A DNA stretch of 64,000 nucleotides from Roseivirga seohaensis (GTDB taxonomy: Bacteria; Bacteroidota; Bacteroidia; Cytophagales; Cyclobacteriaceae): assembly GCF_001592945.1 (NCBI RefSeq), contig NZ_LRPB01000006.1, positions 1 through 64,000 of the forward strand, written 5' to 3'. The notes under the pieces are model-generated. The model did no database searches. It had not been told where the DNA came from and saw only the letters and a list, made by a program, of their open reading frames with translations. Positions 1 to 64,000 of this stretch are shown here, piece by piece. The number at the start of each line of letters is the position of its first letter. Within the stretch, counting starts at the first letter, position 1. Made by a program: the position numbers and the translations under genes.

Positions 1-100
1 GTTATCAGTTATCAGAAAACGGGAATCAGCAATCAGTAAATAAAAAAACAATGACCAATTCACTCTTAACTAATAACCAATATACTCTTAACTAAAAAAG

Positions 101-1456
101 ATGGTTTCAAAGCGATTCAGCCTTCTTGTTATAGTTCGGATTACGTTACTGATGCTAACGCTAACGGGTTTGGCTTTTATTTTCGCCAAAACTGAATTGT
201 TCTTCAACCAAATCATTCTGCTTTCTATCGTAATTATTCAGGTGGCTGAGTTGATACGCTTCATCACCTTCACCAATAGAGAATTGGCAAAACTTCTATT
301 GGCCATTCGCTATTCTGATTTTTCAATTTCATTTAAAGGAAAAAAACACGGCAAATCTTTTCAGGAATTACAGGATGCTTTTGTGGAAATTATTGAGGCC
401 TTTAAAAAGGTTTCGGTTGAAAAGGAAGCACAATTCAGGTTTCTAAAAGTGATTGTCGACAATGTAAACGTGGGAATAATTACCATAAAAGAGGAACATC
501 AAATTGAGCTGATGAACAAAACTGCTCAAAACCTTTTGGGGGTTGGTGTTCCCAATTACTGGAAACAACTGCAACAGCTTTCCCCCCAATTTTCTCGTGA
601 ATTCTCCGAAATGGATGATAATGAAAGAAAGTTAGTTGAACTGAATGTGAAAGGCGATAAACTTCAAATTTCGGCCCATGTCACTCGATTGAAAATTCTA
701 AATTTCAGATATTCCATTATCACTTTCCAGAACATTAAGTCGGAGATTGAACAAAAAGAAATTGAGGCTTGGCATAAGCTTATCCGTATTCTCACGCACG
801 AAATAATGAATTCCGTCACTCCGATTACTTCGCTTACGGAAACCATGCAAATGATGCTGCACAAAGGCGAAAACTTAGAAAAATCAATTGATGAAATTTC
901 TGAAGGAGATTTGGCCGATATTCGCTTTTCCCTAGAAACCATTCAGAGGCGAAGTGAGGGTTTACTCCATTTTGTGGACGACTACCGCAAACTCACCCGC
1001 GTGAAAAACTTAGATAAAGAACGTGTTGACGCGACAGAATTACTTGAAAACATGGCGCAGCTCATGAAGCCAGAGCTTCAGAAGGAGAATATCACAATGG
1101 AGCTCCACCTCAAAAGTACCTTCGAACTTTCCATTGATAGAAAATTAATTGAACAGGTACTGATTAACCTGATCACCAATGCAAAGCATGCTTTGAAGGA
1201 TACTGAAAACCCTCTAATCACTTTAAAAACTTATTTGCGAGAATCAGAAAAAGTAATTGAAGTGACCGATAACGGAATGGGAATTGACGAAAGCAAGATT
1301 GATCAAATTTTCATCCCTTTCTTTTCTACCAAAGAACAGGGCTCAGGAATTGGCCTGAGCCTTTCTAAACAAATCATGAAAAAGCATAAAGGCGACCTCA
1401 CCGTCAAATCAGAATCAGGCCAAGGCGCCAGTTTCTTTTTAGTGTTTAAGTATTGA
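101..1456 (+). CDS. Sensor histidine kinase, NtrY-like
   Basis: Membrane-bound two-component sensor kinase of 451 residues. Two hydrophobic segments lie at about residues 8-28 and 34-55, followed by a PAS-like stretch (about 110-210). The H-box contains THEIMNSVTP with the phospho-acceptor His at 233. Further on are an N-box (INLITNAKHAL) and G-boxes (TDNGMGID; GSGIGLSLSK). This arrangement, with the MNSVTPI sequence after the His, matches the NtrY/NtrB-like kinases that in Bacteroidota usually pair with a sigma-54-type response regulator; such a partner would lie left of the window and is not seen. The upstream 100 bases hold short direct repeats (TTATCAG, CTCTTAACTAA) but no clear promoter. 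Signal sensed is unknown. Confidence 0.88.
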   Translation: MVSKRFSLLVIVRITLLMLTLTGLAFIFAKTELFFNQIILLSIVIIQVAELIRFITFTNRELAKLLLAIRYSDFSISFKGKKHGKSFQELQDAFVEIIEAFKKVSVEKEAQFRFLKVIVDNVNVGIITIKEEHQIELMNKTAQNLLGVGVPNYWKQLQQLSPQFSREFSEMDDNERKLVELNVKGDKLQISAHVTRLKILNFRYSIITFQNIKSEIEQKEIEAWHKLIRILTHEIMNSVTPITSLTETMQMMLHKGENLEKSIDEISEGDLADIRFSLETIQRRSEGLLHFVDDYRKLTRVKNLDKERVDATELLENMAQLMKPELQKENITMELHLKSTFELSIDRKLIEQVLINLITNAKHALKDTENPLITLKTYLRESEKVIEVTDNGMGIDESKIDQIFIPFFSTKEQGSGIGLSLSKQIMKKHKGDLTVKSESGQGASFFLVFKY

Positions 1457-1617
1457 GTTTAACAGTTGAGCAAGCTAGGCTTTGGTTCAGCCCCTTCTCA
1501 TCCTACAAACACTAAAGTTAAGTCATGCTGTAAGCATCTGTTTCAGAATAGAAAGAAACTCATCCCCCTCACCAAAACATTCTGGAACGCTTTGTGTAAT
1601 TTAAAAGGGTATCTACT

Positions 1618-3261
1618 ATGGAAAAACCATCAAAAACTTGGCTTAGAATATTTAAGATTACGGGAATCACTGTATTGACAGTGGTTTTCCTACTGTCAAT
1701 CTTCGTTTCATTCTTCTTAAAAGGCATCATAAACAACCGTTTAAAAAAGGAAATCAATGATACATTTGGGGATTTTTATACCCTATCGTTTGAAAACAGC
1801 TACACCTCTTTATCGTGGAATGGCTTTAATATAGAGTTTGAGAAAGTAGAATTTGAAACGGATACAGCGAACAAATTCATGATGATGAGATACCCTGCTG
1901 TTTTCTTCAAAACCAACTCATTTAAGATAGACAACATCAATATAAGTAACCTATTCTTCGACTCTGTGATTGACCTAAAAAAAGTAGCTATTGACAAACC
2001 TGAGCTACTTTTCTTTATACCGGAAAAAGAAAATTTGACAGAAAACAATAGTGAAGAGTCTGGAGAGAACACAATTAAAAACATTCAAGTAGCAAACTTC
2101 GAACTCAGCGATGGAAATGCCTCCTTCGTTTTCAATAGAAATTTAGCCGACACACTCTATGCTGGAAAGAATGTTAACCTAAAAATGGAGGACTTAATGA
2201 TTGATCTTAACTCTACTGAAAACATCGTTAAAACATCAAAAGTTGAACAGGTAGCTTTTTCCTTAAATGAGATTTTATTGAGCCCAAAAGACTCTGACTA
2301 CGACTACAGAATTGGCGGCATCAATTTTAACTACCGTGACGAATTACTTCAGTGTTTCGGTGTAGAAATAACTGCAAAAAGGGATCCTTATAAAATGACC
2401 TTAGAGAGTCCGTTTCGAAAAACCATTTTCAATATATCCTTAGACACCCTCAATTATCAGTCGGGAAATTTCAAGGAATTGAAAGACCTTTCTTCCATTA
2501 AAGGTAGTGCCTTGCATTTGGTTAACCTGAACTTGGACCTTGTGAGAAACAAGAGTATTCCATTGGATGAAACGCAGTACAAGGAATTATTTCATAAGTC
2601 ATTATTAAACCTTTCCATACCGGTTGAAATAGACAGTGTGTATTTGAAGAACGGCAGTATTGATTATAAAATACACAGTGATAAGGAACTACAACCAGGG
2701 AATTTAATGCTTACCCAATTGAATGCCACAATCGTGAACCTATACACAGAAAAGAGTAAAAGAGATGTAGTCACAGCTAGTTTTAAAGGTGTATTCATGG
2801 AGGATGCCCCATTTACCTTTCAGGCGAAGCTACCTTTAAACGACCCTAATAACCATACTTACAATGGACATATAGGAGCAATGAAACTCACTAGCCTTAA
2901 TCCCCTAATTGCCAACCTTACAAGAGTAAAGTTAGCAGAGGGCCGAATCAATAAACTTGATTTTGAAGGGACAGGTAACCAATTAAAAAACTGGGGAATC
3001 ATGCGATCAGATTTTGAGGGGTTAAAATTAAAAGTTACAGACAGTCAAAATAATGAACGTTGGTTACAGTCTGGTTTAGGTAATCTTATTGCAAGAAAAA
3101 ATAATAGAGGAAGCAGTGATAATTCAACAGACTCAGTTGAATACGTGTTTGAACGACCACCCTACAAAGACCACCTTACTCTGTACGCAGGTGGTTTAAT
3201 AGAAGGTTTCGCTTTAAGTATTCTTCCTAAGTCGGTTTATAATCTCGTAATGTCACAATAA
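1618..3261 (+). CDS. AsmA-like membrane-anchored protein
   Basis: Protein of 547 residues with one N-terminal membrane helix (about residues 10-36) and a long, mostly beta-rich, Asn- and Ser-rich body on the periplasmic side. The layout (short cytoplasmic start, one anchor, then alternating short strands such as DGNASFVFNRN and KNGSIDYKIHSDK) resembles AsmA/DUF748-type proteins thought to bridge the periplasm and affect outer-membrane lipid traffic. I see no catalytic motif. It is a single-gene unit between a kinase and an antiporter. Family assignment is by overall look only; the function is inferred. Confidence 0.6.
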   Translation: MEKPSKTWLRIFKITGITVLTVVFLLSIFVSFFLKGIINNRLKKEINDTFGDFYTLSFENSYTSLSWNGFNIEFEKVEFETDTANKFMMMRYPAVFFKTNSFKIDNINISNLFFDSVIDLKKVAIDKPELLFFIPEKENLTENNSEESGENTIKNIQVANFELSDGNASFVFNRNLADTLYAGKNVNLKMEDLMIDLNSTENIVKTSKVEQVAFSLNEILLSPKDSDYDYRIGGINFNYRDELLQCFGVEITAKRDPYKMTLESPFRKTIFNISLDTLNYQSGNFKELKDLSSIKGSALHLVNLNLDLVRNKSIPLDETQYKELFHKSLLNLSIPVEIDSVYLKNGSIDYKIHSDKELQPGNLMLTQLNATIVNLYTEKSKRDVVTASFKGVFMEDAPFTFQAKLPLNDPNNHTYNGHIGAMKLTSLNPLIANLTRVKLAEGRINKLDFEGTGNQLKNWGIMRSDFEGLKLKVTDSQNNERWLQSGLGNLIARKNNRGSSDNSTDSVEYVFERPPYKDHLTLYAGGLIEGFALSILPKSVYNLVMSQ

Positions 3262-3345
3262 TCGTTTCGATAATTCCACTTCTTTATCACACAATTCGAT
3301 TAAAGGTTTTATTTTGCCATTGTAGACAAAACATACATCAAGTCA

Positions 3346-4587
3346 ATGAGCATATTTACCGTTATTACCATTCTCACAGTTCTTTCGGCTGCTTTTGCCT
3401 TTATCAATACAAAATTTCTAAAACTGCCCTTCACCATTGGCTTAATGATTATTGCCATTTGTTTTACATTGGTGATTACCATTGCTGGCAATTTCAACCC
3501 ATTCATTTTAGAAGAAGCCAATTTAATTATTGACTCCATAGATTTTGAAACCGCTTTGCTGGATATTATGCTAAGCTTTTTGCTTTTCGCGGGAGCACTG
3601 CACACCAAAATTGATGGACTAAAGAAGCAAAGAATGCCAATTGCATTATTTGCCACAATGGGTGTGTTGGTTTCAACTTTCATTGTCGGTACGCTCATGT
3701 ATTACATTGTGCAGGCATTAGGGCATCAAATCGACTATATCTATTGCCTACTTTTTGGTGCACTTATCTCCCCTACCGACCCTATTGCAGTTTTAGGAAT
3801 TCTGAAAGACGCCAATGCGCCAAAGAAATTAGAGACTAAAATTGTTGGCGAATCACTGTTTAATGATGGGGTTGGCGTGGTCATTTTTTTGGTAATATTT
3901 AAAATTGCACAACAAGGAGTAGGCGCTATTGAAGCCAGTGAAGTAGGCTTGCTCTTCTTTGAAGAAGTAGTGGGCGGAATTGCCCTCGGCTTGTTAGCTG
4001 GTTGGTTGGTTTTTCAATTAATGAGAGTGATTGACCATTACGAAACCGAAGTAATGATTACTCTGGCCCTTGTGATGGGACTTTCTTCATTGGCGCATTT
4101 AATTCACGTTTCAGGGCCTTTGGCGGTAGTAGTAGCTGGTATTTTTATAGGGAATAAGTCGCCTAAAATTGCTTGGTCAGAAACTACTCAAAACTATGTA
4201 GATAAGTTTTGGGAACTGCTCGATGTTTTGCTCAACGCAATCCTATTTGTACTAATTGGCTTAGAATTATTGATCATTACCATCAATGGTGAATACATTA
4301 CCTTCGGCTTAATCGCTATTCCTGTTACATTAATTGCTAGGTATTTGGCATTGGCGGGTCCGGTAATGTTATTTAAAAAGAAACTAGATTTTATTCCAAA
4401 AACCAACCTAATTATGACTTGGGGCGGAATTCGTGGCGGGATTTCAATTGCTTTGGCACTTTCATTGGAACCCAACATGGAACGCGAGCTTTTTCTTACG
4501 GTTACCTATATCATTGTGGTCTTCTCTATTATTGGTCAAGGTTTAACCTTAGGACCATTGGTAAGAAGAGTATTGAAGAAAGGGTGA
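3346..4587 (+). CDS. Na+/H+ antiporter, CPA1 (NhaP) family
   Basis: Inner-membrane monovalent cation/proton antiporter of 413 residues, the usual length for bacterial NhaP. About twelve hydrophobic helices are visible. The ion-site motif SPTDPIAVLG is followed by GESLFNDGVGVVIF, the paired Asp signature of CPA1 exchangers, and the later GGIRGGISIALAL segment is the conserved Arg-bearing helix. It expels Na+ (or K+/Li+) in exchange for protons and helps pH and salt balance. Na+ is the likely ion from the family, not shown. It converges with the minus-strand gene ending at 4637; no clear terminator separates them. Confidence 0.92.
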   Translation: MSIFTVITILTVLSAAFAFINTKFLKLPFTIGLMIIAICFTLVITIAGNFNPFILEEANLIIDSIDFETALLDIMLSFLLFAGALHTKIDGLKKQRMPIALFATMGVLVSTFIVGTLMYYIVQALGHQIDYIYCLLFGALISPTDPIAVLGILKDANAPKKLETKIVGESLFNDGVGVVIFLVIFKIAQQGVGAIEASEVGLLFFEEVVGGIALGLLAGWLVFQLMRVIDHYETEVMITLALVMGLSSLAHLIHVSGPLAVVVAGIFIGNKSPKIAWSETTQNYVDKFWELLDVLLNAILFVLIGLELLIITINGEYITFGLIAIPVTLIARYLALAGPVMLFKKKLDFIPKTNLIMTWGGIRGGISIALALSLEPNMERELFLTVTYIIVVFSIIGQGLTLGPLVRRVLKKG

Positions 4588-4636
4588 ACTTGTCGACCTG
4601 AGTTACCTTAGCGCATGAAATAATAATTGCTAGTTT

Positions 4637-5419
4637 CTACTCATAATAAACCACCACTTTAGGCTGTTCTGGTAAAGCTCTATAAATGGCTGTCAATGCT
4701 TTATCATTGGCTTCTAAAATTACCGTAGGTTGATATTCATAGGGTTGAAATTTAACCATCGCAGCGAAAAAGGACTTCGCTCTTTCCGTTCTTCTACCCC
4801 GCCAAAAGCTACGATTGGCCTTTTTATCTACTGAAGTCAGGTTCTCATTTTGCGTAATAAGAAAATGAATTCCGTTGTCGGTAATTAACTTGATGAAAAC
4901 AGGTTGGTGCACCAAAGTGTCGGGCGAAGTAACAGAAGCCGTTAGTTCTTCTGGGGTTTTAGGTGCTACTTTTTCTATAATAGGCTCCTTTACAATACTA
5001 GCTTCTGACGCGGCTACAGACAGCGGTTTCGAAAAGGTTTGTACATACATACTCTGAGGTAATTTTCTGAGCACTGGGTCTAGCTTCATTCGGGTCATTT
5101 TCACATTGTAAATCAATACGCCATTGATAAACAAGCCCAGGCTGCTGTCGGGCACATTAACGATTAAATGAATAGAATCCTTTTTAGGAAGACTTAACAA
5201 GGCATTTCTAAAAGCAATCAAGCGTTGAATTGAGTCCAATTTGGCGTCATCATAAACCGCTATTGTTTCTTGAGTTTGTTTCCACTCTGCCAGTTTATGT
5301 ACTGGAGCCATGGCGTATTTTACCAGGCCAAAAATTATGACGATTAGCATCATCACTAAAGCGATGTATAACAAAATTGGCTTCCTACCTTTGTTCAGGC
5401 TTCTTTCTTGCGCTTCCAT
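4637..5419 (-). CDS. Membrane-anchored protein of the L,D-transpeptidase operon, unknown function
   Basis: Protein of 260 residues with a basic N-terminus and one membrane helix (about 14-36), then a periplasmic domain. The segment around HLIVNVPDSSLGLFING looks like the first strands of an L,D-transpeptidase domain, and the transpeptidase upstream has a similar strand, but no HGC catalytic motif is present. It is the last gene of a four-gene minus-strand operon, starting only 4 bases after the transpeptidase gene ends. A partner or non-catalytic relative of the two enzymes is a reasonable guess, nothing more. Confidence 0.55.
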   Translation of the reverse strand: MEAQERSLNKGRKPILLYIALVMMLIVIIFGLVKYAMAPVHKLAEWKQTQETIAVYDDAKLDSIQRLIAFRNALLSLPKKDSIHLIVNVPDSSLGLFINGVLIYNVKMTRMKLDPVLRKLPQSMYVQTFSKPLSVAASEASIVKEPIIEKVAPKTPEELTASVTSPDTLVHQPVFIKLITDNGIHFLITQNENLTSVDKKANRSFWRGRRTERAKSFFAAMVKFQPYEYQPTVILEANDKALTAIYRALPEQPKVVVYYE

Positions 5420-5423
5420 TCAA

Positions 5424-6080
5424 TTAGAAAATAAAAACCTTTGAGCCGATGGGCAGCGACTTATACACCAACTCTAAGTTGGCGTCATCCAAACGAATAC
5501 AGCCATGCGTTACCGGCAATCCCAAAAATCGCTGATACAATGTGCCATGAATTAAGTAACCATCTCCAATGCTCAACGAATAGTCGCCCAAAACTCCATA
5601 TTCAAAACGGGACGAATGATTTGGAGAAGGAACAGGTAAACCCTCTTCAACAAAAGCCCAATCGGGTTTTTTCCATACTGGGTCCTTGGTCTTATTCAGT
5701 ATTTTAAATTCACCCTTTGGCGTTTTAAACATCCATTGCTTTTTATTATCGTTGCCTTTTAAGAGAATATAACTTCCTGTTGAGCAGATATCGCTCTTGA
5801 TCAGGTTCGTTCCCTTGTACAAGTAGAATTCATTAACCGTACTGTTCACTACTAAATAGTTGTTTCTAGGGATATTGGCCGATAGCTCTTTATCTAAAAC
5901 TGCTAATTGATTCTGCATGTCGGTCAGCAAAGTGACTTCGGTTTCCTTATCTACTTTTGTCACATTCTCTTGGGTGGAAATACTTACCATGATGGTCTGT
6001 ATTTTGGCCAATACTAAAAACAGAAGCACAGGTGTACTCTCTAGTATTATCCATTTTCTTAGGTTCCTTTTCTTTTCCAT
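5424..6080 (-). CDS. L,D-transpeptidase, YkuD family
   Basis: Cell-wall enzyme of 218 residues that makes 3-3 peptide crosslinks or attaches proteins to peptidoglycan through a catalytic Cys. The first 30 residues include a membrane helix; a linker leads into the YkuD domain (about 70-218). The active-site signature is complete: an upstream His in YLIHGTLYQ and the catalytic THGCIRL with Cys near residue 194. Its start codon overlaps the stop of the upstream transpeptidase gene by one base, so the two are probably translated together. The exact reaction is not determined by the sequence. Confidence 0.88.
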   Translation of the reverse strand: MEKKRNLRKWIILESTPVLLFLVLAKIQTIMVSISTQENVTKVDKETEVTLLTDMQNQLAVLDKELSANIPRNNYLVVNSTVNEFYLYKGTNLIKSDICSTGSYILLKGNDNKKQWMFKTPKGEFKILNKTKDPVWKKPDWAFVEEGLPVPSPNHSSRFEYGVLGDYSLSIGDGYLIHGTLYQRFLGLPVTHGCIRLDDANLELVYKSLPIGSKVFIF

Positions 6081-7174
6081 TATTTTGTCGGAAGCGGTTT
6101 GAGCGATCCCACTATAATTACTTGTGTGTTTTCAGAGGCCAAAGCAAAAAGTTTGTCCATATCGTTATTGTTCAGCGCAACACAGCCATCGGTCCAGTCC
6201 AATCCTTTTCCACCATCGCCATGAATTTCGATTAAGTTGCCAATGGAAGCATTTTTAGGAATAATGCCTTTGGCTTTGTTCTCTTTAAAGCGCTTCTGAT
6301 CATCAGCGTTCGGGTAGTTTAGCAGTAAAGCTTTGTAATATTTGGTCTGCCCATTCCCTTTTTTCTTCACCACTTTATATACGCCTTCAGGTGTAGTTTT
6401 ATCTCCAGAAAGCATCTTATCGCCCATCCAGTTTGCGCCAAGCTCCATATTGAAAGTATGTGTCAGCTTGCCCTTTGCGTATACATAGCAAAGCCTCTCC
6501 ATTTTGTCGATAATGAAAACGGTTTCATTACTCTTTTTTGACCTTTCAATTCCAGCGGCCGCCCACTGTTTCCATAGCGGATAATCTTTGAAAAAATCTA
6601 TCATAGTAGTTTCAGCATGACTAATAAGTTGTGTCAAATTAGCTTCTAGTGTGCTGAGGTTTTCTTTAAGGTATCCTGCATTTTCCTTTTCATACGCAGC
6701 AGATACTTCATGATAAAGCAAGCGAGTTTGCGCCAGCTGTTTCACCGAAACTTCGTTCAGTGGAATATTTTTATACTTTAGATCGAAGCGTTCAAACTGA
6801 TCATCAATTAAATCGAGTCGTTTGCTGTAATTCGACCATACTTTTTTACTCATATTTTGAGCTGTACTTTTGGCTAGAATTGCCGTTTCAGATGCTTTAG
6901 AAGCAAGTTGTTTTGTGGATGAAAAGTCCTTCATAAAGAAAATACGATCATTTTCATTGGCCCAAGCCACCATGGCAGAATCGTAAAGAGACATTGCCTT
7001 TTTATATAAATCTGGGGAATATTCAGACGCCTGATTTTTCTCCGCTTCCGATAGCCTTTCTCGTGCCTCAATCAATTCAGACAAAGGAGGCTGAGGAAAA
7101 ATAAAAGAAGGAAATAGTAATACTATGAGAGTTAGTACGGTAAGCAGCGCAATGGCCAGCCATTTAAATTTCAT
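6080..7174 (-). CDS. L,D-transpeptidase with N-terminal helical domain
   Basis: Protein of 364 residues: membrane helix or signal (about 5-27), a long helical region (30-215) whose start resembles DUF4398 (SPDLYKKAMSLYDSAM), then a YkuD domain. The catalytic stretch is IEIHGDGG followed by DWTDGCVAL, the TDGC variant seen in ErfK-like enzymes rather than the commoner [ST]HGC. The helical part probably positions the enzyme on the wall or on the lipoprotein encoded just upstream, which has a similar helical sequence. Second gene of the operon; a hairpin at 7191-7228 lies before it and may lower its expression relative to the lipoprotein. Confidence 0.85.
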   Translation of the reverse strand: MKFKWLAIALLTVLTLIVLLFPSFIFPQPPLSELIEARERLSEAEKNQASEYSPDLYKKAMSLYDSAMVAWANENDRIFFMKDFSSTKQLASKASETAILAKSTAQNMSKKVWSNYSKRLDLIDDQFERFDLKYKNIPLNEVSVKQLAQTRLLYHEVSAAYEKENAGYLKENLSTLEANLTQLISHAETTMIDFFKDYPLWKQWAAAGIERSKKSNETVFIIDKMERLCYVYAKGKLTHTFNMELGANWMGDKMLSGDKTTPEGVYKVVKKKGNGQTKYYKALLLNYPNADDQKRFKENKAKGIIPKNASIGNLIEIHGDGGKGLDWTDGCVALNNNDMDKLFALASENTQVIIVGSLKPLPTK

Positions 7175-7190
7175 ATCTATTCTGAAAATG

Positions 7191-7228
7191 AAAATCCCCT
7201 TCAGGCTTTGGTACCTTCAGGGGATTTT
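7191..7228 (-). terminator. Hairpin between lipoprotein and L,D-transpeptidase genes
   Basis: Perfect 10-bp inverted repeat, AAAATCCCCT at 7191-7200 and AGGGGATTTT at 7219-7228, with an 18-base loop. Read on the minus strand the stem ends in a T-rich stretch. It sits between the first and second genes of the operon, so it could act as a partial terminator that makes the lipoprotein far more abundant than the enzymes, or as an mRNA 3'-end stabiliser. Confidence 0.6.
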
Positions 7229-7249
7229 GCCTTTATCGTTTTACTAAAA

Positions 7250-7855
7250 TTATTTTCTTCTTGGAGCAGCCTTGTATTTGCTGATCACCTCAGTTAGTTC
7301 AGTATTGATTGAGCTCGCTTTTTCTTTAGCAACTTTCACTTTTTCTAATGACGGTTTCAACTCACCATTCTGAAACATTGTGTTTGACTCAGTAATAGAA
7401 GCTTCAACAACGTCTAATTCAGTTTTAATAGCCTCTAAAGCAGTTGTTCCTTCTTTGCCTTTAGGCGCTTCAGTAATCAACTGTCTACCTTGAGCCACCA
7501 AAGTTTGAACCTCTTCCATTGAAGCTAAAATTTCAGCTTTCACAGCTTCTTTAGTGGCTTCAGTGTTAGCAGAAACTTCGTTCGCCATAGCAGTTACTTG
7601 AGTCAGTTTCTCAACTGTTTTAGTGTACTTTTTGAAAAACTTAGATTTTTGCTCTTCCAAGCTAGCCATAGCTACCGCCATAGAGTCATTCAAAGCATTG
7701 TATTGTTCGGTTACATACACCTCTGCACCAGCAGCTTTAGCATTTTCGATAGCAGCAGTAGCAGCATCAATTTCAGTTTGAGGCACATCTGCACAAGAAG
7801 TCACAGCCACCATACCAATGATTAACGCACCGATTAATTTGTTTGTAATTTTCAT
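7250..7855 (-). CDS. Helical lipoprotein, DUF4398-like
   Basis: Small envelope lipoprotein of 201 residues. The signal peptide ends in a lipobox-like VTSCAD, putting the lipidated Cys at residue 21. The mature part is almost wholly helical and Ala/Glu/Lys-rich, with a DUF4398-like opening (AIENAKAAGAEVYVTEQY) and long heptad-type stretches. It opens the four-gene minus-strand unit with two L,D-transpeptidases. The Lys/Arg-rich C-terminus (KAAPRRK) is compatible with binding or covalent linkage to peptidoglycan in the manner of Lpp, but this is inference; the sequence gives no direct proof. Confidence 0.7.
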   Translation of the reverse strand: MKITNKLIGALIIGMVAVTSCADVPQTEIDAATAAIENAKAAGAEVYVTEQYNALNDSMAVAMASLEEQKSKFFKKYTKTVEKLTQVTAMANEVSANTEATKEAVKAEILASMEEVQTLVAQGRQLITEAPKGKEGTTALEAIKTELDVVEASITESNTMFQNGELKPSLEKVKVAKEKASSINTELTEVISKYKAAPRRK

Positions 7856-8108
7856 AATTGTTTATTCTCTCTTTTTAATTGTTGATTGTTGCCCGAAGGC
7901 ATACATGGTTTTAGTTTTGATCATGAGACGCAACATTTTCAAAAAGTAACATGACCGTTGAAAAAATATTTTTAGAGAAGACAGAAAGAGTGAGATTGCT
8001 CAAATTTTAAAAAAACGCGCAATAAAAACAGAGCTGACTCAAGGTAATATCCACTCTAAGTACGATGAGTTTAAACACTTCTCTCCCATATTACTTAAGA
8101 ATCAAACC

Positions 8109-8172
8109 TTATATTCCTTACATTTATATATTTAATTAGCACAGGGAATTTATTTTCCTTACATTCATATAA
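8109..8172 (+). repeat. Direct repeat ahead of the PadR gene (333-base gap)
   Basis: The 333 bases between 7856 and 8188 carry no gene that I can see. Near the right end is a direct repeat of about 22 bases: TTATATTCCTTACATTTATA at 8109-8128 and TTATTTTCCTTACATTCATA at 8149-8168, spaced 40 bases start to start, ending close to the PadR start codon. Repeats placed there are natural candidates for the PadR protein's own operator. The remaining bases are AT-rich with no strong promoter or terminator. Confidence 0.45.
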
Positions 8173-8188
8173 ATAATATCTTATAACC

Positions 8189-8521
8189 ATGAAAGGTACT
8201 TTTTTAGGCGAATTTGAAGAAGTGGTATTATTAGCCACCTGTGTGCTAAACGAAAATGCTTATGCAAATTTGGTGAAAGACGAAGTAGAAAAACACACAG
8301 AGCGCAACATCAACCTAAGCGCTATTCACTCTTCATTATATAGGCTGGAAAAAAAAGGGTTTCTATCGTCCGAGCTGGGCGAAGCAAGTCAAAAAAGAGG
8401 CGGAAAACGCAAACGTATATTCAAACCTACTCCTTATGGGCTTCAGGCTGTACAGCAAATCAAAGAAATACGGGAGTCGCTTTGGAACAATATGCCTCAA
8501 ACGCTTTTTCAAAATTCTTGA
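8189..8521 (+). CDS. PadR-family transcriptional regulator
   Basis: DNA-binding repressor of 110 residues. The winged-helix PadR domain fills the protein: VVLLATCVLNENAYANLVKD, then the recognition helix region AIHSSLYRLEKKGFLSS and the wing KRGGKRKRIFKPTPYG. It has the short (subfamily-2) form without the long C-terminal dimerisation domain. It precedes the large ABC permease gene with only 3 bases between stop and start, an arrangement seen repeatedly in Bacteroidota, so it very likely represses this two-gene unit, perhaps through the direct repeats at 8109-8172. The inducing ligand is unknown. Confidence 0.9.
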   Translation: MKGTFLGEFEEVVLLATCVLNENAYANLVKDEVEKHTERNINLSAIHSSLYRLEKKGFLSSELGEASQKRGGKRKRIFKPTPYGLQAVQQIKEIRESLWNNMPQTLFQNS

Positions 8522-8524
8522 GCC

Positions 8525-11128
8525 ATGCAGCAGCCACCAAAACTACCATTGAAAATCCTCCGGTTCTTTTGTGCCGAACACAGGCTAGAAGAAATTGAAG
8601 GTGACTTATTTGAGGAATTCCAAGACCAGATTCAAACGTATGGCTATAACAAGGCCAAGAGACTTTACTACTGGACTGTCATCCGTTCATTTCGAAGTTA
8701 CCTTTTTGATTACCAAAGCAATTCTACTCACCCTTTAAGCTTTATTACCATGATTCGACATTATTTAAAAACAGCATTTAGGGGTATGGTCAGACATAAA
8801 TCATTTTCCATCATTAACATTGTTGGGCTTTGTATTGGTCTTTCTAGTGGTCTAATTCTGGGTTTATTTGTTGTAGATGAGTTAAAAAAAGATTTCGACC
8901 TAAAGGACAAAGAACTCATCTACCGAGTAGAAAGTTTCTCTGAAACCAGAGCCAGTGAAGGCTTTAATGGTAGGGTTCACTCTGGTTTGGGGCCAGCACT
9001 GGTCGAACTCATCCCGCAAGTGACCAATCAGGTCCGAATGAACAAACTACCCATAGACGTAATTATCGATGATGGAAAAAAGCGCAACTTCTATGAGGAA
9101 GAACGTATTAGTACTGACTCAACATTTTTCGATTTCTTTCCACAAGTTTTCATTGAGGGGGTACAGAAAGGGGCTTTGAAACAGCTTACAGATATTATCA
9201 TTACTGAAAGGACTGCCCTTAAGTTATTTGGAACGACATCTGCCATTGGGAATGAAATCGTAACTACCAGCAATTACGACAATAAGTTTATAGTTACTGC
9301 AGTGGTAAAAGACCCTCCCCCACATTCAAGTATTCAATTTAGTTTTCTTAATTACAAAGATGGAAGTAGAGACAATATTCGAAACCCATTATCCACGCTA
9401 TCTACTACTTATATCAAATTAGCCCCTAATGAAAAGGCAGAATCCGTAGCGAGAATCATCAATACAACCATAATTCCGCTGGTTCAAGGGGACTGGATGA
9501 AGACTACCACTTTTCGGCTTTCTTCATTTCAGCAAGCTAAATATGACAGAAAGGTAACCGATAACATTATCAAACCTTCGGACAAGCAGATGTACATCAT
9601 TTTTACCATTGTAGCCGTCTTTATTCTTGCCTTGGCCATCATTAATTATACTAATCTTTCTGCAGCTAGAGCATTACAGAGAGGGCAAGAGGCGGGTATA
9701 CGAAAAATAATCGGAGCAGGAAAGCTGAGTTTCATTTATCAATTTGTAGCTGAGTCATTCCTCTTCTGTTTTTCATCCCTTCTTCTTTCACTACTCGTTA
9801 CAGCATTATGTACCCCTTATTTCGAACAAACCATTGCCCACCAATTGATCTTCAACTATTGGTCAGATCCATGGTTTTGGGTTTCCATTTTAGCCACAAC
9901 ACTCCTAATAGCTATAGTTGCGGGGCTTTATCCAGCGTTTTTGGTTTCACGTTTCAAATTTACCGAGTTTATCAAGGGCAACATTGCCAACTCAACCAAG
10001 GGCGCTAGTCTAAGAAAAGGTCTAGTTGTTTTTCAATTTGTTATAGCCATTGCTATGATTGTTTGTGCGACCGTAGTACGCAATCAAGTCAACTTTATGA
10101 CCAATCAAAAATTAAGCTATGAACCTGACCAAATCTTGGTCATTGATCGTGCGTTCACTTCCAAATTCAACCTTTTCAAAACAGAACTAAAAGCATTACC
10201 AGAAGTCATTAATACCTCCATTACCACAAGCCCACCAGGAGGGAATGACTACAGAGTGAGTAGTGCAGACTCCCACCTCGGGGAGATTATTTACCAACAC
10301 AATGTGGATGATAACTATGCTCAAATGCTTGGTTTAGAGTTTCTAAGTGGAGAAAATTTCAACCTAGAAAAACCTTCCGAAAATGAAGGGCAAGTAATCA
10401 TCAATGAAAGTTTGGCGAAACTCATCGAAACAACTAACCCTCTCAACTTGGAAGACCCCTTGAAGGGCTCATATTTATTTACCATTGAGAATGTAAAAAT
10501 CAAGGGTGTAGTAAAAGACCTCCATCTTCAATCGCTTCATGAAACCATAAAACCTATGTTGTTTGCTTACGAGTCTTTTAATGGTTTAAATGGAGGTTAC
10601 GCTTTAATAAAACTGAAAACTGATAATATTCAACAAACCATCGATGACATTGAAAAAGTCTGGGAAAAACATATTCCAGACAACCCCTTTGGGTATCAAT
10701 TTTTAGATACTCGATTCAACAACCTCTACTCCTCGGAAATTAGACTAGGGAAAATTTTTGGAGTATTCACCACCATCGCTATCCTTATTTCGTGCTTAGG
10801 GCTTTATGGCTTAGTTACATTTATAGTACAATCCAAAACCAAAGAAGTTGGCGTAAGAAAAGTACTTGGCGCGAGCGCTCTCCAAATAATTCACCTTTTC
10901 AACAAGCAAATATATAGGCTGATAGTTTTTGCTAGTTTAGTTGCCGTGCCTCTCGCCTACTTTGTGATGAACAAATGGCTTAACAACTTTGCTTACCATG
11001 TTGAAGTGTCTTTTCTCGCAACAATATCTATTGTGATTGGCACTTTTTTACTCGCATCACTCACAGTATTTATCAGGTCTATTAAAGCAGCAACCTCAAA
11101 CCCAGTAGATGCTTTACGGAGTGAATAA
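8525..11128 (+). CDS. ABC transporter permease, FtsX/MacB type with prefix domain
   Basis: Inner-membrane permease of 867 residues. A soluble prefix domain (about 1-65; HRLEEIEGDLFEEF) precedes two MacB/FtsX modules, each with periplasmic MacB-like core and membrane helices (first helix at about 97, then clusters near 360-500 and 745-860). The cytoplasmic loops GIRKIIGAG and GVRKVLGAS are the usual FtsX contact points for an ATPase. No ATP-binding domain is present in the protein or nearby, so an ATPase encoded elsewhere is needed. It probably exports or mobilises an envelope substrate such as a peptide or lipoprotein; the substrate is unknown. Regulated by the adjoining PadR protein. Confidence 0.88.
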   Translation: MQQPPKLPLKILRFFCAEHRLEEIEGDLFEEFQDQIQTYGYNKAKRLYYWTVIRSFRSYLFDYQSNSTHPLSFITMIRHYLKTAFRGMVRHKSFSIINIVGLCIGLSSGLILGLFVVDELKKDFDLKDKELIYRVESFSETRASEGFNGRVHSGLGPALVELIPQVTNQVRMNKLPIDVIIDDGKKRNFYEEERISTDSTFFDFFPQVFIEGVQKGALKQLTDIIITERTALKLFGTTSAIGNEIVTTSNYDNKFIVTAVVKDPPPHSSIQFSFLNYKDGSRDNIRNPLSTLSTTYIKLAPNEKAESVARIINTTIIPLVQGDWMKTTTFRLSSFQQAKYDRKVTDNIIKPSDKQMYIIFTIVAVFILALAIINYTNLSAARALQRGQEAGIRKIIGAGKLSFIYQFVAESFLFCFSSLLLSLLVTALCTPYFEQTIAHQLIFNYWSDPWFWVSILATTLLIAIVAGLYPAFLVSRFKFTEFIKGNIANSTKGASLRKGLVVFQFVIAIAMIVCATVVRNQVNFMTNQKLSYEPDQILVIDRAFTSKFNLFKTELKALPEVINTSITTSPPGGNDYRVSSADSHLGEIIYQHNVDDNYAQMLGLEFLSGENFNLEKPSENEGQVIINESLAKLIETTNPLNLEDPLKGSYLFTIENVKIKGVVKDLHLQSLHETIKPMLFAYESFNGLNGGYALIKLKTDNIQQTIDDIEKVWEKHIPDNPFGYQFLDTRFNNLYSSEIRLGKIFGVFTTIAILISCLGLYGLVTFIVQSKTKEVGVRKVLGASALQIIHLFNKQIYRLIVFASLVAVPLAYFVMNKWLNNFAYHVEVSFLATISIVIGTFLLASLTVFIRSIKAATSNPVDALRSE

Positions 11129-11152
11129 GGACTTGCTAGACTTTAAAAACAG

Positions 11153-11188
11153 AAAACCAGTCACTCTTTCGAATGACTGGTTTTTTTT
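11153..11188. terminator. Intrinsic terminator after the ABC permease
   Basis: AAAACCAGTCA (11153-11163) pairs with TGACTGGTTTT (11174-11184), followed by a run of T to 11188. The A-rich left side also makes it usable on the minus strand, where it would stop transcripts running on from the tRNA-Val gene. Confidence 0.85.
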
Positions 11189-11231
11189 AAGTGGGACATA
11201 CTGCCCCTAAACTTCGGGGCGAACCAGTGAC
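11189..11231 (-). pseudogene. Broken copy of the tRNA-Val 3' end
   Basis: Bases 11189-11203 (AAGTGGGACATACTG) and 11221-11230 (GAACCAGTGA) copy, almost exactly, the 3' flank, acceptor strand and T-arm of the intact tRNA gene at 11254-11328. The four bases between them in the intact gene are replaced here by a 17-base insert that forms a GCCCC/GGGGC hairpin. D-arm and anticodon arm are missing. It looks like the remnant of a second tRNA gene or of a partial duplication. Confidence 0.6.
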
Positions 11232-11253
11232 ATTTATATTAGTCACATTTAAG

Positions 11254-11328
11254 TGGGGCATACTGGATTCGAACCAGTGACCTCTGCCCTGTCAAGGCAG
11301 CGCTCTAAACCAACTGAGCTAATACCCC
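11254..11328 (-). tRNA. tRNA-Val (GAC)
   Basis: On the minus strand the sequence folds as a normal cloverleaf: acceptor GGGGTAT/ATGCCCC with discriminator A, D-arm with AGCTCAGTTGGTT, anticodon arm CTGCC-TTGACAG-GGCAG giving anticodon GAC (valine codons GUC/GUU), and T-arm with GGTTCGAATCC. The 3' CCA is not encoded. Length is 75 bases including the discriminator. Confidence 0.95.
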
Positions 11329-11592
11329 AAGAAGCTGCAATATTAATAAAAAGATTCATTTAATAAGAAATTCCAGGCTCTAGGGAAACGAGAATGATTA
11401 AGCTTTTGATTTCAGTATACACTTTCAGTTAAGAACTAAATCGTTCAATCCATTTCAAGTAGATGCGTGGTTCTCTTTGTACAAAAATCAGTAAACGTTA
11501 TCACATTTCATTACAATAAAAAAATACCTAATTGAAGTTTCTAAAACCTAAAGGTTTTAACGCCAAAAGGCTTAAATTCAAGAAGCCAAAAT

Positions 11593-11958
11593 ATGAAAAA
11601 GATACTACTAGTTGAGGATAACGCTATAATTCTAGACAATGTCAGTGAGATACTGGAATTGGAGGGTTATCAAACGATAACAGCCAAAGATGGCATTGAG
11701 GGGCTTTCTCTTGCAAAATCAGAAAAACCAGATCTTATTTTAAGCGATATTGATATGCCATTAATGAATGGCTATGAAATGCTAAATGAAATAAGAAACG
11801 ATGTAGCAATACAAAAAACCCCCATCATATTCCTTTCGGTTAAAAACCATGGTCAGGAGTTAGTTCATGGACTTCAATTTGGAGCTGATGCATATATATG
11901 TAAGCCCTTTGACCTGACAGAATTATTAGAGACTGTCGAGGCACACTTAAACAAATAG
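11593..11958 (+). CDS. Single-domain response regulator (CheY-like receiver)
   Basis: Stand-alone receiver domain of 121 residues with no output domain. All key residues are visible: acidic pair E8/D9 in LLVEDN, phospho-acceptor Asp52 in LSDIDMP, the conserved Ser82 (FLSV), and Lys104 in YICKPFD. It would relay a phosphate between kinases or bind a partner protein. No kinase gene adjoins it, so the partner is unknown. The gene stands alone; the 264 bases upstream (11329-11592), shared with the tRNA promoter region, show no element I can name with confidence. Confidence 0.92.
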   Translation: MKKILLVEDNAIILDNVSEILELEGYQTITAKDGIEGLSLAKSEKPDLILSDIDMPLMNGYEMLNEIRNDVAIQKTPIIFLSVKNHGQELVHGLQFGADAYICKPFDLTELLETVEAHLNK

Positions 11959-11982
11959 ACCGTAGAAAGAACACCTATAAAA

Positions 11983-12006
11983 ACAAAAAACCCATCATAG
12001 ATGGGC
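11983..12006 (-). terminator. Terminator of the rplM-rpsI-rpsB-tsf operon
   Basis: CCCATC-ATA-GATGGG stem at 11991-12005. On the minus strand the stem is followed by TTTTTTGTTTTT, giving a standard intrinsic terminator downstream of tsf. It can also serve the response regulator gene on the plus strand, though the T-tract on that side is weaker. Confidence 0.8.
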
Positions 12007-12034
12007 TTTCCTAATTCTATATGAGTAATAGGAA

Positions 12035-12865
12035 TTAACCTATAGCAACTCTTTTGAAAGCAGACACAGTTAAACCTTTGTTTACTGAATTTAGGTACTC
12101 CTGAACATTCACCTTTGGATCTTTAACAAAAGCTTGGCTCAACAAAGTGTTTTCTTTGAAGAACTTGTTCAATTTACCTTCAGCAATCTTATCGAGCATC
12201 GCCTCAGGCTTACCTTCTTGTCTTGCTACATCCTTACCAATCTCAATTTCCTTCTCAATGATCGAAGAATCGACACCATCCTTATCAACAGCAACTGGAT
12301 TCATAGCTGCGATTTGCATTCCAACGTCTTTACCAGCTTCAGATACATCAGCACTACCAACACCAGTTAAAGCTACTAAAACACCCAATTTACCTGTTGA
12401 GTGGATGTATGAAACCACTTGGTCAGCAGAAAGCTTTTCGTAAACTGAAACTTCAAGCTTCTCACCTATTTTACCCAAAAGCTCAGTTACTTTATCTTGA
12501 ACAGTTAAGTTACCTAAGCTAAGTGCTCTTAAAGCCTCAAGGTCGGCTGGTTTGTTGGCCATTGCAGCATCAGCAATCTCATTTCCTAAAGCTTGGAAAT
12601 CAGCATTTTTTGCCACAAAGTCAGTCTCACATGTAAAAGCAATAAGGATAGCTTCAGAGCCATCTTCGCTAGATCTTACATATACAGAACCTTCAGAAGT
12701 TTCTCTGTCTGCTCTTTTTTCAGATAATTTTTGACCCTTCTTACGAAGAATTTCAATTGCTTTATCGAAATCTCCTTCAGATTCAACTAATGCCTTTTTA
12801 CAATCCATCATGCCGGCACCGGTCATTTGTCTTAATTGGTTAACCTCTTTTGCTGTGATAGCCAT
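12035..12865 (-). CDS. tsf: Elongation factor Ts
   Basis: Nucleotide exchange factor that regenerates EF-Tu-GTP during translation. 276 residues, the usual length. The N-terminal UBA-like domain (VNQLRQMTGAGMMDCKKAL) and the TDFVAKN motif that enters EF-Tu are intact, and the C-terminal module (QAFVKDPKVNVQEYL) is present. It lies downstream of rpsB as in nearly all bacteria, with 150 bases between them holding a separate hairpin (12955-12991), so tsf may have its own promoter in addition to read-through. Confidence 0.98.
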   Translation of the reverse strand: MAITAKEVNQLRQMTGAGMMDCKKALVESEGDFDKAIEILRKKGQKLSEKRADRETSEGSVYVRSSEDGSEAILIAFTCETDFVAKNADFQALGNEIADAAMANKPADLEALRALSLGNLTVQDKVTELLGKIGEKLEVSVYEKLSADQVVSYIHSTGKLGVLVALTGVGSADVSEAGKDVGMQIAAMNPVAVDKDGVDSSIIEKEIEIGKDVARQEGKPEAMLDKIAEGKLNKFFKENTLLSQAFVKDPKVNVQEYLNSVNKGLTVSAFKRVAIG

Positions 12866-12954
12866 TTGTATATATTTTAAATATTATTCCTAAAATCAGT
12901 TAGCACCCTAAAATCTGAGTTATTTAAGCTACTCAAACTTATCGGTTTAAAACA

Positions 12955-12993
12955 AAAATTGAACACCGAAAAAGCTTCAATGTTCAATTTTTT
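12955..12993 (-). terminator. Hairpin between rpsB and tsf
   Basis: AAAATTGAACA (12955-12965) and TGTTCAATTTT (12981-12991) form a perfect 11-bp stem with a 15-base loop; on the minus strand a T-rich stretch follows. It probably terminates or attenuates transcription after rpsB, making tsf partly independent. Confidence 0.65.
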
Positions 12994-13015
12994 ATATGAG
13001 TTAATCTTAATCGAT

Positions 13016-13792
13016 TTAAGCTTCTTCTTTTTTAGTCTCTGCCTTGTCAGCAGCTATTTTCTCTTGCTCTGCTTTCTCTCTATCTCTCTCCTCTTTCTCA
13101 GTCTTACGCTCTTGCAATCCTTCTTCAATAGCTCTACCAATAGCCTTAGTGATAGTTTCTACAGACTTGTAGGCATCATCATTACCAGGGATTGGGAAAT
13201 CTACTTTGTTAGGATCAGAGTTAGTATCAACCAAAGCAAATACAGGGATATTAAGCTTTTTAGCTTCGTTTACTGCAATGTGCTCTCTTTTGATATCAAC
13301 GATGAATAAGGCAGCAGGAAGTCTAGTAAGATCGGTAATACCGCCCAATACTCTTTCTAGCTTTTCTTTTTCACGAGTCTTCATCAACCTTTCTCTTTTC
13401 GCAAGGTTTTTATAAGACTCTTCTTTCATCATTTTATCGATACCCTGAAGTTTCTTCAACGACTTTCTAATCGTTGCGAAGTTGGTCAACATACCACCTA
13501 ACCATCTTTCGGTTACGTAAGGCATATTCAATCTTGCGGCTTCTTCAGCAACAATCCCTTGGGCTTGTTTCTTAGTAGCTACAAACATTACCTTTCTTCC
13601 TGAGCGGACAATGTTCTTAATTGCAGATGATGCTTCTTCGAGGCAATTAAGAGTTTTATTAAGATCGATAATATGGATACCATTCCTCTCCATGAAGATG
13701 TATGGCGCCATACGCGGATCCCACTTTCTCGTTAAGTGACCAAAGTGGACACCAGCATCAAGTAAGTCTTTGTACTCTAATTTGTTAGACAT
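13016..13792 (-). CDS. rpsB: Ribosomal protein S2
   Basis: Small-subunit ribosomal protein of 258 residues. The start is placed at 13792 because the protein then begins [19 protein letters not shown], the conserved S2 opening; an in-frame upstream extension to 13879 would overlap rpsI and has low-complexity sequence unlike S2. The S2 body ([40 protein letters not shown]) is complete. The C-terminus is a charged Lys/Glu-rich tail of about 30 residues, commoner in this phylum. It is the third gene of the rplM operon. Confidence 0.97.
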
Positions 13793-13817
13793 ATATAAGT
13801 TTGTATAATAATTCTTA

Positions 13818-14204
13818 TTAACGCTTGCTGAACTGGAATGCTCTTCTCGCTTTTCTTCTTCCTGGCTTCTTACGTTCAACCATTCTTGGGTCTCTAGTAA
13901 GGAAACCTTCCTTCTTCAAAGAAGGTCTGTTTTCAGCATCAATTTCACAAAGCGCTCTAGAAATGGCAAGTCTAATTGCTTCAGCCTGACCTTTTGGTCC
14001 GCCACCATTAACGTTTACTTTGAAATCGAAATTCCCATTTTGCTCCACGAGCATCAAAGGCTGCTTTACAATAATCTGAAGAACATCAGAAGGAAAATAA
14101 CTCTCCAATGATTTTCCGTTGATATTGAATTCACCTTTTCCAGACTCCATGTACAATCTTGCAACAGAGGTCTTTCTTCTTCCAATTTTGTTAACTATTT
14201 CCAT
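13818..14204 (-). CDS. rpsI: Ribosomal protein S9
   Basis: Small-subunit ribosomal protein of 128 residues. It opens with [13 protein letters not shown] and ends with the characteristic basic tail [13 protein letters not shown] that reaches the P-site tRNA. It follows rplM with a gap of three bases, as expected from the universal rplM-rpsI pair. Confidence 0.98.
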
Positions 14205-14207
14205 TAA

Positions 14208-14660
14208 CTAGCTTATTGATAATTTAACTTCCTGTGGCTTTTGAGCCTCATGTAAATGCTCAGCACCTTCATAAACATATAGGTTGTTGAAAAGGGCTCT
14301 TCCCAATCTTGTTTTTGGCAACATGCCGCGAACTGCTCTTTCCACTAACAATCTAGATGACTTGGCCTTTAGTTGTCTTGGAGTTGTTTCTCTTTGACCA
14401 CCTGGGTAACCAGTATATCGCAGATACACTCTGTCATCCCATTTTTTACCTGTCAACTTTACATTGTCGGCATTGATTACAATCACGTTATCACCGCAAT
14501 CTACATTTGGGGTATAACCAGGTTTGTGTTTTCCCCTGATCATTTTTGCAACTTCACTTGATAATCTACCTAGCGACATTTGGCTCGCATCCACGATTAC
14601 CCAATTCTTCTCTACAGTAGCTTTATTAGCCGAAACCGTCTTATAACTTAGTGTATCCAC
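14208..14660 (-). CDS. rplM: Ribosomal protein L13
   Basis: Large-subunit ribosomal protein of 150 residues, full length. Recognisable segments are WVIVDASQMSLGRLSS, the L13 signature around MLPKTRLGRALFNNLYVY, and GKHKPGYTPNVDCGD. It is the first gene of the rplM-rpsI-rpsB-tsf unit. A Bacteroidota-type promoter lies about 60-90 bases upstream. Confidence 0.98.
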   Translation of the reverse strand: MDTLSYKTVSANKATVEKNWVIVDASQMSLGRLSSEVAKMIRGKHKPGYTPNVDCGDNVIVINADNVKLTGKKWDDRVYLRYTGYPGGQRETTPRQLKAKSSRLLVERAVRGMLPKTRLGRALFNNLYVYEGAEHLHEAQKPQEVKLSIS

Positions 14661-14718
14661 TTCGGTATATTTAATTGACTTTTAATACTTTACCTCTTCC
14701 TTAGCTTGAAAAGGGACA

Positions 14719-14749
14719 CAAAGATAGAAGTTTGCTTTTTTAATTCCAA
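14719..14749 (-). promoter_or_regulatory. Promoter of the rplM operon
   Basis: On the minus strand TTG (complement of 14747-14749) is followed after 20 bases by TATCTTTG (complement of 14719-14726), matching the Bacteroidota consensus TTG-N19-21-TAnnTTTG. It leaves a leader of about 50 bases before rplM. The rest of the 14661-14975 gap (315 bases) must also hold the divergent dnaX promoter, which I could not locate. Confidence 0.6.
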
Positions 14750-14975
14750 CGTTGCCCTGTAAATAAATTAGCAGTTTTTAATTCCTTAGCTCATCTCTTC
14801 CCAATATTTGCTCATGAATTAGGCACTGGGATTAACTATTGAAACATTTTCTGTTGAAAGAAAAAAAGAGACTTAACTACCTCTTATTTATCCGGGCGCA
14901 AATTTAATGGAAAAGTCGAGAAATCTTTGAAGTCATTTTTTGAAACATCTTAACGAAGATTTATATCTTGCAGCG

Positions 14976-16738
14976 ATGGAAAATTTTGTTGTCTCCGCAC
15001 GTAAGTATAGACCTGTTGGCTTTGAAGAAGTAGTTGGCCAAGGGCACATTACCACTACACTTAAAAATGCGATCGATAATAATCAGTTAGCGCAAGCTTT
15101 GCTTTTTTGCGGACCAAGAGGGGTTGGTAAAACTACTTGTGCTCGAATTGTTGCCCGAATGATCAATGACCAAAACATTGACAACCCTTTAGAAGGCAAC
15201 GACACCTTTAATATATATGAGCTTGATGCGGCTTCGAACAACTCGGTAGATGACATTAGAAATCTAATCGATCAGGTACGCTACCCTCCGCAACAAGGAA
15301 AATTCAAGGTATATATTATAGATGAGGTTCACATGCTTTCTAATCAAGCATTCAATGCTTTTTTGAAAACCTTGGAAGAGCCACCATCATACGCCATTTT
15401 CATTTTGGCGACTACTGAAAAACATAAGGTAATCCCTACGATTCTTTCTCGTTGTCAGATTTTCGATTTTAATAGAATTGAAGTCAGTGATATTTCTACC
15501 CAGCTAAAAATGATTGCTGATAAAGAGGGAATTGACACGGAAGACGAGGCTTTGCATCTGATTGCTCAAAAGGCAGATGGTGCTATGCGCGATGCTCTTT
15601 CTCTTTTCGACCTGATTGTCACTTTCTCGCACGGGCAGAAAGTAACCTATCAAAATACAATTTCAAACCTGCACATTCTGGATTACGATTATTACTTCAG
15701 AATGACAGACTACTTATTTAAAGAAGACACTTCTAATGTATTACTGACTTTTGATGAGATTCTGAAAAATGGGTTTGATGGCCATCATTTTATTGTGGGG
15801 CTCGCTAGCCATTTAAGAGATTTGATGGTGTGTAAAGACAATGCCACCATTCAGCTACTTCAGGTTTCTGACAATATTAAGCAGCGCTATAAAGCACAAG
15901 CTGATGCTACACCGCTTTCATTCTTACTCACGGCACTCAACATTGCAAACCAATGCGACTTGAGTTATAAAGGAAGCAAAAATCAGAGGCTTCATGTTGA
16001 ACTGGCTCTGGTTAAAATGGCGCACTTAACATCTGCTATTCGTTTGGCACACGTCACTCCAGAAGACGCTTCAAAAAAAAAATCCTAACTGAAGAGGTTG
16101 CTGATAAAAAAGGTGAGTATGCTCCAAAACAAGTAGACAGCGTATCGACTCCTGTTGTTAAAACACCACAAGCCGAACCTATTAAAAAGGATGTTCGAGC
16201 AGAAACACCTGCTGCTCAAACAAATTCGGAGCAACCTCCTGTAGCTCCCGCTCCAAAAAGGGCGCCTTCAAAAACGATTAGTATTCCTTCTCTTTCCGAT
16301 TTAAAAAATCAACTTAATAAAAAAGAAGAACCAACAGCAGGTGAAACTCCTACAGAACCAGTTTCGAACCGAAATAAGAGCTTTACTCTTGATGATTTAG
16401 ATAAAGTTTGGAATGCTTTTAAAGCTAAAAGAGAGGCAGAAGATAACAAGTTAGAGTTATTACTTTTGCAAGAACCCTATGAACTGGAAGGCAACATTGT
16501 TACCATTAAAATATCCAACGGAGCTTCAGAGGCTAGTTTTGAAAAATTTAGAGGTGACCTTTTAATGACTTTGAGAGATGGCCTTGAAAACGACAGCATT
16601 CTTCTCAAATCAGAAATTGTTGATGTGGCAAGAGAAAAAATGCTATATACTGATAAAGAGAAGTTTGAACATCTTAAAAAGAAGTACCCTGCTTTAAAAG
16701 ATTTACAAGAACGACTGGGTTTAGATCCGGAGTTTTAG
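14976..16738 (+). CDS. dnaX: DNA polymerase III subunit gamma/tau, -1 frameshift gene
   Basis: Clamp-loader subunit. The zero frame encodes the gamma form (370 residues, stop at 16086-16088) with the AAA+ ATPase: Walker A CGPRGVGKTTC, Walker B YIIDEVHML, and sensor TILSRCQIF. At 16073-16082 lies a run of ten A. A -1 shift there (SKKK then ILTEEV) leads into a frame open to 16738, giving a tau form of about 587 residues with a Pro/Lys linker and a C-terminal domain (FTLDDLDKVWNAFKAKR). The start is set at 14976 because MENFVVSARKYRP is the family's usual beginning; an upstream in-frame ATG lies at 14940. It converges with the next gene with no gap. A homopolymer sequencing error is the main alternative. 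Confidence 0.88.
16073..16082 (+). promoter_or_regulatory. A10 slippery site in dnaX
   Basis: Ten consecutive A read as AAA AAA AAA after TCA; the zero frame stops six bases later (TCC TAA). Slipping by -1 joins the open tau frame. No strong stem-loop is apparent just downstream, which favours transcriptional slippage (as known for the Thermus thermophilus dnaX A9 run) over the E. coli type of stimulated ribosomal frameshift, though both remain possible. Confidence 0.7.
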
Positions 16739-17689
16739 CTAGAAACCTAGCGTAACTCCTACGTTGATTACATTCTTTATTTGAATATCGCGCCCTTTGG
16801 TGCCATCATTTCTAGTGAGCGTAATGTCGTCATCGTAAATCAACTGAGAACTAATATTGGTAGAAAGATAATTATTCACCTTTAGCCTAAACGAAGCCTC
16901 GAGGTTTACTACTGTATTGGGGAATTTTTCATAATTAGAAAACAGATTGAAATTCCCTAAAAAAGAAACATTTTCGACTACATCTTTTTTATAAGTACCT
17001 GTTAAACTAATACCTGCTTCTGGTCTAATTTGATCTCCTGGGTTAATCCCAAATGCTCCTGCGTTAGACAAAGAATCATTCAATACGAAGGTAAAACGAC
17101 CAGTAAAAGGAGCCAAAGTAGCGGTTACAGTTTTTTCATCTCTATATGAAAGTCCCAAAGAGGCCTGTAAATAACCTGGCGCCATAAAGTTAGATATCAA
17201 CGTCCGCTCAATCTGATCTGTACCTGCTACTTTTTTATTCTTATATCCTTCGTCCATCTGGGTCTGGAAGTTTATCGAAGTAGTCAAAAGCACCTTTTCG
17301 GTAAATTTCTGACTGTATTTAGAATTTATAATAATTTGGTCATCGGTTTTAACAAAGCGATTTCTCGCATCTCCATTTCTAATTAAACCATAACTAACTT
17401 TAAATCGGTTTTGCCAAACTGCCCCCTCTTTCTCGTAATTAGCAAAGGTCTCGAACTTAGTACCAATCGCAATTGAAGACTCACCACCAGCAGCCCAGTT
17501 GGTTAAGGCTACTTGTTGTAAGTTAAAATTGAAGGTTCCTCCACTTTTCCAGTAATTGATGGTATCAGCTGGTGGTGGTTCAGAGTCAGGAGGCAACAAA
17601 AACTCAATCTCGTCTTGCCCATTAACAATCGAAATTGAGGTAAGTAAAATAAATATAACTAGTAGGTAACGATTCATTCTTCTCTTCAT
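16739..17689 (-). CDS. DUF3078 outer-membrane-like protein
   Basis: Secreted protein of about 316 residues in the DUF3078 family, common in Bacteroidota and of unknown function. A signal peptide (MNRYLLVIFILLTSISIVNG) leads to the typical opening YWKSGGTFNFNLQQVALTNWAAGGE; the rest is alternating strands ending in NVGVTLGF, as in outer-membrane beta-barrels with a C-terminal aromatic residue. The start is placed at 17689 (MKRRMNRY), with 17677 as an alternative and an in-frame ATG at 17716 giving an unlikely longer N-terminus. Probably an outer-membrane barrel; the substrate is unknown. Confidence 0.8.
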   Translation of the reverse strand: MKRRMNRYLLVIFILLTSISIVNGQDEIEFLLPPDSEPPPADTINYWKSGGTFNFNLQQVALTNWAAGGESSIAIGTKFETFANYEKEGAVWQNRFKVSYGLIRNGDARNRFVKTDDQIIINSKYSQKFTEKVLLTTSINFQTQMDEGYKNKKVAGTDQIERTLISNFMAPGYLQASLGLSYRDEKTVTATLAPFTGRFTFVLNDSLSNAGAFGINPGDQIRPEAGISLTGTYKKDVVENVSFLGNFNLFSNYEKFPNTVVNLEASFRLKVNNYLSTNISSQLIYDDDITLTRNDGTKGRDIQIKNVINVGVTLGF

Positions 17690-17732
17690 CTCCAAAATCC
17701 GCCCAAAACTATTCAATGATTTTAAGTAGTCC

Positions 17733-19652
17733 TCAGTTGTCTTGTAGAATTTTCAGACGCTCACCCAAATCAAGGTTATTGTCTGTTTTATTATTCCATT
17801 TAAGAATATTCTCAATGGTTACTCCATATTTTCTTGATATCCCCCAGAGCGTCTCTCCTTTTTCAACCTCATGATAAATTTCCCTAACCGTTGCTGTTGG
17901 TTTTAAATCCGTCTTTTTCAAAAAATAAGCTTTAGGTACTACAAGTCTAAGCTCTTGGTTTATCTGAAGTCCATCCATTACGTTGAGTCCATTCCAGTCG
18001 ATGATGTCATCCAATTCAATGCCATACTTTTGAGAAATAGCAAAAAAGGATTCCTTTGGTTGAACTACATGCGTAATTATAGTATCAGATGAAGTAGCAA
18101 TTAGGGCCTTCTTTGTAATCGCCATTTCAATTTCCTCCACCGTTTCTTCCTCTTCTACTTTCACTTTTTTCTCAGGAATAATTTGAGTCTGCTTTTTAAT
18201 CGGTTGCTCTGGCGGAGTCACCTCTTTGATCATTTTATCTTCAGGGGTAGGATCGTCTTTAGGAAGAATCACATCTGTATACTCTATTGGGATATTGGCA
18301 GGACGAATAAATCTCAGCCAAAGTACTCTGCCCACTTTAAGCTGTTCGGCCTCTCTCATTCTGTTTTTCTGAAGAAGTTTTTTATATTTTATCCCGTAAT
18401 CTTGAGAAATACTCCAAAGGGTTTCGCCTGGCTGTACAATATGGTAATGCACTTTACCCCTATTTTTCTTATTCTTAACGTAATAATAAGCTCCGCTTTT
18501 CAGCCTGCTGTTATCGCCTAGATCGTTGTATTTTCTTATTTTCGATTCACTCTTTCCTACCCTACTTGCCAGTGTTTTTACATTATCGTTTGATCGTGCA
18601 CGAATAGCATCAATTCCGTTCATTTCGATTTGATCGGGTTCATATGCGCTTGCTATATTTCCTGTTATACGAGGAAAAATACCGATATTTCCTTCAACTG
18701 GTCGAACACCAGAATATGTACTTCGATTACTATTACTCTCTTTAGTGGGTTGTTTTGTTACACCTGCTTGGGAAGATTGAGTGGTCTTTTTCACCTCTTC
18801 ACGTTTAGGTTCTTCTGTATTTTGGGCTATGGGGCGGCTACCTGACTTAACAGGATAAATTACTTTGTACGATTTCTCATCTGGAATTCTTGAACCCACC
18901 AACCATTTGTTCAGATTTTTTAATTCTTCTAAATCAACATTTACTTCTCTACTTACATCGCGCAAAGTTTTACCTCGCCCTTCATAAGTAGCCAATTGTA
19001 ATTCAGGGTTCTTTCTTCCTCGTCCTACATAATCTTGAAAAGCCAGTTTATGGGCAATGTATTTTTTTAAATACCAATGTGTTTTACCATCAATTTCAAC
19101 CTTTTTTGCTCCGTAATCTTTCTCGGGAATACTTCTTTGTGCCCCGCCCAAGCCTTGTAAATACGACTGCATTGTCCACAGCCAGTTGTCGAAAACGAAA
19201 TTACTTCTTTTGAAATACTTGGTAGCACCTACAGTTGATGCAATAATATGCTTGCGTTCATCCACTACCCCATCTACCCTAAGCCCGAGTTCTTGTGCCG
19301 AAGCTTTTTTGAACTGCCAAAAACCTACCGCATTTGAAGTAGACACAGCATCGGATATAAACTGACCTTCTTGAATGGCCAAATACTTGAAGTCGTCAGG
19401 AATTCCTTCTTTTTTCAGAACTTCTTCCACCATTCCCATATAGAGGTTAGAGCGATCTACCAATAACTGAAAGTGATATTGACTTCGCGTAAGCAAATCG
19501 AGTGTTTCCTCAATTTCCTTTTTTGCGCTGTTGGTAATTTTGAGTTTAACGCCTGCAAACTCCATTTCAGAAGGGACAACCATTGGGGCTTGCGCGAATA
19601 TGCTCAACGAAGCCATCAAAAAGATGATGATTGACGCTATGTATTTTACCAC
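17733..19652 (-). CDS. LysM lytic transglycosylase, MltD-like
   Basis: Secreted cell-wall enzyme of 639 residues. A signal peptide (to about residue 20) is followed by a GH23-type transglycosylase domain (about 60-220): the catalytic Glu lies in LAIQEGQFIS, next to the AVGFWQFKKASA signature. Several LysM repeats that bind peptidoglycan follow, clear ones at YHIVQPGETLWSISQDYG, HVVQPKESFFAISQKYG and HEVEKGETLWGISRKYG. The linker is rich in Lys, Thr and Glu. The usual ESxF of GH23 is here EGQF, a common variant in this phylum. Second after the methyltransferase gene on this strand, with a 2-base gap, so cotranscribed. Confidence 0.87.
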   Translation of the reverse strand: MVKYIASIIIFLMASLSIFAQAPMVVPSEMEFAGVKLKITNSAKKEIEETLDLLTRSQYHFQLLVDRSNLYMGMVEEVLKKEGIPDDFKYLAIQEGQFISDAVSTSNAVGFWQFKKASAQELGLRVDGVVDERKHIIASTVGATKYFKRSNFVFDNWLWTMQSYLQGLGGAQRSIPEKDYGAKKVEIDGKTHWYLKKYIAHKLAFQDYVGRGRKNPELQLATYEGRGKTLRDVSREVNVDLEELKNLNKWLVGSRIPDEKSYKVIYPVKSGSRPIAQNTEEPKREEVKKTTQSSQAGVTKQPTKESNSNRSTYSGVRPVEGNIGIFPRITGNIASAYEPDQIEMNGIDAIRARSNDNVKTLASRVGKSESKIRKYNDLGDNSRLKSGAYYYVKNKKNRGKVHYHIVQPGETLWSISQDYGIKYKKLLQKNRMREAEQLKVGRVLWLRFIRPANIPIEYTDVILPKDDPTPEDKMIKEVTPPEQPIKKQTQIIPEKKVKVEEEETVEEIEMAITKKALIATSSDTIITHVVQPKESFFAISQKYGIELDDIIDWNGLNVMDGLQINQELRLVVPKAYFLKKTDLKPTATVREIYHEVEKGETLWGISRKYGVTIENILKWNNKTDNNLDLGERLKILQDN

Positions 19653-19654
19653 GT

Positions 19655-20296
19655 TTATTTTTTCCTTAAAACCATTAACCCATCTCTGATCGGCAAAAGT
19701 ACATTTTCAACACGATCATCTTCATGGGTCAAACGGTTAAAATCTAAGATTGCTTGCGTATCCTTGTCGATTTTCTTTTCCGTTTGAACAACTTTTCCAC
19801 TCCAAAGCACATTGTCAGCAATTATAAAGCCTCCGGAGCGAACTTTTTCAAACACTAATTTAAAGTAATTGTAGTAATTAGCTTTATCGGCATCAATAAA
19901 AACTAGGTCGAACGGCCCTTCAATTTCAGGAATCAGTTCAATAGCATTCCCTATTCTAAAATCTATGGTATTTGTATAACCCGCTTTTTCGAAATAGCCG
20001 CGCACCATTTCTTCCAACTCTTCATTTTTATCGAGCGTAATTAGCTTTCCTCCCTCTGCCAAGCCTTCAGCCATACAAAGCGCAGAATAGCCAGTATAGG
20101 TGCCGATTTCTAAAATTCGAGATGGCTTGATCATATGGCTGATCATCGACAAAGCCCTGCCTTGTAAGTGCCCCGAAAGCATACGTGGCATCATCACTTT
20201 GGCGTGGGTTTCGCGGTTCAAATCCATCAAAAGCTCTGATTCGGGATCGGTGTGAGCTTCAACGTATTTCTGAATATCTTCGGGAATAAACTCCAT
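19655..20296 (-). CDS. O-methyltransferase, class I SAM-dependent
   Basis: Methyltransferase of 213 residues in the caffeoyl-CoA/catechol O-methyltransferase family (Methyltransf_3). SAM-binding motif I is ILEIGTYTGYSAL; the metal-site Asp lies in FDLVFIDADKANY, and IIADNVLWSGKV is the following conserved strand. The physiological substrate is unknown. Its start overlaps the stop of the M16 peptidase gene by one base, implying translational coupling. Confidence 0.92.
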   Translation of the reverse strand: MEFIPEDIQKYVEAHTDPESELLMDLNRETHAKVMMPRMLSGHLQGRALSMISHMIKPSRILEIGTYTGYSALCMAEGLAEGGKLITLDKNEELEEMVRGYFEKAGYTNTIDFRIGNAIELIPEIEGPFDLVFIDADKANYYNYFKLVFEKVRSGGFIIADNVLWSGKVVQTEKKIDKDTQAILDFNRLTHEDDRVENVLLPIRDGLMVLRKK

Positions 20297-21531
20297 TAGT
20301 TCTCTGGTAAAAAGGTTAAATGGCTCAATTGATTTTCATTTAGCTGCTCATTGGCTACTTCAATAAGATCAGATGAAGACACCGCTCTAATTTTTTCGAA
20401 GATTGACTCTAGGCTGTCAATTCGGTTTTTATCCAAAATACTTTTGCCCATCATCAGCATTAAGCCTGTATTATTTTCTTCGCTCATGGCCAATTGACCA
20501 AGTATTTGCTCTTTGGCCATATGCAGTTGCATCGTACCTAAAGGGACTTCTCTTAATTTCTGTAATTCTTTTAATACCAACTTTCGTCCCCTTTCCACTT
20601 GGCCTGTTTCTGTACCGAAGAAAATGGAAAAGAGACCTGTATCTGAAAAAGGATGATAACTGGCATCTATACTGTATACAAAGCCGTATTTTTCGCGAAG
20701 CGCCAAGTTCAACCTAGAATTCATGCCCGGACCGCCCAAAATATTCATCAACATATAAAAAGGAAGTCGTTTGGGGTGACCAATGGGGTAAGCTGTGCAA
20801 CCAATGGCACATTGGGCTTGAGTAATATTCCTAGTAATGACTTCGGTATTGGGAACATAGTCACCAAAAAGCACACGTTCTCTCTGCCCTATGTGATGTG
20901 GTATTGGTTCGAAGTATTTGGTGGCTAGTTTCTGAATTTTCTTTAATGACACATTGCCTACGCAAGAAAAAACGATTCGTTCTGTATTGAGATTGGTTTT
21001 CAAGAAAGTCTTGAAATCTTCTCTCTGAAAAGATTTTACGCTATCAGAAGTGCCTAAAATATTTTTACCCAACGGATGATCTCCAAAAACAACACGATCG
21101 AATTCATCTTGAATGGCGTCCTCTGGGCTATCGTGGTACAAGGACATTTCTTCTAAAATCACTCCTCGTTCCTTTTCAATTTGTTTTTCAGGAAAAATAG
21201 AATCGAAAGTGATGTCTTGTAGCAACTCAAAAGCCGACTCCATGTGCTTATCTAACACAGAAGCATAGAAGCAGATTTTCTCTTTGGTGGTGTAAGCATT
21301 CAACTCTCCGCCAACAGCATCGAGCTTATTTAGAATATGGTAGGCCTTTCGTTTTTTGGTGCCTTTAAAAGCCATATGCTCCCAAAAATGGGCAATCCCC
21401 AATTGGTCTTTTCGCTCATCGCGGCTACCAATATCCAACACAAATCCGCAGTGGACAATCTTGGTATTGCTCACCTCTTTGTGCACTACACGAATGCCAT
21501 TGGGTAAAGTAAAAACATTATAATCGACCAT
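20296..21531 (-). CDS. M16 family zinc metallopeptidase
   Basis: Pitrilysin/processing-peptidase-like protein of 411 residues. The inverted zinc motif HFWEH (HxxEH) appears at about residues 48-52, and the third ligand Glu is expected in the KERGVILEEMSLY segment. The C-terminal inactive-like half is present (GPGMNSRLNLALREKYGFVYS, with the R/Y pair). No signal peptide is evident, so it is probably cytoplasmic or periplasm-independent. It begins a four-gene minus-strand run ending with the DUF3078 gene. A TACCTTTG box is just upstream. Confidence 0.92.
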   Translation of the reverse strand: MVDYNVFTLPNGIRVVHKEVSNTKIVHCGFVLDIGSRDERKDQLGIAHFWEHMAFKGTKKRKAYHILNKLDAVGGELNAYTTKEKICFYASVLDKHMESAFELLQDITFDSIFPEKQIEKERGVILEEMSLYHDSPEDAIQDEFDRVVFGDHPLGKNILGTSDSVKSFQREDFKTFLKTNLNTERIVFSCVGNVSLKKIQKLATKYFEPIPHHIGQRERVLFGDYVPNTEVITRNITQAQCAIGCTAYPIGHPKRLPFYMLMNILGGPGMNSRLNLALREKYGFVYSIDASYHPFSDTGLFSIFFGTETGQVERGRKLVLKELQKLREVPLGTMQLHMAKEQILGQLAMSEENNTGLMLMMGKSILDKNRIDSLESIFEKIRAVSSSDLIEVANEQLNENQLSHLTFLPEN

Positions 21532-21552
21532 CGCAGCATCTCCTTAAAACCA

Positions 21553-21560
21553 CAAAGGTA
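21553..21560 (-). promoter_or_regulatory. -7 promoter element of the M16 peptidase gene
   Basis: Reading the minus strand, TACCTTTG matches TAnnTTTG and lies 22 bases before the start codon. No convincing -33 TTG at the standard distance was found. Confidence 0.4.
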
Positions 21561-21614
21561 TAAGTTTTAACAGAAAAGAGTACCTTAAGTTTCTGGTGTA
21601 GCCCGTAAGCCCCC

Positions 21615-21649
21615 CAACTCTCCAAGGGTTCAAAATCCTTGGAGAGTTG
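21615..21649. repeat. Perfect 13-bp hairpin between divergent genes
   Basis: CAACTCTCCAAGG (21615-21627) and CCTTGGAGAGTTG (21637-21649) pair perfectly around a 9-base loop. No T-tract follows on either strand and the position is between two divergent starts, so it is not a terminator. Its right arm covers the putative -33 region of the glycosyltransferase promoter. Confidence 0.7.
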
Positions 21650-21667
21650 AAGAAAGCACTATATTTG
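21639..21667 (+). promoter_or_regulatory. Promoter of the glycosyltransferase gene
   Basis: TTG at 21639-21641, 18 bases, then TATATTTG at 21660-21667, close to the Bacteroidota promoter consensus. The -7 box ends only 7 bases before the ATG at 21675, so the transcript would be leaderless or almost so. Confidence 0.45.
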
Positions 21668-21674
21668 CCAGCTT

Positions 21675-22676
21675 ATGACCTACGGAAAGATCCTTATCAT
21701 TCAAACGGCCTTTATTGGTGATGTAATTCTGGCGACTTCGCTGATCGAAAAACTGCACCAATATTATCCAAAAGCCAAAATAGACTTTCTGTTACGCAAG
21801 GGCAATGAAGCCCTGTTGAACAATCACCCGAAACTTGGAGAGGTGCTGGTTTGGGATAAAAAAGGAAGGAAATACCGTAACCTCTTTAAGCTCCTTGGCA
21901 GAATTAGAAAGGGCAACTACGACTTGGTGGTGAACGTTCAGCGTTTTGCCAATTCAGGGATGCTTACTGCTTTTAGTGGCGCGAAGGAGAAAATCGGCTT
22001 CGATAAAAACCCTTTTGCTTGGGCTTTTACTAAAAAGGTAACTCATAAAATTGAAGAAGGAACGCACGAGGTGGAACGCAACAATGAGCTAATCAAAGCC
22101 ATTACCGATGGCCAACTTCAGCGTCCGGTACTTTATCCATCACCTTCCGACTTTAAAAAAGTAGCCGCTTATAAAACCGAACCTTTTGTCTGCATGGCAC
22201 CAGCCTCGGTTTGGTTTACCAAACAATTCCCAAAAGAGAAATGGGTGGAATTGATTCAATCACTTGAATTCTCTGGCAATATCTATTTGATTGGAGCGCC
22301 TAATGATGAGGCTCTTTGTGATGAAATCATTGCGCAAGGCGGAAACCCAAAGGCGCAGAACCTTTGCGGAAAAATGAATTTACTTCAGTCGGCTGCACTG
22401 ATTAAAGATGCGGTAATGAACTATGTAAACGACTCCGCCCCCATGCATTTGGCTTCTGCCATGAATGCCAAAACCATAGCTATTTACTGTTCTACTGTTC
22501 CTGAATTTGGTTTTGGGCCTTTGGCCGAAAACGCTAGAATTGCTGAAGTTTCAGAAAAGCTAGACTGCCGACCTTGCGGACTGCATGGCTTCAAAGAATG
22601 TCCGAAAGGCCATTTTAAATGTGGGAGAGATATTCAAATCGAGAAACTACTTTTTAATAAAAATGAGGAGGGATAA
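21675..22676 (+). CDS. Glycosyltransferase family 9 (heptosyltransferase-like)
   Basis: Protein of 333 residues in the GT9 family, which adds heptose or a related sugar to the lipopolysaccharide core on the inner face of the inner membrane. Seen features: IIQTAFIGDVILATSLI at the start (the nucleotide-sugar enzyme N-domain with the conserved Asp of GD), the APASVWFTKQFPKEKW motif, and YVNDSAPMHLASAMN, the GT9 signature near the donor site. The Cys-rich end (CRPCGLHGFKECPKGHFKC) recurs in this family. The sugar transferred is not predictable. Confidence 0.88.
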   Translation: MTYGKILIIQTAFIGDVILATSLIEKLHQYYPKAKIDFLLRKGNEALLNNHPKLGEVLVWDKKGRKYRNLFKLLGRIRKGNYDLVVNVQRFANSGMLTAFSGAKEKIGFDKNPFAWAFTKKVTHKIEEGTHEVERNNELIKAITDGQLQRPVLYPSPSDFKKVAAYKTEPFVCMAPASVWFTKQFPKEKWVELIQSLEFSGNIYLIGAPNDEALCDEIIAQGGNPKAQNLCGKMNLLQSAALIKDAVMNYVNDSAPMHLASAMNAKTIAIYCSTVPEFGFGPLAENARIAEVSEKLDCRPCGLHGFKECPKGHFKCGRDIQIEKLLFNKNEEG

Positions 22677-22789
22677 GGTTTCCACCCTAACAATTTAACA
22701 GCAGGATTTTAGACTTAAAAAAAGAAAATGGTTATTCTTGCTGACTATTATTCTCGCTAACCCATGCCGTTTGGCAAAGGATTGACCGT

Positions 22790-23620
22790 ATGAAAACTAC
22801 TGCTTTAATTACCGGAGCTGCCGGTGGTATTGGATTTGAATTTGCCAAAATCGCCTCCCAAGCCAATTATTCATTACTCCTTATTGATGTGAATGAAATA
22901 TTATTGGCAGAAAAAAAAGCAGAGCTTTCTATCATGTTCCCTCAAACGGACATTCACCTACTGGTTTGTAATTTGGCAGAGAAGGGCATTGCAGAGAAAA
23001 TTCATCAATACATTATTGAACAGAAACTGCTTATTGAAATCCTTTTCAACAATGCCGGCTTTGGTAATTTTGGGCACTTTCTGGAAACCGACTGGGCAAA
23101 GGATGAAGCCATGCTCAACGTACACATGGTAACGACCACTCACCTTACCAAGCTGCTGCTTCCTGGCATGATACAGAGAAAAAAAGGCTACATTTTAAAT
23201 AATGCTTCCGTAGCTGCCTTTGTACCAGGTCCACTGATGTCTACTTACCATGCTTCAAAAGCATATTTACTTTCATTCACTCAAGCATTGGCCAATGAGC
23301 TGAGAGGAACTGGCGTTTCCGCCACGGTATTATGTCCTGGCATGACAAAAACGGGTTTTGCCAAAGCCAACGGTAATGATGACCCGAACATTAAATTCAA
23401 CATTGCTTCTGCCGAAGACGTAGCGCTCTTTGCGTTTTCATGCATGATTAAAGGTCAGCCTGTGGCTGTTCCTGGCGTATGGAATAAATTAAGTGCTTTT
23501 TTACCTAGACTTCTGAGCCGAAATAGAGTGACTAACATGGTTGGGAATATTCAGCGAAAGAATCATGCTAAACGGTCTGACAGCAAACAATTGGCTCCAG
23601 AGTTAAAGCTGAAGATTTAA
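22790..23620 (+). CDS. Short-chain dehydrogenase/reductase
   Basis: NAD(P)-dependent oxidoreductase of 276 residues. Rossmann motif TGAAGGIGFEFA, NNAG at FNNAGFGNFG, active-site Ser in NNASVAAFVPG, and the Tyr-Lys pair in STYHASKAYL are all intact. It resembles the DltE/YqjQ-like SDR group. A tail beyond residue 240 is basic. It stands 113 bases after the glycosyltransferase gene, so it may or may not share its transcript. Substrate unknown. Confidence 0.9.
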   Translation: MKTTALITGAAGGIGFEFAKIASQANYSLLLIDVNEILLAEKKAELSIMFPQTDIHLLVCNLAEKGIAEKIHQYIIEQKLLIEILFNNAGFGNFGHFLETDWAKDEAMLNVHMVTTTHLTKLLLPGMIQRKKGYILNNASVAAFVPGPLMSTYHASKAYLLSFTQALANELRGTGVSATVLCPGMTKTGFAKANGNDDPNIKFNIASAEDVALFAFSCMIKGQPVAVPGVWNKLSAFLPRLLSRNRVTNMVGNIQRKNHAKRSDSKQLAPELKLKI

Positions 23621-23673
23621 TGTACACAAAGCCTCTTACCTCATTAACTAACTCATTTATTAGATTTTAGATT

Positions 23674-23710
23674 TTTTGTTCAATTATTTTATATCGTTCT
23701 TTGAACAAAA
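23674..23710. repeat. Inverted repeat upstream of the PTPS gene
   Basis: TTTTGTTCAA at 23674-23683 and TTGAACAAAA at 23701-23710, a perfect 10-bp stem with a 17-base loop, lies between the SDR gene and the pterin cluster. There is no T-tract after it on the plus strand. It could be a terminator remnant or an operator; nothing resembling a preQ1 riboswitch is visible in this gap. Confidence 0.45.
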
Positions 23711-23785
23711 TCGGTGAACCCAATGTTGGCATCCCGAAACAAAAAAGTAGTAAGCACACTTCTTACTCATTTTTAAATTACCAAA

Positions 23786-24193
23786 ATGAAAATAGCTGTT
23801 TATCGTAAAGAGCATTTTAATGCTGCTCATCGACTTTATAATCCCAAATGGAGTGAAGAGAAGAATGATGAGGTTTTCGGGAAATGTAACAACCCCTCTT
23901 TCCATGGCCATAATTATGAGCTCATTGTAAAAGTTGTAGGCGAGCAAGACCCAGAAACAGGTTATGTATGCGACATGAAAATTCTAAAGGATATTATCAA
24001 AACTCATGTTACAGATAAATTCGATCACAAAAACTTAAACTTAGATGTAACCGAATTCAAAAACCTGAATCCAACAGCAGAAAACATCGCACTGGTAATC
24101 TACAACTTATTGCGCCCAGAAATTGACCAAAAATTAGAATTGAAAATAAGACTCTATGAAACAGAACGGAACTTTGTCGAGTACCCCGCTTAA
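23786..24193 (+). CDS. 6-pyruvoyl-tetrahydropterin synthase-type protein (PTPS-II motif)
   Basis: Zinc enzyme of 135 residues. Zinc His residues are in HFNAAHRL and HGHNYE, and the catalytic Cys lies in GKCNNPSFHGH. The spacing is C-x5-HGH, the motif of eukaryotic-type PTPS-II, rather than the C-x3-HGH of QueD, the queuosine enzyme. It should act on dihydroneopterin triphosphate, which the neighbouring GTP cyclohydrolase makes. Its 3' end overlaps the next gene by 38 bases. Genome annotations usually label such proteins 6-carboxytetrahydropterin synthase; the motif argues for a biopterin-type product. Confidence 0.85.
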   Translation: MKIAVYRKEHFNAAHRLYNPKWSEEKNDEVFGKCNNPSFHGHNYELIVKVVGEQDPETGYVCDMKILKDIIKTHVTDKFDHKNLNLDVTEFKNLNPTAENIALVIYNLLRPEIDQKLELKIRLYETERNFVEYPA

Positions 24194-24851
24194 CGTACTT
24201 AGTAGAATTGAAGAAATTGGAGATGAGCACGTAGGTACTTCTTATGAAACGCCAATGGTTCCGAATGCTTTCGATATGGACGATGACTTAAAACAAGAGC
24301 TCATTGAAAAGAAATTTAAGGAGATCATGGAAATCATGGGGCTTGACTTAAGTGATGACAGTCTTTCGGGTACGCCTAAACGCGTAGCCAAAATGTATAT
24401 CAAAGAAATTTTTAGCGGACTAAGCCCCGCTAATAAACCTAAAGTGACGCTTTTCGAGAATAAGTATCAGTACAATGAGATGCTGGTAGAAAAGAATATC
24501 ACTTTCTATTCTAATTGTGAACACCATTTTGTGCCCATTATTGGAAAAGCGCATGTAGCCTATATTTCAAGCGGAAAAGTAATTGGCCTATCGAAGATCA
24601 ATCGTATTGTGGAGTATTACGCAAAGCGTCCGCAAGTTCAAGAAAGGCTCACCGTGCAAATAGCAAACGAGCTCAAAACTTTGCTTGAAACAGAAGATGT
24701 GGCGGTAATCATCGATGCCGATCACCTTTGCGTTCAGTCAAGAGGTGTGAAAGATGTAAACAGCAGCACTGTAACAGCTCAGTTTCACGGTAAATTCCAA
24801 GAAAACTCTACGAAGAAAGAGTTGATGAGCTACATAAACACTAAATCTTAA
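24156..24851 (+). CDS. folE: GTP cyclohydrolase I
   Basis: First enzyme of folate and tetrahydropterin synthesis, converting GTP to 7,8-dihydroneopterin triphosphate. 231 residues. The zinc site is visible as NCEHHFVPI and HLCVQSRGV, with QRLTVQI-like QERLTVQIANEL for GTP contact, so it is the zinc (type IA) form. The ATG at 24156 lies inside the PTPS gene; the next in-frame Met is within the conserved region's approach (PMVPNAF), so the overlap may be slightly shorter but coupling is likely. Confidence 0.95.
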   Translation: MKQNGTLSSTPLNVLSRIEEIGDEHVGTSYETPMVPNAFDMDDDLKQELIEKKFKEIMEIMGLDLSDDSLSGTPKRVAKMYIKEIFSGLSPANKPKVTLFENKYQYNEMLVEKNITFYSNCEHHFVPIIGKAHVAYISSGKVIGLSKINRIVEYYAKRPQVQERLTVQIANELKTLLETEDVAVIIDADHLCVQSRGVKDVNSSTVTAQFHGKFQENSTKKELMSYINTKS

Positions 24852-25555
24852 TGAGTCTATCAGGCAAGAATATACTTGTAGTAGGTGCTAGTTCGGGCAT
24901 TGGTAAAAGCGTTGCGGAACTGAGCTTACAAAAAAGTGCTAATGTTTTTGTGGCTGGCAGAAATGACCCAAAGCTTCAAGGCGCTAATTATATTTCTTTG
25001 GATGTTAACCAAATGAGCACTGAGCTTGACGAACTTCCGGAAGTTTTACACGGAGTAGTATATGCACCAGGGTCTATCAACTTAAAGCCATTTCATAGAA
25101 TTAGGCTTGAAGACTTTCAAGCAGACATGAATATCAATCTCTTTGGCGCCATAAAAGTATTACAAGCTTGCATGGGGCGGCTTAAGAAAGCCGAAGGAGC
25201 TTCGGTAATTCTATATAGCACAGTAGCGGTAAACATAGGCATGAACTTTCACTCCTCTATTGCTGCTGCAAAAGGGGCGGTAGAAGGATTGGCCAAATCA
25301 CTTGCTGCAGAATGGGCCGGAATGAATATTAGGGTGAATGTGTTGGCACCTTCATTAACCGATACCCCTCTAGCAGAACGGTTATTGGCAACAGACGACA
25401 AGAAAGAAGCTTCTAATAAAAGACATCCTATTGGTCGGTTTGGGCAACCGGCTGACTTAGGCCATTTAACCACTTTACTTCTTTCAGATGAAGGAAGTTG
25501 GATAACAGGCCAAATCATTGGAGTAGATGGAGGAATGTCAACTTTAAGAACTTAA
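24851..25555 (+). CDS. SDR-fold protein lacking the catalytic Tyr, pterin cluster
   Basis: Rossmann protein of 234 residues. The cofactor motif VVGASSGIGKSVAE, the active-site Ser (LYSTVAV), and the C-terminal GQIIGVDGGMS are all there. Where the family has Tyr-x-x-x-Lys, this protein has Ile-Ala-Ala-Ala-Lys (HSSIAAAKGAVEG), so the usual proton donor is missing. Its start overlaps the folE stop (TAATG). Given its neighbours it may reduce or isomerise a pyruvoyl-tetrahydropterin, as sepiapterin reductase does in animals, or have turned to another chemistry. Function inferred from context only. Confidence 0.85.
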   Translation: MSLSGKNILVVGASSGIGKSVAELSLQKSANVFVAGRNDPKLQGANYISLDVNQMSTELDELPEVLHGVVYAPGSINLKPFHRIRLEDFQADMNINLFGAIKVLQACMGRLKKAEGASVILYSTVAVNIGMNFHSSIAAAKGAVEGLAKSLAAEWAGMNIRVNVLAPSLTDTPLAERLLATDDKKEASNKRHPIGRFGQPADLGHLTTLLLSDEGSWITGQIIGVDGGMSTLRT

Positions 25556-26182
25556 ATGCAACTTTCTTCTTCAGATATTCTTAAGTTAGAACAGCGTTTT
25601 AGAACCAACCTGATCAATTGTCTTTCGGGTTTTAAAACCCCGCATTTAATAGGCACAAAGTCTAAATTAGGAATTACTAATTTGGGTTTATTTACTCAGG
25701 TAATGCATGTAGGGGCTAACCCTCCTTTAATGGGCGTACTCTTTCGACCTCATTCTGTCCCTCGTCATACTTTAGAAAACATTCTAGAAACGAAAGAATA
25801 TACTATAAACCTTGTTCATAAAGCTATGATGGAACAAGCTCACTGGACTAGCGCCCGTTGGGAAAAAAGTGAGTTTGAGGCCACGGGCCTAACAGAACAT
25901 TATTCAAGCAACCATTTTGCACCATTTGTAGCTGAAAGCAAAATAAAAATAGGCTTGGAGTTTAAAGAACAACACTTAATAACAGCCAATAAAACTATTT
26001 TGGTAATCGGAGAAATTAAAGAGTTAATTATAGAAGAGGAACTCATTACATCTGATGGCTTTTTAAATATTGAAGCCGCCAACACGTTGGCCATGACAGG
26101 CTTGGACAGCTACCATGATACCAATTCCATTAATAGGTTGGCATACGCTAAACCAGATATCCCTCCAAAAAGACTTGATTAA
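25556..26182 (+). CDS. Flavin reductase-like FMN-binding protein
   Basis: Protein of 208 residues with a flavin reductase-type split barrel (HIGTKSKLGITNLGLFTQVMHVG; YTINLVHKAMMEQAHWTSA). Such proteins bind FMN and pass hydride from NAD(P)H to flavin or another oxidised substrate. It directly follows the SDR gene, with no spacer, and ends the pterin cluster. It might supply reduced flavin to a monooxygenase, or act in making the pterin; neither is shown by the sequence. Confidence 0.82.
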   Translation: MQLSSSDILKLEQRFRTNLINCLSGFKTPHLIGTKSKLGITNLGLFTQVMHVGANPPLMGVLFRPHSVPRHTLENILETKEYTINLVHKAMMEQAHWTSARWEKSEFEATGLTEHYSSNHFAPFVAESKIKIGLEFKEQHLITANKTILVIGEIKELIIEEELITSDGFLNIEAANTLAMTGLDSYHDTNSINRLAYAKPDIPPKRLD

Positions 26183-26347
26183 AAACATCACCTGCCACTT
26201 TTTTTAATTGTTGGTCTTCAAATTACCAGTTTCATTTTGAGCTTTATCCCGAATGGCATCTTTAAATTGCTTATTGAAGGCTTTAAAGCCATGTTATGAT
26301 CGCTATTCTTTAATTCACATAGTTTTTCTTTTTGTAAAGGCATCTAC

Positions 26348-26355
26348 TATCTTTG
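26348..26355 (+). promoter_or_regulatory. -7 promoter element of hppA
   Basis: TATCTTTG matches TAnnTTTG and lies 29 bases before the hppA start codon. A TTTTTG stands 13 bases further upstream, shorter than the standard spacing. The remaining 26183-26384 bases hold nothing else that I recognise. Confidence 0.4.
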
Positions 26356-26384
26356 CACGTCTTTTATAAAACTGATAATTAAAA

Positions 26385-28628
26385 ATGTCAAATCTGATTT
26401 ATTTAGTCCCAATTCTCGGGCTAGTCGGCTTGTTAGTAATGATCGTTAAATCGAACTGGGTAAACAAGCAAGATGCAGGGGATGAAAAAATGCAAAACCT
26501 TGCCAAGTACATCCGCGAAGGAGCTTTGGCTTTCCTCAGCGCTGAGTACAGAGTACTCGCCATATTTGTAGTGGTTGCAGGTATACTTTTAGGAGTAATC
26601 TCTACCTTGGTTGAAACCACACACTACTTCATAATTTTTGCTTTTATCATTGGTGCATTTTTCTCTGCATTGGCCGGAAACATCGGTATGAGAATCGCAA
26701 CTGCTGCCAATGTAAGAACTACCCAAGCTGCTAGAACCAGTTTAGGTCAAGCCTTAAAAGTTGCCTTTACTGGCGGTACTGTAATGGGACTTGGTGTTGC
26801 TGGTTTAGCCGTATTTGGACTAAGTATGCTCTTCATTCTATTGTTTGCTTTCTTTATGGATAGCGACATGGCGAATGGCGGTGTGTATCAAATGACAATC
26901 GTATTAGAAGCCCTTGCTGGTTTCTCTCTAGGGGCTGAGTCAATTGCCCTTTTCGCTCGTGTAGGCGGTGGTATCTACACTAAAGCAGCCGATGTTGGCG
27001 CTGACCTTGTAGGTAAAGTAGAGGCAGGTATTCCTGAAGATGATCCAAGAAACCCTGCTACTATTGCTGACAACGTAGGTGATAACGTAGGTGATGTAGC
27101 CGGTATGGGTGCCGATCTTTTTGGTTCTTATGTGGCTACAGTATTGGCTTCAATGGTGTTGGGTAACTACATCATTAGAGATATGGGCGGATCAGTTGAT
27201 GACCAATTCAGTGGTATCGGTCCAATCTTGCTCCCATTGGTAATTGCAGGTGCCGGGATCATCTTCTCGTTGATCGGTACTATGTTTATCAAAATCAAAA
27301 ATAACAACGCTAAAGAAGCAGAAGTTCAGGCCGCTTTGAACCGTGGTAACTGGATTTCAATCATATTAACCGCTATCGGTTGTTATTTCCTTATCGACCT
27401 TCTTTTGCCTGAAACTATGCAAATGAAGTTCTTTGGCGAAGGTATTTTAGAAATTACTTCTATCCGTGTATTCGGAGCTGTGTTGGTAGGTTTAGTAGTT
27501 GGTGGTTTAATTTCTTACCTAACTGAATTCTACACTGCCATTGGAAAAAAACCTGTAATGAGCATTATTCAAAACTCATCTACTGGTGCTGCTACAAACA
27601 TTATTGCAGGTTTATCTGTAGGTATGAAGTCTACCTTCGGACCAATTATTCTTTTTGCGGGTGCCATTTGGGGTGCTTACGAATTGGCTGGTTTCTACGG
27701 TGTAGGTATTGCTGCTTCTGCTATGATGGCAACCACTGCAATGCAATTAGCCATTGACGCTTTCGGTCCTATTGCGGATAACGCAGGTGGTATTGCCGAA
27801 ATGAGTGAGCTTCCTTCTGAAGTACGTGAGAAAACAGATATTTTGGATTCAGTAGGAAATACAACTGCTGCTATTGGAAAAGGGTTTGCCATTGCTTCTG
27901 CAGCATTAACAGCTCTAGCACTTTTTGCTGCATACGTTACTTTCACTGGTATTGATGGTATCAATATTTTCAAAGCCGATGTACTCGCTGCCTTGTTTAT
28001 TGGAGGTATGATTCCTGTAATTTTCTCTGCTTTGGCTATGGAATCTGTAGGTAAAGCGGCCATGGAAATGGTAAAAGAAGTAAGAAGACAGTTCAAAGAA
28101 ATTCCAGGCATTATGGAAGGCACTGCCACTCCAGAGTACGGTAAGTGTGTTGAAATTTCTACCAAAGCAGCTATTAAAGAAATGATGTTGCCAGGAGCTA
28201 TTACCATCATCTTCCCTATTCTTGTAGGGTTTATCATGGGACCAGAAGCACTAGGAGCTTATATGGCAGGTGTTGCAGTATCAGGTGTACTTTGGGCGAT
28301 CTTCCAAAACAACGCTGGTGGTGCTTGGGACAACGCTAAGAAATCTTTCGAAGCTGGTGTTATGATTGATGGAGAAATGACTTACAAAGGTTCTGACGCT
28401 CACAAAGCTGCTGTAACTGGAGATACTGTGGGTGATCCATTCAAAGATACTTCTGGTCCATCAATGAACATTTTGATTAAGCTTACTTGTTTGGTTGGTT
28501 TGGTGATTGCCCCTCTATTGGGTGCTGGTCATTCAGAGTCTGCTGACGACACTAAAGCTGAAGTAAAAGAAATTATTATTGAAGAACCAGCAGTAGAAAT
28601 TACTGAAGTAGTGACTGAGTTGAACTAA
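26385..28628 (+). CDS. hppA: Membrane-bound ion-pumping pyrophosphatase, K+-dependent type
   Basis: Integral membrane enzyme of 747 residues that splits pyrophosphate and pumps H+ and/or Na+ out of the cytoplasm. About sixteen helices are visible. The substrate loops are intact: [20 protein letters not shown] and [20 protein letters not shown]; the second half has [10 protein letters not shown] and [16 protein letters not shown]. The residue after GNTT is Ala ([10 protein letters not shown]), where K+-independent enzymes carry Lys, so this should be a K+-stimulated form. H+ versus Na+ specificity is undecided. The C-terminus has an unusual acidic tail of about 30 residues rich in Glu and Val. 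Confidence 0.96.
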
Positions 28629-28650
28629 GATTCAACAAAACATAAAATTG

Positions 28651-28681
28651 AAAGGCTACCCGAAACGGTAGCCTTTTTTTT
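28651..28681 (+). terminator. hppA terminator, left copy of an island-flanking hairpin
   Basis: AAAGGCTACC (28651-28660), loop CGAAAC, GGTAGCCTTT (28667-28676) and a T-tract to 28681. A second copy at 36531 bounds the restriction-modification island on the right. Confidence 0.92.
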
Positions 28682-28834
28682 GTACCCTCATTTCACTCGT
28701 AAAAAGTACTAGACTAATTAAAGGAAAAAATAGTAGATTGGGTGGTCGATAGGTGTTCTAACGACAATCAGAACATTAACAAGACTGGCAGTAAATTCTC
28801 ATGAATGATTTGCCAAATGAATAGCGCTCATTAA

Positions 28835-31657
28835 ATGCCAGATTACACTAACCAAAACCCTGAACAAATTGCGAGAGATCGAATTGACCAAATGCTCAAA
28901 GAGGCAGGATGGCTCGTTCAGTCGAAAGATACTGTCAATTTATCTGCGGGAATTGGCATAGCACTCAGAGAGACCAACACCGAGTCTGGTTCTGCGGATT
29001 ACATACTCTTTGTGAATTCTAAAGCCGTTGGGGTAATAGAAGCAAAGGCCGAAGATTTGGGCTATAAGCTATTACAAGTTGAAGATCAATCGGCCAGGTA
29101 TGCCAAGGACGCCATTAAGATTGGCAAGTTCATTCTAGAAAGTGAAAAGCCATTCGTTTATGAAAGTACTGGAACAATTACAAGATTTACCGACTACAGA
29201 GACCCAAAACCAAGAGGCAGAAACGTTTTTAGTTTCCATAAACCCGAAACTCTGGCCGAATGGATTAAGCAAGGAAAAAGCCTTAGAGAAAGGTTTTTAG
29301 CAACTCCCCCTTTAGACCCCACAGGGCTAAGGCCTGCTCAGATTAAAGCAGTGAACAACCTAGAGCACTCCTTTAAAAAGAATCGCCCAAAAGCCTTGAT
29401 TCAAATGGCCACTGGTGCAGGAAAGACATTTACAGCCGCCACTTTTATTTACCGACTTTTAAAGCATGTAGACGCCAAGCGCATCTTATTTCTAGTGGAC
29501 ACCAAAAACTTGGGCGAACAGGCAGAGCAAGAGTTTATGACTTTTCAGCCCAATGATGACAACAGAAAATTTACGGAGCTTTACAATGTACAGCGCCTAA
29601 CATCTAGCTACATCGCTTCTGATAGTCAAGTTTGTATTTCCACAATTCAGCGCCTTTACTCCATTCTGAAAGGCGAGGAATTGGATGAAAGCGCAGAACT
29701 CGTTAACCCAGAAGAAAACTCATGGGTTAAACAGCAGTTAAATAAAAAGCAGGCAGTTCCTGTAGAGTACACGCCTAAAGTACCGATTGAGCAATTCGAC
29801 TTTATTGTAATTGATGAATGCCACAGGTCTATTTACAATCTGTGGAAACAAGTCCTCGATTACTTCGATGCTTTTCTGATAGGCTTAACAGCCACTCCCG
29901 ATAAACGCACTTTTGGTTTCTTCAATGAAAATGTGGTGAGTGAATACACTTATGAAGAGTCGGTGACTGATGGAGTGAACGTGCCTTATGATGTTTACAC
30001 CATTGAAACTGAGATATCTAAAAAAGGAGGTTTAATAAAAGCGGGCTGGTTTATTGACAGACGAGATAAACTGACTAGAAAAAAAAGGTGGCAGCAAGAG
30101 GATGAAGACACTGAATACAAGCGCAACGACTTGGACAGAAAAGTGGTCAACCCAAGCCAAATCCGAAATATTATAAAGGAATATAAACGAGCGCTGAAAA
30201 CCGAAATTTACCCCAACCGCGTGGACAAAGACGGAGAATACGAAGTGCCAAAAACGTTGGTCTTTGCCAAAACCGATAGCCATGCCGATGACATTATAAA
30301 AATCATCCGAGAGGAATTTGACGAAGGCAACGACTTCTGTAAAAAAGTAACCTATAAGATTGAAGAAGACCCAAAATCAGTGCTGAATAGGTTTCGAAAT
30401 TCTTATTACCCCCGTATTGCCGTAACAGTAGATATGATTGCTACTGGAACAGATGTAAAACCTTTGGAGGTGTTGCTCTTTATGCGCGATGTAAAAAGTG
30501 TAAACTACTTTGAGCAAATGAAAGGCAGAGGAACCCGAACCATTAATAGCGACTCTTTACAGATGGTTTCCCGTACCGCCAAAAGTAAAACCCACTTTGT
30601 AATTGTGGATGCCGTTGGTGCTATAAAATCTAAAAAGACAGACAGCAGACCCTTAGAAAGAAAGCCTACCATGGCCTTGAAGGATTTATTAGGTGCTGTG
30701 GCTATGGGTATTGCAGATGAAGATTTGTTCTTGTCATTGGCCAACCGCTTAATCCGATTAGAAAAACAAATCACTGAAAAGGAGAAAGAGAAGCTGTTGG
30801 AATTTTCGGGAGGCAAAAACCTAAAGCAAATCACCAAAGAATTGCTTACTGCTTACGACTCGGATGAAATAGATAGCAAGGCCCAGATTGAAATTGATAG
30901 CATCCCTATTGAAGATAGAACACCTGACCTCATTGAAAAGACAAAACAAGCCACACAGGCTGAGCTTATTAAACAGGCCACATCTACCTTTAATGGAGAA
31001 TTGAATACTTACCTGGAAAACGTGCGAAGAGAACATGACCAGATCATTGACAGTATTAACATTGACACCGTTACTAAATCAGAGTGGGACACCACTTCGG
31101 TAGACAAAGCCAATGAAGTAGTAAAAGACTTTAGTGCTTACCTTGAAGCCAATAAAGACGAAATAAAAGCCTTAAGTATTTTCTATAATCAGCCTTACAA
31201 CCGCAGAGAGATCACTTTTAAAATGATCAAGGAAGTGTTTGATAAATTGAGTTTAGAGCAACCATTATTAGCCCCTGACTATGTGTGGAATGCTTATGCT
31301 ACTTTAGATAATATTAAAAGTGAACAACCCAAAGATGAACTCACCGCATTAGTTTCTTTGATTCGTAAAGCCTGCGGAATTGATAGCGAACTAAAATCTT
31401 TTGATAAAACCATTGAAAAAAATTATAACGATTGGTTATTTAAGCAACATACAGGTCAACATAAACGCTTTACGCAAGAACAACTCGACTGGCTCAAGAT
31501 GATCAAAGATCATGTGGTAAGCAGTTACCATATTGAGTTGGATGACCTAGATTATACACCTTTTGATAGTAAGGGCGGTAGAGGCAAAATGTATCAGCTT
31601 TTCGGAAACGAAATGAATGATATTATTGATGAGCTAAATGAGGTATTGGCCGCCTAA
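28835..31657 (+). CDS. hsdR: Type I restriction enzyme subunit R (HsdR)
   Basis: Motor and nuclease subunit, 940 residues. The N-terminal endonuclease domain has a PD-(D/E)xK pattern (Asp55, then IEAK with Glu69 and Lys71). The superfamily-2 translocase follows: Walker A ATGAGKT at 193-199, DECHR, LTATPDKRT and QMKGRGTRT. A C-terminal helical region (from about 640) contacts the methylase complex. It cuts DNA away from unmethylated target sites after translocation. Similar in layout to the EcoEI type. It is the first gene of the island, 206 bases after hppA; no clear promoter was seen in 28682-28834. Confidence 0.95.
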   Translation: MPDYTNQNPEQIARDRIDQMLKEAGWLVQSKDTVNLSAGIGIALRETNTESGSADYILFVNSKAVGVIEAKAEDLGYKLLQVEDQSARYAKDAIKIGKFILESEKPFVYESTGTITRFTDYRDPKPRGRNVFSFHKPETLAEWIKQGKSLRERFLATPPLDPTGLRPAQIKAVNNLEHSFKKNRPKALIQMATGAGKTFTAATFIYRLLKHVDAKRILFLVDTKNLGEQAEQEFMTFQPNDDNRKFTELYNVQRLTSSYIASDSQVCISTIQRLYSILKGEELDESAELVNPEENSWVKQQLNKKQAVPVEYTPKVPIEQFDFIVIDECHRSIYNLWKQVLDYFDAFLIGLTATPDKRTFGFFNENVVSEYTYEESVTDGVNVPYDVYTIETEISKKGGLIKAGWFIDRRDKLTRKKRWQQEDEDTEYKRNDLDRKVVNPSQIRNIIKEYKRALKTEIYPNRVDKDGEYEVPKTLVFAKTDSHADDIIKIIREEFDEGNDFCKKVTYKIEEDPKSVLNRFRNSYYPRIAVTVDMIATGTDVKPLEVLLFMRDVKSVNYFEQMKGRGTRTINSDSLQMVSRTAKSKTHFVIVDAVGAIKSKKTDSRPLERKPTMALKDLLGAVAMGIADEDLFLSLANRLIRLEKQITEKEKEKLLEFSGGKNLKQITKELLTAYDSDEIDSKAQIEIDSIPIEDRTPDLIEKTKQATQAELIKQATSTFNGELNTYLENVRREHDQIIDSINIDTVTKSEWDTTSVDKANEVVKDFSAYLEANKDEIKALSIFYNQPYNRREITFKMIKEVFDKLSLEQPLLAPDYVWNAYATLDNIKSEQPKDELTALVSLIRKACGIDSELKSFDKTIEKNYNDWLFKQHTGQHKRFTQEQLDWLKMIKDHVVSSYHIELDDLDYTPFDSKGGRGKMYQLFGNEMNDIIDELNEVLAA

Positions 31658-31660
31658 TTG

Positions 31661-31704
31661 TCTTGAACTGTGATTACTATGATAAATAGGAAAACATGAT
31701 AAAT
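31661..31704 (+). repeat. 9-nt-periodic TGAT array, left of the GxxExxY gene
   Basis: From 31661 the sequence runs TCTTGAACTGTGATTACT and on through ATGATAAAT, with TGAT or a near match every nine bases and into the start codon of the GxxExxY gene. A related array lies to the right of the gene (32121-32205), beginning with nearly the same AACTGTGAT. Confidence 0.65.
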
Positions 31705-32088
31705 GAGAAGTATAAATATTCAGAACTGACAGGTCAAATTATTGGAGCGGCCATGGAGTTACATTCCTTTTTGGGCAACGGTTTTCAGGAGGTTATTTAT
31801 CAACGTGCTTTGTCGCACGAACTTGATTTAAGGAATATATTGCATACTCGTGAAGTTGAAATGGATGTGATGTACAAAGATATTCTGGTGGGCCAACGCA
31901 GAGTGGACTTTTTAATAGCCGATAAAATTAGTGTAGAAATCAAAGCATTAACACAACTCGAAAACGTGCATTTAGCACAGGCCATTAATTATTTAGAAGC
32001 CTACAATTTGCAAATAGGCTTACTGATCAATTTTGGAGAAACGAAACTGAAATTTCACAGACTCGAAAACAAGAAATTCAAAGCCTAA
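31696..32088 (+). CDS. GxxExxY protein (PD-(D/E)xK nuclease-like)
   Basis: Small protein of 130 residues, recognised by its name-giving motif GFQEVIY (Gly29, Glu32, Tyr35) and by RRVDFLIADKISVEIKAL, which looks like a PD-(D/E)xK nuclease core with Asp, Glu and Lys in the right order. Biological function is not established for the family; it is scattered widely in Bacteroidota and other phyla, often between unrelated genes. Here it sits inside the type I system between hsdR and hsdS and is bracketed by 9-nt-periodic repeats, which suggests that gene and repeats move as one unit. Confidence 0.88.
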   Translation: MINEKYKYSELTGQIIGAAMELHSFLGNGFQEVIYQRALSHELDLRNILHTREVEMDVMYKDILVGQRRVDFLIADKISVEIKALTQLENVHLAQAINYLEAYNLQIGLLINFGETKLKFHRLENKKFKA

Positions 32089-32120
32089 TCATGATTTTAC
32101 TAAAATTAAACACCATCATT

Positions 32121-32205
32121 CTTAACTGTGATCGCTTTGATAATTATGAAAACAGGATAAAACACAATCAAGGCCATCACAAAAATCAAATACATCACAG
32201 TTAAG
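32121..32205. repeat. Palindromic 9-nt-periodic array, right of the GxxExxY gene
   Basis: An 85-base block bounded by a perfect 12-bp inverted repeat, CTTAACTGTGAT (32121-32132) and ATCACAGTTAAG (32194-32205). Inside, TGAT-like units recur at nine-base steps on the left half (GTGATCGCT, TTGATAATT, ATGAAAACA) and as their complements on the right (GCCATCACA, AAAATCAAA, TACATCACA). It resembles the array at 31661. Confidence 0.7.
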
Positions 32206-32216
32206 ACGACAGCAGG

Positions 32217-33734
32217 ATGAGACAAGATTGGGTAGAAGTTGAAGTGAGTGAATTGGGTAAGGTAATTACTGGCGGAACACCGAGTAAAAAGAATTCAGAG
32301 TACTATTCCTCTTACGACTTCCCGTTTTATAAACCCACTGATTTAAATAAAGGATATTATGTCAGGGAATCTTCTGATTATTTATCTGATTTAGGTTTTC
32401 AACAATCTAGAAGTGCCAAGGCTGGCTCAGTTTTGGTGACTTGTATTGGCGCAACGATAGGTAAAACAGGGATTATTCGCAAAGAAGGCGCGTTTAACCA
32501 GCAGATCAATGCTATTGTCCCTAATAAACCTTTGTCAAGTGAGTTCATTTATTACCAAATAATCTCTTCCTCATTTCAGAGGGCAATTAAAAATGCTGCA
32601 TCCTCAACTACACTTCCTATTCTAAACAAAGGGAGATTCTCTAAGCTAATTTTTAGGATTTGCCCCCTCCCCGAACAACGAGCCATTGTATCCAAAATAG
32701 AAGAACTCTTTTCCGATTTAGACAAAGGCATTGCCGACCTCAAAAAAGCACAAGACCAATTAAAAATCTATCGCCAAGCTGTATTGAAAAAGGCTTTTGA
32801 GGGTGAGTTGACAAGGGAATGGAGAGAACAACAAACCAATCTCCCAACCGCAGATCAGTTGTTAGAGCAAATCAAAGAAGAACGCCAAAAACACTATGAA
32901 CAACAGCTTGAGAATTGGAAGCAAGCGGTAAAAGATTGGGAGAAGAATGGTAAAGAAGGGAAAAAGCCAGGGAAGCCAGCAATCTATAAGCTATTTGATT
33001 CCCCCGTGAAGACTTTAAATTTAAACCTCCCATCAACTTGGTTTTTTGACTGTATTGGAAATACATGTTCAAAAACAGAATATGGTTCATCTTCAAAATC
33101 AAATATATCTGGGAAAATACCTGTATTAAGAATGGGGAATATGCAAGATGGGAAGATTGATTGGAAAGATTTAAAATACTCATCTGATTCAGAAGAAATA
33201 AATCAATACCTATTAAAAGAAGGTGATGTATTATTTAATCGAACAAATAGTCCTGAGCTGGTTGGAAAAACAGTACAATACAAGGGTGAAAGACCCGCAA
33301 TCTTTGCTGGTTACTTAATACGCTTAAATCAGATTGAAAATATTATTTCAGGAGCGTATTTAAATCATTTTCTAAATTCGCATCCTGCAAAAGTCTATGG
33401 CTCATTTGTAAAAACAGATGGAGTTAATCAATCAAATATCAACGGAGATAAGCTCTCTAATTACCCCATCCCTATATGTTCAATTGAAGAACAACACCAA
33501 ATCGTCCGAGAAATCGAAACTCGCCTATCCGTTTGCGATAAGGTAGAGCAAAGTATTACCGAGAGTTTAGAGAAAGCCAAAGCCCTGCGCCAAAGTATTC
33601 TAAAAAAGGCCTTTGAAGGCACATTGCTTTCCACAGCAGAAATAGAAAAATGCAAACAAGCAAAAGACTATGAGCCAGCAAGTGTTTTGCTGGAAAGGAT
33701 TAAGAATTCCTCCACTAAAGTTTCGGCCTCCTAA
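32217..33734 (+). CDS. hsdS: Type I restriction-modification specificity subunit S
   Basis: DNA-recognition subunit, 505 residues, with two target recognition domains. TRD1 (about 1-150) ends in the conserved PLPEQRAIVSKIEELFSDLDKG, followed by a coiled-coil spacer (KAQDQLKIYRQAVLKKAFEGEL). TRD2 (about 265-430) ends in IEEQHQIVREIETRLS and a second coil, again with LKKAFEGTL. Full length, so one bipartite target is expected. There is no second hsdS or silent TRD cassette and no recombinase beside it, hence no sign of specificity switching. Placed before hsdM, separated from it by fic. Confidence 0.95.
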   Translation: MRQDWVEVEVSELGKVITGGTPSKKNSEYYSSYDFPFYKPTDLNKGYYVRESSDYLSDLGFQQSRSAKAGSVLVTCIGATIGKTGIIRKEGAFNQQINAIVPNKPLSSEFIYYQIISSSFQRAIKNAASSTTLPILNKGRFSKLIFRICPLPEQRAIVSKIEELFSDLDKGIADLKKAQDQLKIYRQAVLKKAFEGELTREWREQQTNLPTADQLLEQIKEERQKHYEQQLENWKQAVKDWEKNGKEGKKPGKPAIYKLFDSPVKTLNLNLPSTWFFDCIGNTCSKTEYGSSSKSNISGKIPVLRMGNMQDGKIDWKDLKYSSDSEEINQYLLKEGDVLFNRTNSPELVGKTVQYKGERPAIFAGYLIRLNQIENIISGAYLNHFLNSHPAKVYGSFVKTDGVNQSNINGDKLSNYPIPICSIEEQHQIVREIETRLSVCDKVEQSITESLEKAKALRQSILKKAFEGTLLSTAEIEKCKQAKDYEPASVLLERIKNSSTKVSAS

Positions 33735-33791
33735 GGGAAGTTCATTCGTTAAAATTCGACCTTCGAAGAATGAAAAATTTATAACTCATGC

Positions 33792-33819
33792 GTAAGACAC
33801 AAAACCTTTTGTATCTTAC
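33792..33819. promoter_or_regulatory. Palindromic operator upstream of fic
   Basis: GTAAGACACAAAA-CC-TTTTGTATCTTAC is a 28-base palindrome with one mismatch per arm. Two further half-sites with AGACACAAAA follow before the start codon. A palindrome plus half-sites of this size suit a dimeric winged-helix regulator. Confidence 0.7.
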
Positions 33820-33832
33820 ATGCCTCAATATT

Positions 33833-33874
33833 TGAGACACAAAACAGTTTATGTTACTTCCATAAGACACAAAA
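33833..33874 (+). promoter_or_regulatory. Two operator half-sites directly before fic
   Basis: TGAGACACAAAA at 33833-33844 and AAGACACAAAA at 33864-33874 repeat the left arm of the palindrome at 33792. The second ends one base before the fic ATG. A weak -7-like AATATTTG lies at 33827-33834, so the sites would cover promoter and start region. Confidence 0.6.
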
Positions 33875-33875
33875 T

Positions 33876-34967
33876 ATGAAGCCCTATCAACCTGAGGAAT
33901 TGCCGCTAAAAACCATAGAATGGGGGCAATTTATCGACCTTATGGGTAAAGCCAACAGGTACGTTGCCCGTTATGATGGCCTGTTGCAATCGGTAATTAA
34001 CCCCGATGTGCTATTGGCACCACTTCGTACCCAAGAAGCAGTACTCTCTTCAAAAATTGAAGGTACACAAGCCACCTTAGAGGAAGTTTTGGAGTTTGAA
34101 GCAGATGAAAAAGCCAGCGACCACCTTAAAGGCGATATTTGGGAAGTAATCAATTACCGTGTGGCCTTAAAACAAGGCCGAGATAGTATGAAAGAAAGAC
34201 CCTTGTCTCTCAATTCTATAAAACGAATGCATGAGGCGCTTATGCAGGGTGTAAGAGGAGACAGCAAAGACCCAGGTAACTTTAGAAGAATACAAAACTA
34301 TATTGGTAGCCCTGGCTCAAATATAGAAAATGCTCGATTTGTGCCTCCTTCAATACCAGTAATGCTCGAAGCCCTGTACAACTGGGAAAAATACATCCAT
34401 GTTGATGACAAAGATGTATTGGTACAATTGGCCATCATTCACGCGCAGTTTGAAATCATTCACCCATTTTTAGATGGTAACGGCAGAATGGGCAGAATAC
34501 TGATTCCCTTATTTCTGTACCACAAAGAAATTATTCAAGAGCCTGTTTTTTACCTGAGTGATTACCTAGAAAGTAATCGATCTGATTATTATGATGCACT
34601 AAAAGAAATAACAGACAGCGGAAGCTGGACCAACTGGATTAGGTTCTTTTTAAACGCCATTATAGTTCAAGCCGAAAAAAATATTCGCAAAACCCGTGAA
34701 ATAATTAGTTTATATGAGACGGTAAAACTAGAAATTGCCAACAGTACACACTCTCAGTTCTCAATTCAGTGCTTAGACTCCCTTTTTGTTCAGCCCATAT
34801 TTTCGTCAAGAAATTTTGAGAAAAATTCTCAAATACCTAGGTCTAGTGTGGCCAGGTTATTAAATACCTTGGTTGAAAACAAGGTATTAGATATAGCCCA
34901 AAAGGGAGCTGGCAGAAGGCCTACTATTTATGCCTTTCGCAGACTTCTAAACATTGTAAACAATTAA
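33876..34967 (+). CDS. Fic-domain AMP transferase with C-terminal winged helix
   Basis: Protein of 363 residues. The Fic active site HPFLDGNGRMGR is intact with His196, so nucleotide (usually AMP) transfer to a protein target is expected. An N-terminal inhibitory helix SSKIEG (residues 58-63, pattern [ST]xxxE[GN]) makes this a class II, self-inhibited Fic. The last 80 residues form a winged-helix domain (QIPRSSVARLLNTLVENKVL, then KGAGRRPTIYAF), fit to bind the repeats upstream. It lies between hsdS and hsdM, with one base before hsdM. Target unknown; autoregulation and control of hsdM are inferred. Confidence 0.93.
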   Translation: MKPYQPEELPLKTIEWGQFIDLMGKANRYVARYDGLLQSVINPDVLLAPLRTQEAVLSSKIEGTQATLEEVLEFEADEKASDHLKGDIWEVINYRVALKQGRDSMKERPLSLNSIKRMHEALMQGVRGDSKDPGNFRRIQNYIGSPGSNIENARFVPPSIPVMLEALYNWEKYIHVDDKDVLVQLAIIHAQFEIIHPFLDGNGRMGRILIPLFLYHKEIIQEPVFYLSDYLESNRSDYYDALKEITDSGSWTNWIRFFLNAIIVQAEKNIRKTREIISLYETVKLEIANSTHSQFSIQCLDSLFVQPIFSSRNFEKNSQIPRSSVARLLNTLVENKVLDIAQKGAGRRPTIYAFRRLLNIVNN

Positions 34968-34968
34968 C

Positions 34969-36498
34969 ATGACCGACTCAACTATAATATCAAAAATCTG
35001 GAATCTTGCTGGCGTATTGCGCGATGATGGCGTGGGCTATGGTGATTACTTGGAACAAATCACCTATTTGCTTTTCCTTAAAATGGCAGATGAGCTCAAT
35101 AAGCCACCCTACAGCAAAGGCTTGGTTTTCCCTAAACTGAAAGATGTTGATGGCAATGAAATTCCAGAGGGAGAGACTTGCGATTGGGAAACCCTTACAG
35201 GCAAAAGAGGCGCTGAGCTAGAATCATTTTACAGCCAATTGCTCCGTAGTTTATCTACTGAAAAAGGCATGTTGGGTCAGATTTTCACCAAAAGCCAAAA
35301 CAAAATTCAAGACCCTTCCAAACTCTTAAAAGTCATTGATTTGATCGATAAAGAGAATTGGAATATGATGGGAGCCGACATTAAAGGAACCATCTACGAA
35401 GGACTGCTGGAAAAGAACGCCATGGACAGTAGCGGCAGTTCTGGAGCAGGTCAATACTTTACACCAAGAGCCTTGATCAAAGCCATTGTTGCCTGTGTTC
35501 AACCAAAACCACTCAAAACCATAGCAGATCCAGCTTGTGGTACAGGTGGTTTCTTCTTAGCGGCCTATGACTGGGTGATTGCAAACAATTCGCTGGATAG
35601 AGAAGAAAAGGAGTTCTTGAAGAATAAAACCTTCTATGGCAATGAGATTGTAGCCAACACGCGTAGAATGTGCCTTATGAATATGTACCTCCATAATATT
35701 GGAGACATTATTGGCGACACGCCTATTAAGTCTACCGATGCATTGGTTTCTGATGATGGCTTCCGTGTTGATTATGTACTCGCTAACCCTCCTTTTGGTA
35801 AGAAAAGCAGCATGACCATCACCAACGAAGAAGGTGAGGCGGAAAAGCAAGACATGAGCTACAACCGTCAGGATTTTTGGGAAACGACTTCTAACAAACA
35901 GTTAAACTTCTTACAGCATATTAAAACCATGCTAAAGATTAATGGAGAGGCAGCTGTGGTTTTACCTGACAACGTTCTCTTTGAAGGTGGTGCAGGAGAA
36001 GAAGTGCGCAACCAACTGCTAAAGACAACAGAACTACATACAATCCTTCGTTTACCCACAGGGATATTCTATGCACCGGGAGTGAAGGCCAATGTGTTGT
36101 TCTTTACCAATAAACCAGCCAGTAAAGAAGCTTGGACAAAGGAGGTTTGGTTTTATGATTATAGAACCAATATCCACCATACGCCAAAGAAGTCGCCCAT
36201 GACAATGCAGCATTTGGAGGAGTTCATTCAACTGTACAAACCAGAAAACCGAAATAAGAGAACGGAAACATGGAGTTCGGACAACGAAGAAGGGAGATGG
36301 CGTAAGTTTTCTTATGATGAAATCGTGGCAAGAGATAAAACCAGTCTCGACATATTTTGGATTAAAGATAAAAGTCTAACCGACTTAGACAACCTGCCAG
36401 ACCCAGATATTTTAGCGAATGAAATTATTGAGAATTTAGAGTCTGGCTTAAATAGTTTCAGAGAAATCATGATAACAATTAATGGCTCAGAAGATTAA
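34969..36498 (+). CDS. hsdM: Type I restriction-modification DNA methyltransferase (HsdM)
   Basis: N6-adenine methyltransferase subunit of 509 residues. An N-terminal HsdM helical domain is followed by the SAM-binding motif ADPACGTGGFFLAAY and the catalytic NPPFG of the gamma class. It methylates the island's target to protect the host, in a complex with HsdS. It is last in the operon (R, GxxExxY, S, Fic, M), an unusual order; its expression would depend on the fic promoter or on read-through. The terminator at 36531 follows. Confidence 0.96.
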   Translation: MTDSTIISKIWNLAGVLRDDGVGYGDYLEQITYLLFLKMADELNKPPYSKGLVFPKLKDVDGNEIPEGETCDWETLTGKRGAELESFYSQLLRSLSTEKGMLGQIFTKSQNKIQDPSKLLKVIDLIDKENWNMMGADIKGTIYEGLLEKNAMDSSGSSGAGQYFTPRALIKAIVACVQPKPLKTIADPACGTGGFFLAAYDWVIANNSLDREEKEFLKNKTFYGNEIVANTRRMCLMNMYLHNIGDIIGDTPIKSTDALVSDDGFRVDYVLANPPFGKKSSMTITNEEGEAEKQDMSYNRQDFWETTSNKQLNFLQHIKTMLKINGEAAVVLPDNVLFEGGAGEEVRNQLLKTTELHTILRLPTGIFYAPGVKANVLFFTNKPASKEAWTKEVWFYDYRTNIHHTPKKSPMTMQHLEEFIQLYKPENRNKRTETWSSDNEEGRWRKFSYDEIVARDKTSLDIFWIKDKSLTDLDNLPDPDILANEIIENLESGLNSFREIMITINGSED

Positions 36499-36530
36499 AT
36501 TTTAGTATTTGACTCAATAAATATTAAAAG

Positions 36531-36560
36531 AAAGGCTACCGTTTCGGGTAGCCTTTTTTT
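36531..36560. terminator. Bidirectional terminator, right copy of the island-flanking hairpin
   Basis: AAAGGCTACC (36531-36540), loop GTTTCG, GGTAGCCTTT (36547-36556), then T to 36560. It ends hsdM on the plus strand and, with T-rich sequence on the other side, the permease gene on the minus strand. Stem and T-tract match the copy at 28651, but the loop is its reverse complement. Confidence 0.92.
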
Positions 36561-36582
36561 GTAGGCTGGTTCTTTCTATTGA

Positions 36583-37917
36583 TTACTCATACCTCAAGGA
36601 GGTAATTGGATCTTGATTTGCGGCTCGTTTGGCTGGTGCAATTCCAAAAATAATTCCGACTGTAACGGCCACACCAAATGAAAGTAAAATAGAAAAGGGA
36701 CTTACTATGGTTGGGATTTCAGCCAATTCGGCAATACCAAAGGCAGCGATTAAACCTAAAAGCACGCCAATAGCTCCACCTGAGAAACTAATCATTATGG
36801 CTTCCAAGAGAAACTGACACACAATATCAAGTCTGGTAGCACCTAGTGACATTCGTAAACCGATTTCCTTAATTCGTTCCATTACAGAAGCCAGCATAAT
36901 GTTCATAATACCAATACCTCCAACAAGAAGGGAAATACCTGCAATTCCACCCAATACAAAATTGAAGATATTTTTGGTGCGTTGTTGCTGTTTCAAGAGC
37001 AGTTCTGGTATACTAATTTCATAATCTACCACCTGACTGTGCTTACGCTTTAGCATCTTTGAGACGACCTGCGCTATAGAATTCATTTGCGCTGTATTAG
37101 ACACCTTAAGTACCAATCTATCGAGCTGATGATAATTGACATTTGATTTTTCTTGATTACCACTCATTCTTGCCTGTTGAATTAATGAATTGGTCACCAT
37201 GGCTCTATTTTCATACCTCACTAAAGCAGTACTCAAAGGTGTATAGATATCCATATTGTAATCACGAATACCTAGGTTGGACATACTTTTATCTGAAATG
37301 ATCCGCTCCTCTAGCACGCCAATAACTTTGAGCCAATGTCTACCTACTTTTATATATTTACCAATTGGCTCTTCCCTACTAAAAAATTTCGATTTGATGG
37401 CCTTTCCTATAATACAAACAGGAACTCCCTTTTTTAAATGCTCCTTATTGAAATATTCTCCTTCATTGAGCTCAAAGCCTGAGATTTCAAAATAAGTATT
37501 CTCTACACCTACCAGCTTTGCAGTACGCCTAAAACCCTGCCTTGATACCTCGGTTTCTAGAACAATCTCTGGGCTTACCATATCAATACCAGGAATCATG
37601 TTTTTTATACTCTCAACGTCCATAAAATTGAGCCCCAATGAAAGGTTCTTTTTACCTTTTTGAGTACCTACTGCTCCAGCGGTTTCGTCCAATTCTCCCT
37701 CGCTTTGTTCAACAATAGGAGTGATTACAATATTGTTTACTCCAACCAATTCAATTTGCTCTAAAATCTCCTGTTGAGCACCAGAACCAATGGCCATCAT
37801 AGCAATTACCGCAGCCACACCAAATATGATTCCTAAGGCAGTAAGTACACTACGGATTTTATTTGACAATACTGCTTCTGAAGCGATTGACAAATTTGAA
37901 AGGATTTTCCGGAGCAT
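36583..37917 (-). CDS. ABC transporter permease, MacB type
   Basis: Permease of 444 residues in the MacB family. The start is set at 37917 (MLRKILSNLSIASEAVLSNK), one base after the adaptor gene ends; a longer in-frame reading to 38031 would overlap that gene with an un-family-like N-terminus. One N-terminal helix (about 20-42), a large periplasmic MacB domain, and three C-terminal helices are visible, with the ATPase-contact loop GLRMSLGAT. No ATP-binding domain is fused and none is encoded next to it, so a separately encoded ATPase would be required. Probably exports a drug, peptide or lipoprotein. Confidence 0.9.
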   Translation of the reverse strand: MLRKILSNLSIASEAVLSNKIRSVLTALGIIFGVAAVIAMMAIGSGAQQEILEQIELVGVNNIVITPIVEQSEGELDETAGAVGTQKGKKNLSLGLNFMDVESIKNMIPGIDMVSPEIVLETEVSRQGFRRTAKLVGVENTYFEISGFELNEGEYFNKEHLKKGVPVCIIGKAIKSKFFSREEPIGKYIKVGRHWLKVIGVLEERIISDKSMSNLGIRDYNMDIYTPLSTALVRYENRAMVTNSLIQQARMSGNQEKSNVNYHQLDRLVLKVSNTAQMNSIAQVVSKMLKRKHSQVVDYEISIPELLLKQQQRTKNIFNFVLGGIAGISLLVGGIGIMNIMLASVMERIKEIGLRMSLGATRLDIVCQFLLEAIMISFSGGAIGVLLGLIAAFGIAELAEIPTIVSPFSILLSFGVAVTVGIIFGIAPAKRAANQDPITSLRYE

Positions 37918-37918
37918 A

Positions 37919-39199
37919 TCAATCCTTTTTAGCGATAGCTTTGACCCCTTCCGAAATACGCTTAATAGGTTTATCGTCCATATCGCTAGGATCTGAAAGG
38001 TAGAGAGTAAGACCTTCAGTGATGCCTCCAATTACTACAACTTGATCAGCATTAGACTTACCCAATTGCACCTCTTGCTTCACTGCACTCAAGCCGTCTT
38101 TAGCAATCACGTATGTGATAGAGTCACCTTGGCTATGAACTGCTTCCACAGGAATGAAAAGAACATCGTCTAGCACTTCAGCAATTACTTTATTGCTCGT
38201 GGTCATACCCGGTCTCAAAGTAGTATCCGACTCATTTACCACCACCATGATTTCAAATACCTTGGCATCTGAATTAGGGCGCTGCTGCCCCATATTGGCC
38301 ACTTCAAATATTTGTCCTGTTAGTCTCTTATCTGGAAAGGCATCCAATCCTATTTCAACCTTCTGTCCTTTCTTTATATTATTAATATCTACCTCGTTCA
38401 CAAAAGTTTTTGAAACCATATGGGTTAAATCTGGAAGGGTAGCAACAACGGGTTCCCAAGCATTTATTTGTGCACCTACCCCCATTTTATTACCTCGCCA
38501 ATCACGTTTATAAATCAGCATACCTGGTTCAGGAGCCATAATTGTAAATTGCTTTTGTAAATCAAGCAAGGCATCGAGTTTGGCTTTATCATCCTGCATT
38601 TTGGCTTCAGCTCCAGCCATTCTGGCAACAGATTTTTGTCGCTGAAGCTCGTAATTCTCCATTTCAACCAAATATTGTTTCTCAGCCCTATCAAGTTCCA
38701 TTTGTTTCTCTTGCACTACTGCAGGAGGCTCGTACTGAGAATTCTTCAAAACCAATTTCTTTCTTTCAATTTCATAAAGCAGATTATCCATTACATCTCT
38801 GGCTTTACGAAGCTCCATAGCTGTATCTAATTTAGCTTGAGTGAATTCAGATTTACTAACGGTAAAATCACTTCTCCTCTGTTGAAGTCGAGTGCCCAAT
38901 TCCGTTTGATCCAAACGCGCCACATAATCGCCCGCATTTACTACGGTTCCTTCAGGAATAATATGTTCTAAAGTGGTTTGATAAATACCCGCACCTTGCA
39001 TACCTCCTGGCCCCATGATTTCTACCGAGCTTTTGGCAAATAACTCACCCGATGCGGTTATTTCAGATCTGAACTGACCTCGTTGCACTTTGGCAAAGAC
39101 CTCTGCTGACTCAGTGGAGCCTTTATTTACTTTGGTGATAAAAAAAATAAGCACCGCGACAAAAATGCCGATAACGATTATCAGATTACGTTTTTTCAT
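37919..39199 (-). CDS. Efflux periplasmic adaptor, MacA/HlyD family
   Basis: Membrane-fusion protein of 426 residues. One N-terminal anchor (about 5-22), then barrel-sandwich hybrid halves flanking a long coiled-coil hairpin (about 115-215, rich in Arg, Glu, Gln), then a beta-barrel (VEIGLDAFPDKRLTGQIFEV) and a C-terminal domain with IPVEAVHSQGD. It links the inner-membrane permease to an outer-membrane channel. Adjacent gene downstream is the MacB-like permease. Confidence 0.92.
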   Translation of the reverse strand: MKKRNLIIVIGIFVAVLIFFITKVNKGSTESAEVFAKVQRGQFRSEITASGELFAKSSVEIMGPGGMQGAGIYQTTLEHIIPEGTVVNAGDYVARLDQTELGTRLQQRRSDFTVSKSEFTQAKLDTAMELRKARDVMDNLLYEIERKKLVLKNSQYEPPAVVQEKQMELDRAEKQYLVEMENYELQRQKSVARMAGAEAKMQDDKAKLDALLDLQKQFTIMAPEPGMLIYKRDWRGNKMGVGAQINAWEPVVATLPDLTHMVSKTFVNEVDINNIKKGQKVEIGLDAFPDKRLTGQIFEVANMGQQRPNSDAKVFEIMVVVNESDTTLRPGMTTSNKVIAEVLDDVLFIPVEAVHSQGDSITYVIAKDGLSAVKQEVQLGKSNADQVVVIGGITEGLTLYLSDPSDMDDKPIKRISEGVKAIAKKD

Positions 39200-39561
39200 T
39201 TTGTTGTTATTTTGACTGACCTTATGAACTATAAATATAGTCTTTATTATTACTTTTCAAATGTTAATTTTTCCTAATACTTTCTGAATTACACAATTCA
39301 TAACTTTAGAATATCAAATAAAAATGAAACGAACATCCATTCATTGCATCGTTAGGCTAGAATGCACCTTATGATATTAGGATGAGTTGATAGATCAAAT
39401 TGTTCTACATAGGCTTTTCCTTTTCACTGACAGTGAAGGTTGCCTTACTTTAATGATCGTGCAATACTCAAACCACCCACTTTATTCTTCATGATAAATC
39501 TAAAAGAGCATCGTTACCCATTTCTTTAGTTACTTTTGCCCACTAAGAATTCCATTCAAGA
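39200..39561. other. Divergent intergenic region with two promoter candidates
   Basis: 362 bases without a gene. On the left, the 14-base palindrome ACTATAAATATAGT (39228-39241) lies 29 bases before the adaptor start and could be an operator. On the right, TACTTTTG (39531-39538) fits TAnnTTTG and lies 23 bases before the ABC-F start; no standard -33 TTG accompanies it. The middle shows nothing I can name. Confidence 0.4.
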
Positions 39562-41430
39562 ATGAACTACCTTTCGTTAGAAAATATCACCAAGACATTT
39601 GGTGACAGAAAAATACTCGATGCCATTTCAATTGGTGTCGACCAAGGCCAAAAGATTGCCCTCGTGGGCGTTAACGGCTCAGGAAAATCTACCCTGCTTA
39701 AAATCATTACTGGTGTTGAAAAACAAGATGCCGGAGACGTGGTATTCCGAAACGACATTGTGGTGCGCTCATTGGTACAAAACCCAAAGTTTGAAACCAA
39801 CCAAACCGTACTTGATGCTGTATTCGATAGCGATGACGAAGCCCTTAGGCTTTTAAGTCGTTATCAGAAAGTAATGCTGCAAGCCGAACGTGGCGACTAC
39901 GATGACAAAGAAATGCAAACTGTTATCGAACGAATTGATGCGCTGAATGCTTGGGACCAAGAAAGCCAGGTAAAGCAGGTTTTAGGTAAACTAGGTTTGA
40001 AGGATTTGGAAGCCGATGTGAGCAAGCTATCGGGTGGTCAGCAGAAAAGAGTGGCCATGGCACAAGTGCTTATTCAAAGACCTGACTTATTGATTTTGGA
40101 TGAGCCTACCAACCACTTGGACATTGACAGTATTGAATGGTTAGAGGGGTATTTGAGCCAAGCGAACATGGCTTTGATTCTAGTAACTCACGATAGGTAT
40201 TTCTTAGAAAAAGTAACCAACGAAATTGTAGAATTAGACCACGGAAAGTTATACCGGTATAAAGGCGATTATGGTCATTTCTTAGAAAAGAAAGCGGAAC
40301 GACATGAATCTGAAGCATCCTCTATAGAAAAAGCGCAGAACCTTTACAGAAAAGAGCTGGACTGGATTAGAAGGCAACCCAAGGCCCGAGGCACAAAAGC
40401 CAAATACAGGGTTGATGCCTTTGAAGAAACCAAATCAAAAGCCTTCTCTGGAGCTAAAGCTACTGGAATGGAACTAGGTGCAACAGCGTCACGTCAGGGT
40501 AAAAAGGTATTAGAAATCGAAAAAATTAGCCACGGTTTTGGCGACAAAAAGCTGATCAACAATTTCTCATACGTTTTTCCAAGAAAGGACCGTGTAGGAA
40601 TTGTTGGAGCAAATGGAAGTGGAAAAACAACTTTCCTTCGTTTACTTGTAGGCGATTTAGAAGCCAATGAAGGATCAATTGATTTAGGCCAAACCACTAA
40701 AATTGGCTACTACCGTCAGCAAGAATTAAGGTTTAACGATGCTCAAACCGTCATTGAGTTCGCCAAAGAAATTGCCGAGTTTGTGGAATATGGAAAAGGA
40801 CAAAGTATTCCTGTTTCTCAGTTCCTGACTCGTTTTCTCTTTCCGCCAGAAGTGCAATACAAACCCATTGGCAAATTGAGTGGCGGAGAAAAGCGTAGGC
40901 TTCAATTGCTTAAAATCTTAATCAAAAGTCCGAATTTCTTGATTCTGGATGAACCTACCAATGATCTTGATTTGATTACACTAAACACGCTAGAAAACTT
41001 CCTTGAAAATTTTGAAGGTTGCTTAGTGCTTGTATCTCACGATAGGTATTTTGTTGATAAATTAGTCGATCACCTTTTCGTTTTTGATGGCCAAGGCGAC
41101 ATCAGAGATTATAACGGAAATTACACCGATTGGCGTTTAGAAGAAGTGGCAGCCAAAGAAGCTCCAAAGCCAAAAGTTGTTGAGAAGCCCGCAGCACCAG
41201 CGCCTAAAAAAGAACAGCGAAAAATATCGTATAAGGAAAAGCTAGAATTCGATACGTTAGAAAAAGAAATGGCTCAATTAGAAGCGCAAAAAGCGGTTCT
41301 GAATGAAAAAATAATAGGCGGTTCTACTAATCATGAAGAATTAACTGCTTGGGCAACGGAACTAGAAAGAATAAATAACGATTTAGAAGAGAAGGAAATG
41401 CGCTGGCTTGAGCTTTCTGAATACATGTAA
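39562..41430 (+). CDS. ABC-F family ATPase (Uup/EttA-like)
   Basis: Soluble twin-ATPase of 622 residues that acts on ribosomes or, in the Uup branch, on stalled or branched complexes. Both ATPase sites are complete: Walker A GVNGSGKST and GANGSGKTT, signatures LSGGQQKR and LSGGEKRR, Walker B LLILDEPTNHLD and FLILDEPTNDLD. The linker (about 240-300) has the Arg/Lys-rich interdomain motif. A C-terminal coiled-coil (about 545-620, after a Pro/Ala/Lys stretch) is of the Uup kind. It is followed after 8 bases by the ferredoxin-cyclase gene, so the two may be cotranscribed. No membrane domains are present. Confidence 0.92.
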   Translation: MNYLSLENITKTFGDRKILDAISIGVDQGQKIALVGVNGSGKSTLLKIITGVEKQDAGDVVFRNDIVVRSLVQNPKFETNQTVLDAVFDSDDEALRLLSRYQKVMLQAERGDYDDKEMQTVIERIDALNAWDQESQVKQVLGKLGLKDLEADVSKLSGGQQKRVAMAQVLIQRPDLLILDEPTNHLDIDSIEWLEGYLSQANMALILVTHDRYFLEKVTNEIVELDHGKLYRYKGDYGHFLEKKAERHESEASSIEKAQNLYRKELDWIRRQPKARGTKAKYRVDAFEETKSKAFSGAKATGMELGATASRQGKKVLEIEKISHGFGDKKLINNFSYVFPRKDRVGIVGANGSGKTTFLRLLVGDLEANEGSIDLGQTTKIGYYRQQELRFNDAQTVIEFAKEIAEFVEYGKGQSIPVSQFLTRFLFPPEVQYKPIGKLSGGEKRRLQLLKILIKSPNFLILDEPTNDLDLITLNTLENFLENFEGCLVLVSHDRYFVDKLVDHLFVFDGQGDIRDYNGNYTDWRLEEVAAKEAPKPKVVEKPAAPAPKKEQRKISYKEKLEFDTLEKEMAQLEAQKAVLNEKIIGGSTNHEELTAWATELERINNDLEEKEMRWLELSEYM

Positions 41431-41438
41431 TCTTATTT

Positions 41439-42365
41439 ATGGCTGAACTAATTCTTAATTCTGATAATCTAACGGTTGATTGTGAACATGGTGAAACAAT
41501 TCTAGAAGCTTCACTTAAGAAAGGCATTAACCATGCTCATGCCTGCGGTGGCAATGCCAAATGCTCTACCTGTAGAGTTTATATCGACAAAGGTTTGGAA
41601 AATGTAAGCCCTAGAAATGAGAAAGAGAAGCAACTAGCGAATTCACTCAAACTAGGCCTGGAAATCCGATTAGCATGCCAAACTACTGTATGCGGACCGG
41701 TAGAAGCAAGAAGACTAGTTCTAGACAAAATTGATGAAAACATCATTTTAAGTTCAGGCAATCCTATTGCACCTCGAAGCTTGGGCGAAGTAATTGATGC
41801 CTCGGTACTCTTTGTAGATATTGCTGATTACACCGCATTTAGCGAACGTACACCCGCCTATGATGTAGTTCATGTGCTCAACCGCTATTTCTACATTGCC
41901 GGCAATATTATTAAAAAAAATAACGGCAGAATATTAGACTACTATGGCGATGGTTTCTTGGCCATTTTCGGTTTAGATCATCAACCCGGCCATGCAAAAA
42001 ATGCAATCAATGCGGGTTTTGAACTTCAAAAAGCCATTAAAAAATTTGATACTGAAGTTCATGACTTGGTGAACTCTTCTTTTAAAATTCGTTTAGGTGC
42101 ACATACGGGCAAAGTAATTTGGGGCACGATTGGCATAGAAGGCATGCAAAAAGAAGCGGCCATTGGCGACACTGTAAATTTTGCATCAAGAATTGAACAA
42201 GCGAACAAAACGCTCAATACGGATTTCCTCATTTCCGAAGCGCTATTTAAAAAATTTGAGACCTGCTGCGTAGTAAACGGGGAATATGAAATTGAAGTAA
42301 AAGGCAAGAAAGGAAGCCATAAGGTCTATTCTTTAGAGTATGTAAATCCGACAGTTTTGGTGTAG
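41439..42365 (+). CDS. Ferredoxin-nucleotide cyclase fusion
   Basis: 308 residues in two parts. Residues 1-95 are a 2Fe-2S ferredoxin: Cys36, Cys42, Cys45 and Cys80 give C-x5-C-x2-C-x34-C, the adrenodoxin-type spacing. Residues 118-300 are a class III cyclase with both metal Asp (Asp127 in FVDIADYTAFSE, Asp171 in YYGDGFLAIFG) and the transition-state Asn/Arg in VNFASRIEQ. The Lys that reads adenine in adenylate cyclases is Asp167 here, and the partner Thr/Asp position appears to be Ala, so the substrate (ATP, GTP or other) cannot be assigned. A cluster-controlled, redox-sensing cyclase is the natural reading. Confidence 0.9.
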   Translation: MAELILNSDNLTVDCEHGETILEASLKKGINHAHACGGNAKCSTCRVYIDKGLENVSPRNEKEKQLANSLKLGLEIRLACQTTVCGPVEARRLVLDKIDENIILSSGNPIAPRSLGEVIDASVLFVDIADYTAFSERTPAYDVVHVLNRYFYIAGNIIKKNNGRILDYYGDGFLAIFGLDHQPGHAKNAINAGFELQKAIKKFDTEVHDLVNSSFKIRLGAHTGKVIWGTIGIEGMQKEAAIGDTVNFASRIEQANKTLNTDFLISEALFKKFETCCVVNGEYEIEVKGKKGSHKVYSLEYVNPTVLV

Positions 42366-42396
42366 CCGCAAATACAATAAGTTTGTATTTTTGAAT

Positions 42397-42627
42397 ATGA
42401 GCACTACGGCATGGATTCTTATTTGCGTTCTGATTATGGTGGTTTACACCATTAGTTTTCTTCAATTTTTAAAACAGCGATCAGCCCGTAAAAGCAACCA
42501 ATCCAGGGTATTTCAACTTCCTTTATTCACAGCTTTTTTAATAGGTCCACTCCTATTCTTTATTATAAACAGAAATCAACGTAAAGACAGAAGACGCTTT
42601 ATGAAGGATATGGATCGGTATTCTTAA
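42397..42627 (+). CDS. Small two-helix membrane protein, unknown function
   Basis: Protein of 76 residues with two predicted membrane helices (WILICVLIMVVYTISFL and LPLFTAFLIGPLLFFII) joined by a basic loop, and a strongly basic tail (NRNQRKDRRRFMKD). The ATG at 42397 is preferred over an upstream TTG at 42391. I do not recognise the family. It follows the cyclase gene by 31 bases. Confidence 0.6.
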   Translation: MSTTAWILICVLIMVVYTISFLQFLKQRSARKSNQSRVFQLPLFTAFLIGPLLFFIINRNQRKDRRRFMKDMDRYS

Positions 42628-42692
42628 AGCGATTTCTATAAACCAGCATCCTAAATTTACTTACACCCCATTCATAGCTATTAATCTCAAAA

Positions 42693-43205
42693 ATGAAAAA
42701 AGCTCTCCTTATAATATTCTTAACTGGATTCACCTCTCTTCTGAATGCTCAAGCCATTAAGTTTGGCTTCTTCGAAATGAATGGGGTTTTAAAGTCAAAA
42801 ATGACCCTTGACGAGATCAAATCATCAGGAATACCAATAGACAGCATTATTCCGGTTCCAGAAATAATGGACATGTCTGAGGCTGATTCACTTGTGTATA
42901 TAGGTGGCACTTATTATGAATATTACGCAAGCACAAATATTTGTGATTTGAGTGTCATTAGGCTCGATAACCGAATTACAAAGGTAGTGCTTGGAGATAT
43001 GACCTTTACAAAAGAAACTACCATTGATGACGCAAAAGCATATTTTCCAGAAGACTGTGCCTCTACTCGCCCCATCTCAATCTATAAAGACCCTACTTCA
43101 TATACTGTATGCGGCATCCCTTTTGCCGATAGTAAAGGGAATTTGGTCGATGCCACCTTACTTCTATTCTTTTCTGAAGGAAAACTCAAGCGGATAGATT
43201 TTTGA
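42693..43205 (+). CDS. Secreted protein of unknown function
   Basis: Protein of 170 residues with a signal peptide (to about residue 20, TSLLNAQA). The mature part opens with IKFGFFEMNGVLKSKMTLDEIKSSGI and contains three Cys (ICDLSVI, EDCAST, TVCGIPF). The repeated short TLDEIK and TIDDAKAYF phrases resemble the small periplasmic domains that bind a ligand or partner, but no family was recognised. Confidence 0.65.
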   Translation: MKKALLIIFLTGFTSLLNAQAIKFGFFEMNGVLKSKMTLDEIKSSGIPIDSIIPVPEIMDMSEADSLVYIGGTYYEYYASTNICDLSVIRLDNRITKVVLGDMTFTKETTIDDAKAYFPEDCASTRPISIYKDPTSYTVCGIPFADSKGNLVDATLLLFFSEGKLKRIDF

Positions 43206-43230
43206 GAACTTAGTTAAGACTTCTGATGAA

Positions 43231-43698
43231 ATGAACCTTATCCTAAGGCTAGCCCAAACAGCCGACATCCCAGCACTTCAAGCACTTTATAAAAGTACAA
43301 TTGAACTGAGCTGCATCAATGATTACACTCCCGAACAAATTAGAGTTTGGGCAGCTTCTGCACAAAACAAGGAACGCTGGAAAAAACGAATTGAGGGACA
43401 GTATTTTATAGTTGCAATCATTGCTCAGGCAATAGTCGGATTCGCTTCTTTGGAAAACGGAAACTACATCGATATGATGTACGTACATCATGACCACCTG
43501 AGAAGGGGAATTGCCAATCTACTCATAGATGCGTTAGAGAAAAAAGCAAGTTCATACCCCTTAAAAGAACTCTATTCCAATGTCAGTAAAACCGCCAGGC
43601 CTTTCTTTGAAAAGAGAGGATTCCAAGTAGTAAAAGAAAACTGGATAGAGATAGAAGGAGTTAGCATCAGCAATTATAAGATGGTTAAAGAACTATGA
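43231..43698 (+). CDS. GNAT-family N-acetyltransferase
   Basis: Acetyltransferase of 155 residues, using acetyl-CoA to acylate an amine. The fold's strand-helix core is seen in IVGFASLENGNYIDMMYVHHDHLRRGIANLLID, where the Q/RxxGxG/A pyrophosphate loop appears as RRGIA, and in YSNVSKTARPFFEKRGFQVV, the C-terminal GNAT arm. Substrate unknown. Its last codons overlap the RidA gene by four bases. Confidence 0.9.
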   Translation: MNLILRLAQTADIPALQALYKSTIELSCINDYTPEQIRVWAASAQNKERWKKRIEGQYFIVAIIAQAIVGFASLENGNYIDMMYVHHDHLRRGIANLLIDALEKKASSYPLKELYSNVSKTARPFFEKRGFQVVKENWIEIEGVSISNYKMVKEL

Positions 43699-44156
43699 AC
43701 CCACTAGAAAACTTACAAAAACTCAAGCTTAGGCTTCCAGAGGTATCTACTCCTGGCGGCAACTATGTATCGGTTAATATCCGAGCAAATATTGCCTATG
43801 TGGCTATACAGTTTCCAATTCTAAATGAAGAGTATCTATATCAAGGGCGGTTAGGAGACGAACTCAGCACGGAAGATGGTTACCATGCTATGGAATTATG
43901 CACCCTGAATGTCTTGGCTCAAATCAATAGCAAAGTAGGCTTCGATAAGTTAGTGGGTTTAAACCATATTGACATTTACTTTCAAGCAAGTAAGAACTGG
44001 GACGAATCACCCAAAGTTGCGAATGGGGCATCTGATCTGTTTGTCAAAATTTTAGAAGAAAAAGGCACCCATAGTCGAGCAATTTTTGGTGTTCAATCAC
44101 TTCCCAGAAACTTCAGTGTGGGCTTAACTGCGAGTTTCACAATTACTGAATCATAA
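43695..44156 (+). CDS. RidA/YjgF-family protein
   Basis: Member of the RidA/YER057c/UK114 family, 153 residues. The family's trimer-forming barrel and C-terminal motif are recognisable in GLNHIDIYFQASKNWDE and the SRAIFGVQSLPRNFSVGL segment, which carries the Arg that binds the carboxylate of imine or enamine substrates in active RidA. It may deaminate reactive enamines or act in a related small-molecule reaction. It overlaps the preceding acetyltransferase gene. Confidence 0.9.
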   Translation: MNPLENLQKLKLRLPEVSTPGGNYVSVNIRANIAYVAIQFPILNEEYLYQGRLGDELSTEDGYHAMELCTLNVLAQINSKVGFDKLVGLNHIDIYFQASKNWDESPKVANGASDLFVKILEEKGTHSRAIFGVQSLPRNFSVGLTASFTITES

Positions 44157-44157
44157 G

Positions 44158-44182
44158 AAAAGCGGCACAATGCCGCTTTTCT
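44158..44182. terminator. Bidirectional terminator
   Basis: GAAAAGCGGC (44158-44167), five-base loop, GCCGCTTTTC (44173-44182). It lies between the convergent RidA and M28 peptidase genes and has T/A tails on both strands. Confidence 0.88.
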
Positions 44183-44211
44183 ATCTGTATTCATTTAGGT
44201 AATTACTTCTT

Positions 44212-45585
44212 CTACCTCCTTCTTATCTGCTGGTAAGGAAATACCACTGGCGATTCGCTTCCGTTCTTCGCTACAGCTGCCACTCCAAAGTAATAATTGT
44301 CAATCACTATACCTTCCAAAGTGAATTCATTCACCCCAGAAACGAATCTAGAATTATCCCAAGTTGGTGAAGTGGTTAATCTCCAATAAAGCTTATATCC
44401 AATAGTATTCGGATCGTTAGATTCTTTCCATTGCAAAGTAGTAGAAGGCTGAACAGCGCCACCAATTCTTACATCCTCAGGCAGTTTTGGCCCCCAAGCC
44501 AAGCCAGCCAACGAAATCGCATTTACGGCTGTCAGTTTTGCCGCGTACTCAAAGTTTACGCCCTCAATTACATCACCATACTTAATTCCATTTTCAGTTC
44601 TTATATCTTGATGTTGACGCACATAGTTTTCATGAGCTTCCATAATACGCACCCCGGCAAATCCCAAATCGTTGAACGGACGGTGATGCCCTCCACGACC
44701 AAATCTATCTAACCTGTAAATCATCATCGGATTCATTTCAGGCATATAGGTTTGTACTTGCTTATAAATATATCTGGCTAATTGTCTAGAATTACCATCT
44801 ACTTCTCCACCAACGGTTCTTCTGGCGCGTCTCAAACCTTCGCTTTCATTGGCTGGTGTTGGTTCAGAAAAAATTCTGAAATCACGATTACTGATTACGC
44901 CATCAACTCCTTCAATATTCCCGATCATGTCGTTGTTCAGTACCCCAACAATTTCCCAGTTATTCTCTTGCGCATATTTTGCTAAACCAGCACCACCAAA
45001 CAAGCCTTGTTCTTCTCCAGAAAGACCAACAAAGGCGATACTGTGCTTAAATTTATATTTAGAAAGTATACGTGCAGCCTCTATTGTTCCAGCCATACCC
45101 GATGCATTATCGTTGGCACCAGGCGCATCAATTTCAAAATTCATGGTATTAGATGCACGAGAATCAATATCACCCGACATCAGTGCATAACTATTTGGAT
45201 AATCAGTACCTCTTAAAACGGCCACTACATTCACTACCCAAGCAGAATGAGGAACACGACTTCCTTCCGTTTTTTCCACAAAATCTTTCTGATAGAAAAC
45301 TTCCAAACAGCCTCCACATTCTTTTGATATTTTCTGAAATTCAGAGAATATCCATCTTCTGGCCGCTCCGATTCCACGGGTTTGAGAAACAGTGTCTGAA
45401 AACGTATTTCGGGTTCCAAAGCTGATCAGCTTACGGATGTCTGCTTCAATTCTTTCTGGCGAAGCCGATTCGATAATATCATAGAATCGAGCATCGGTTT
45501 GAGGAGGAGCGGTTTGTTGAGCCGCCAATGGATTCAAAAAGAAGCCAAAACTCAACAGCGCAAATAAGTAATTTCTAATTTTCAT
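44212..45585 (-). CDS. Secreted M28-family peptidase with C-terminal FN3-like domain
   Basis: Zinc aminopeptidase-type enzyme of 457 residues. The signal peptide ends near AQQTAPPQ. Metal and catalytic residues are in PGANDNASGMAG, GLSGEEQGLFGG (the catalytic Glu pair), NNDMIGN and GHHRPFND. A C-terminal segment (about 355-450; TTLQWKESNDP, GYKLYWRL, NYYFGVAAVAKNG) has a fibronectin type III look and may bind substrate or the surface. Single gene; it ends at the shared terminator. Confidence 0.92.
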   Translation of the reverse strand: MKIRNYLFALLSFGFFLNPLAAQQTAPPQTDARFYDIIESASPERIEADIRKLISFGTRNTFSDTVSQTRGIGAARRWIFSEFQKISKECGGCLEVFYQKDFVEKTEGSRVPHSAWVVNVVAVLRGTDYPNSYALMSGDIDSRASNTMNFEIDAPGANDNASGMAGTIEAARILSKYKFKHSIAFVGLSGEEQGLFGGAGLAKYAQENNWEIVGVLNNDMIGNIEGVDGVISNRDFRIFSEPTPANESEGLRRARRTVGGEVDGNSRQLARYIYKQVQTYMPEMNPMMIYRLDRFGRGGHHRPFNDLGFAGVRIMEAHENYVRQHQDIRTENGIKYGDVIEGVNFEYAAKLTAVNAISLAGLAWGPKLPEDVRIGGAVQPSTTLQWKESNDPNTIGYKLYWRLTTSPTWDNSRFVSGVNEFTLEGIVIDNYYFGVAAVAKNGSESPVVFPYQQIRRR

Positions 45586-45853
45586 AAGTCAACAGGTTGA
45601 TTATTGAAATATAGACATCATTTAACTGTGATAAAAAGCGATACTTGATCAATGGAAAACTATTTTTTATTGTACTCCGAATTATGCACAAAAAAGTGAT
45701 CAAATAAAAAATAAGTCGCTTTCAAGTAAGGGACTGGGCGTTGAAGATTGTTAACAGTATGTAAACGAAAGGCAAAAAAATAATATTCTTAGCGTAGGAA
45801 CATTATTGGCACAAAGGTTGTCTTAGGAGTACAAGTACCCCAAACGAAGGAAA

Positions 45854-45967
45854 ATGAGAACAAAAACATTATTATTCACAGCCGCACTTGTTGCCACAGG
45901 AATTGGCATCGCGACATTGGCCAGCAAAAAATTTGCTTTACCAAAGTTGAAGAAAAGCACGAAGTAG
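45854..45967 (+). CDS. 37-residue membrane peptide
   Basis: A short reading frame starting MRTKTLLFTAALVATGIGIATLASKKF and ending in a Lys-rich tail (LPKLKKSTK). A single hydrophobic helix with a positive N-terminus suggests a membrane peptide or an uncleaved signal anchor. GAAGGA lies four bases before the ATG, an unusually good ribosome site for this phylum, and a strong terminator follows 49 bases after the stop. Function unknown; transcription has not been shown. Confidence 0.55.
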   Translation: MRTKTLLFTAALVATGIGIATLASKKFALPKLKKSTK

Positions 45968-46015
45968 AATTCAAAAATGAATTCTAACAGTTCACAAAAA
46001 CTGTTAAAACATATG

Positions 46016-46039
46016 GCCTCGGTAATTCCGAGGCTTTTT
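46016..46039 (+). terminator. Terminator after the 37-residue peptide gene
   Basis: GCCTCGG (46016-46022), TAATT loop, CCGAGGC (46028-46034) and TTTTT. Its neatness supports a real short transcript upstream of it. Confidence 0.88.
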
Positions 46040-46080
46040 AGTGTCTAAACTTTATTAATTTAGGCGTTTAAACATTCATT

Positions 46081-46674
46081 ATGAGGCAACTCTTCATTTC
46101 TACAGTCTTTCTTTTTATTCTAATACAAAACGTAGTTGGGCAAGAAAAAGAAAGCCACCTATTTCAAGATCCTAGAAGGTATATAGATACGGCCGTTACT
46201 TATATGAACCAAGAGAAGTATTTGGAAGCGGATAAATACTTTATGGTAGCGTTAGATCAAATCACCGTGCTTTCTGCTGATTTCTGCTACTATTTTGGCA
46301 AAAACTCTTTCTACCTAAAATATTATAGCCAGAGTATAGATTGGCTCAGTAAATACCTTGAACTGAAAGGCTCTTCTGGCCAATATTCAGAAGAGGCAAT
46401 TGCTTTGTTAGATAAGTCGGAAAAGGAGTTTAGAGCCAATAGAAGTACAGGAGAAACCGTAGAGACGAATACCAAATTTTTCTACTTAAACACTATCAGT
46501 TGTTCAGGGCATGAAAGTATTATTTGTCCTGTCTGCAAAGGGGACGACATCATTACAACAAAGGATAGACTAGGTGATAACCTTTACAAAAAGTGTCCCT
46601 ATTCTACTAACGGGGTTTTGACATGTGAAGAGTTCAACCTTTTACTTCAGGGTAAACTAAAGCCAAAAAAGTAG
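46081..46674 (+). CDS. Secreted repeat protein with DnaJ-like Cys motif
   Basis: Protein of 197 residues. A signal peptide (to about 20, QNVVGQE) is followed by helices of TPR type (YMNQEKYLEADKYFMVALDQ; YYSQSIDWLSKYLEL). The C-terminal 60 residues contain CSGHESIICPVCKGDD and KKCPYSTNGVLTC, a Cys cluster with a DnaJ-like CPVCKG that could bind zinc or form disulfides. I do not recognise the combination. It ends a few bases from the convergent phosphorylase gene; no terminator is evident between them. Confidence 0.72.
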   Translation: MRQLFISTVFLFILIQNVVGQEKESHLFQDPRRYIDTAVTYMNQEKYLEADKYFMVALDQITVLSADFCYYFGKNSFYLKYYSQSIDWLSKYLELKGSSGQYSEEAIALLDKSEKEFRANRSTGETVETNTKFFYLNTISCSGHESIICPVCKGDDIITTKDRLGDNLYKKCPYSTNGVLTCEEFNLLLQGKLKPKK

Positions 46675-46679
46675 TTTTT

Positions 46680-47546
46680 CTAAAGCCTCTCAATCACCCA
46701 CTCAATCAAGCCGTTGACCGTTTTTTCCGCATTAGGTGAAAACTGATGATTAGGCCTGTTAGCGATTAAAGCGTTGAAGCTAATCATTTCATGGCCCAAC
46801 ATTTTGGCCATGGCATAATAGCCAGCGGTTTCCATTTCAAAATTGGTGATTTGTCCAAAAGAGGTATTGATTTTAGAAAGTCTATCCAAATAATCTGGAA
46901 GGAATGGCCTAAGCCTTATTTCCCTACCTTGAGGCGCATAGAACCCAGGAGCGGTTACGGTTACTCCACTATACATTTGAGGCCCTTGGAACTCTTTTAA
47001 CAATAAGGTAGAAGCTTCTGAAAGATATGGCCGAATGGATAAATCCAATGTCCTTTGCACTTTGTTTCCGATTACCTGCCCTTCTTCCGATTCCACCCAA
47101 GGATAAAAGGACATCAAAGAATCCATTCCTAAGGCAGCCTTTGATACTAAAAATGAGTCCAAAGGAATATCTGGCTGCATACAACCTGAAGTTCCTATTC
47201 TGATAATCTTAAGGCGCTTTAACTTATCCTTAACCTGACGTTTCTTCAAATCTACATTGACTAACGCATCGAGTTCAGTCATAAGAATTTCAACATTATC
47301 TGTCCCCATTCCTGAACTGATTACAGAAATACGCTTTCCGTTTAATTCTCCTGTATGCGTTACAAGTTCTCTGTTGGTGATTTGAAAGTCTATTCTATCA
47401 AAAAACTTACTGATTTTAGCTACTCGTGCAGGGTCGCCTACAACGATGACGGTATCGGCTACCATTTCTGGATGCAGGCCCAAATGATAAATTGCACCTT
47501 CACCTGTTAAAATAAGCTCTGATTCTGGAATAGTCCTTTTCTTCAC
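46680..47546 (-). CDS. Uridine phosphorylase-type nucleoside phosphorylase
   Basis: Nucleoside phosphorylase (PNP/UDP family, MTAN-fold) of 288 residues. Recognisable are VVGDPARV (phosphate binding), ISSGMGTDNVEIL, IGTSGCMQPD (GTxG motif) and NFEMETAGYYAM, the ribose/base motif with the metal-free Glu pair typical of uridine phosphorylases. It splits uridine (or a related nucleoside) with phosphate into base and ribose-1-phosphate. It follows trhO with one intervening base on the minus strand. Confidence 0.88.
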   Translation of the reverse strand: MKKRTIPESELILTGEGAIYHLGLHPEMVADTVIVVGDPARVAKISKFFDRIDFQITNRELVTHTGELNGKRISVISSGMGTDNVEILMTELDALVNVDLKKRQVKDKLKRLKIIRIGTSGCMQPDIPLDSFLVSKAALGMDSLMSFYPWVESEEGQVIGNKVQRTLDLSIRPYLSEASTLLLKEFQGPQMYSGVTVTAPGFYAPQGREIRLRPFLPDYLDRLSKINTSFGQITNFEMETAGYYAMAKMLGHEMISFNALIANRPNHQFSPNAEKTVNGLIEWVIERL

Positions 47547-47547
47547 A

Positions 47548-48513
47548 TCAGTCGATTTTAGCAGGCTCTCTTTTCACCCCTTTCAATGGGTTATAATGAT
47601 TAGTGTTCTTCTGATAGTAGCCTGTTCCATCATATGGTCTTCTTTCAGGGCTCTGACGACACTCTTCTGAGCAGCATCCATCCATTAACCAACCAGCTTC
47701 TTCTGACATAGGAATGTGCGCATTGCAAGTTGGGTTAGCACAGTTTACCATTCTATCAGTAAGGACACCTGTGACATAGCATTTTGAAATAACGGAAGGA
47801 TTAACCGAGTTTACATCAGCCGTAATTCGATTATCGAACACGTAACATTTCCCTTCAAAATCTTCGCCCCCTGCTTCAATTCCATACTTAATAATACCAC
47901 CATGAAGTTGGTATACATTCTCAAAACCTTGTTCTAATAAATACGCGCTAGCCTTTTCGCACTTAATACCTCCTGTGCAGTAAGTGATTACCTTCTTGTT
48001 TTTTAACCCTTCAATCTCCTTTACCTTTTCAGGGAAGTCTCTAAAATTTTCAATATCTAAGGTAAGTGCATTCTTAAATCTACCTACACTATGTTCATAG
48101 TCGCTACGCACATCGAGAATTACCGTGTCTTCTGGCTGGTTTTTAAGAATTTCTTTGAACTCGTTGGGTTCTACATAAGTACCCGTTTTTTGCCGAGGGT
48201 TGATGTGCCTTAGGCTAGAATGTACAATTTCAGGCTTCACTCTAACATGGAGCTTGGCAAAAGCCATTTTATCGTGGGCTTCCACTTTAAATTCGGTGTC
48301 TGCAAAGCGGGTATCTGAATGCACATAAGCCATGTACTTTTCACAATCTTCTTTCAGACCAGAAACGGTACCATTAAGGCCTTCGGGTGAAATAATTATT
48401 CTGCCACGCAAATTGTTTTCAACACAAAATAAGTGATGCTCTTCTCTGTATGCCTCGTAATCCTGGATGTCGGCATAGCAGTAATACAGTAAAATTGAAT
48501 ATTGTTTTTCCAT
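47548..48513 (-). CDS. trhO: tRNA uridine-34 hydroxylase (rhodanese-type)
   Basis: Enzyme of 321 residues (formerly YceA) that hydroxylates U34 of certain tRNAs to ho5U, using the rhodanese domain. N-terminal acylphosphatase-like domain (about 1-95; NLRGRIIISPEGLNGTVSG), central rhodanese domain (EDTVILDVRSDYEHSVG) with the catalytic Cys in ITYCTGGIKCEKA, and a C-terminal Cys-rich zone (CANPTCNAH, CCSEEC). Length and motifs match TrhO. It is the first gene of a two-gene unit with the uridine phosphorylase. Confidence 0.93.
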   Translation of the reverse strand: MEKQYSILLYYCYADIQDYEAYREEHHLFCVENNLRGRIIISPEGLNGTVSGLKEDCEKYMAYVHSDTRFADTEFKVEAHDKMAFAKLHVRVKPEIVHSSLRHINPRQKTGTYVEPNEFKEILKNQPEDTVILDVRSDYEHSVGRFKNALTLDIENFRDFPEKVKEIEGLKNKKVITYCTGGIKCEKASAYLLEQGFENVYQLHGGIIKYGIEAGGEDFEGKCYVFDNRITADVNSVNPSVISKCYVTGVLTDRMVNCANPTCNAHIPMSEEAGWLMDGCCSEECRQSPERRPYDGTGYYQKNTNHYNPLKGVKREPAKID

Positions 48514-48622
48514 AGCTCGTGCCCTATTTCAAGTAGGGTGAATTAATTGTTTTATTTATAAATGTTGGGTTTTAGGCTTCACTGGGTTAACTAGTAAATC
48601 AAACCTCTAAAATCGTAGCTCA

Positions 48623-49255
48623 CTAAACTTCCTTGGCTGGGTTACCAAATACAGTAGCATTAGCTTTTACTTCGGCTATTACCACAGAGCCTGCACCAAT
48701 TCGTGCTCCTTTACCTACCTTAACTCCCGAAACAATCGTAACGCCAGAGCCAATGAACACATTGTCTTCAATTTCGGCCTCGTTACCAATTACGCTACCT
48801 GCACCCACTTGAACTAAATCACCCAATTTCGCACTAAAATCAATGGTTGAATTGGTGTTCAATAGACAGTGATTGCCAATTTTAGCATTCGAACCAATAA
48901 CCACTCCGTTGTTTACAAAATTCCCGTGGCCGATGTGTGCCGAAGTAGCAATTTCTGCATTGCGATGAATGGCGTTTACAGGCATTTTCTTTCTGCGCTC
49001 TACCATCAGTTTTACCAAACCCTTTCTAAGGTCACGGTCGTCTACTGCTATAAAGCCTTCGCATTTTTTACCAATCAGCTTTAGAAAGCCATCATCATCG
49101 GTTTTTCCTAAAACAGAAACTCCGCTCATCTCTTGGCCATGTTTCGACACATCGTCATCCAAGAAACCATATACTACAACTCCGTTACTCTCAAATATTT
49201 CGAGGGTAGCTTTACCCATTTCATTCGCACCAAATATGATTACTGGATTATCCAT
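48623..49255 (-). CDS. NeuD/PglD-type sugar O-acetyltransferase
   Basis: Acyltransferase of 210 residues with an N-terminal Rossmann-like PglD domain (VIIFGANEMGKATLE; VYGFLDDD) and a C-terminal left-handed beta-helix of hexapeptide repeats (IGHGNFVNNGVVIGSNAKIG; VFIGSGVTIVSGVKVG). The catalytic His is expected in the HRNAEIATSAHIGHG zone. Acetylates an amino sugar nucleotide for glycan or capsule synthesis. Single gene here; the acceptor sugar is unknown. Confidence 0.87.
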   Translation of the reverse strand: MDNPVIIFGANEMGKATLEIFESNGVVVYGFLDDDVSKHGQEMSGVSVLGKTDDDGFLKLIGKKCEGFIAVDDRDLRKGLVKLMVERRKKMPVNAIHRNAEIATSAHIGHGNFVNNGVVIGSNAKIGNHCLLNTNSTIDFSAKLGDLVQVGAGSVIGNEAEIEDNVFIGSGVTIVSGVKVGKGARIGAGSVVIAEVKANATVFGNPAKEV

Positions 49256-49303
49256 AATTATCCCTTTTTTCGGGCGGCAATTTAGCTTTTTTTGAATGAA
49301 ATT

Positions 49304-50599
49304 CTAAGCATGATCCGTAACAGGGTTCCGCACTAATGATATTCCAATATTACATTCTATACACTTCTTTGGTAGGCAATAAGCGTTATGTAATTGAATC
49401 AAGCCTTGACTATCAAAAGCAGAAGACACATTCCATCCTAAACTCTTCCATAATTCAGTAATGTGGTTGCTTTCCGCTTTCATAGCGGAAAGCAAGTTTA
49501 AAGCCCTATCTAAATAAGCGCTATCATCTTTATATTTAGCCAAAGCTGCTAAAAAAGGAATAGCTGTATTTACAATTATATTCTCCTTCGATTTCTTTGT
49601 CAGCCCACCCAAACGCTTGCTCAACTTCTTATCTATAGCATAATGCGTACACCAGTAATCTGACTGAAGAACATCTAATTTGTCTAGGGCTTCCTTTCTA
49701 TTTTCAATTTCTGAAAAGAATGAAAAAATATGTGGATAGGTAATTACCAAGGCTGCTAATTGAGCAATTCTTATAGTAGGATAATTGGCTGGCCTTACTT
49801 TAGAGAAATGCCATTCATTGTAGCCTATTTTTTGTTTCAACTCGTATTTGGCTTTTAGAAATCGATACTCTTTTTGAAGTTGATAAGCATATTCGTCTGA
49901 CACATCAACATCTAAAAAACCTGCTTGACCAAAAAGCAGGGCCTCAATCTGAAAAAGTTGGTTAGAATGTTTTGTAAGTACTTTTAACGGAACGCTTTGC
50001 GCCAAACGTAACATATTGTTTGCGTTAGTTTTAAAGCCAAAGCCCTTGGCCAGCCATTGATAAGCCGACTCTTCCCAGTTATGCGCATTTGCTTCCAAAA
50101 TAGAATCAAAACCATTCGACTTCTCTTCTACCCTTTCTACCAAAGCCCTTTCCAGCATTGAAAGTCTGGTGATGGATTTCGTATTATTTAGATGTCTAGC
50201 ACATGGAATTGGATCCTCATTATCTATTAAACTTTGATAGCGCTCTAACACCATTGGCTTTACTAAGCCTTTCAATTCTAAAGTAGGAATTGGGTTACCT
50301 TCACTGTTTAGTACCTGTTTGTCATTTTCCCAAACTACATGGAGAATCACATTGTCATAGTTGGGGTCATCTTGATGTTTATGGGTATACCAATCAGAAG
50401 CTTTTACATGTATTTCGACTGAGCCATACCATTGCATGCCTTCAATATCAACCTGAGCCTCTTTGAAATCAGGACCCGCCAAATGGTTGAGATTCCCAGT
50501 CTTTGTAATGTTCAGCCTCTCTCCAGAAACCAACTCAAGAGTGGAAGTATTAAAGTATTGATATCGCCAAACGAAATGTAGAAAGGATTCTGGTAACAT
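49304..50599 (-). CDS. DUF2851 protein
   Basis: Protein of 431 residues in the DUF2851 family, widespread in Bacteroidota and uncharacterised. It opens MLPESFLHFVWRYQYF and has the family's conserved VEIHVKASDWYTHKHQDDPNYDNVILHVVW, which looks nuclease-like in its charged pattern (Glu, Lys, His, Asp). The C-terminal 60 residues carry CLPKKCIECNIG, a Cys pair. No membrane segment. It precedes pyrF on the same strand by 24 bases (DUF2851 downstream), possibly cotranscribed. Confidence 0.82.
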   Translation of the reverse strand: MLPESFLHFVWRYQYFNTSTLELVSGERLNITKTGNLNHLAGPDFKEAQVDIEGMQWYGSVEIHVKASDWYTHKHQDDPNYDNVILHVVWENDKQVLNSEGNPIPTLELKGLVKPMVLERYQSLIDNEDPIPCARHLNNTKSITRLSMLERALVERVEEKSNGFDSILEANAHNWEESAYQWLAKGFGFKTNANNMLRLAQSVPLKVLTKHSNQLFQIEALLFGQAGFLDVDVSDEYAYQLQKEYRFLKAKYELKQKIGYNEWHFSKVRPANYPTIRIAQLAALVITYPHIFSFFSEIENRKEALDKLDVLQSDYWCTHYAIDKKLSKRLGGLTKKSKENIIVNTAIPFLAALAKYKDDSAYLDRALNLLSAMKAESNHITELWKSLGWNVSSAFDSQGLIQLHNAYCLPKKCIECNIGISLVRNPVTDHA

Positions 50600-50623
50600 T
50601 AAAAAGCCTTTTAGCTTCTTAAA

Positions 50624-51439
50624 TTACAAAAATTCAGATAAATACTGTTGCATTTCTAGCTGTAACTCGCGTGCCTTCTCTTCAGCCACCTCGGCAAAAT
50701 CTTCCTCTTGAGAAGCATAAATTATTCCTCGGCTAGAATTTACTAAAAGGCCACACTGGTTATTCATCCCATATTGGGCTACATCTTTCAAGCTTCCGCC
50801 CTGCGCACCTACTCCTGGAACGAGCAAAAAGTGATCAGGAACAATTTTGCGGATGTTTGTTAAAGCTTCAGCTCTAGTAGCTCCTACCACATACATCAAC
50901 TGATCGGTAGTTCCCCATTCTTGGCTTTTCCTCAGTACTTCTTCGTAAAGTTCTCCACCTTGGGTAAGTTCTAAATTCTGAAAGTCTTTTCCACCAGCAT
51001 TCGAAGTGAGTGCCAATAGAATCACCCATTTATTGTCGAATTCAAGGAAAGGCTTTACCGAATCTTCTCCCATGTAAGGAGCTACCGTAATGGCATCACA
51101 ATTCATGTTTTCGAAGAAAGCCTTGGCATACATTTTTGAGGTATTGCCAATATCACCACGTTTGGCATCGGCCAAAATGAAGATATCTTTAGGAATGTAT
51201 GCGATTGTTTTCTCTAAACTTTGCCAGCCCTTAACGCCATATGCCTCGTAAAAAGCAATATTAGGCTTATAGGCCACTGCATATTGAGCCGTAGCATCTA
51301 TAATTCTTTTGTTAAACTCGAAGATCGGGTCTTCGGTATTTAGTAAATGCTTGGGTATTTTATTCAGGTCGGTATCTAAACCAACACATAAAAAGGAGTT
51401 CTTTTTCTGAATTTGGCCAAAAAGCTCTGCTCTGGTCAT
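50624..51439 (-). CDS. pyrF: Orotidine 5'-phosphate decarboxylase (type 2)
   Basis: Last enzyme of UMP synthesis, decarboxylating OMP. 271 residues. It is of the longer type-2 form: [16 protein letters not shown] at the start, [11 protein letters not shown], and the catalytic Asp-Lys array [11 protein letters not shown]. The C-terminal phosphate loop is [11 protein letters not shown] and VNSSRGI. It follows lolA with no spacer; pyrD lies four genes upstream on the same strand, so two pyrimidine enzymes are in this neighbourhood. Confidence 0.96.
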
Positions 51440-52081
51440 TTAGTTCCTATAGTCTTCGGTGTGTTGCACCGGGTTTTTCTTTGAATCGAATTCGAAAAAT
51501 CCGGCAGCATAAGTTTGATTTGGCTTAAAGTTAGCTACTTCAAAAGAGGTCTTGATGCCATCATAATCAATCAAATCCCAAGCTTTAAGGTAGCTGGTCT
51601 TTTTGTCGATGTACATGATGATATTTGTGAAATCACTGTCTTCATCTGTAGAAACCAACTCAATTACATCAACCAAAGCACCTCCTAAATTCTCGGAGCG
51701 TTTGTAGGTATACGTAAAACCCTTTTTATAAATATCATAAATATTGGTTGGGTTGATGAACGTTTCTTCAGGTTCAAAATTGGTAATGGTCAGTTCTTGT
51801 GCCTCTACCAAATATGTCCAAAGCACTGGTCCGTTACAGTAAATGTGTTGATCTCTGAATTTGATCATAAACTTCTCTTTTGAAACTGCCGCGCTTCCAG
51901 AAAATCTATCTAAAACTTCAGCCTCACTCATCACTTTTTGCACAAACTCTATTTCAAAACCGGGCATGGCCTTATAGGTTGCACTCATTTTGTCTAACAC
52001 GGCTTTTGGATCTTGCGCTTGCGCCACATTCAGCATACTGCTGACCATCATCACCATCAAAAATCCTAGTATTCTTCTCAT
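51440..52081 (-). CDS. lolA: LolA-like outer-membrane lipoprotein carrier
   Basis: Periplasmic chaperone of 213 residues that ferries lipoproteins to the outer membrane. Signal peptide (to about 22, NVAQAQ). The open-barrel LolA fold is suggested by LDKMSATYKAMPGFEIEFVQ, FRDQHIYCNGPVLWTYL and the regularly spaced strands after. In Bacteroidota, lolA usually adjoins ftsK, as it does here. Alternative reading: another member of the LolA-like family with a different lipid cargo. Confidence 0.87.
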   Translation of the reverse strand: MRRILGFLMVMMVSSMLNVAQAQDPKAVLDKMSATYKAMPGFEIEFVQKVMSEAEVLDRFSGSAAVSKEKFMIKFRDQHIYCNGPVLWTYLVEAQELTITNFEPEETFINPTNIYDIYKKGFTYTYKRSENLGGALVDVIELVSTDEDSDFTNIIMYIDKKTSYLKAWDLIDYDGIKTSFEVANFKPNQTYAAGFFEFDSKKNPVQHTEDYRN

Positions 52082-52100
52082 TGTATCTTATTCTAAGGAA

Positions 52101-54629
52101 TTAGTTATCGTCCAAGCTGTTCAATAACTGTTCCAAACTATATTCATCTGAAATTAAAACTTCTCTCGCTTTACTGCCTTCAAAAGGCCCCACAATTCCA
52201 GCTGCTTCCAATTGGTCAATAATCCTTCCAGCCCTGTTATAACCCAACTTCAATTTACGCTGAATCAGAGAGGTACTTCCCTGCTGATGTGAAACAATTA
52301 GTCGAGCCGCTTCATTAAACATCGTGTCTCGGTCTGATAAATCTACCGTACTTGTACTGCTATCTGCATCATCTCCCGTAAATTCTGGAAGCATATAAGC
52401 AGAAGAGTAACCTTGTTGACCTCCAATGAAGTCACAAATGTCGTCTACTTCTGGCGTATCTACAAATGCACACTGAATTCTAGTAATTTCAGAGCCCATA
52501 GAAAGGAGCATATCCCCTTGTCCAATTAGTTGGTCTGCTCCACCAGTATCGAGAATGGTTCGTGAATCTATTTTTGAAGTCACTCTAAATGAAAGCCTTG
52601 CCGGGAAGTTGGCCTTAATTATACCTGTAATTACGTTTACCGATGGACGCTGTGTTGCTACTACCAAGTGAATTCCAATAGCCCTAGCCAACTGCGCTAA
52701 ACGTGCGATTGGAGTTTCTACCTCTTTACCAGCTGTCATCATCAAATCTGCCAACTCATCAATAACAAGCACAATATATGGCAAATAACGATGACCTTTT
52801 TCCGGATTCAATCTTCGATCTACAAACTTCTGATTGTACTCTTTGATATTACGGCAAGCAGCATCCTTTAATAAATCATAACGCTGATCCATTTCAATAC
52901 ACAGTGAATTCAGTGTATTGATAACTTTCTTGGTATCGGTAATAATGGCTTCTTCGCCATCTGGCAACATCGCCAAAAAGTGTCTTTCAATTTTATTGTA
53001 AATGGTTAGTTCCACCTTTTTAGGATCTACCAATACAAACTTTAGTTGCGAAGGATGTTTCTTATAAAGTAAGCTGGTGAGAATAGCGTTCAATCCCACA
53101 GACTTACCTTGGCCAGTTGCTCCTGCCATAAGCAAGTGAGGCATTTTGGCTAAATCGGTTACAAAAACCTCATTTGAAATGGTTTTCCCTAATACCACCG
53201 GAAGTGCCTTATCACTGTTCATGAACTTATCCGTGGCCACTACAGAACGCATAGAGACCATTTCTTTGTTCTTATTCGGCACCTCAATACCAATAGTTCC
53301 CTTTCCCGGAATTGGCGCAATAATACGAATACCCAAAGCAGCCAAACTTAAGGCAATATCGTCTTCTAGATTTTTAATTTTTGAAATCTTAACCCCTGCT
53401 TCAGGAATGATTTCATACAGCGTAACCGTTGGCCCAATGGTAGCCTTAATACTGGAAATTCCAATTTTGAAATTGGTTAGTGTTTCAACAATCCTATCCT
53501 TATTGGCTTGTAACTCTTCTTTTGTTACTTGAATTTTGGCAGGGCCATATTCTTTCAAAAGCTCAATACTTGGGTATTGATATTTGGCCAAATCTAAAGT
53601 TGGATCATAGTTTCCTACCTTTTCAACCAATGCTTCTGACGACTCTTTTATTTCTACTTCAAAAGAAGGCTCGTCTTTCTTTTCTGTTTGAGGAATCGGG
53701 CGATTTTCGACAAAAGGTTTTTCAACGATTAACTCTTCGGTTTCCTCTTCTTCCTCCATTACACCTTCATCTGACAATTCGAGCTCTATTGAATTATCCG
53801 TAGTAGGGGCTTTTTTATCTTCTTTCATTTCAAGCACCCAACTCTCTAGCTCTTCCTCACTTGACAGCTCTAACTCGTCTTCGTCTAACTCATCATCTAA
53901 ATCTTCCGCTTTCACGGTTTCTCTAGTTTCTGTAATGATTGTTTCTTTTTCAGCTTCTTCAGCATTATCCAAATTAGTCAAAGTGTTTTTGGTAGAGAAA
54001 ATCTGTTTGATGTCGAAGAAGAAAATTACGAACACCAAAAAAGTAAATACGAGCAATAAAATTGTTCCAAAACCCATTAGGTTATCGAAAATAACCGCAA
54101 GTTCATATCCTAAACCACCACTATAGAAACTCCACTCAGACACACCAGAACCACCTTTGATCATAGAACCCATCAAAAGGCTGATCCACAAAAGGAAGAA
54201 AACGACAAAAATGAAGGCGCGCTGAATATTAACAAGTGCTTTTCCAAAAACGATTTTATAGCCTCCAACAAATAAAAATGGAGGAATAAGGAAGGCTGCT
54301 ATACCAAACCATTTAAAAATAAGGTAATGCGATGCGTAAGCCCCCCAAAGCTTCATCCAGTTGGCTGCTTCTCTGCCAGAAGCTATCAATCCTGTTTCGC
54401 CAACCGACTCCACCACACTTTGATCGGCCTTGCCTGTAAAAAGGTAGCTTACGCAAGCCACAAAAATAAAAATGGAGGTAAGCAACAAAAACAAGCCCAA
54501 GGTAAGCTGAACCCTTCGGTCCTTTATAAAGCCCAAGCGGAGTTTTCCCTTTAGGCTAAATCCTTTGGACTGCTTCTTATCTTGTTTGGTGTTTTTAAAT
54601 GTATTGGACTTGTAGGTGTTTTTGGCCAT
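52101..54629 (-). CDS. ftsK: DNA translocase FtsK/SpoIIIE
   Basis: Division-septum DNA pump of 842 residues that clears chromosome ends from the septum and activates XerCD at dif. Four N-terminal helices (about 35-215), a long acidic Glu/Asp linker (about 220-340), then the RecA-like motor: Walker A GATGQGKSV and VIDELADLMM for Walker B. The C-terminal gamma winged helix (about 770-835; GSTSLIQRKLKLGYNRAGRI) reads KOPS-like sequences. Length and order are normal. It lies directly upstream of lolA; the XerD gene at 58.75 kb is its likely partner. Confidence 0.96.
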   Translation of the reverse strand: MAKNTYKSNTFKNTKQDKKQSKGFSLKGKLRLGFIKDRRVQLTLGLFLLLTSIFIFVACVSYLFTGKADQSVVESVGETGLIASGREAANWMKLWGAYASHYLIFKWFGIAAFLIPPFLFVGGYKIVFGKALVNIQRAFIFVVFFLLWISLLMGSMIKGGSGVSEWSFYSGGLGYELAVIFDNLMGFGTILLLVFTFLVFVIFFFDIKQIFSTKNTLTNLDNAEEAEKETIITETRETVKAEDLDDELDEDELELSSEEELESWVLEMKEDKKAPTTDNSIELELSDEGVMEEEEETEELIVEKPFVENRPIPQTEKKDEPSFEVEIKESSEALVEKVGNYDPTLDLAKYQYPSIELLKEYGPAKIQVTKEELQANKDRIVETLTNFKIGISSIKATIGPTVTLYEIIPEAGVKISKIKNLEDDIALSLAALGIRIIAPIPGKGTIGIEVPNKNKEMVSMRSVVATDKFMNSDKALPVVLGKTISNEVFVTDLAKMPHLLMAGATGQGKSVGLNAILTSLLYKKHPSQLKFVLVDPKKVELTIYNKIERHFLAMLPDGEEAIITDTKKVINTLNSLCIEMDQRYDLLKDAACRNIKEYNQKFVDRRLNPEKGHRYLPYIVLVIDELADLMMTAGKEVETPIARLAQLARAIGIHLVVATQRPSVNVITGIIKANFPARLSFRVTSKIDSRTILDTGGADQLIGQGDMLLSMGSEITRIQCAFVDTPEVDDICDFIGGQQGYSSAYMLPEFTGDDADSSTSTVDLSDRDTMFNEAARLIVSHQQGSTSLIQRKLKLGYNRAGRIIDQLEAAGIVGPFEGSKAREVLISDEYSLEQLLNSLDDN

Positions 54630-54708
54630 GAAAAAGTGCTTCCCTTTAATTACGAAAATAAATGAATTTTATGAATCCTTTAGACGGATTGATTAAAACA
54701 TCTTAAGA

Positions 54709-55752
54709 TCACTTGCCAAACTTCCATTTCAGGATGGCTTTGTTGATTTTTTTAATCATTGCCGGACCTTCATAAATAAATCCGGTGTATACCTGTACCA
54801 AAGTTGCTCCTGCTTTTAATTTTTCAATGGCATCTTCACCAGTATTAATCCCTCCTACTCCGATAATCGGAAACGAGCCTCCAGATTTTTGATGAAGATA
54901 ACGGATCACTTCAGTAGAACGAGCTCTCACTGATTTTCCGCTTAAACCACCTGCACCTATTTTTTCAATTTCGCTCTTTTCTGTTGCTAAGCCTTCTCTT
55001 GAAATTGTTGTGTTGGTAGCAATTACTCCATCAATTTTCGTTTCTTCAACAATCTCAACAATGTCATTGAGTTGATCTAACGTAAGGTCTGGAGCAATTT
55101 TCAACAATATAGGTTTGCTAATTTGTTTTAACCTATTAGCCGCCTGCAAAGCCATAAGCAACAGCTTGAGCGGTTCCTTTTCTTGCAGCTCTCTTAAATT
55201 TGGCGTGTTTGGAGAACTTACATTGACCACAAAATAATCTACGTGTGGAAATAGCGTTTCGAAGCTCAACACATAGTCATTTACGGCAGCTTCATTAGGT
55301 GTTATTTTGTTCTTTCCAATATTACCCCCAATCAGTACAGTGGTCTTTTTTCTTTTTAATCGTTCAACCGCAGCGTCAACGCCCTGATTATTAAAGCCCA
55401 TACGATTAATCAAGCTCTGATCTTTGGGCAACCTAAAAAGCCTAGGCTTTGGGTTTCCTTCTTGCCCTTTAGGCGTTAGCGTACCTATTTCGATAAAGCC
55501 GAAGCCAAAAGCAGAAAGCTCATCATAAAGTTTTGCATCCTTATCGAAACCAGCTGCAAGCCCAACAGGGTTTTTAAACTTAAGGCCAAAGGCCTCTACC
55601 TCTAATCTACTGTCTTCAAAATCGTAAAGCGATTTGGCAATAGCCGAAACTCCGGGGATTTTAAATAAGCGCTTAAGCCACCCAAAAGTAAAATAATGAG
55701 CATCTTCTGCCGATTTGGCAAAAAGAAAGGGACGAATGATTGATTTATACAA
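54709..55752 (-). CDS. pyrD: Dihydroorotate dehydrogenase (quinone), class 2
   Basis: Membrane-associated flavoenzyme that oxidises dihydroorotate using quinone. About 347 residues. Motifs are complete: [31 protein letters not shown], the catalytic Ser in VSSPNTPNL, and [11 protein letters not shown] at the FMN site. The start is set at the TTG codon at 55752, giving [13 protein letters not shown], the usual opening helix; an upstream in-frame TTG at 55770 would add six residues. Candidate -7 element TACTTTTG lies just upstream (minus strand, 55768-55775), leaving a very short leader. A single gene, probably weakly initiated. Confidence 0.92.
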
Positions 55753-55767
55753 AGCTGAAAATTTTGT

Positions 55768-55775
55768 CAAAAGTA
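55768..55775 (-). promoter_or_regulatory. -7 promoter candidate of pyrD
   Basis: Reading the minus strand, TACTTTTG matches TAnnTTTG 16 bases before the preferred TTG start. If real, it excludes the upstream TTG at 55770, which lies inside it. No -33 TTG at the normal distance was found. Confidence 0.3.
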
Positions 55776-55916
55776 CGGCTTCAAAGGGAACGATAAAAAG
55801 GAATTAAGATTTTAGCTACATTAACTTTACTATCCGATGGTATCGCTTGTTTTCCAATTTCATTTTTTGGAAGATTATATAAGATTTGATAAATCGTTGC
55901 TCCAAATCTAAAAGTC

Positions 55917-56771
55917 ATGTATAGCAAAATTCTCGTCCCAATAGATTTTACAGAAAAATCACACCGTGCATTAGACGTTGCCTGTCAGATTGCAAAAAAG
56001 CTGAATAGCGAAGTGTACATAATGCACATTGTAAAGGCTGCGCTTTCGGTTTATTTAGATGAACTGGGAGAGTACAAAAGCAAAATACCAACGGGGCAAC
56101 AATTTCTTGACGACATTTTAGCTATAAATGAAGAAAAAATGAGGCGGCTCATACAGAAATATGAAGACCGAGGAATTACCATTCATTCTAAATTAAAGGT
56201 GCATAACACACCTAATGAAATAGCAAAACTAGTAGCCGAAGAAGCTTTTGACTTAACCGTTGTGGGTAACTATGAGCATGAAAGGTTCGATGAGGTATTT
56301 AGAAGGACGCATCCAGAAAAAATAGCTGCGATGGCTAAAAACCCAGTATTGACCATCAATAGTGAACTTGAAAAATTTGAGGTTAGAAACATTTTAATTC
56401 CAACTAACCTTACTGACGACTACACAGCCGCAATGCCTGATTTATTGAAATTTGCAGACTCATATAATGCTAAACTCACCTTGGTTTATGTAAACACCCA
56501 AGCGCATTTTAAAACGACTCTGCAAGCCAACAAACTAAAAGTAGAGTTCTTAGAAAAGCATGGGTTAGACAACCATACAGTAGAAATATTTAATGCGAAA
56601 TCGGTAAATAGAGGCATTTTATATGCTGCCGAATTTTTCAACAGCGATATGATTGCTCTTTTTTCATACCATACAGAGAACATAAAAACCTTGTTGGTGG
56701 GAAACATTACAGAGTACTTAATCACCAAATCGAAGCTACCAGTACTTACTTTAAATTTAAGTAAACCCTAA
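55917..56771 (+). CDS. Universal stress protein, tandem UspA domains
   Basis: Protein of 284 residues with two UspA-like domains (1-145 and about 150-284), each opening with a nucleotide-fold strand (ILVPIDFTEKSHRALDVACQIAKKL; NILIPTNLTDDYTAAMPDLLKFA). The first has a degenerate ATP motif (VVGNYEHERFDEVF), the second GNITEYLITKSKLPVLTL near the C-terminus, close to the G-x2-G-x9-G(S/T) signature. Binding of ATP is uncertain. It overlaps the MscS gene by one base, so the stress protein and the channels downstream are coexpressed. Confidence 0.88.
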   Translation: MYSKILVPIDFTEKSHRALDVACQIAKKLNSEVYIMHIVKAALSVYLDELGEYKSKIPTGQQFLDDILAINEEKMRRLIQKYEDRGITIHSKLKVHNTPNEIAKLVAEEAFDLTVVGNYEHERFDEVFRRTHPEKIAAMAKNPVLTINSELEKFEVRNILIPTNLTDDYTAAMPDLLKFADSYNAKLTLVYVNTQAHFKTTLQANKLKVEFLEKHGLDNHTVEIFNAKSVNRGILYAAEFFNSDMIALFSYHTENIKTLLVGNITEYLITKSKLPVLTLNLSKP

Positions 56772-57646
56772 TGAAAAGTTTTCACGACTTATTCTCCAAC
56801 ATTACTGAACACCCGCTTTTAAACAATTTAATATTGGCGGCTACGGTGTTTGTAATTGCCCATGCTTTATTGCGCATGATTAGGGTAATCATGAATAAGT
56901 TCATTAATAAATCCAGTGAGGATTTACGTGTGGACCCCACCAAGTACAAATTCTTGAAAAACGCCATGAATTTCTTGGTGTACATGGGAGCCCTCATTAT
57001 TATATTTCTTTCTATTCCCGAATTAGAAGACATTGGTTTAGGTTTGTTTGCCAGTGCGGGTGTATTTGCGGCTATTCTTGGTTTTGCTTCTCAGGCAGCG
57101 TTTTCCAATATCATTAGCGGTATTTTTTTAGTGATTTTCAAACCTTTTAGGGTAGATGATATTATTAAAGTAAATAACATTTACCACGGAACAGTGGAAG
57201 ATATTAACCTACGACACACGGTAATCCGGGACTTTGAAAACCGAAGGCTAATTATTCCAAACTCAGTCATTGGAAATGAAACCATCCAGAACTTTAACAT
57301 TGTAGATTCTAAGATTAAGAATTTTATCATGTTCGGAATAAGCTATGATTCAAACCTAGACTTGGCCATCAGAATTATTCAGGAAGAAGCCATGAAGCAC
57401 CCTTATTTTCTTGACAATAGAACTAATGAAGAGTTAGAGTCAGGGCAGTCAGCAGTTTTAGTTCGTTTGGTTGAGTTTGGCGACTCAAGCATTAACCTCA
57501 GGGCACAGGTTTGGTCTGCAGACCCTTCAAAAGCATTCGATTTAAAATGCGATATTTATAAGTCGATTAAAGCTCGCTTCGATAAAGAGGGCATAGAAAT
57601 CCCGTTCCCTCATCGTACTATAGTCTATAAAAATGCGCAAAATTAA
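56771..57646 (+). CDS. Small-conductance mechanosensitive channel, MscS family
   Basis: Membrane channel of 291 residues that opens under membrane tension to relieve osmotic shock. Helices at about 17-38, 63-82 and 88-115. The pore helix is GLGLFASAGVFAAILGFASQAAFSNIISG, with the expected small-residue spacing, and the MscS beta domain follows (FRVDDIIKVNNIYHGTVEDINLRHTV, with the RLIIPNS motif). Its stop codon lies within the CorA gene's first codons (14-base overlap). Confidence 0.92.
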   Translation: MKSFHDLFSNITEHPLLNNLILAATVFVIAHALLRMIRVIMNKFINKSSEDLRVDPTKYKFLKNAMNFLVYMGALIIIFLSIPELEDIGLGLFASAGVFAAILGFASQAAFSNIISGIFLVIFKPFRVDDIIKVNNIYHGTVEDINLRHTVIRDFENRRLIIPNSVIGNETIQNFNIVDSKIKNFIMFGISYDSNLDLAIRIIQEEAMKHPYFLDNRTNEELESGQSAVLVRLVEFGDSSINLRAQVWSADPSKAFDLKCDIYKSIKARFDKEGIEIPFPHRTIVYKNAQN

Positions 57647-58748
57647 ATCAAGAAACCCGATAGACCTTTTCAGGCTAATTCCTTTGGATATTATTAGAAG
57701 ACCAAGGGTATCTAAAGAAAAAACAAACCTTATGCCTGGGTCTTTGCTGTACACCGGCAAAAAGCGCGATGAAGAAATTCTTCTTCAAGCCATTATTTAT
57801 AACGCAGACTTCTTTGAAGAAAAGACGATAAAATCTATTGCTGAGCTGAAGCAGCTTGACCTAAAAGATAAGCACCTTTGGCTCAATGTTACGGGGCTAC
57901 ATAATGTAGAACTCATTCGCGAGATTGGCGAACATTTCGATATTCTTAACCTAACCTTAGAAGATGTTCTTAATCTTGGGCAACGCCCTAAATGGGAAGA
58001 ATATGATCATTACTTTTTTCAGATTTGTAAAATGGTGATGACCCAAAGCGACATGATCAAACATGAGCAGTTTGCAATGGTTGTTGGTAAGGATTTTATT
58101 GTCACGTTTCAAGAAGACATGAAAGATGTTTTTGAGGGAGTTCGTGATCGGCTGAGAAATGCTAAAGGCAAAATCCGAACACGTAAACCCGATTACCTAT
58201 CCTTTGCATTAATGGATGTGGTGGTAGATCATTACCTGATTATTATTGAAATGTATGCCGACAGAATTGATGATCTGGAAGATGAATTAAGGGCAGACCC
58301 AGACCCGAGTTTCATTAATAGACTAAGCACCCTAAAAAAAGAGGTGAATTGGCTACGCAGAACTGTACGCCCGATTAAGGAAAGTGTGATTAGTTTCAAC
58401 AAATCTCAAACTCCTTTAATCGAGAAAAAGACTACCCCATTCTTAAAAGATTTATTGGACCACACCACTCACCTGACTGAAAACGTGGAGTTGTACATGG
58501 ACGAGTTGAAAGACTTGATGGACCATTATAACAACCAAATGAACAACAAGCTGAATGACATTTTAAAAGTTCTTACCATTTTCTCTGTTGTTTTTATTCC
58601 GCTCACTTTTATGGCAGGCATTTACGGAATGAACTTCGAGTATTTTCCTGAACTATCTTATAAATATGCCTATCCGATTTTTTGGGGTGCACTACTAACG
58701 GTTGCGGGCGGAATGATTTATTACTTTAAAAGAAAAGGCTGGTTATAA
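57633..58748 (+). CDS. corA: CorA-type Mg2+/Co2+ transporter
   Basis: Pentameric divalent-cation channel of 371 residues. A large cytoplasmic funnel (about 1-300) is followed by two C-terminal helices; the signature YGMN (IYGMNFEYFPEL) ends the first of them, near residue 335. A Lys/Arg-rich end lies after the last helix. It is the third gene of the UspA-MscS-CorA unit, the three overlapping one another, which links ion uptake to osmotic and stress response. Ends 2 bases from the xerD gene on the opposite strand. Confidence 0.94.
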   Translation: MRKIKSRNPIDLFRLIPLDIIRRPRVSKEKTNLMPGSLLYTGKKRDEEILLQAIIYNADFFEEKTIKSIAELKQLDLKDKHLWLNVTGLHNVELIREIGEHFDILNLTLEDVLNLGQRPKWEEYDHYFFQICKMVMTQSDMIKHEQFAMVVGKDFIVTFQEDMKDVFEGVRDRLRNAKGKIRTRKPDYLSFALMDVVVDHYLIIIEMYADRIDDLEDELRADPDPSFINRLSTLKKEVNWLRRTVRPIKESVISFNKSQTPLIEKKTTPFLKDLLDHTTHLTENVELYMDELKDLMDHYNNQMNNKLNDILKVLTIFSVVFIPLTFMAGIYGMNFEYFPELSYKYAYPIFWGALLTVAGGMIYYFKRKGWL

Positions 58749-58750
58749 AC

Positions 58751-59650
58751 TCAACTTCTTGGATGGTAATCTTTGATAATCTGCTTCAAATAATCTCGAT
58801 CTAAATGTGTGTAAATTTCGGTTGTCGTAATCGATTCGTGACCGAGCATCTCTTGAACGGCTCTTAAATCAGCCCCGCCTTCAATCAAATGGGTAGCAAA
58901 TGAATGCCGAAAAGTATGTGGACTTACTATTTTCTGAAGCCCAGCTTTGGCCACTAAGTCTTTAATTACTATAAAAACCATTTGGCGAGTAAGCTGCTTT
59001 CCGTTACGATTTAAGAACAGAAATGATTCGTGCCCTGGTTTGATATCTAAATGAACCCGAACTTCCTCTCGGTACATATTGATGTATTTTAGTGCTTCGC
59101 GCCCAATAGGCACCAAACGTTCTTTATTTCCCTTCCCCAAAATTCTTAAAAACCCAATCTCAAAATGGATATTAGAAATTTTAAGACTGATAAGTTCTGT
59201 AACACGCAAACCCGAACTATAAAGAGTTTCGAGCATAGCCCGGTTACGCATTCCTTCTGCTTTAGAATGATCAATAGCAGCCAGAATTTTGTCTATTTCA
59301 TGAATATCGAGCGTATCGGGTAGCTTGCGTCCTAACTTGGGCGCTTCCAATAAAGCGGTAGGATCAATCTCTATTTCCCCTTCATACATCATGAATTTAT
59401 AAAAAGACTTGAGCCCAGAAATAATACGTGCTTGCGAATGAGCACTCATGCCCAATTCGTTAATATACGCTATAAAATCCTGCAGATGATTGACCCGTAC
59501 TTGCTGTGCTGTAATATCCAGATTGGATATTTCGAGAAACTGTTTTAGCTTCACCACATCATGAACGTAAGCTTCAACCGAATTTTCGGACAGTGATCGT
59601 TCCAGTTTTAAGTAGTTTTCGTATTCCTGAATATATATTTCCCAAGCCAC
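58751..59650 (-). CDS. xerD: Tyrosine recombinase XerD
   Basis: Site-specific recombinase that resolves chromosome dimers at dif. About 299 residues. The SAM-like N-terminal domain (LERSLSENSVEAYVHDV) leads to the catalytic domain with Arg (SSGLRVTEL), Lys (GKGNKERLVP), HxxR (SPHTFRHSFATHL), His (LGHESITTTEIYTH) and the nucleophile Tyr in IYTH. The start is put at GTG 59650 (AWEIYIQEYENYL follows) because a longer reading to 59725 would overlap the divergent aroQ gene and adds an unlike hydrophobic stretch. It is a normal chromosomal xerD, not a mobile-element integrase. Confidence 0.93.
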   Translation of the reverse strand: MAWEIYIQEYENYLKLERSLSENSVEAYVHDVVKLKQFLEISNLDITAQQVRVNHLQDFIAYINELGMSAHSQARIISGLKSFYKFMMYEGEIEIDPTALLEAPKLGRKLPDTLDIHEIDKILAAIDHSKAEGMRNRAMLETLYSSGLRVTELISLKISNIHFEIGFLRILGKGNKERLVPIGREALKYINMYREEVRVHLDIKPGHESFLFLNRNGKQLTRQMVFIVIKDLVAKAGLQKIVSPHTFRHSFATHLIEGGADLRAVQEMLGHESITTTEIYTHLDRDYLKQIIKDYHPRS

Positions 59651-59678
59651 GGCTAAAGATAAGTAACCCCTCGACAAA

Positions 59679-60101
59679 ATGAAGATCATCATCATCAATG
59701 GCCCAAATTTAAATTTATTGGGCATCCGAGAAAAAACCGTTTATGGTAACGAAAGCTTCGAGGCTTACTTTGAAAAGCTGAAAGTAAAATTCACCAATCT
59801 TGAACTAGAATACTACCAAAGCAATGTAGAAGGTGAATTGATTAATAAGCTGCATGAAGTTGGTTTTTCATATGATGGTATTGTTTTCAATGGAGGTGGT
59901 TACACACATACCTCTGTGGCTATTTCAGATGCAATAGCCGCAATCAATACTCCTGTAGCCGAAGTCCATATTTCTAACATACATGCTAGGGAAGAATTCA
60001 GGCACCTAAGCCTAATTACCAAAGAATGCGCAGGAATGATTACTGGATTTGGCTTGATGGGTTACGATATGGCGCTGTATTATTTAAGCACAAAGTCTTA
60101 A
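59679..60101 (+). CDS. aroQ: Type II 3-dehydroquinate dehydratase
   Basis: Third enzyme of the shikimate pathway. 140 residues, typical. IIIINGPNLNLLGIREKTVYG (catalytic Tyr in the lid), YQSNVEGELINKLHE, FNGGGYTHTSVAI and EVHISNIHAREEFR are the diagnostic strands of AroQ. It lies divergently from xerD with 28 bases between the start codons chosen here, and its stop shares TTAA with the opposing alkB stop. Confidence 0.97.
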   Translation: MKIIIINGPNLNLLGIREKTVYGNESFEAYFEKLKVKFTNLELEYYQSNVEGELINKLHEVGFSYDGIVFNGGGYTHTSVAISDAIAAINTPVAEVHISNIHAREEFRHLSLITKECAGMITGFGLMGYDMALYYLSTKS

Positions 60102-61189
60102 TCAACCTCTTTCAAATAGACTTTTTCTTCCCAGTCTTTCAGTTTTGGGTTCATTCGCTTGAACCACAAAGGAGGAAATGCTGCCATTAATATCATAGCC
60201 GGATAACCCGAAGGCAACTGTGGCGACTCATCATAATGCTTTAATACTTGATAACGCTTAATGGCATTCGCGTGATGGTCGGAATGGCGTTGTAACTGAA
60301 ACAAAAAGAAGTTGCTCAGTCTATGATTTGAATTCCAAGAATGCATTGGGTTGACTCTTTCATAACGTCCGGGAGAAACCTCCTTTCTTACAATACCGTA
60401 GTGTTCAATGTAATTTACGATTTCCAAAAGGCTAAAGGCCAAAACAGCTTGGCTGAAGAAGAAAACTGGCACTTCCCAAACGAACCTATTTTGCCAAATA
60501 CTTGCCAACAATGTTAAAGTAGCTGCCAATAAAACAGGAAGTATGGTAAACCAAATCATTTCATTTCCCAATGACCAAACCTTCTTTCCCTTCCTTTTCA
60601 AGCTTGCCTTTTCAATATTCCAAGCACTACGATAACTCCCTAAAACCGAGCGAAACCAGAAACGATAAAAACCTTCATTCTTTCTACTTGTGGCAGGATC
60701 TTTAGGAGTAGCCACATGCACATGATGTCCGCGGTTATGTTCTATATAGAAATGCATATAGCAAACCGTCATCAAAATAAGCTTAGAATAAAAACGCTCC
60801 AAAGCCGACTTTTTATGACCGAGCTCATGCCCCACAGTAATACCAATTCCACCTGTAACCAAAGCGAAACTCAACACAAAACCAATCCACTCATGAACTT
60901 CTAAGCTAGTGGAAGCCACTTGAGCCGATGCCCAAACCAAAAAAGCCAGTTGAAAAACTGCCCAGATGTAAGTGATAAAGCGATAATAGAATTGTTCTGA
61001 AATGATTAGCGCATCAGCGTCCTCCATATTCTCAGGGTCTTCCCCAATAAGCGCATCAGCTAGAGGTATTATGATGAACACAAAGCCAATGGTAAGGTAA
61101 TTCCACCAACCGCCAAGGTAAAAACCAAAAATGGCAAGCAATGGAATTATAAAAGCAGTAAGAAAGCCGATTCGTTTGATCCAACTCAT
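60098..61189 (-). CDS. alkB: Alkane 1-monooxygenase-like membrane diiron hydroxylase
   Basis: Integral membrane non-haem diiron enzyme of 363 residues. The eight-His set is visible in HELGHK, EHNRGHHVHV and LQRHSDHHAN, along with NYIEHYG, the HYG motif of the AlkB alkane hydroxylase group. Six hydrophobic segments precede and separate the boxes. It oxidises a terminal methyl of an alkane or similar chain using O2 and rubredoxin-type electrons; none of the electron carriers is nearby, so alkane use is not certain. It is followed by xerD only through aroQ; upstream on its strand is the HsdR-N-like gene. Confidence 0.9.
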   Translation of the reverse strand: MSWIKRIGFLTAFIIPLLAIFGFYLGGWWNYLTIGFVFIIIPLADALIGEDPENMEDADALIISEQFYYRFITYIWAVFQLAFLVWASAQVASTSLEVHEWIGFVLSFALVTGGIGITVGHELGHKKSALERFYSKLILMTVCYMHFYIEHNRGHHVHVATPKDPATSRKNEGFYRFWFRSVLGSYRSAWNIEKASLKRKGKKVWSLGNEMIWFTILPVLLAATLTLLASIWQNRFVWEVPVFFFSQAVLAFSLLEIVNYIEHYGIVRKEVSPGRYERVNPMHSWNSNHRLSNFFLFQLQRHSDHHANAIKRYQVLKHYDESPQLPSGYPAMILMAAFPPLWFKRMNPKLKDWEEKVYLKEVD

Positions 61190-61205
61190 ATTGAAAAATA
61201 CGAAA

Positions 61206-61667
61206 TCAAATCATGGCTTTCAACTCCTGAAGGCTGGGTATTTTCTCTAAGAAACTTACTTTCTGTTCTTCTTCATCAAACCAACAAGCATAATGCGCCA
61301 TGCCATTAGTAACAATCAACAGTTTTGCTTTGAGTGTTTTATTATACACCGCAATTTGATCAAAAGCATTTTGGGTAATTTTTACCGAAGGCGCCTTACA
61401 CTCTACAATCACAAGCGGTTTCATGAATTCATCATAAAGCAGAATATCAGAGCGCTTTTGCAATTGATTGTATCTATTCCCCGTCTCCACACTCATTCGG
61501 CTCATAGAATACCCCAAATTACTAGCGAGAAAATGAATAAAGTGCTGACGTACCCATTCTTCTGGGGTAAGTACAACAAATTTCTTCCGTATAGGGTCAA
61601 AAATAACTAATTTGCCGTCCCTTTTATCGAGGCGATATTCATAGGCCGGCAGGTTGAGTGAATCCAT
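61206..61667 (-). CDS. HsdR N-terminal domain-like nuclease (single domain)
   Basis: Protein of 153 residues that consists of the type I restriction R-subunit N-terminal (HSDR_N) domain alone, with the PD-(D/E)xK-type core DILLYDEFMKPLVIVECKAP and the following IAVYNKTLKAKLLIVTNG. No helicase part is attached. In this phylum the protein recurs as a lone housekeeping-type gene, so it is unlikely to be a fragment of the island at 28.8-36.5 kb. Its role is unknown; it may be a DNA-repair or structure-specific nuclease. Upstream of alkB by 16 bases. Confidence 0.82.
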   Translation of the reverse strand: MDSLNLPAYEYRLDKRDGKLVIFDPIRKKFVVLTPEEWVRQHFIHFLASNLGYSMSRMSVETGNRYNQLQKRSDILLYDEFMKPLVIVECKAPSVKITQNAFDQIAVYNKTLKAKLLIVTNGMAHYACWFDEEEQKVSFLEKIPSLQELKAMI

Positions 61668-61699
61668 CGAACAAATGTAACTGAACCCAAAACTTATAC

Positions 61700-62473
61700 A
61701 TGAAAACTAAGCAAGAAATTGTTGAAAACTGGCTCCCCCGCTATACTGGGGTTCCCAATGAAGACTTCGGAGAGTACATTCTACTAACTAATTTTATTAC
61801 CTATGTAGAAATGTTTGCCAACAAGTTTGGGGTTGAAATTAAAGGCGTAGGCCGCCCCATGCAATCAGCAACAGCAGAAAACATTACCATTATCAATTTT
61901 GGAATGGGAAGTGCCATGGCTGCTACGGTAATGGATTTACTTTCTTCCATTTCGCCTAAAGCAGTTCTATTCCTAGGCAAATGCGGTGGTTTGAAAAAGA
62001 AAACTGCCATTGGTGATTTGATCCTACCTATTGCCGCCATTCGTGGCGAGGGAACCAGCGATGACTACATGCCGCCTGAAATTCCAGCATTACCCTCTTT
62101 CCGTTTGCAGAGGTCTGTCTCTTCTATGATCAAGAAGCATGAGCGCGATTACTGGACTGGCACCTGCTACACTACTAACCGTAGGGTGTGGGAACATGAC
62201 AAGGCCTTCAAGAAATACCTTCGTAAAATTAGAGCGATGGCCGTTGATATGGAAACCGCTACGCTTTTCACAGTGGGTTTTGTAAATCAAATCCCTCATG
62301 GTGCTCTCCTTTTGGTTTCTGACAATCCGATGATTGCAGAAGGTGTGAAAACCGAAGAAAGTGATAAAAAAGTCACTTCAAACTTCGTTAACGACCATTT
62401 AGAAATAGGGATTGACGCACTAAGAGAACTCAGAGACTCTGGTGATTCTGTAAAACACTTAAGGTTCGAATAA
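61700..62473 (+). CDS. amn: AMP nucleosidase
   Basis: Purine-salvage enzyme of 257 residues that splits AMP into adenine and ribose-5-phosphate, in the short form common in Bacteroidota. MTAN/PNP-type features: FGMGSAMAATVMDLL, FLGKCGGLKKKTAIGDLILP (phosphate/ribose loops) and the active-site RAMAVDMETATLFTVGF with the catalytic Asp in LLVSDNPM. It ends with the amidohydrolase gene starting at its last base (TAATG), so the two are cotranslated. It lies divergently from the HsdR-N-like gene. Confidence 0.93.
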   Translation: MKTKQEIVENWLPRYTGVPNEDFGEYILLTNFITYVEMFANKFGVEIKGVGRPMQSATAENITIINFGMGSAMAATVMDLLSSISPKAVLFLGKCGGLKKKTAIGDLILPIAAIRGEGTSDDYMPPEIPALPSFRLQRSVSSMIKKHERDYWTGTCYTTNRRVWEHDKAFKKYLRKIRAMAVDMETATLFTVGFVNQIPHGALLLVSDNPMIAEGVKTEESDKKVTSNFVNDHLEIGIDALRELRDSGDSVKHLRFE

Positions 62474-64000
62474 TGAAAAAACTATTATCAATAGCCGCAG
62501 TAATGTTCTTTCTGTGGTCATGTGGGGGAAAGCAGAAAGCTGACCTGATTATTCACAACGCTACGGTATATACCGTAAACGATGATTTTACTGTTGCAAC
62601 GGCTTTCGCTGTGAAAGACGGGAAATTTGTTGGCGTTGGGTCAGACGAAGAAATTCTCAAAGACTTTGAATCTGATGAAACCATTAATTTAGAAGGTGCT
62701 CCTGTTTATCCAGGGCTGATTGATGCACATGCACACTTTTACCGTTATGGTTTAGGTTTGAAAAATGCAGATTTAGTTGGCACAAAATCCTTTGATGAAA
62801 TTCTTGAAATTCTTCAGGCACACCGCGAAAAATACCCAGACGATGAATGGATAGTTGGCCGCGGTTGGGATCAGAATGATTGGGAAAATAAAGAGTTTCC
62901 GAGCAAAGAAAAACTCGATAAATTATTCCCTGATGTGCCCGTCTTCCTTTCAAGGGTTGATGGCCATGCAGCTTTGGCAAATTCTGCTGCCATGAGTCAA
63001 AGTGAGATTTTCGGTAAAACAAAGGAAGTAACGGGAGGTAAAATCTACTTCGATCAGAATGGAGAACCAACGGGGCTATTGGTAGACAACGCCATGGATT
63101 TGATTGGCAAATACATTCCTGAGCAAACTAGAGCCGATCAAATTGAAGCACTTATTATGGCGCAACAAAATTGCTTTGAAGTTGGTCTTACAGGCGTTGT
63201 AGACGCTGGCTTAGAGGTAAGCACAATTGAGTTAATCGATTCATTGAATAAATCAGGTGAGCTTAAAATGAGGCTTTACGCCATGGTAGCCCCTTCAGAA
63301 GAAAGTATTGATTACTTTAAAAAGAAGGGTAAGATCAAAACAGATTACCTCAATGTTCGCTCGTTTAAAGTGTATGGTGATGGCGCCTTAGGTTCTCGCG
63401 GTGCTAACTTATTAAGTGATTATTCTGATGACCCAGGAAATGCTGGCTTCCTTTTAGAGAAAGAATCGACTTACGATGAACTGGCGAAAGTAATTTATGA
63501 CATGGGCTTTCAAATGAATACTCACTGTATAGGTGATAGAACTGATCGTGTTATTCTTGATATCTATGGCAAATACCTTCCTGAGGATAATGACTTAAGA
63601 TGGAAGATTGAACACGCACAGGTAGTTTCGAAAGAAGATGTTCCAAAATTCGGAAAGTATAATATCATCCCGTCAGTTCAGCCTACGCATGCTACTTCAG
63701 ATATGTATTGGGCAGCAGAAAGATTAGGGGAAGAAAGAGTAAAAACGGCTTATGCCTTTAAAGATTTACTCGACCAAAACGGTTATATCGCGCTGGGTAG
63801 CGACTTCCCAGTGGAAGACATTAATCCTATGTATGGTTTTCATGCTGCAGTGGCTCGTCAGGATGCAGAAAACTGGCCAGAAGGCGGATGGCAAGCTGAA
63901 AACAAACTTAGCAGAGAAGAAGCGCTTAGAGGCATGACCATCTGGGCAGCTTATTCTAACTTTGAAGAAAACGAGAAAGGGAGTATTGAAGTGGGCAAAT
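62473..64000 (+). CDS. Lipoprotein amidohydrolase, YtcJ-like (cut by window end)
   Basis: Open from the ATG at 62473 to the last base, giving 509 residues and still running, so the 3' end lies outside the window. A lipobox-like LWSCGG puts the lipid Cys at residue 17, so the enzyme is probably membrane-attached. Amidohydrolase_3 features: PGLIDAHAHFYRYG (metal His pair), VGRGWDQNDW, SRVDGHAALANS, MNTHCIGDR, WKIEHAQVV and LGSDFPVE with the catalytic Asp. YtcJ-like enzymes hydrolyse amide or imide groups of small metabolites; the substrate is unknown. Cotranslated with amn. Confidence 0.9.
   Translation, partial: MKKLLSIAAVMFFLWSCGGKQKADLIIHNATVYTVNDDFTVATAFAVKDGKFVGVGSDEEILKDFESDETINLEGAPVYPGLIDAHAHFYRYGLGLKNADLVGTKSFDEILEILQAHREKYPDDEWIVGRGWDQNDWENKEFPSKEKLDKLFPDVPVFLSRVDGHAALANSAAMSQSEIFGKTKEVTGGKIYFDQNGEPTGLLVDNAMDLIGKYIPEQTRADQIEALIMAQQNCFEVGLTGVVDAGLEVSTIELIDSLNKSGELKMRLYAMVAPSEESIDYFKKKGKIKTDYLNVRSFKVYGDGALGSRGANLLSDYSDDPGNAGFLLEKESTYDELAKVIYDMGFQMNTHCIGDRTDRVILDIYGKYLPEDNDLRWKIEHAQVVSKEDVPKFGKYNIIPSVQPTHATSDMYWAAERLGEERVKTAYAFKDLLDQNGYIALGSDFPVEDINPMYGFHAAVARQDAENWPEGGWQAENKLSREEALRGMTIWAAYSNFEENEKGSIEVGK

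What the first reader, a model, noticed from the sequence alone, without database searches (positions are those of the whole stretch)
16061..16738. dnaX makes gamma and tau through a ten-A slippery run
The zero frame stops at 16086-16088, six bases after AAAAAAAAAA. The -1 frame is open from that run to 16738 without a stop and encodes a Pro/Lys linker and a plausible tau C-terminal domain. The layout recalls Thermus thermophilus dnaX, where transcriptional slippage on A9 makes both forms, and E. coli dnaX, where the ribosome slips. No obvious downstream stem-loop is present here, which fits RNA polymerase slippage better. If general in this lineage it would extend the mechanism to Bacteroidota.
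Basis: partly seen in the sequence, partly recalled or inferred. Interest (0 to 1): 0.72.

Follow-up and report, generated by a model that had tools for sequence, protein, structure and literature searches.

The report
dnaX slippage switch across Bacteroidota
A gene for a DNA-copying clamp loader is interrupted by a run of ten A letters on which the RNA-making enzyme most likely slips, so that one gene yields a short and a long protein; the same run is found in most of the related genes examined while the reading frame around it drifts.

Summary
The window's dnaX has an A10 run (16073-16082), a zero-frame stop right after it and an open -1 frame that encodes the tau C-terminus. It is no assembly error: 17 of 17 fetched congeners have exactly A10 in the same layout. 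In an even phylum draw 115 of 156 dnaX genes carry A9-A11 at this place; in 60 hold-out genomes of the same class 49 carry A9-A12.

Evidence favours RNA polymerase slippage over ribosomal frameshifting. The run is kept while the genomic tau frame switches (160 zero, 152 -1, 7 +1). Both non-tau frames close within 10 codons in 247 of 265 genes and 45 of 46 hold-outs, against 20-27% background. Folding peaks directly 5' of the run, with no comparable peak 3'. A10 is about 28-fold rarer than a first-order estimate in this genome.

Prior art: T. thermophilus dnaX, and a 2013 survey of two-ORF dnaX genes with A10. New, as far as my searches show: phylum-wide reach including unbroken genes, frame drift, the double stop signature, the 5' stem-loop tendency. 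The window itself has no significant stem-loop. No RNA or protein data were available.

The parts
14976..16088 (+). dnaX zero frame = gamma, 370 aa from ATG 14976 to TAA
   Evidence: Pfam PF13177, PF22608, PF12169; NCBIfam TIGR02397 above cut-off
16073..16082 (+). A10 run (sense-strand A), the proposed slippage site
   Evidence: exact A10 in 17 of 17 fetched congeners
16086..16088 (+). zero-frame stop TAA that ends gamma
16090..16092 (+). +1-frame stop TGA, which closes the third frame
   Evidence: closure of both non-tau frames is general
16082..16738 (+). -1 frame: Pro/Lys linker and tau C-terminal domain, 218 aa and stop TAG; tau would be 369 + 218 = 587 aa
   Evidence: residues 19-215 match PRK14971 positions 414-612 of 614; found by the tau C-terminal profile, which was seeded with this piece
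16052..16068 (+). weak 4-bp stem (CGUC/GACG) ending 4 nt before the run; its position matches the group tendency but it is not significant in the window
   Evidence: z = 0.08 (28 nt) and -1.01 (40 nt)

Best explanation
dnaX here is a two-product gene controlled by RNA polymerase slippage on a ten-A run at the gamma/tau boundary. The run fills the 9-10 bp RNA:DNA hybrid with rA:dT, so the nascent RNA can shift back and an extra A is added. Faithful A10 transcripts are read into the adjacent stop and give gamma (370 aa). Transcripts with one extra A (A11), or other lengths equal to it modulo 3, give tau (587 aa). Transcripts with two extra A enter the third frame, which also stops at once and gives a gamma-like protein. 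In part of the phylum a nascent RNA stem-loop ending 0-4 nt before the run probably strengthens the slip. Shown here: run, frames, conservation, stops, frame switches and the upstream fold signal. Inferred: that the slip is made by RNA polymerase, that A is added rather than lost, and the ratio of products.
For: (1) Run kept, frame not: 279 of 340 loci (window included) have A9 or longer (51 A9, 208 A10, 19 A11, 1 A13); tau frame zero in 129, -1 in 139, +1 in 5, unknown in 6. This set is enriched for broken frames; the even draw gives 63, 46, 1 and 5 of 115, the named loci give 48, 18, 2 and 1 of 69. The fewest frame changes on an approximate gamma tree are 40, and 29 among A10 genes alone. 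Pairs at 92-96% gamma identity differ in tau frame with A10 in both. (2) Both non-tau frames closed within 10 codons: 110 of 123 (tau zero), 132 of 137 (tau -1), 5 of 5 (tau +1) against 20-21% of linker positions and 23% at the homologous place in 47 run-free genes; hold-out 45 of 46 against 26.5%. A ribosome that only shifts -1 never visits the third frame. (3) Tau in +1 is rare (7 of 319 with run and known frame), which fits products falling off from +1A to +2A, as reported for T. thermophilus (PMC5009743, passage). (4) Folding peaks in windows that end at the run (-4.07 kcal/mol at gap 0, about -1.6 to -2.5 from 8 nt on) and not downstream; repeated in the hold-out (-5.43 against about -2.3, p = 4e-7). 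(5) Shine-Dalgarno-like pentamers are no commoner than purine controls. (6) Exact A10: 5 found, about 140 expected in the genome.
Against: No RNA or protein data. Loci are related, so p-values are inflated; at 70% clustering the upstream fold signal weakens (49 genes, mid-rank 0.385, p = 0.02), the synonymous-codon test is modest (z -0.58 against -0.27 at control places, p = 0.01), and run-free genes show a slight signal too (mid-rank 0.40, p = 0.034). By shuffle z-scores the 60 nt downstream are also slightly more folded (-0.43; tau-zero genes -0.61) than control stretches (-0.23, -0.15), against -0.56 upstream; with matched G+C the downstream excess vanishes. The window and its 17 congeners have no run-adjacent hairpin of -3 kcal/mol or better. 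A9 genes show no clear fold enrichment (mid-rank 0.447, p = 0.4). An A10 run holds A AAA AAA in every phase, so tau zero and tau -1 are each also compatible with a -1 ribosomal shift. The run is not universal: 61 of 340 loci lack A9 or longer, and presence changes at least 27 times on the tree.
Confidence: 0.85

Rival explanations
1. Programmed -1 ribosomal frameshifting on A AAA AAA, related to that of E. coli dnaX; tau would come from ribosomes that slip.
For: Tau in zero or -1 accounts for 312 of 319 genes with run and known frame, the two layouts a -1 ribosomal shift can serve. Slight downstream folding by shuffle z-scores. The review passage says one Chlorobium candidate has E. coli-like stimulators (PMC5009743, unpublished there).
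Against: The third frame is also closed at once. No 3' structure beyond G+C-matched background, none in the window, none in the hold-out. Shine-Dalgarno-like pentamers are no commoner than purine controls (0.159 against 0.174). No A AAA AAG in the window's run. An upstream hairpin is reported to attenuate -1 frameshifting on 70S ribosomes (PMC6321510, passages).
Confidence: 0.08
2. Ribosome sliding on poly(A): ribosomes lose frame on consecutive AAA codons and leave in all frames.
For: Would explain stops in both other frames. Sliding on homopolymeric A is shown in E. coli systems (PMC4363877, passages).
Against: The same paper reports robust truncated product with A11 but little with A9 or A10, whereas 259 of 279 runs in the first set are A9 or A10. 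A 5' stem-loop is not expected.
Confidence: 0.04
3. A DNA-level cause: assembly error, pseudogene, or a phase-variable tract that mutates between A9, A10 and A11.
For: Homopolymers are prone to both. The closest pairs that differ in frame do differ in run length (L130 A9 and L293 A10 at 99.2% gamma identity; L234 A9 and L243 A10 at 96.3%), so some switches are changes in the run itself or errors.
Against: 17 of 17 congeners and 22 of 33 families in the even draw share the run; the tau domain stays recognisable after the break; other close pairs keep A10 and differ in frame (L125 and L281, L119 and L277); 208 of 279 runs are A10 exactly.
Confidence: 0.03

Closest known systems
Thermus thermophilus dnaX (transcriptional slippage on A9; Larsen et al. 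2000, not read, seen as described in passages of PMC1088944 and PMC5009743)
   Same: dnaX, A-run at the gamma/tau boundary, stops close by in both non-tau frames, no ribosomal shift needed
   Different: There tau is the unslipped single ORF. In the window gamma is the unslipped product and tau needs the slip. Run is A10, not A9. No RNA data here.
Two-ORF dnaX genes of Antonov et al. 2013 (GeneTack; PMC3711429, passages read)
   Same: Zero frame gives gamma, -1 frame gives tau, A10 in nine of 17 genes, transcriptional realignment suggested
   Different: That survey concerned frameshifted genes. Single-ORF relatives here carry the same run; frame drift, the third-frame stops and the 5' stem-loop tendency are not in the passages I read.
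Stem-loop-stimulated slippage in a Roseiflexus IS transposase (seen as described in PMC5009743)
   Same: Nascent RNA stem-loop directly 5' of the slippery tract
   Different: There the tract is T5C5 and a base is lost. Here it is A9-A11, and many genes, the window among them, have no clear stem-loop.
Escherichia coli dnaX (-1 ribosomal frameshifting on A AAA AAG)
   Same: Same outcome: gamma and tau from one gene
   Different: No A AAA AAG, no significant 3' stem-loop, no Shine-Dalgarno-like stimulator in the window; third frame closed

Membership tests
Transcriptional-slippage dnaX (T. thermophilus type) | DnaX gamma core followed by a colinear tau C-terminus in the same gene | tested here: met
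Transcriptional-slippage dnaX (T. thermophilus type) | Homopolymeric A run of nine or more at the boundary | tested here: met
   A10 at 16073-16082
Transcriptional-slippage dnaX (T. thermophilus type) | Nearby stops in both non-tau frames | tested here: met
   TAA 16086-16088 and TGA 16090-16092; group counts
Transcriptional-slippage dnaX (T. thermophilus type) | Tau encoded by one uninterrupted frame, gamma by slipped mRNA | tested here: not met
   In the window tau lies in -1; 129 of 273 first-set loci with run and known frame do have it
Transcriptional-slippage dnaX (T. thermophilus type) | mRNA population with different numbers of A; both proteins present | not testable with these tools
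   No transcript or protein data
Two-ORF dnaX of Antonov et al. 2013 | Gamma in the zero frame, tau in -1, poly-A at the junction | tested here: met
   definition from PMC3711429
E. coli-type -1 ribosomal frameshifting dnaX | A AAA AAG slippery heptamer | tested here: not met
   The run is followed by T; the sequence shows only A AAA AAA
E. coli-type -1 ribosomal frameshifting dnaX | 3' stem-loop stimulator | tested here: not met
   Window z = 0.09; group no better than G+C-matched background
E. coli-type -1 ribosomal frameshifting dnaX | Shine-Dalgarno-like stimulator upstream | tested here: not met
   None in the 20 nt before the window's run (read); group no commoner than purine controls
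Stem-loop-stimulated transcriptional slippage | Stem-loop directly 5' of the slippery tract | tested here: inconclusive
   Group signal; window z = 0.08 and -1.01

The most novel reading that the evidence does not exclude
Most of Bacteroidota runs one cassette in dnaX, perhaps ancestral (not tested): a 9-11-A tract that fills the RNA:DNA hybrid, often with a nascent stem-loop butted against it and stops in both other frames. Because RNA polymerase slippage supplies several frames, the genomic frame of tau is nearly free to drift between zero and -1, so a gene for a replisome subunit is under little selection to keep one reading frame. The tract sits at 9-10 because shorter tracts do not slip enough and longer ones make ribosomes slide.
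Probability: 0.6. Interest if true: 0.78.

Novelty: new variant of a known kind. Interest (0 to 1): 0.62.

Why it matters
If true, a phylum that includes many dominant gut and marine bacteria sets its gamma:tau ratio by transcription slips made on purpose, and annotation that calls the broken genes truncated or frameshifted is misleading. It gives many natural variants of one slippage cassette (length, stem-loop, polarity), which makes the rules of bacterial RNA polymerase slippage testable, and it supports the view that gamma is kept by selection, since run-bearing genes keep stops in both other frames.

Tried and rejected
Shine-Dalgarno stimulator: a first count looked enriched (16.7% against 0.8-1.5%), but purine-matched pentamers are as frequent there (0.174 against 0.159); rejected. 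Run phase as an argument against ribosomes: dropped, because A10 holds A AAA AAA in all phases. A first hairpin rank test is invalid because of ties at zero; replaced (its counts, hairpin of -3 kcal/mol or better in 26% of 132 against 5%, stand). Pair counting on the Flavobacteriaceae hairpin: MAFFT gapped the 20-mers, so no covariation count was made. Of 36 Flavobacteriaceae loci 20 have 8 of 8 pairs abutting the run and 22 have 7 or more, background 0.5%, but most share one peptide (LASITFDGEKK or near it), so this is suggestive only. Run-free genes: 5 of 47 hold A AAA AA(A/G) in frame; how or whether they make gamma is open. In one search the values near 2038 at 12 nt and more downstream are an artefact, most likely of one locus cut by its contig end (L352). 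Literature: six searches of the open library on dnaX or slippage with Bacteroidota or other terms, and one on stem-loops and slippage; in the rows listed (one search lists 15 of 122) I saw no paper on phylum-wide dnaX slippage in Bacteroidota. Most subscription papers are not held.

Rows dropped: L001 (not dnaX) and L002 (second copy of the window) before all counts; 8 of 273 genes in the stop test for short linkers or stops beyond the locus end; 16 of 340 loci without a found tau C-terminus have no frame. Of, G386 and G436 gave no match and G390 only a partial one and were left out; 60 of its 147 matched genomes were fetched (first member of each new family plus extras; 59 of 60 from family codes not in the first set). 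Loci taken by place for the order were chosen because their frame was broken, so frame shares in the 340 are biased to breaks; the even draw is.

Full report
What is there. The window's dnaX starts at ATG 14976 and its zero frame ends at TAA 16086-16088, three bases past an A10 run at 16073-16082. The -1 frame is open from upstream of the run to TAG 16736-16738. Pfam finds the ATPase, lid and domain III of DnaX in the first part, and one NCBIfam model of full-length gamma/tau (PRK14971, 614 positions) matches both parts in order, positions 2-365 and 414-612. The -1 part is therefore the tau C-terminus and not a chance open frame. The +1 frame closes at 16090-16092.

Not an error. All 17 fetched congeners have exactly A10 with tau in -1, and of 25 other family members 20 have A10, 4 have A11 and one has A7. 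Exact A10 runs are rare in this genome: 5 on both strands against about 140 expected from the window's first-order composition; runs of 7 and 8 are also below that estimate in the window, by about half. Such avoidance is expected where A-runs slip; Baranov et al. 2005 studied it (PMC1088944, start of abstract and passages).

The wider group. I read 340 dnaX loci from Bacteroidota, the window included, and set the tau frame of 324 with an iterated profile of the tau C-terminus. In 279 a run of nine or more A lies at the gamma/tau boundary: 51 A9, 208 A10, 19 A11, 1 A13. The unexpected point is that the run is also present in genes with an unbroken tau frame: 129 with run and tau in zero, 139 in -1, 5 in +1, 6 unknown. 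This set is enriched for broken genes by my choice of loci. In an even draw over the phylum (158 genomes, 156 with a match) 115 of 156 have the run, in 22 of 33 families, with tau zero in 63, -1 in 46, +1 in 1 and unknown in 5; 41 of 156 lack it. Of the 80 loci with record titles 69 have it. Runs of nine are more frequent when tau is in zero (37 of 129) than in -1 (10 of 139; Fisher p = 4e-6, not corrected for kinship), as expected if a weaker slip suffices when tau is the unslipped product.

Frame drift. On an approximate tree of the gamma part the fewest changes of tau frame are 40 among 273 genes (shuffled labels 88-102), and 29 among 206 A10 genes; tree errors can raise such counts. Run presence changes at least 27 times. 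At 95.6% gamma identity L125 (-1) and L281 (zero) both keep A10, and so do L119 (-1) and L277 (zero) at 92.1%; read by eye, small indels beside the run move the frame. Other close pairs differ in the run itself (L130 A9 and L293 A10 at 99.2%; L234 A9 and L243 A10 at 96.3%). Length near ten is kept more strictly than frame.

Stops in both other frames. From the run end, both non-tau frames meet a stop within 10 codons in 110 of 123, 132 of 137 and 5 of 5 genes (tau in zero, -1 and +1; 265 of 273 genes usable), against 20-21% of positions in the same linkers and 23% at the homologous place in 47 run-free genes. Averaged over 50 clusters at 70% identity it is 90%. The frame that a -1 ribosomal shift never reaches is closed within 5 codons in 96 of 123 and 119 of 137 genes (background 23% and 35%; cluster mean 67% at 70% identity). 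Messages in all three frames must therefore exist often enough to matter, as in T. thermophilus (PMC5009743, passages). The rarity of tau in +1 fits extra A residues in falling numbers: one extra A serves tau in -1, but tau in +1 would need two.

Structure. Among 132 genes at 80% clustering, windows of 25 nt that end at the run fold at -4.07 kcal/mol on average, those that end 8 nt or more further up at -1.6 to -2.5, and those downstream at -1.6 to -2.3. With matched G+C the upstream signal holds (mid-rank 0.325, p = 3e-8; at 70% clustering 0.385, p = 0.02) and the downstream one is nil (0.52, p = 0.4). In 65 of 78 genes with a fold of -4 or better the stem ends 0-4 nt before the run. That is where a nascent stem-loop stimulates slippage in the Roseiflexus element, and where a hairpin is reported to attenuate -1 ribosomal frameshifting (PMC6321510, passages). 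Limits: shuffle z-scores show a slight downstream excess as well (-0.43 against -0.23 and -0.15 in control stretches; upstream -0.56); without G+C matching the 50 nt downstream differ from their background at p = 0.03; the synonymous-codon test is weaker (-0.58 against -0.27, p = 0.01); run-free genes show a slight signal (mid-rank 0.40); A9 genes show none clearly; and the window's own fold is not significant.

Hold-out. Predictions were written down before 60 new genomes of the window's class were fetched, 59 of them with family codes not in the first set. Result: run of nine or more in 49 of 60 (8 A9, 37 A10, 3 A11, 1 A12); tau zero 31, -1 13, +1 2, unknown 3; both frames closed 45 of 46 (background 26.5% of 2887 positions); third frame within 5 codons 37 of 46; folding -5.43 at the run against about -2.3 at 8-15 nt up (p = 4e-7), no dip downstream. 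The predictions held. With the first set that is 328 of 400 loci with a run, tau zero 160, -1 152, +1 7, unknown 9.

Mechanism and rivals. RNA polymerase slippage on the run is the best reading (0.85). A -1 ribosomal shift can serve the zero and -1 layouts but explains neither third-frame stops nor the mainly 5' structure. Ribosome sliding reaches all frames but was reported as robust at A11 and slight at A9 or A10 (PMC4363877, passages). No transcript or protein was seen, so the agent of the slip is inferred.

Known and new. T. thermophilus dnaX is the model. Antonov et al. 2013 described two-ORF dnaX genes in which tau needs the slip, nine of them with A10 (passages); the window is a member of that type. 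Beyond it, as far as my searches in the open library go, are the phylum-wide reach including unbroken genes, the frame drift, the double stop signature measured against controls, and the 5' stem-loop tendency.

Noticed in passing
window 14976-16088 and the dnaX loci: The window's DnaX lacks the CxxCxxC zinc module of the ATPase domain. The motif is present in 227 of 340 dnaX genes and missing in all sampled members of some families (f26 15, f41 19, f39 4) and in the window and the four congeners printed, so it seems lost several times.
   Followed up: partly
L346, L344, L345 (own genome): Other exact A10 runs of this genome lie inside long open frames: a cytochrome-oxidase-like frame of 604 aa (label by eye), frames of 376 and 234 aa. 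They may be further slippage sites.
   Followed up: no
phylum families f30, f31, f36, f38, f42, f47 and others: No sampled member of these families has the A-run, and where the tau frame was found it is unbroken; 5 of 47 run-free genes hold even A AAA AA(A/G). Whether they make gamma, and how, is unknown.
   Followed up: partly
Flavobacteriaceae loci such as L335, L340, L211 (20 nt before the run): A perfect 8-bp hairpin directly abuts the run in 20 of 36 loci; by eye L335 keeps a pair through changes on both sides.
   Followed up: partly
L234, L134, L156, L171, L213, L390, L403: The seven genes with a run and tau in the +1 frame; some may be assembly errors (L234 has A9 where close relatives have A10).
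   Followed up: no
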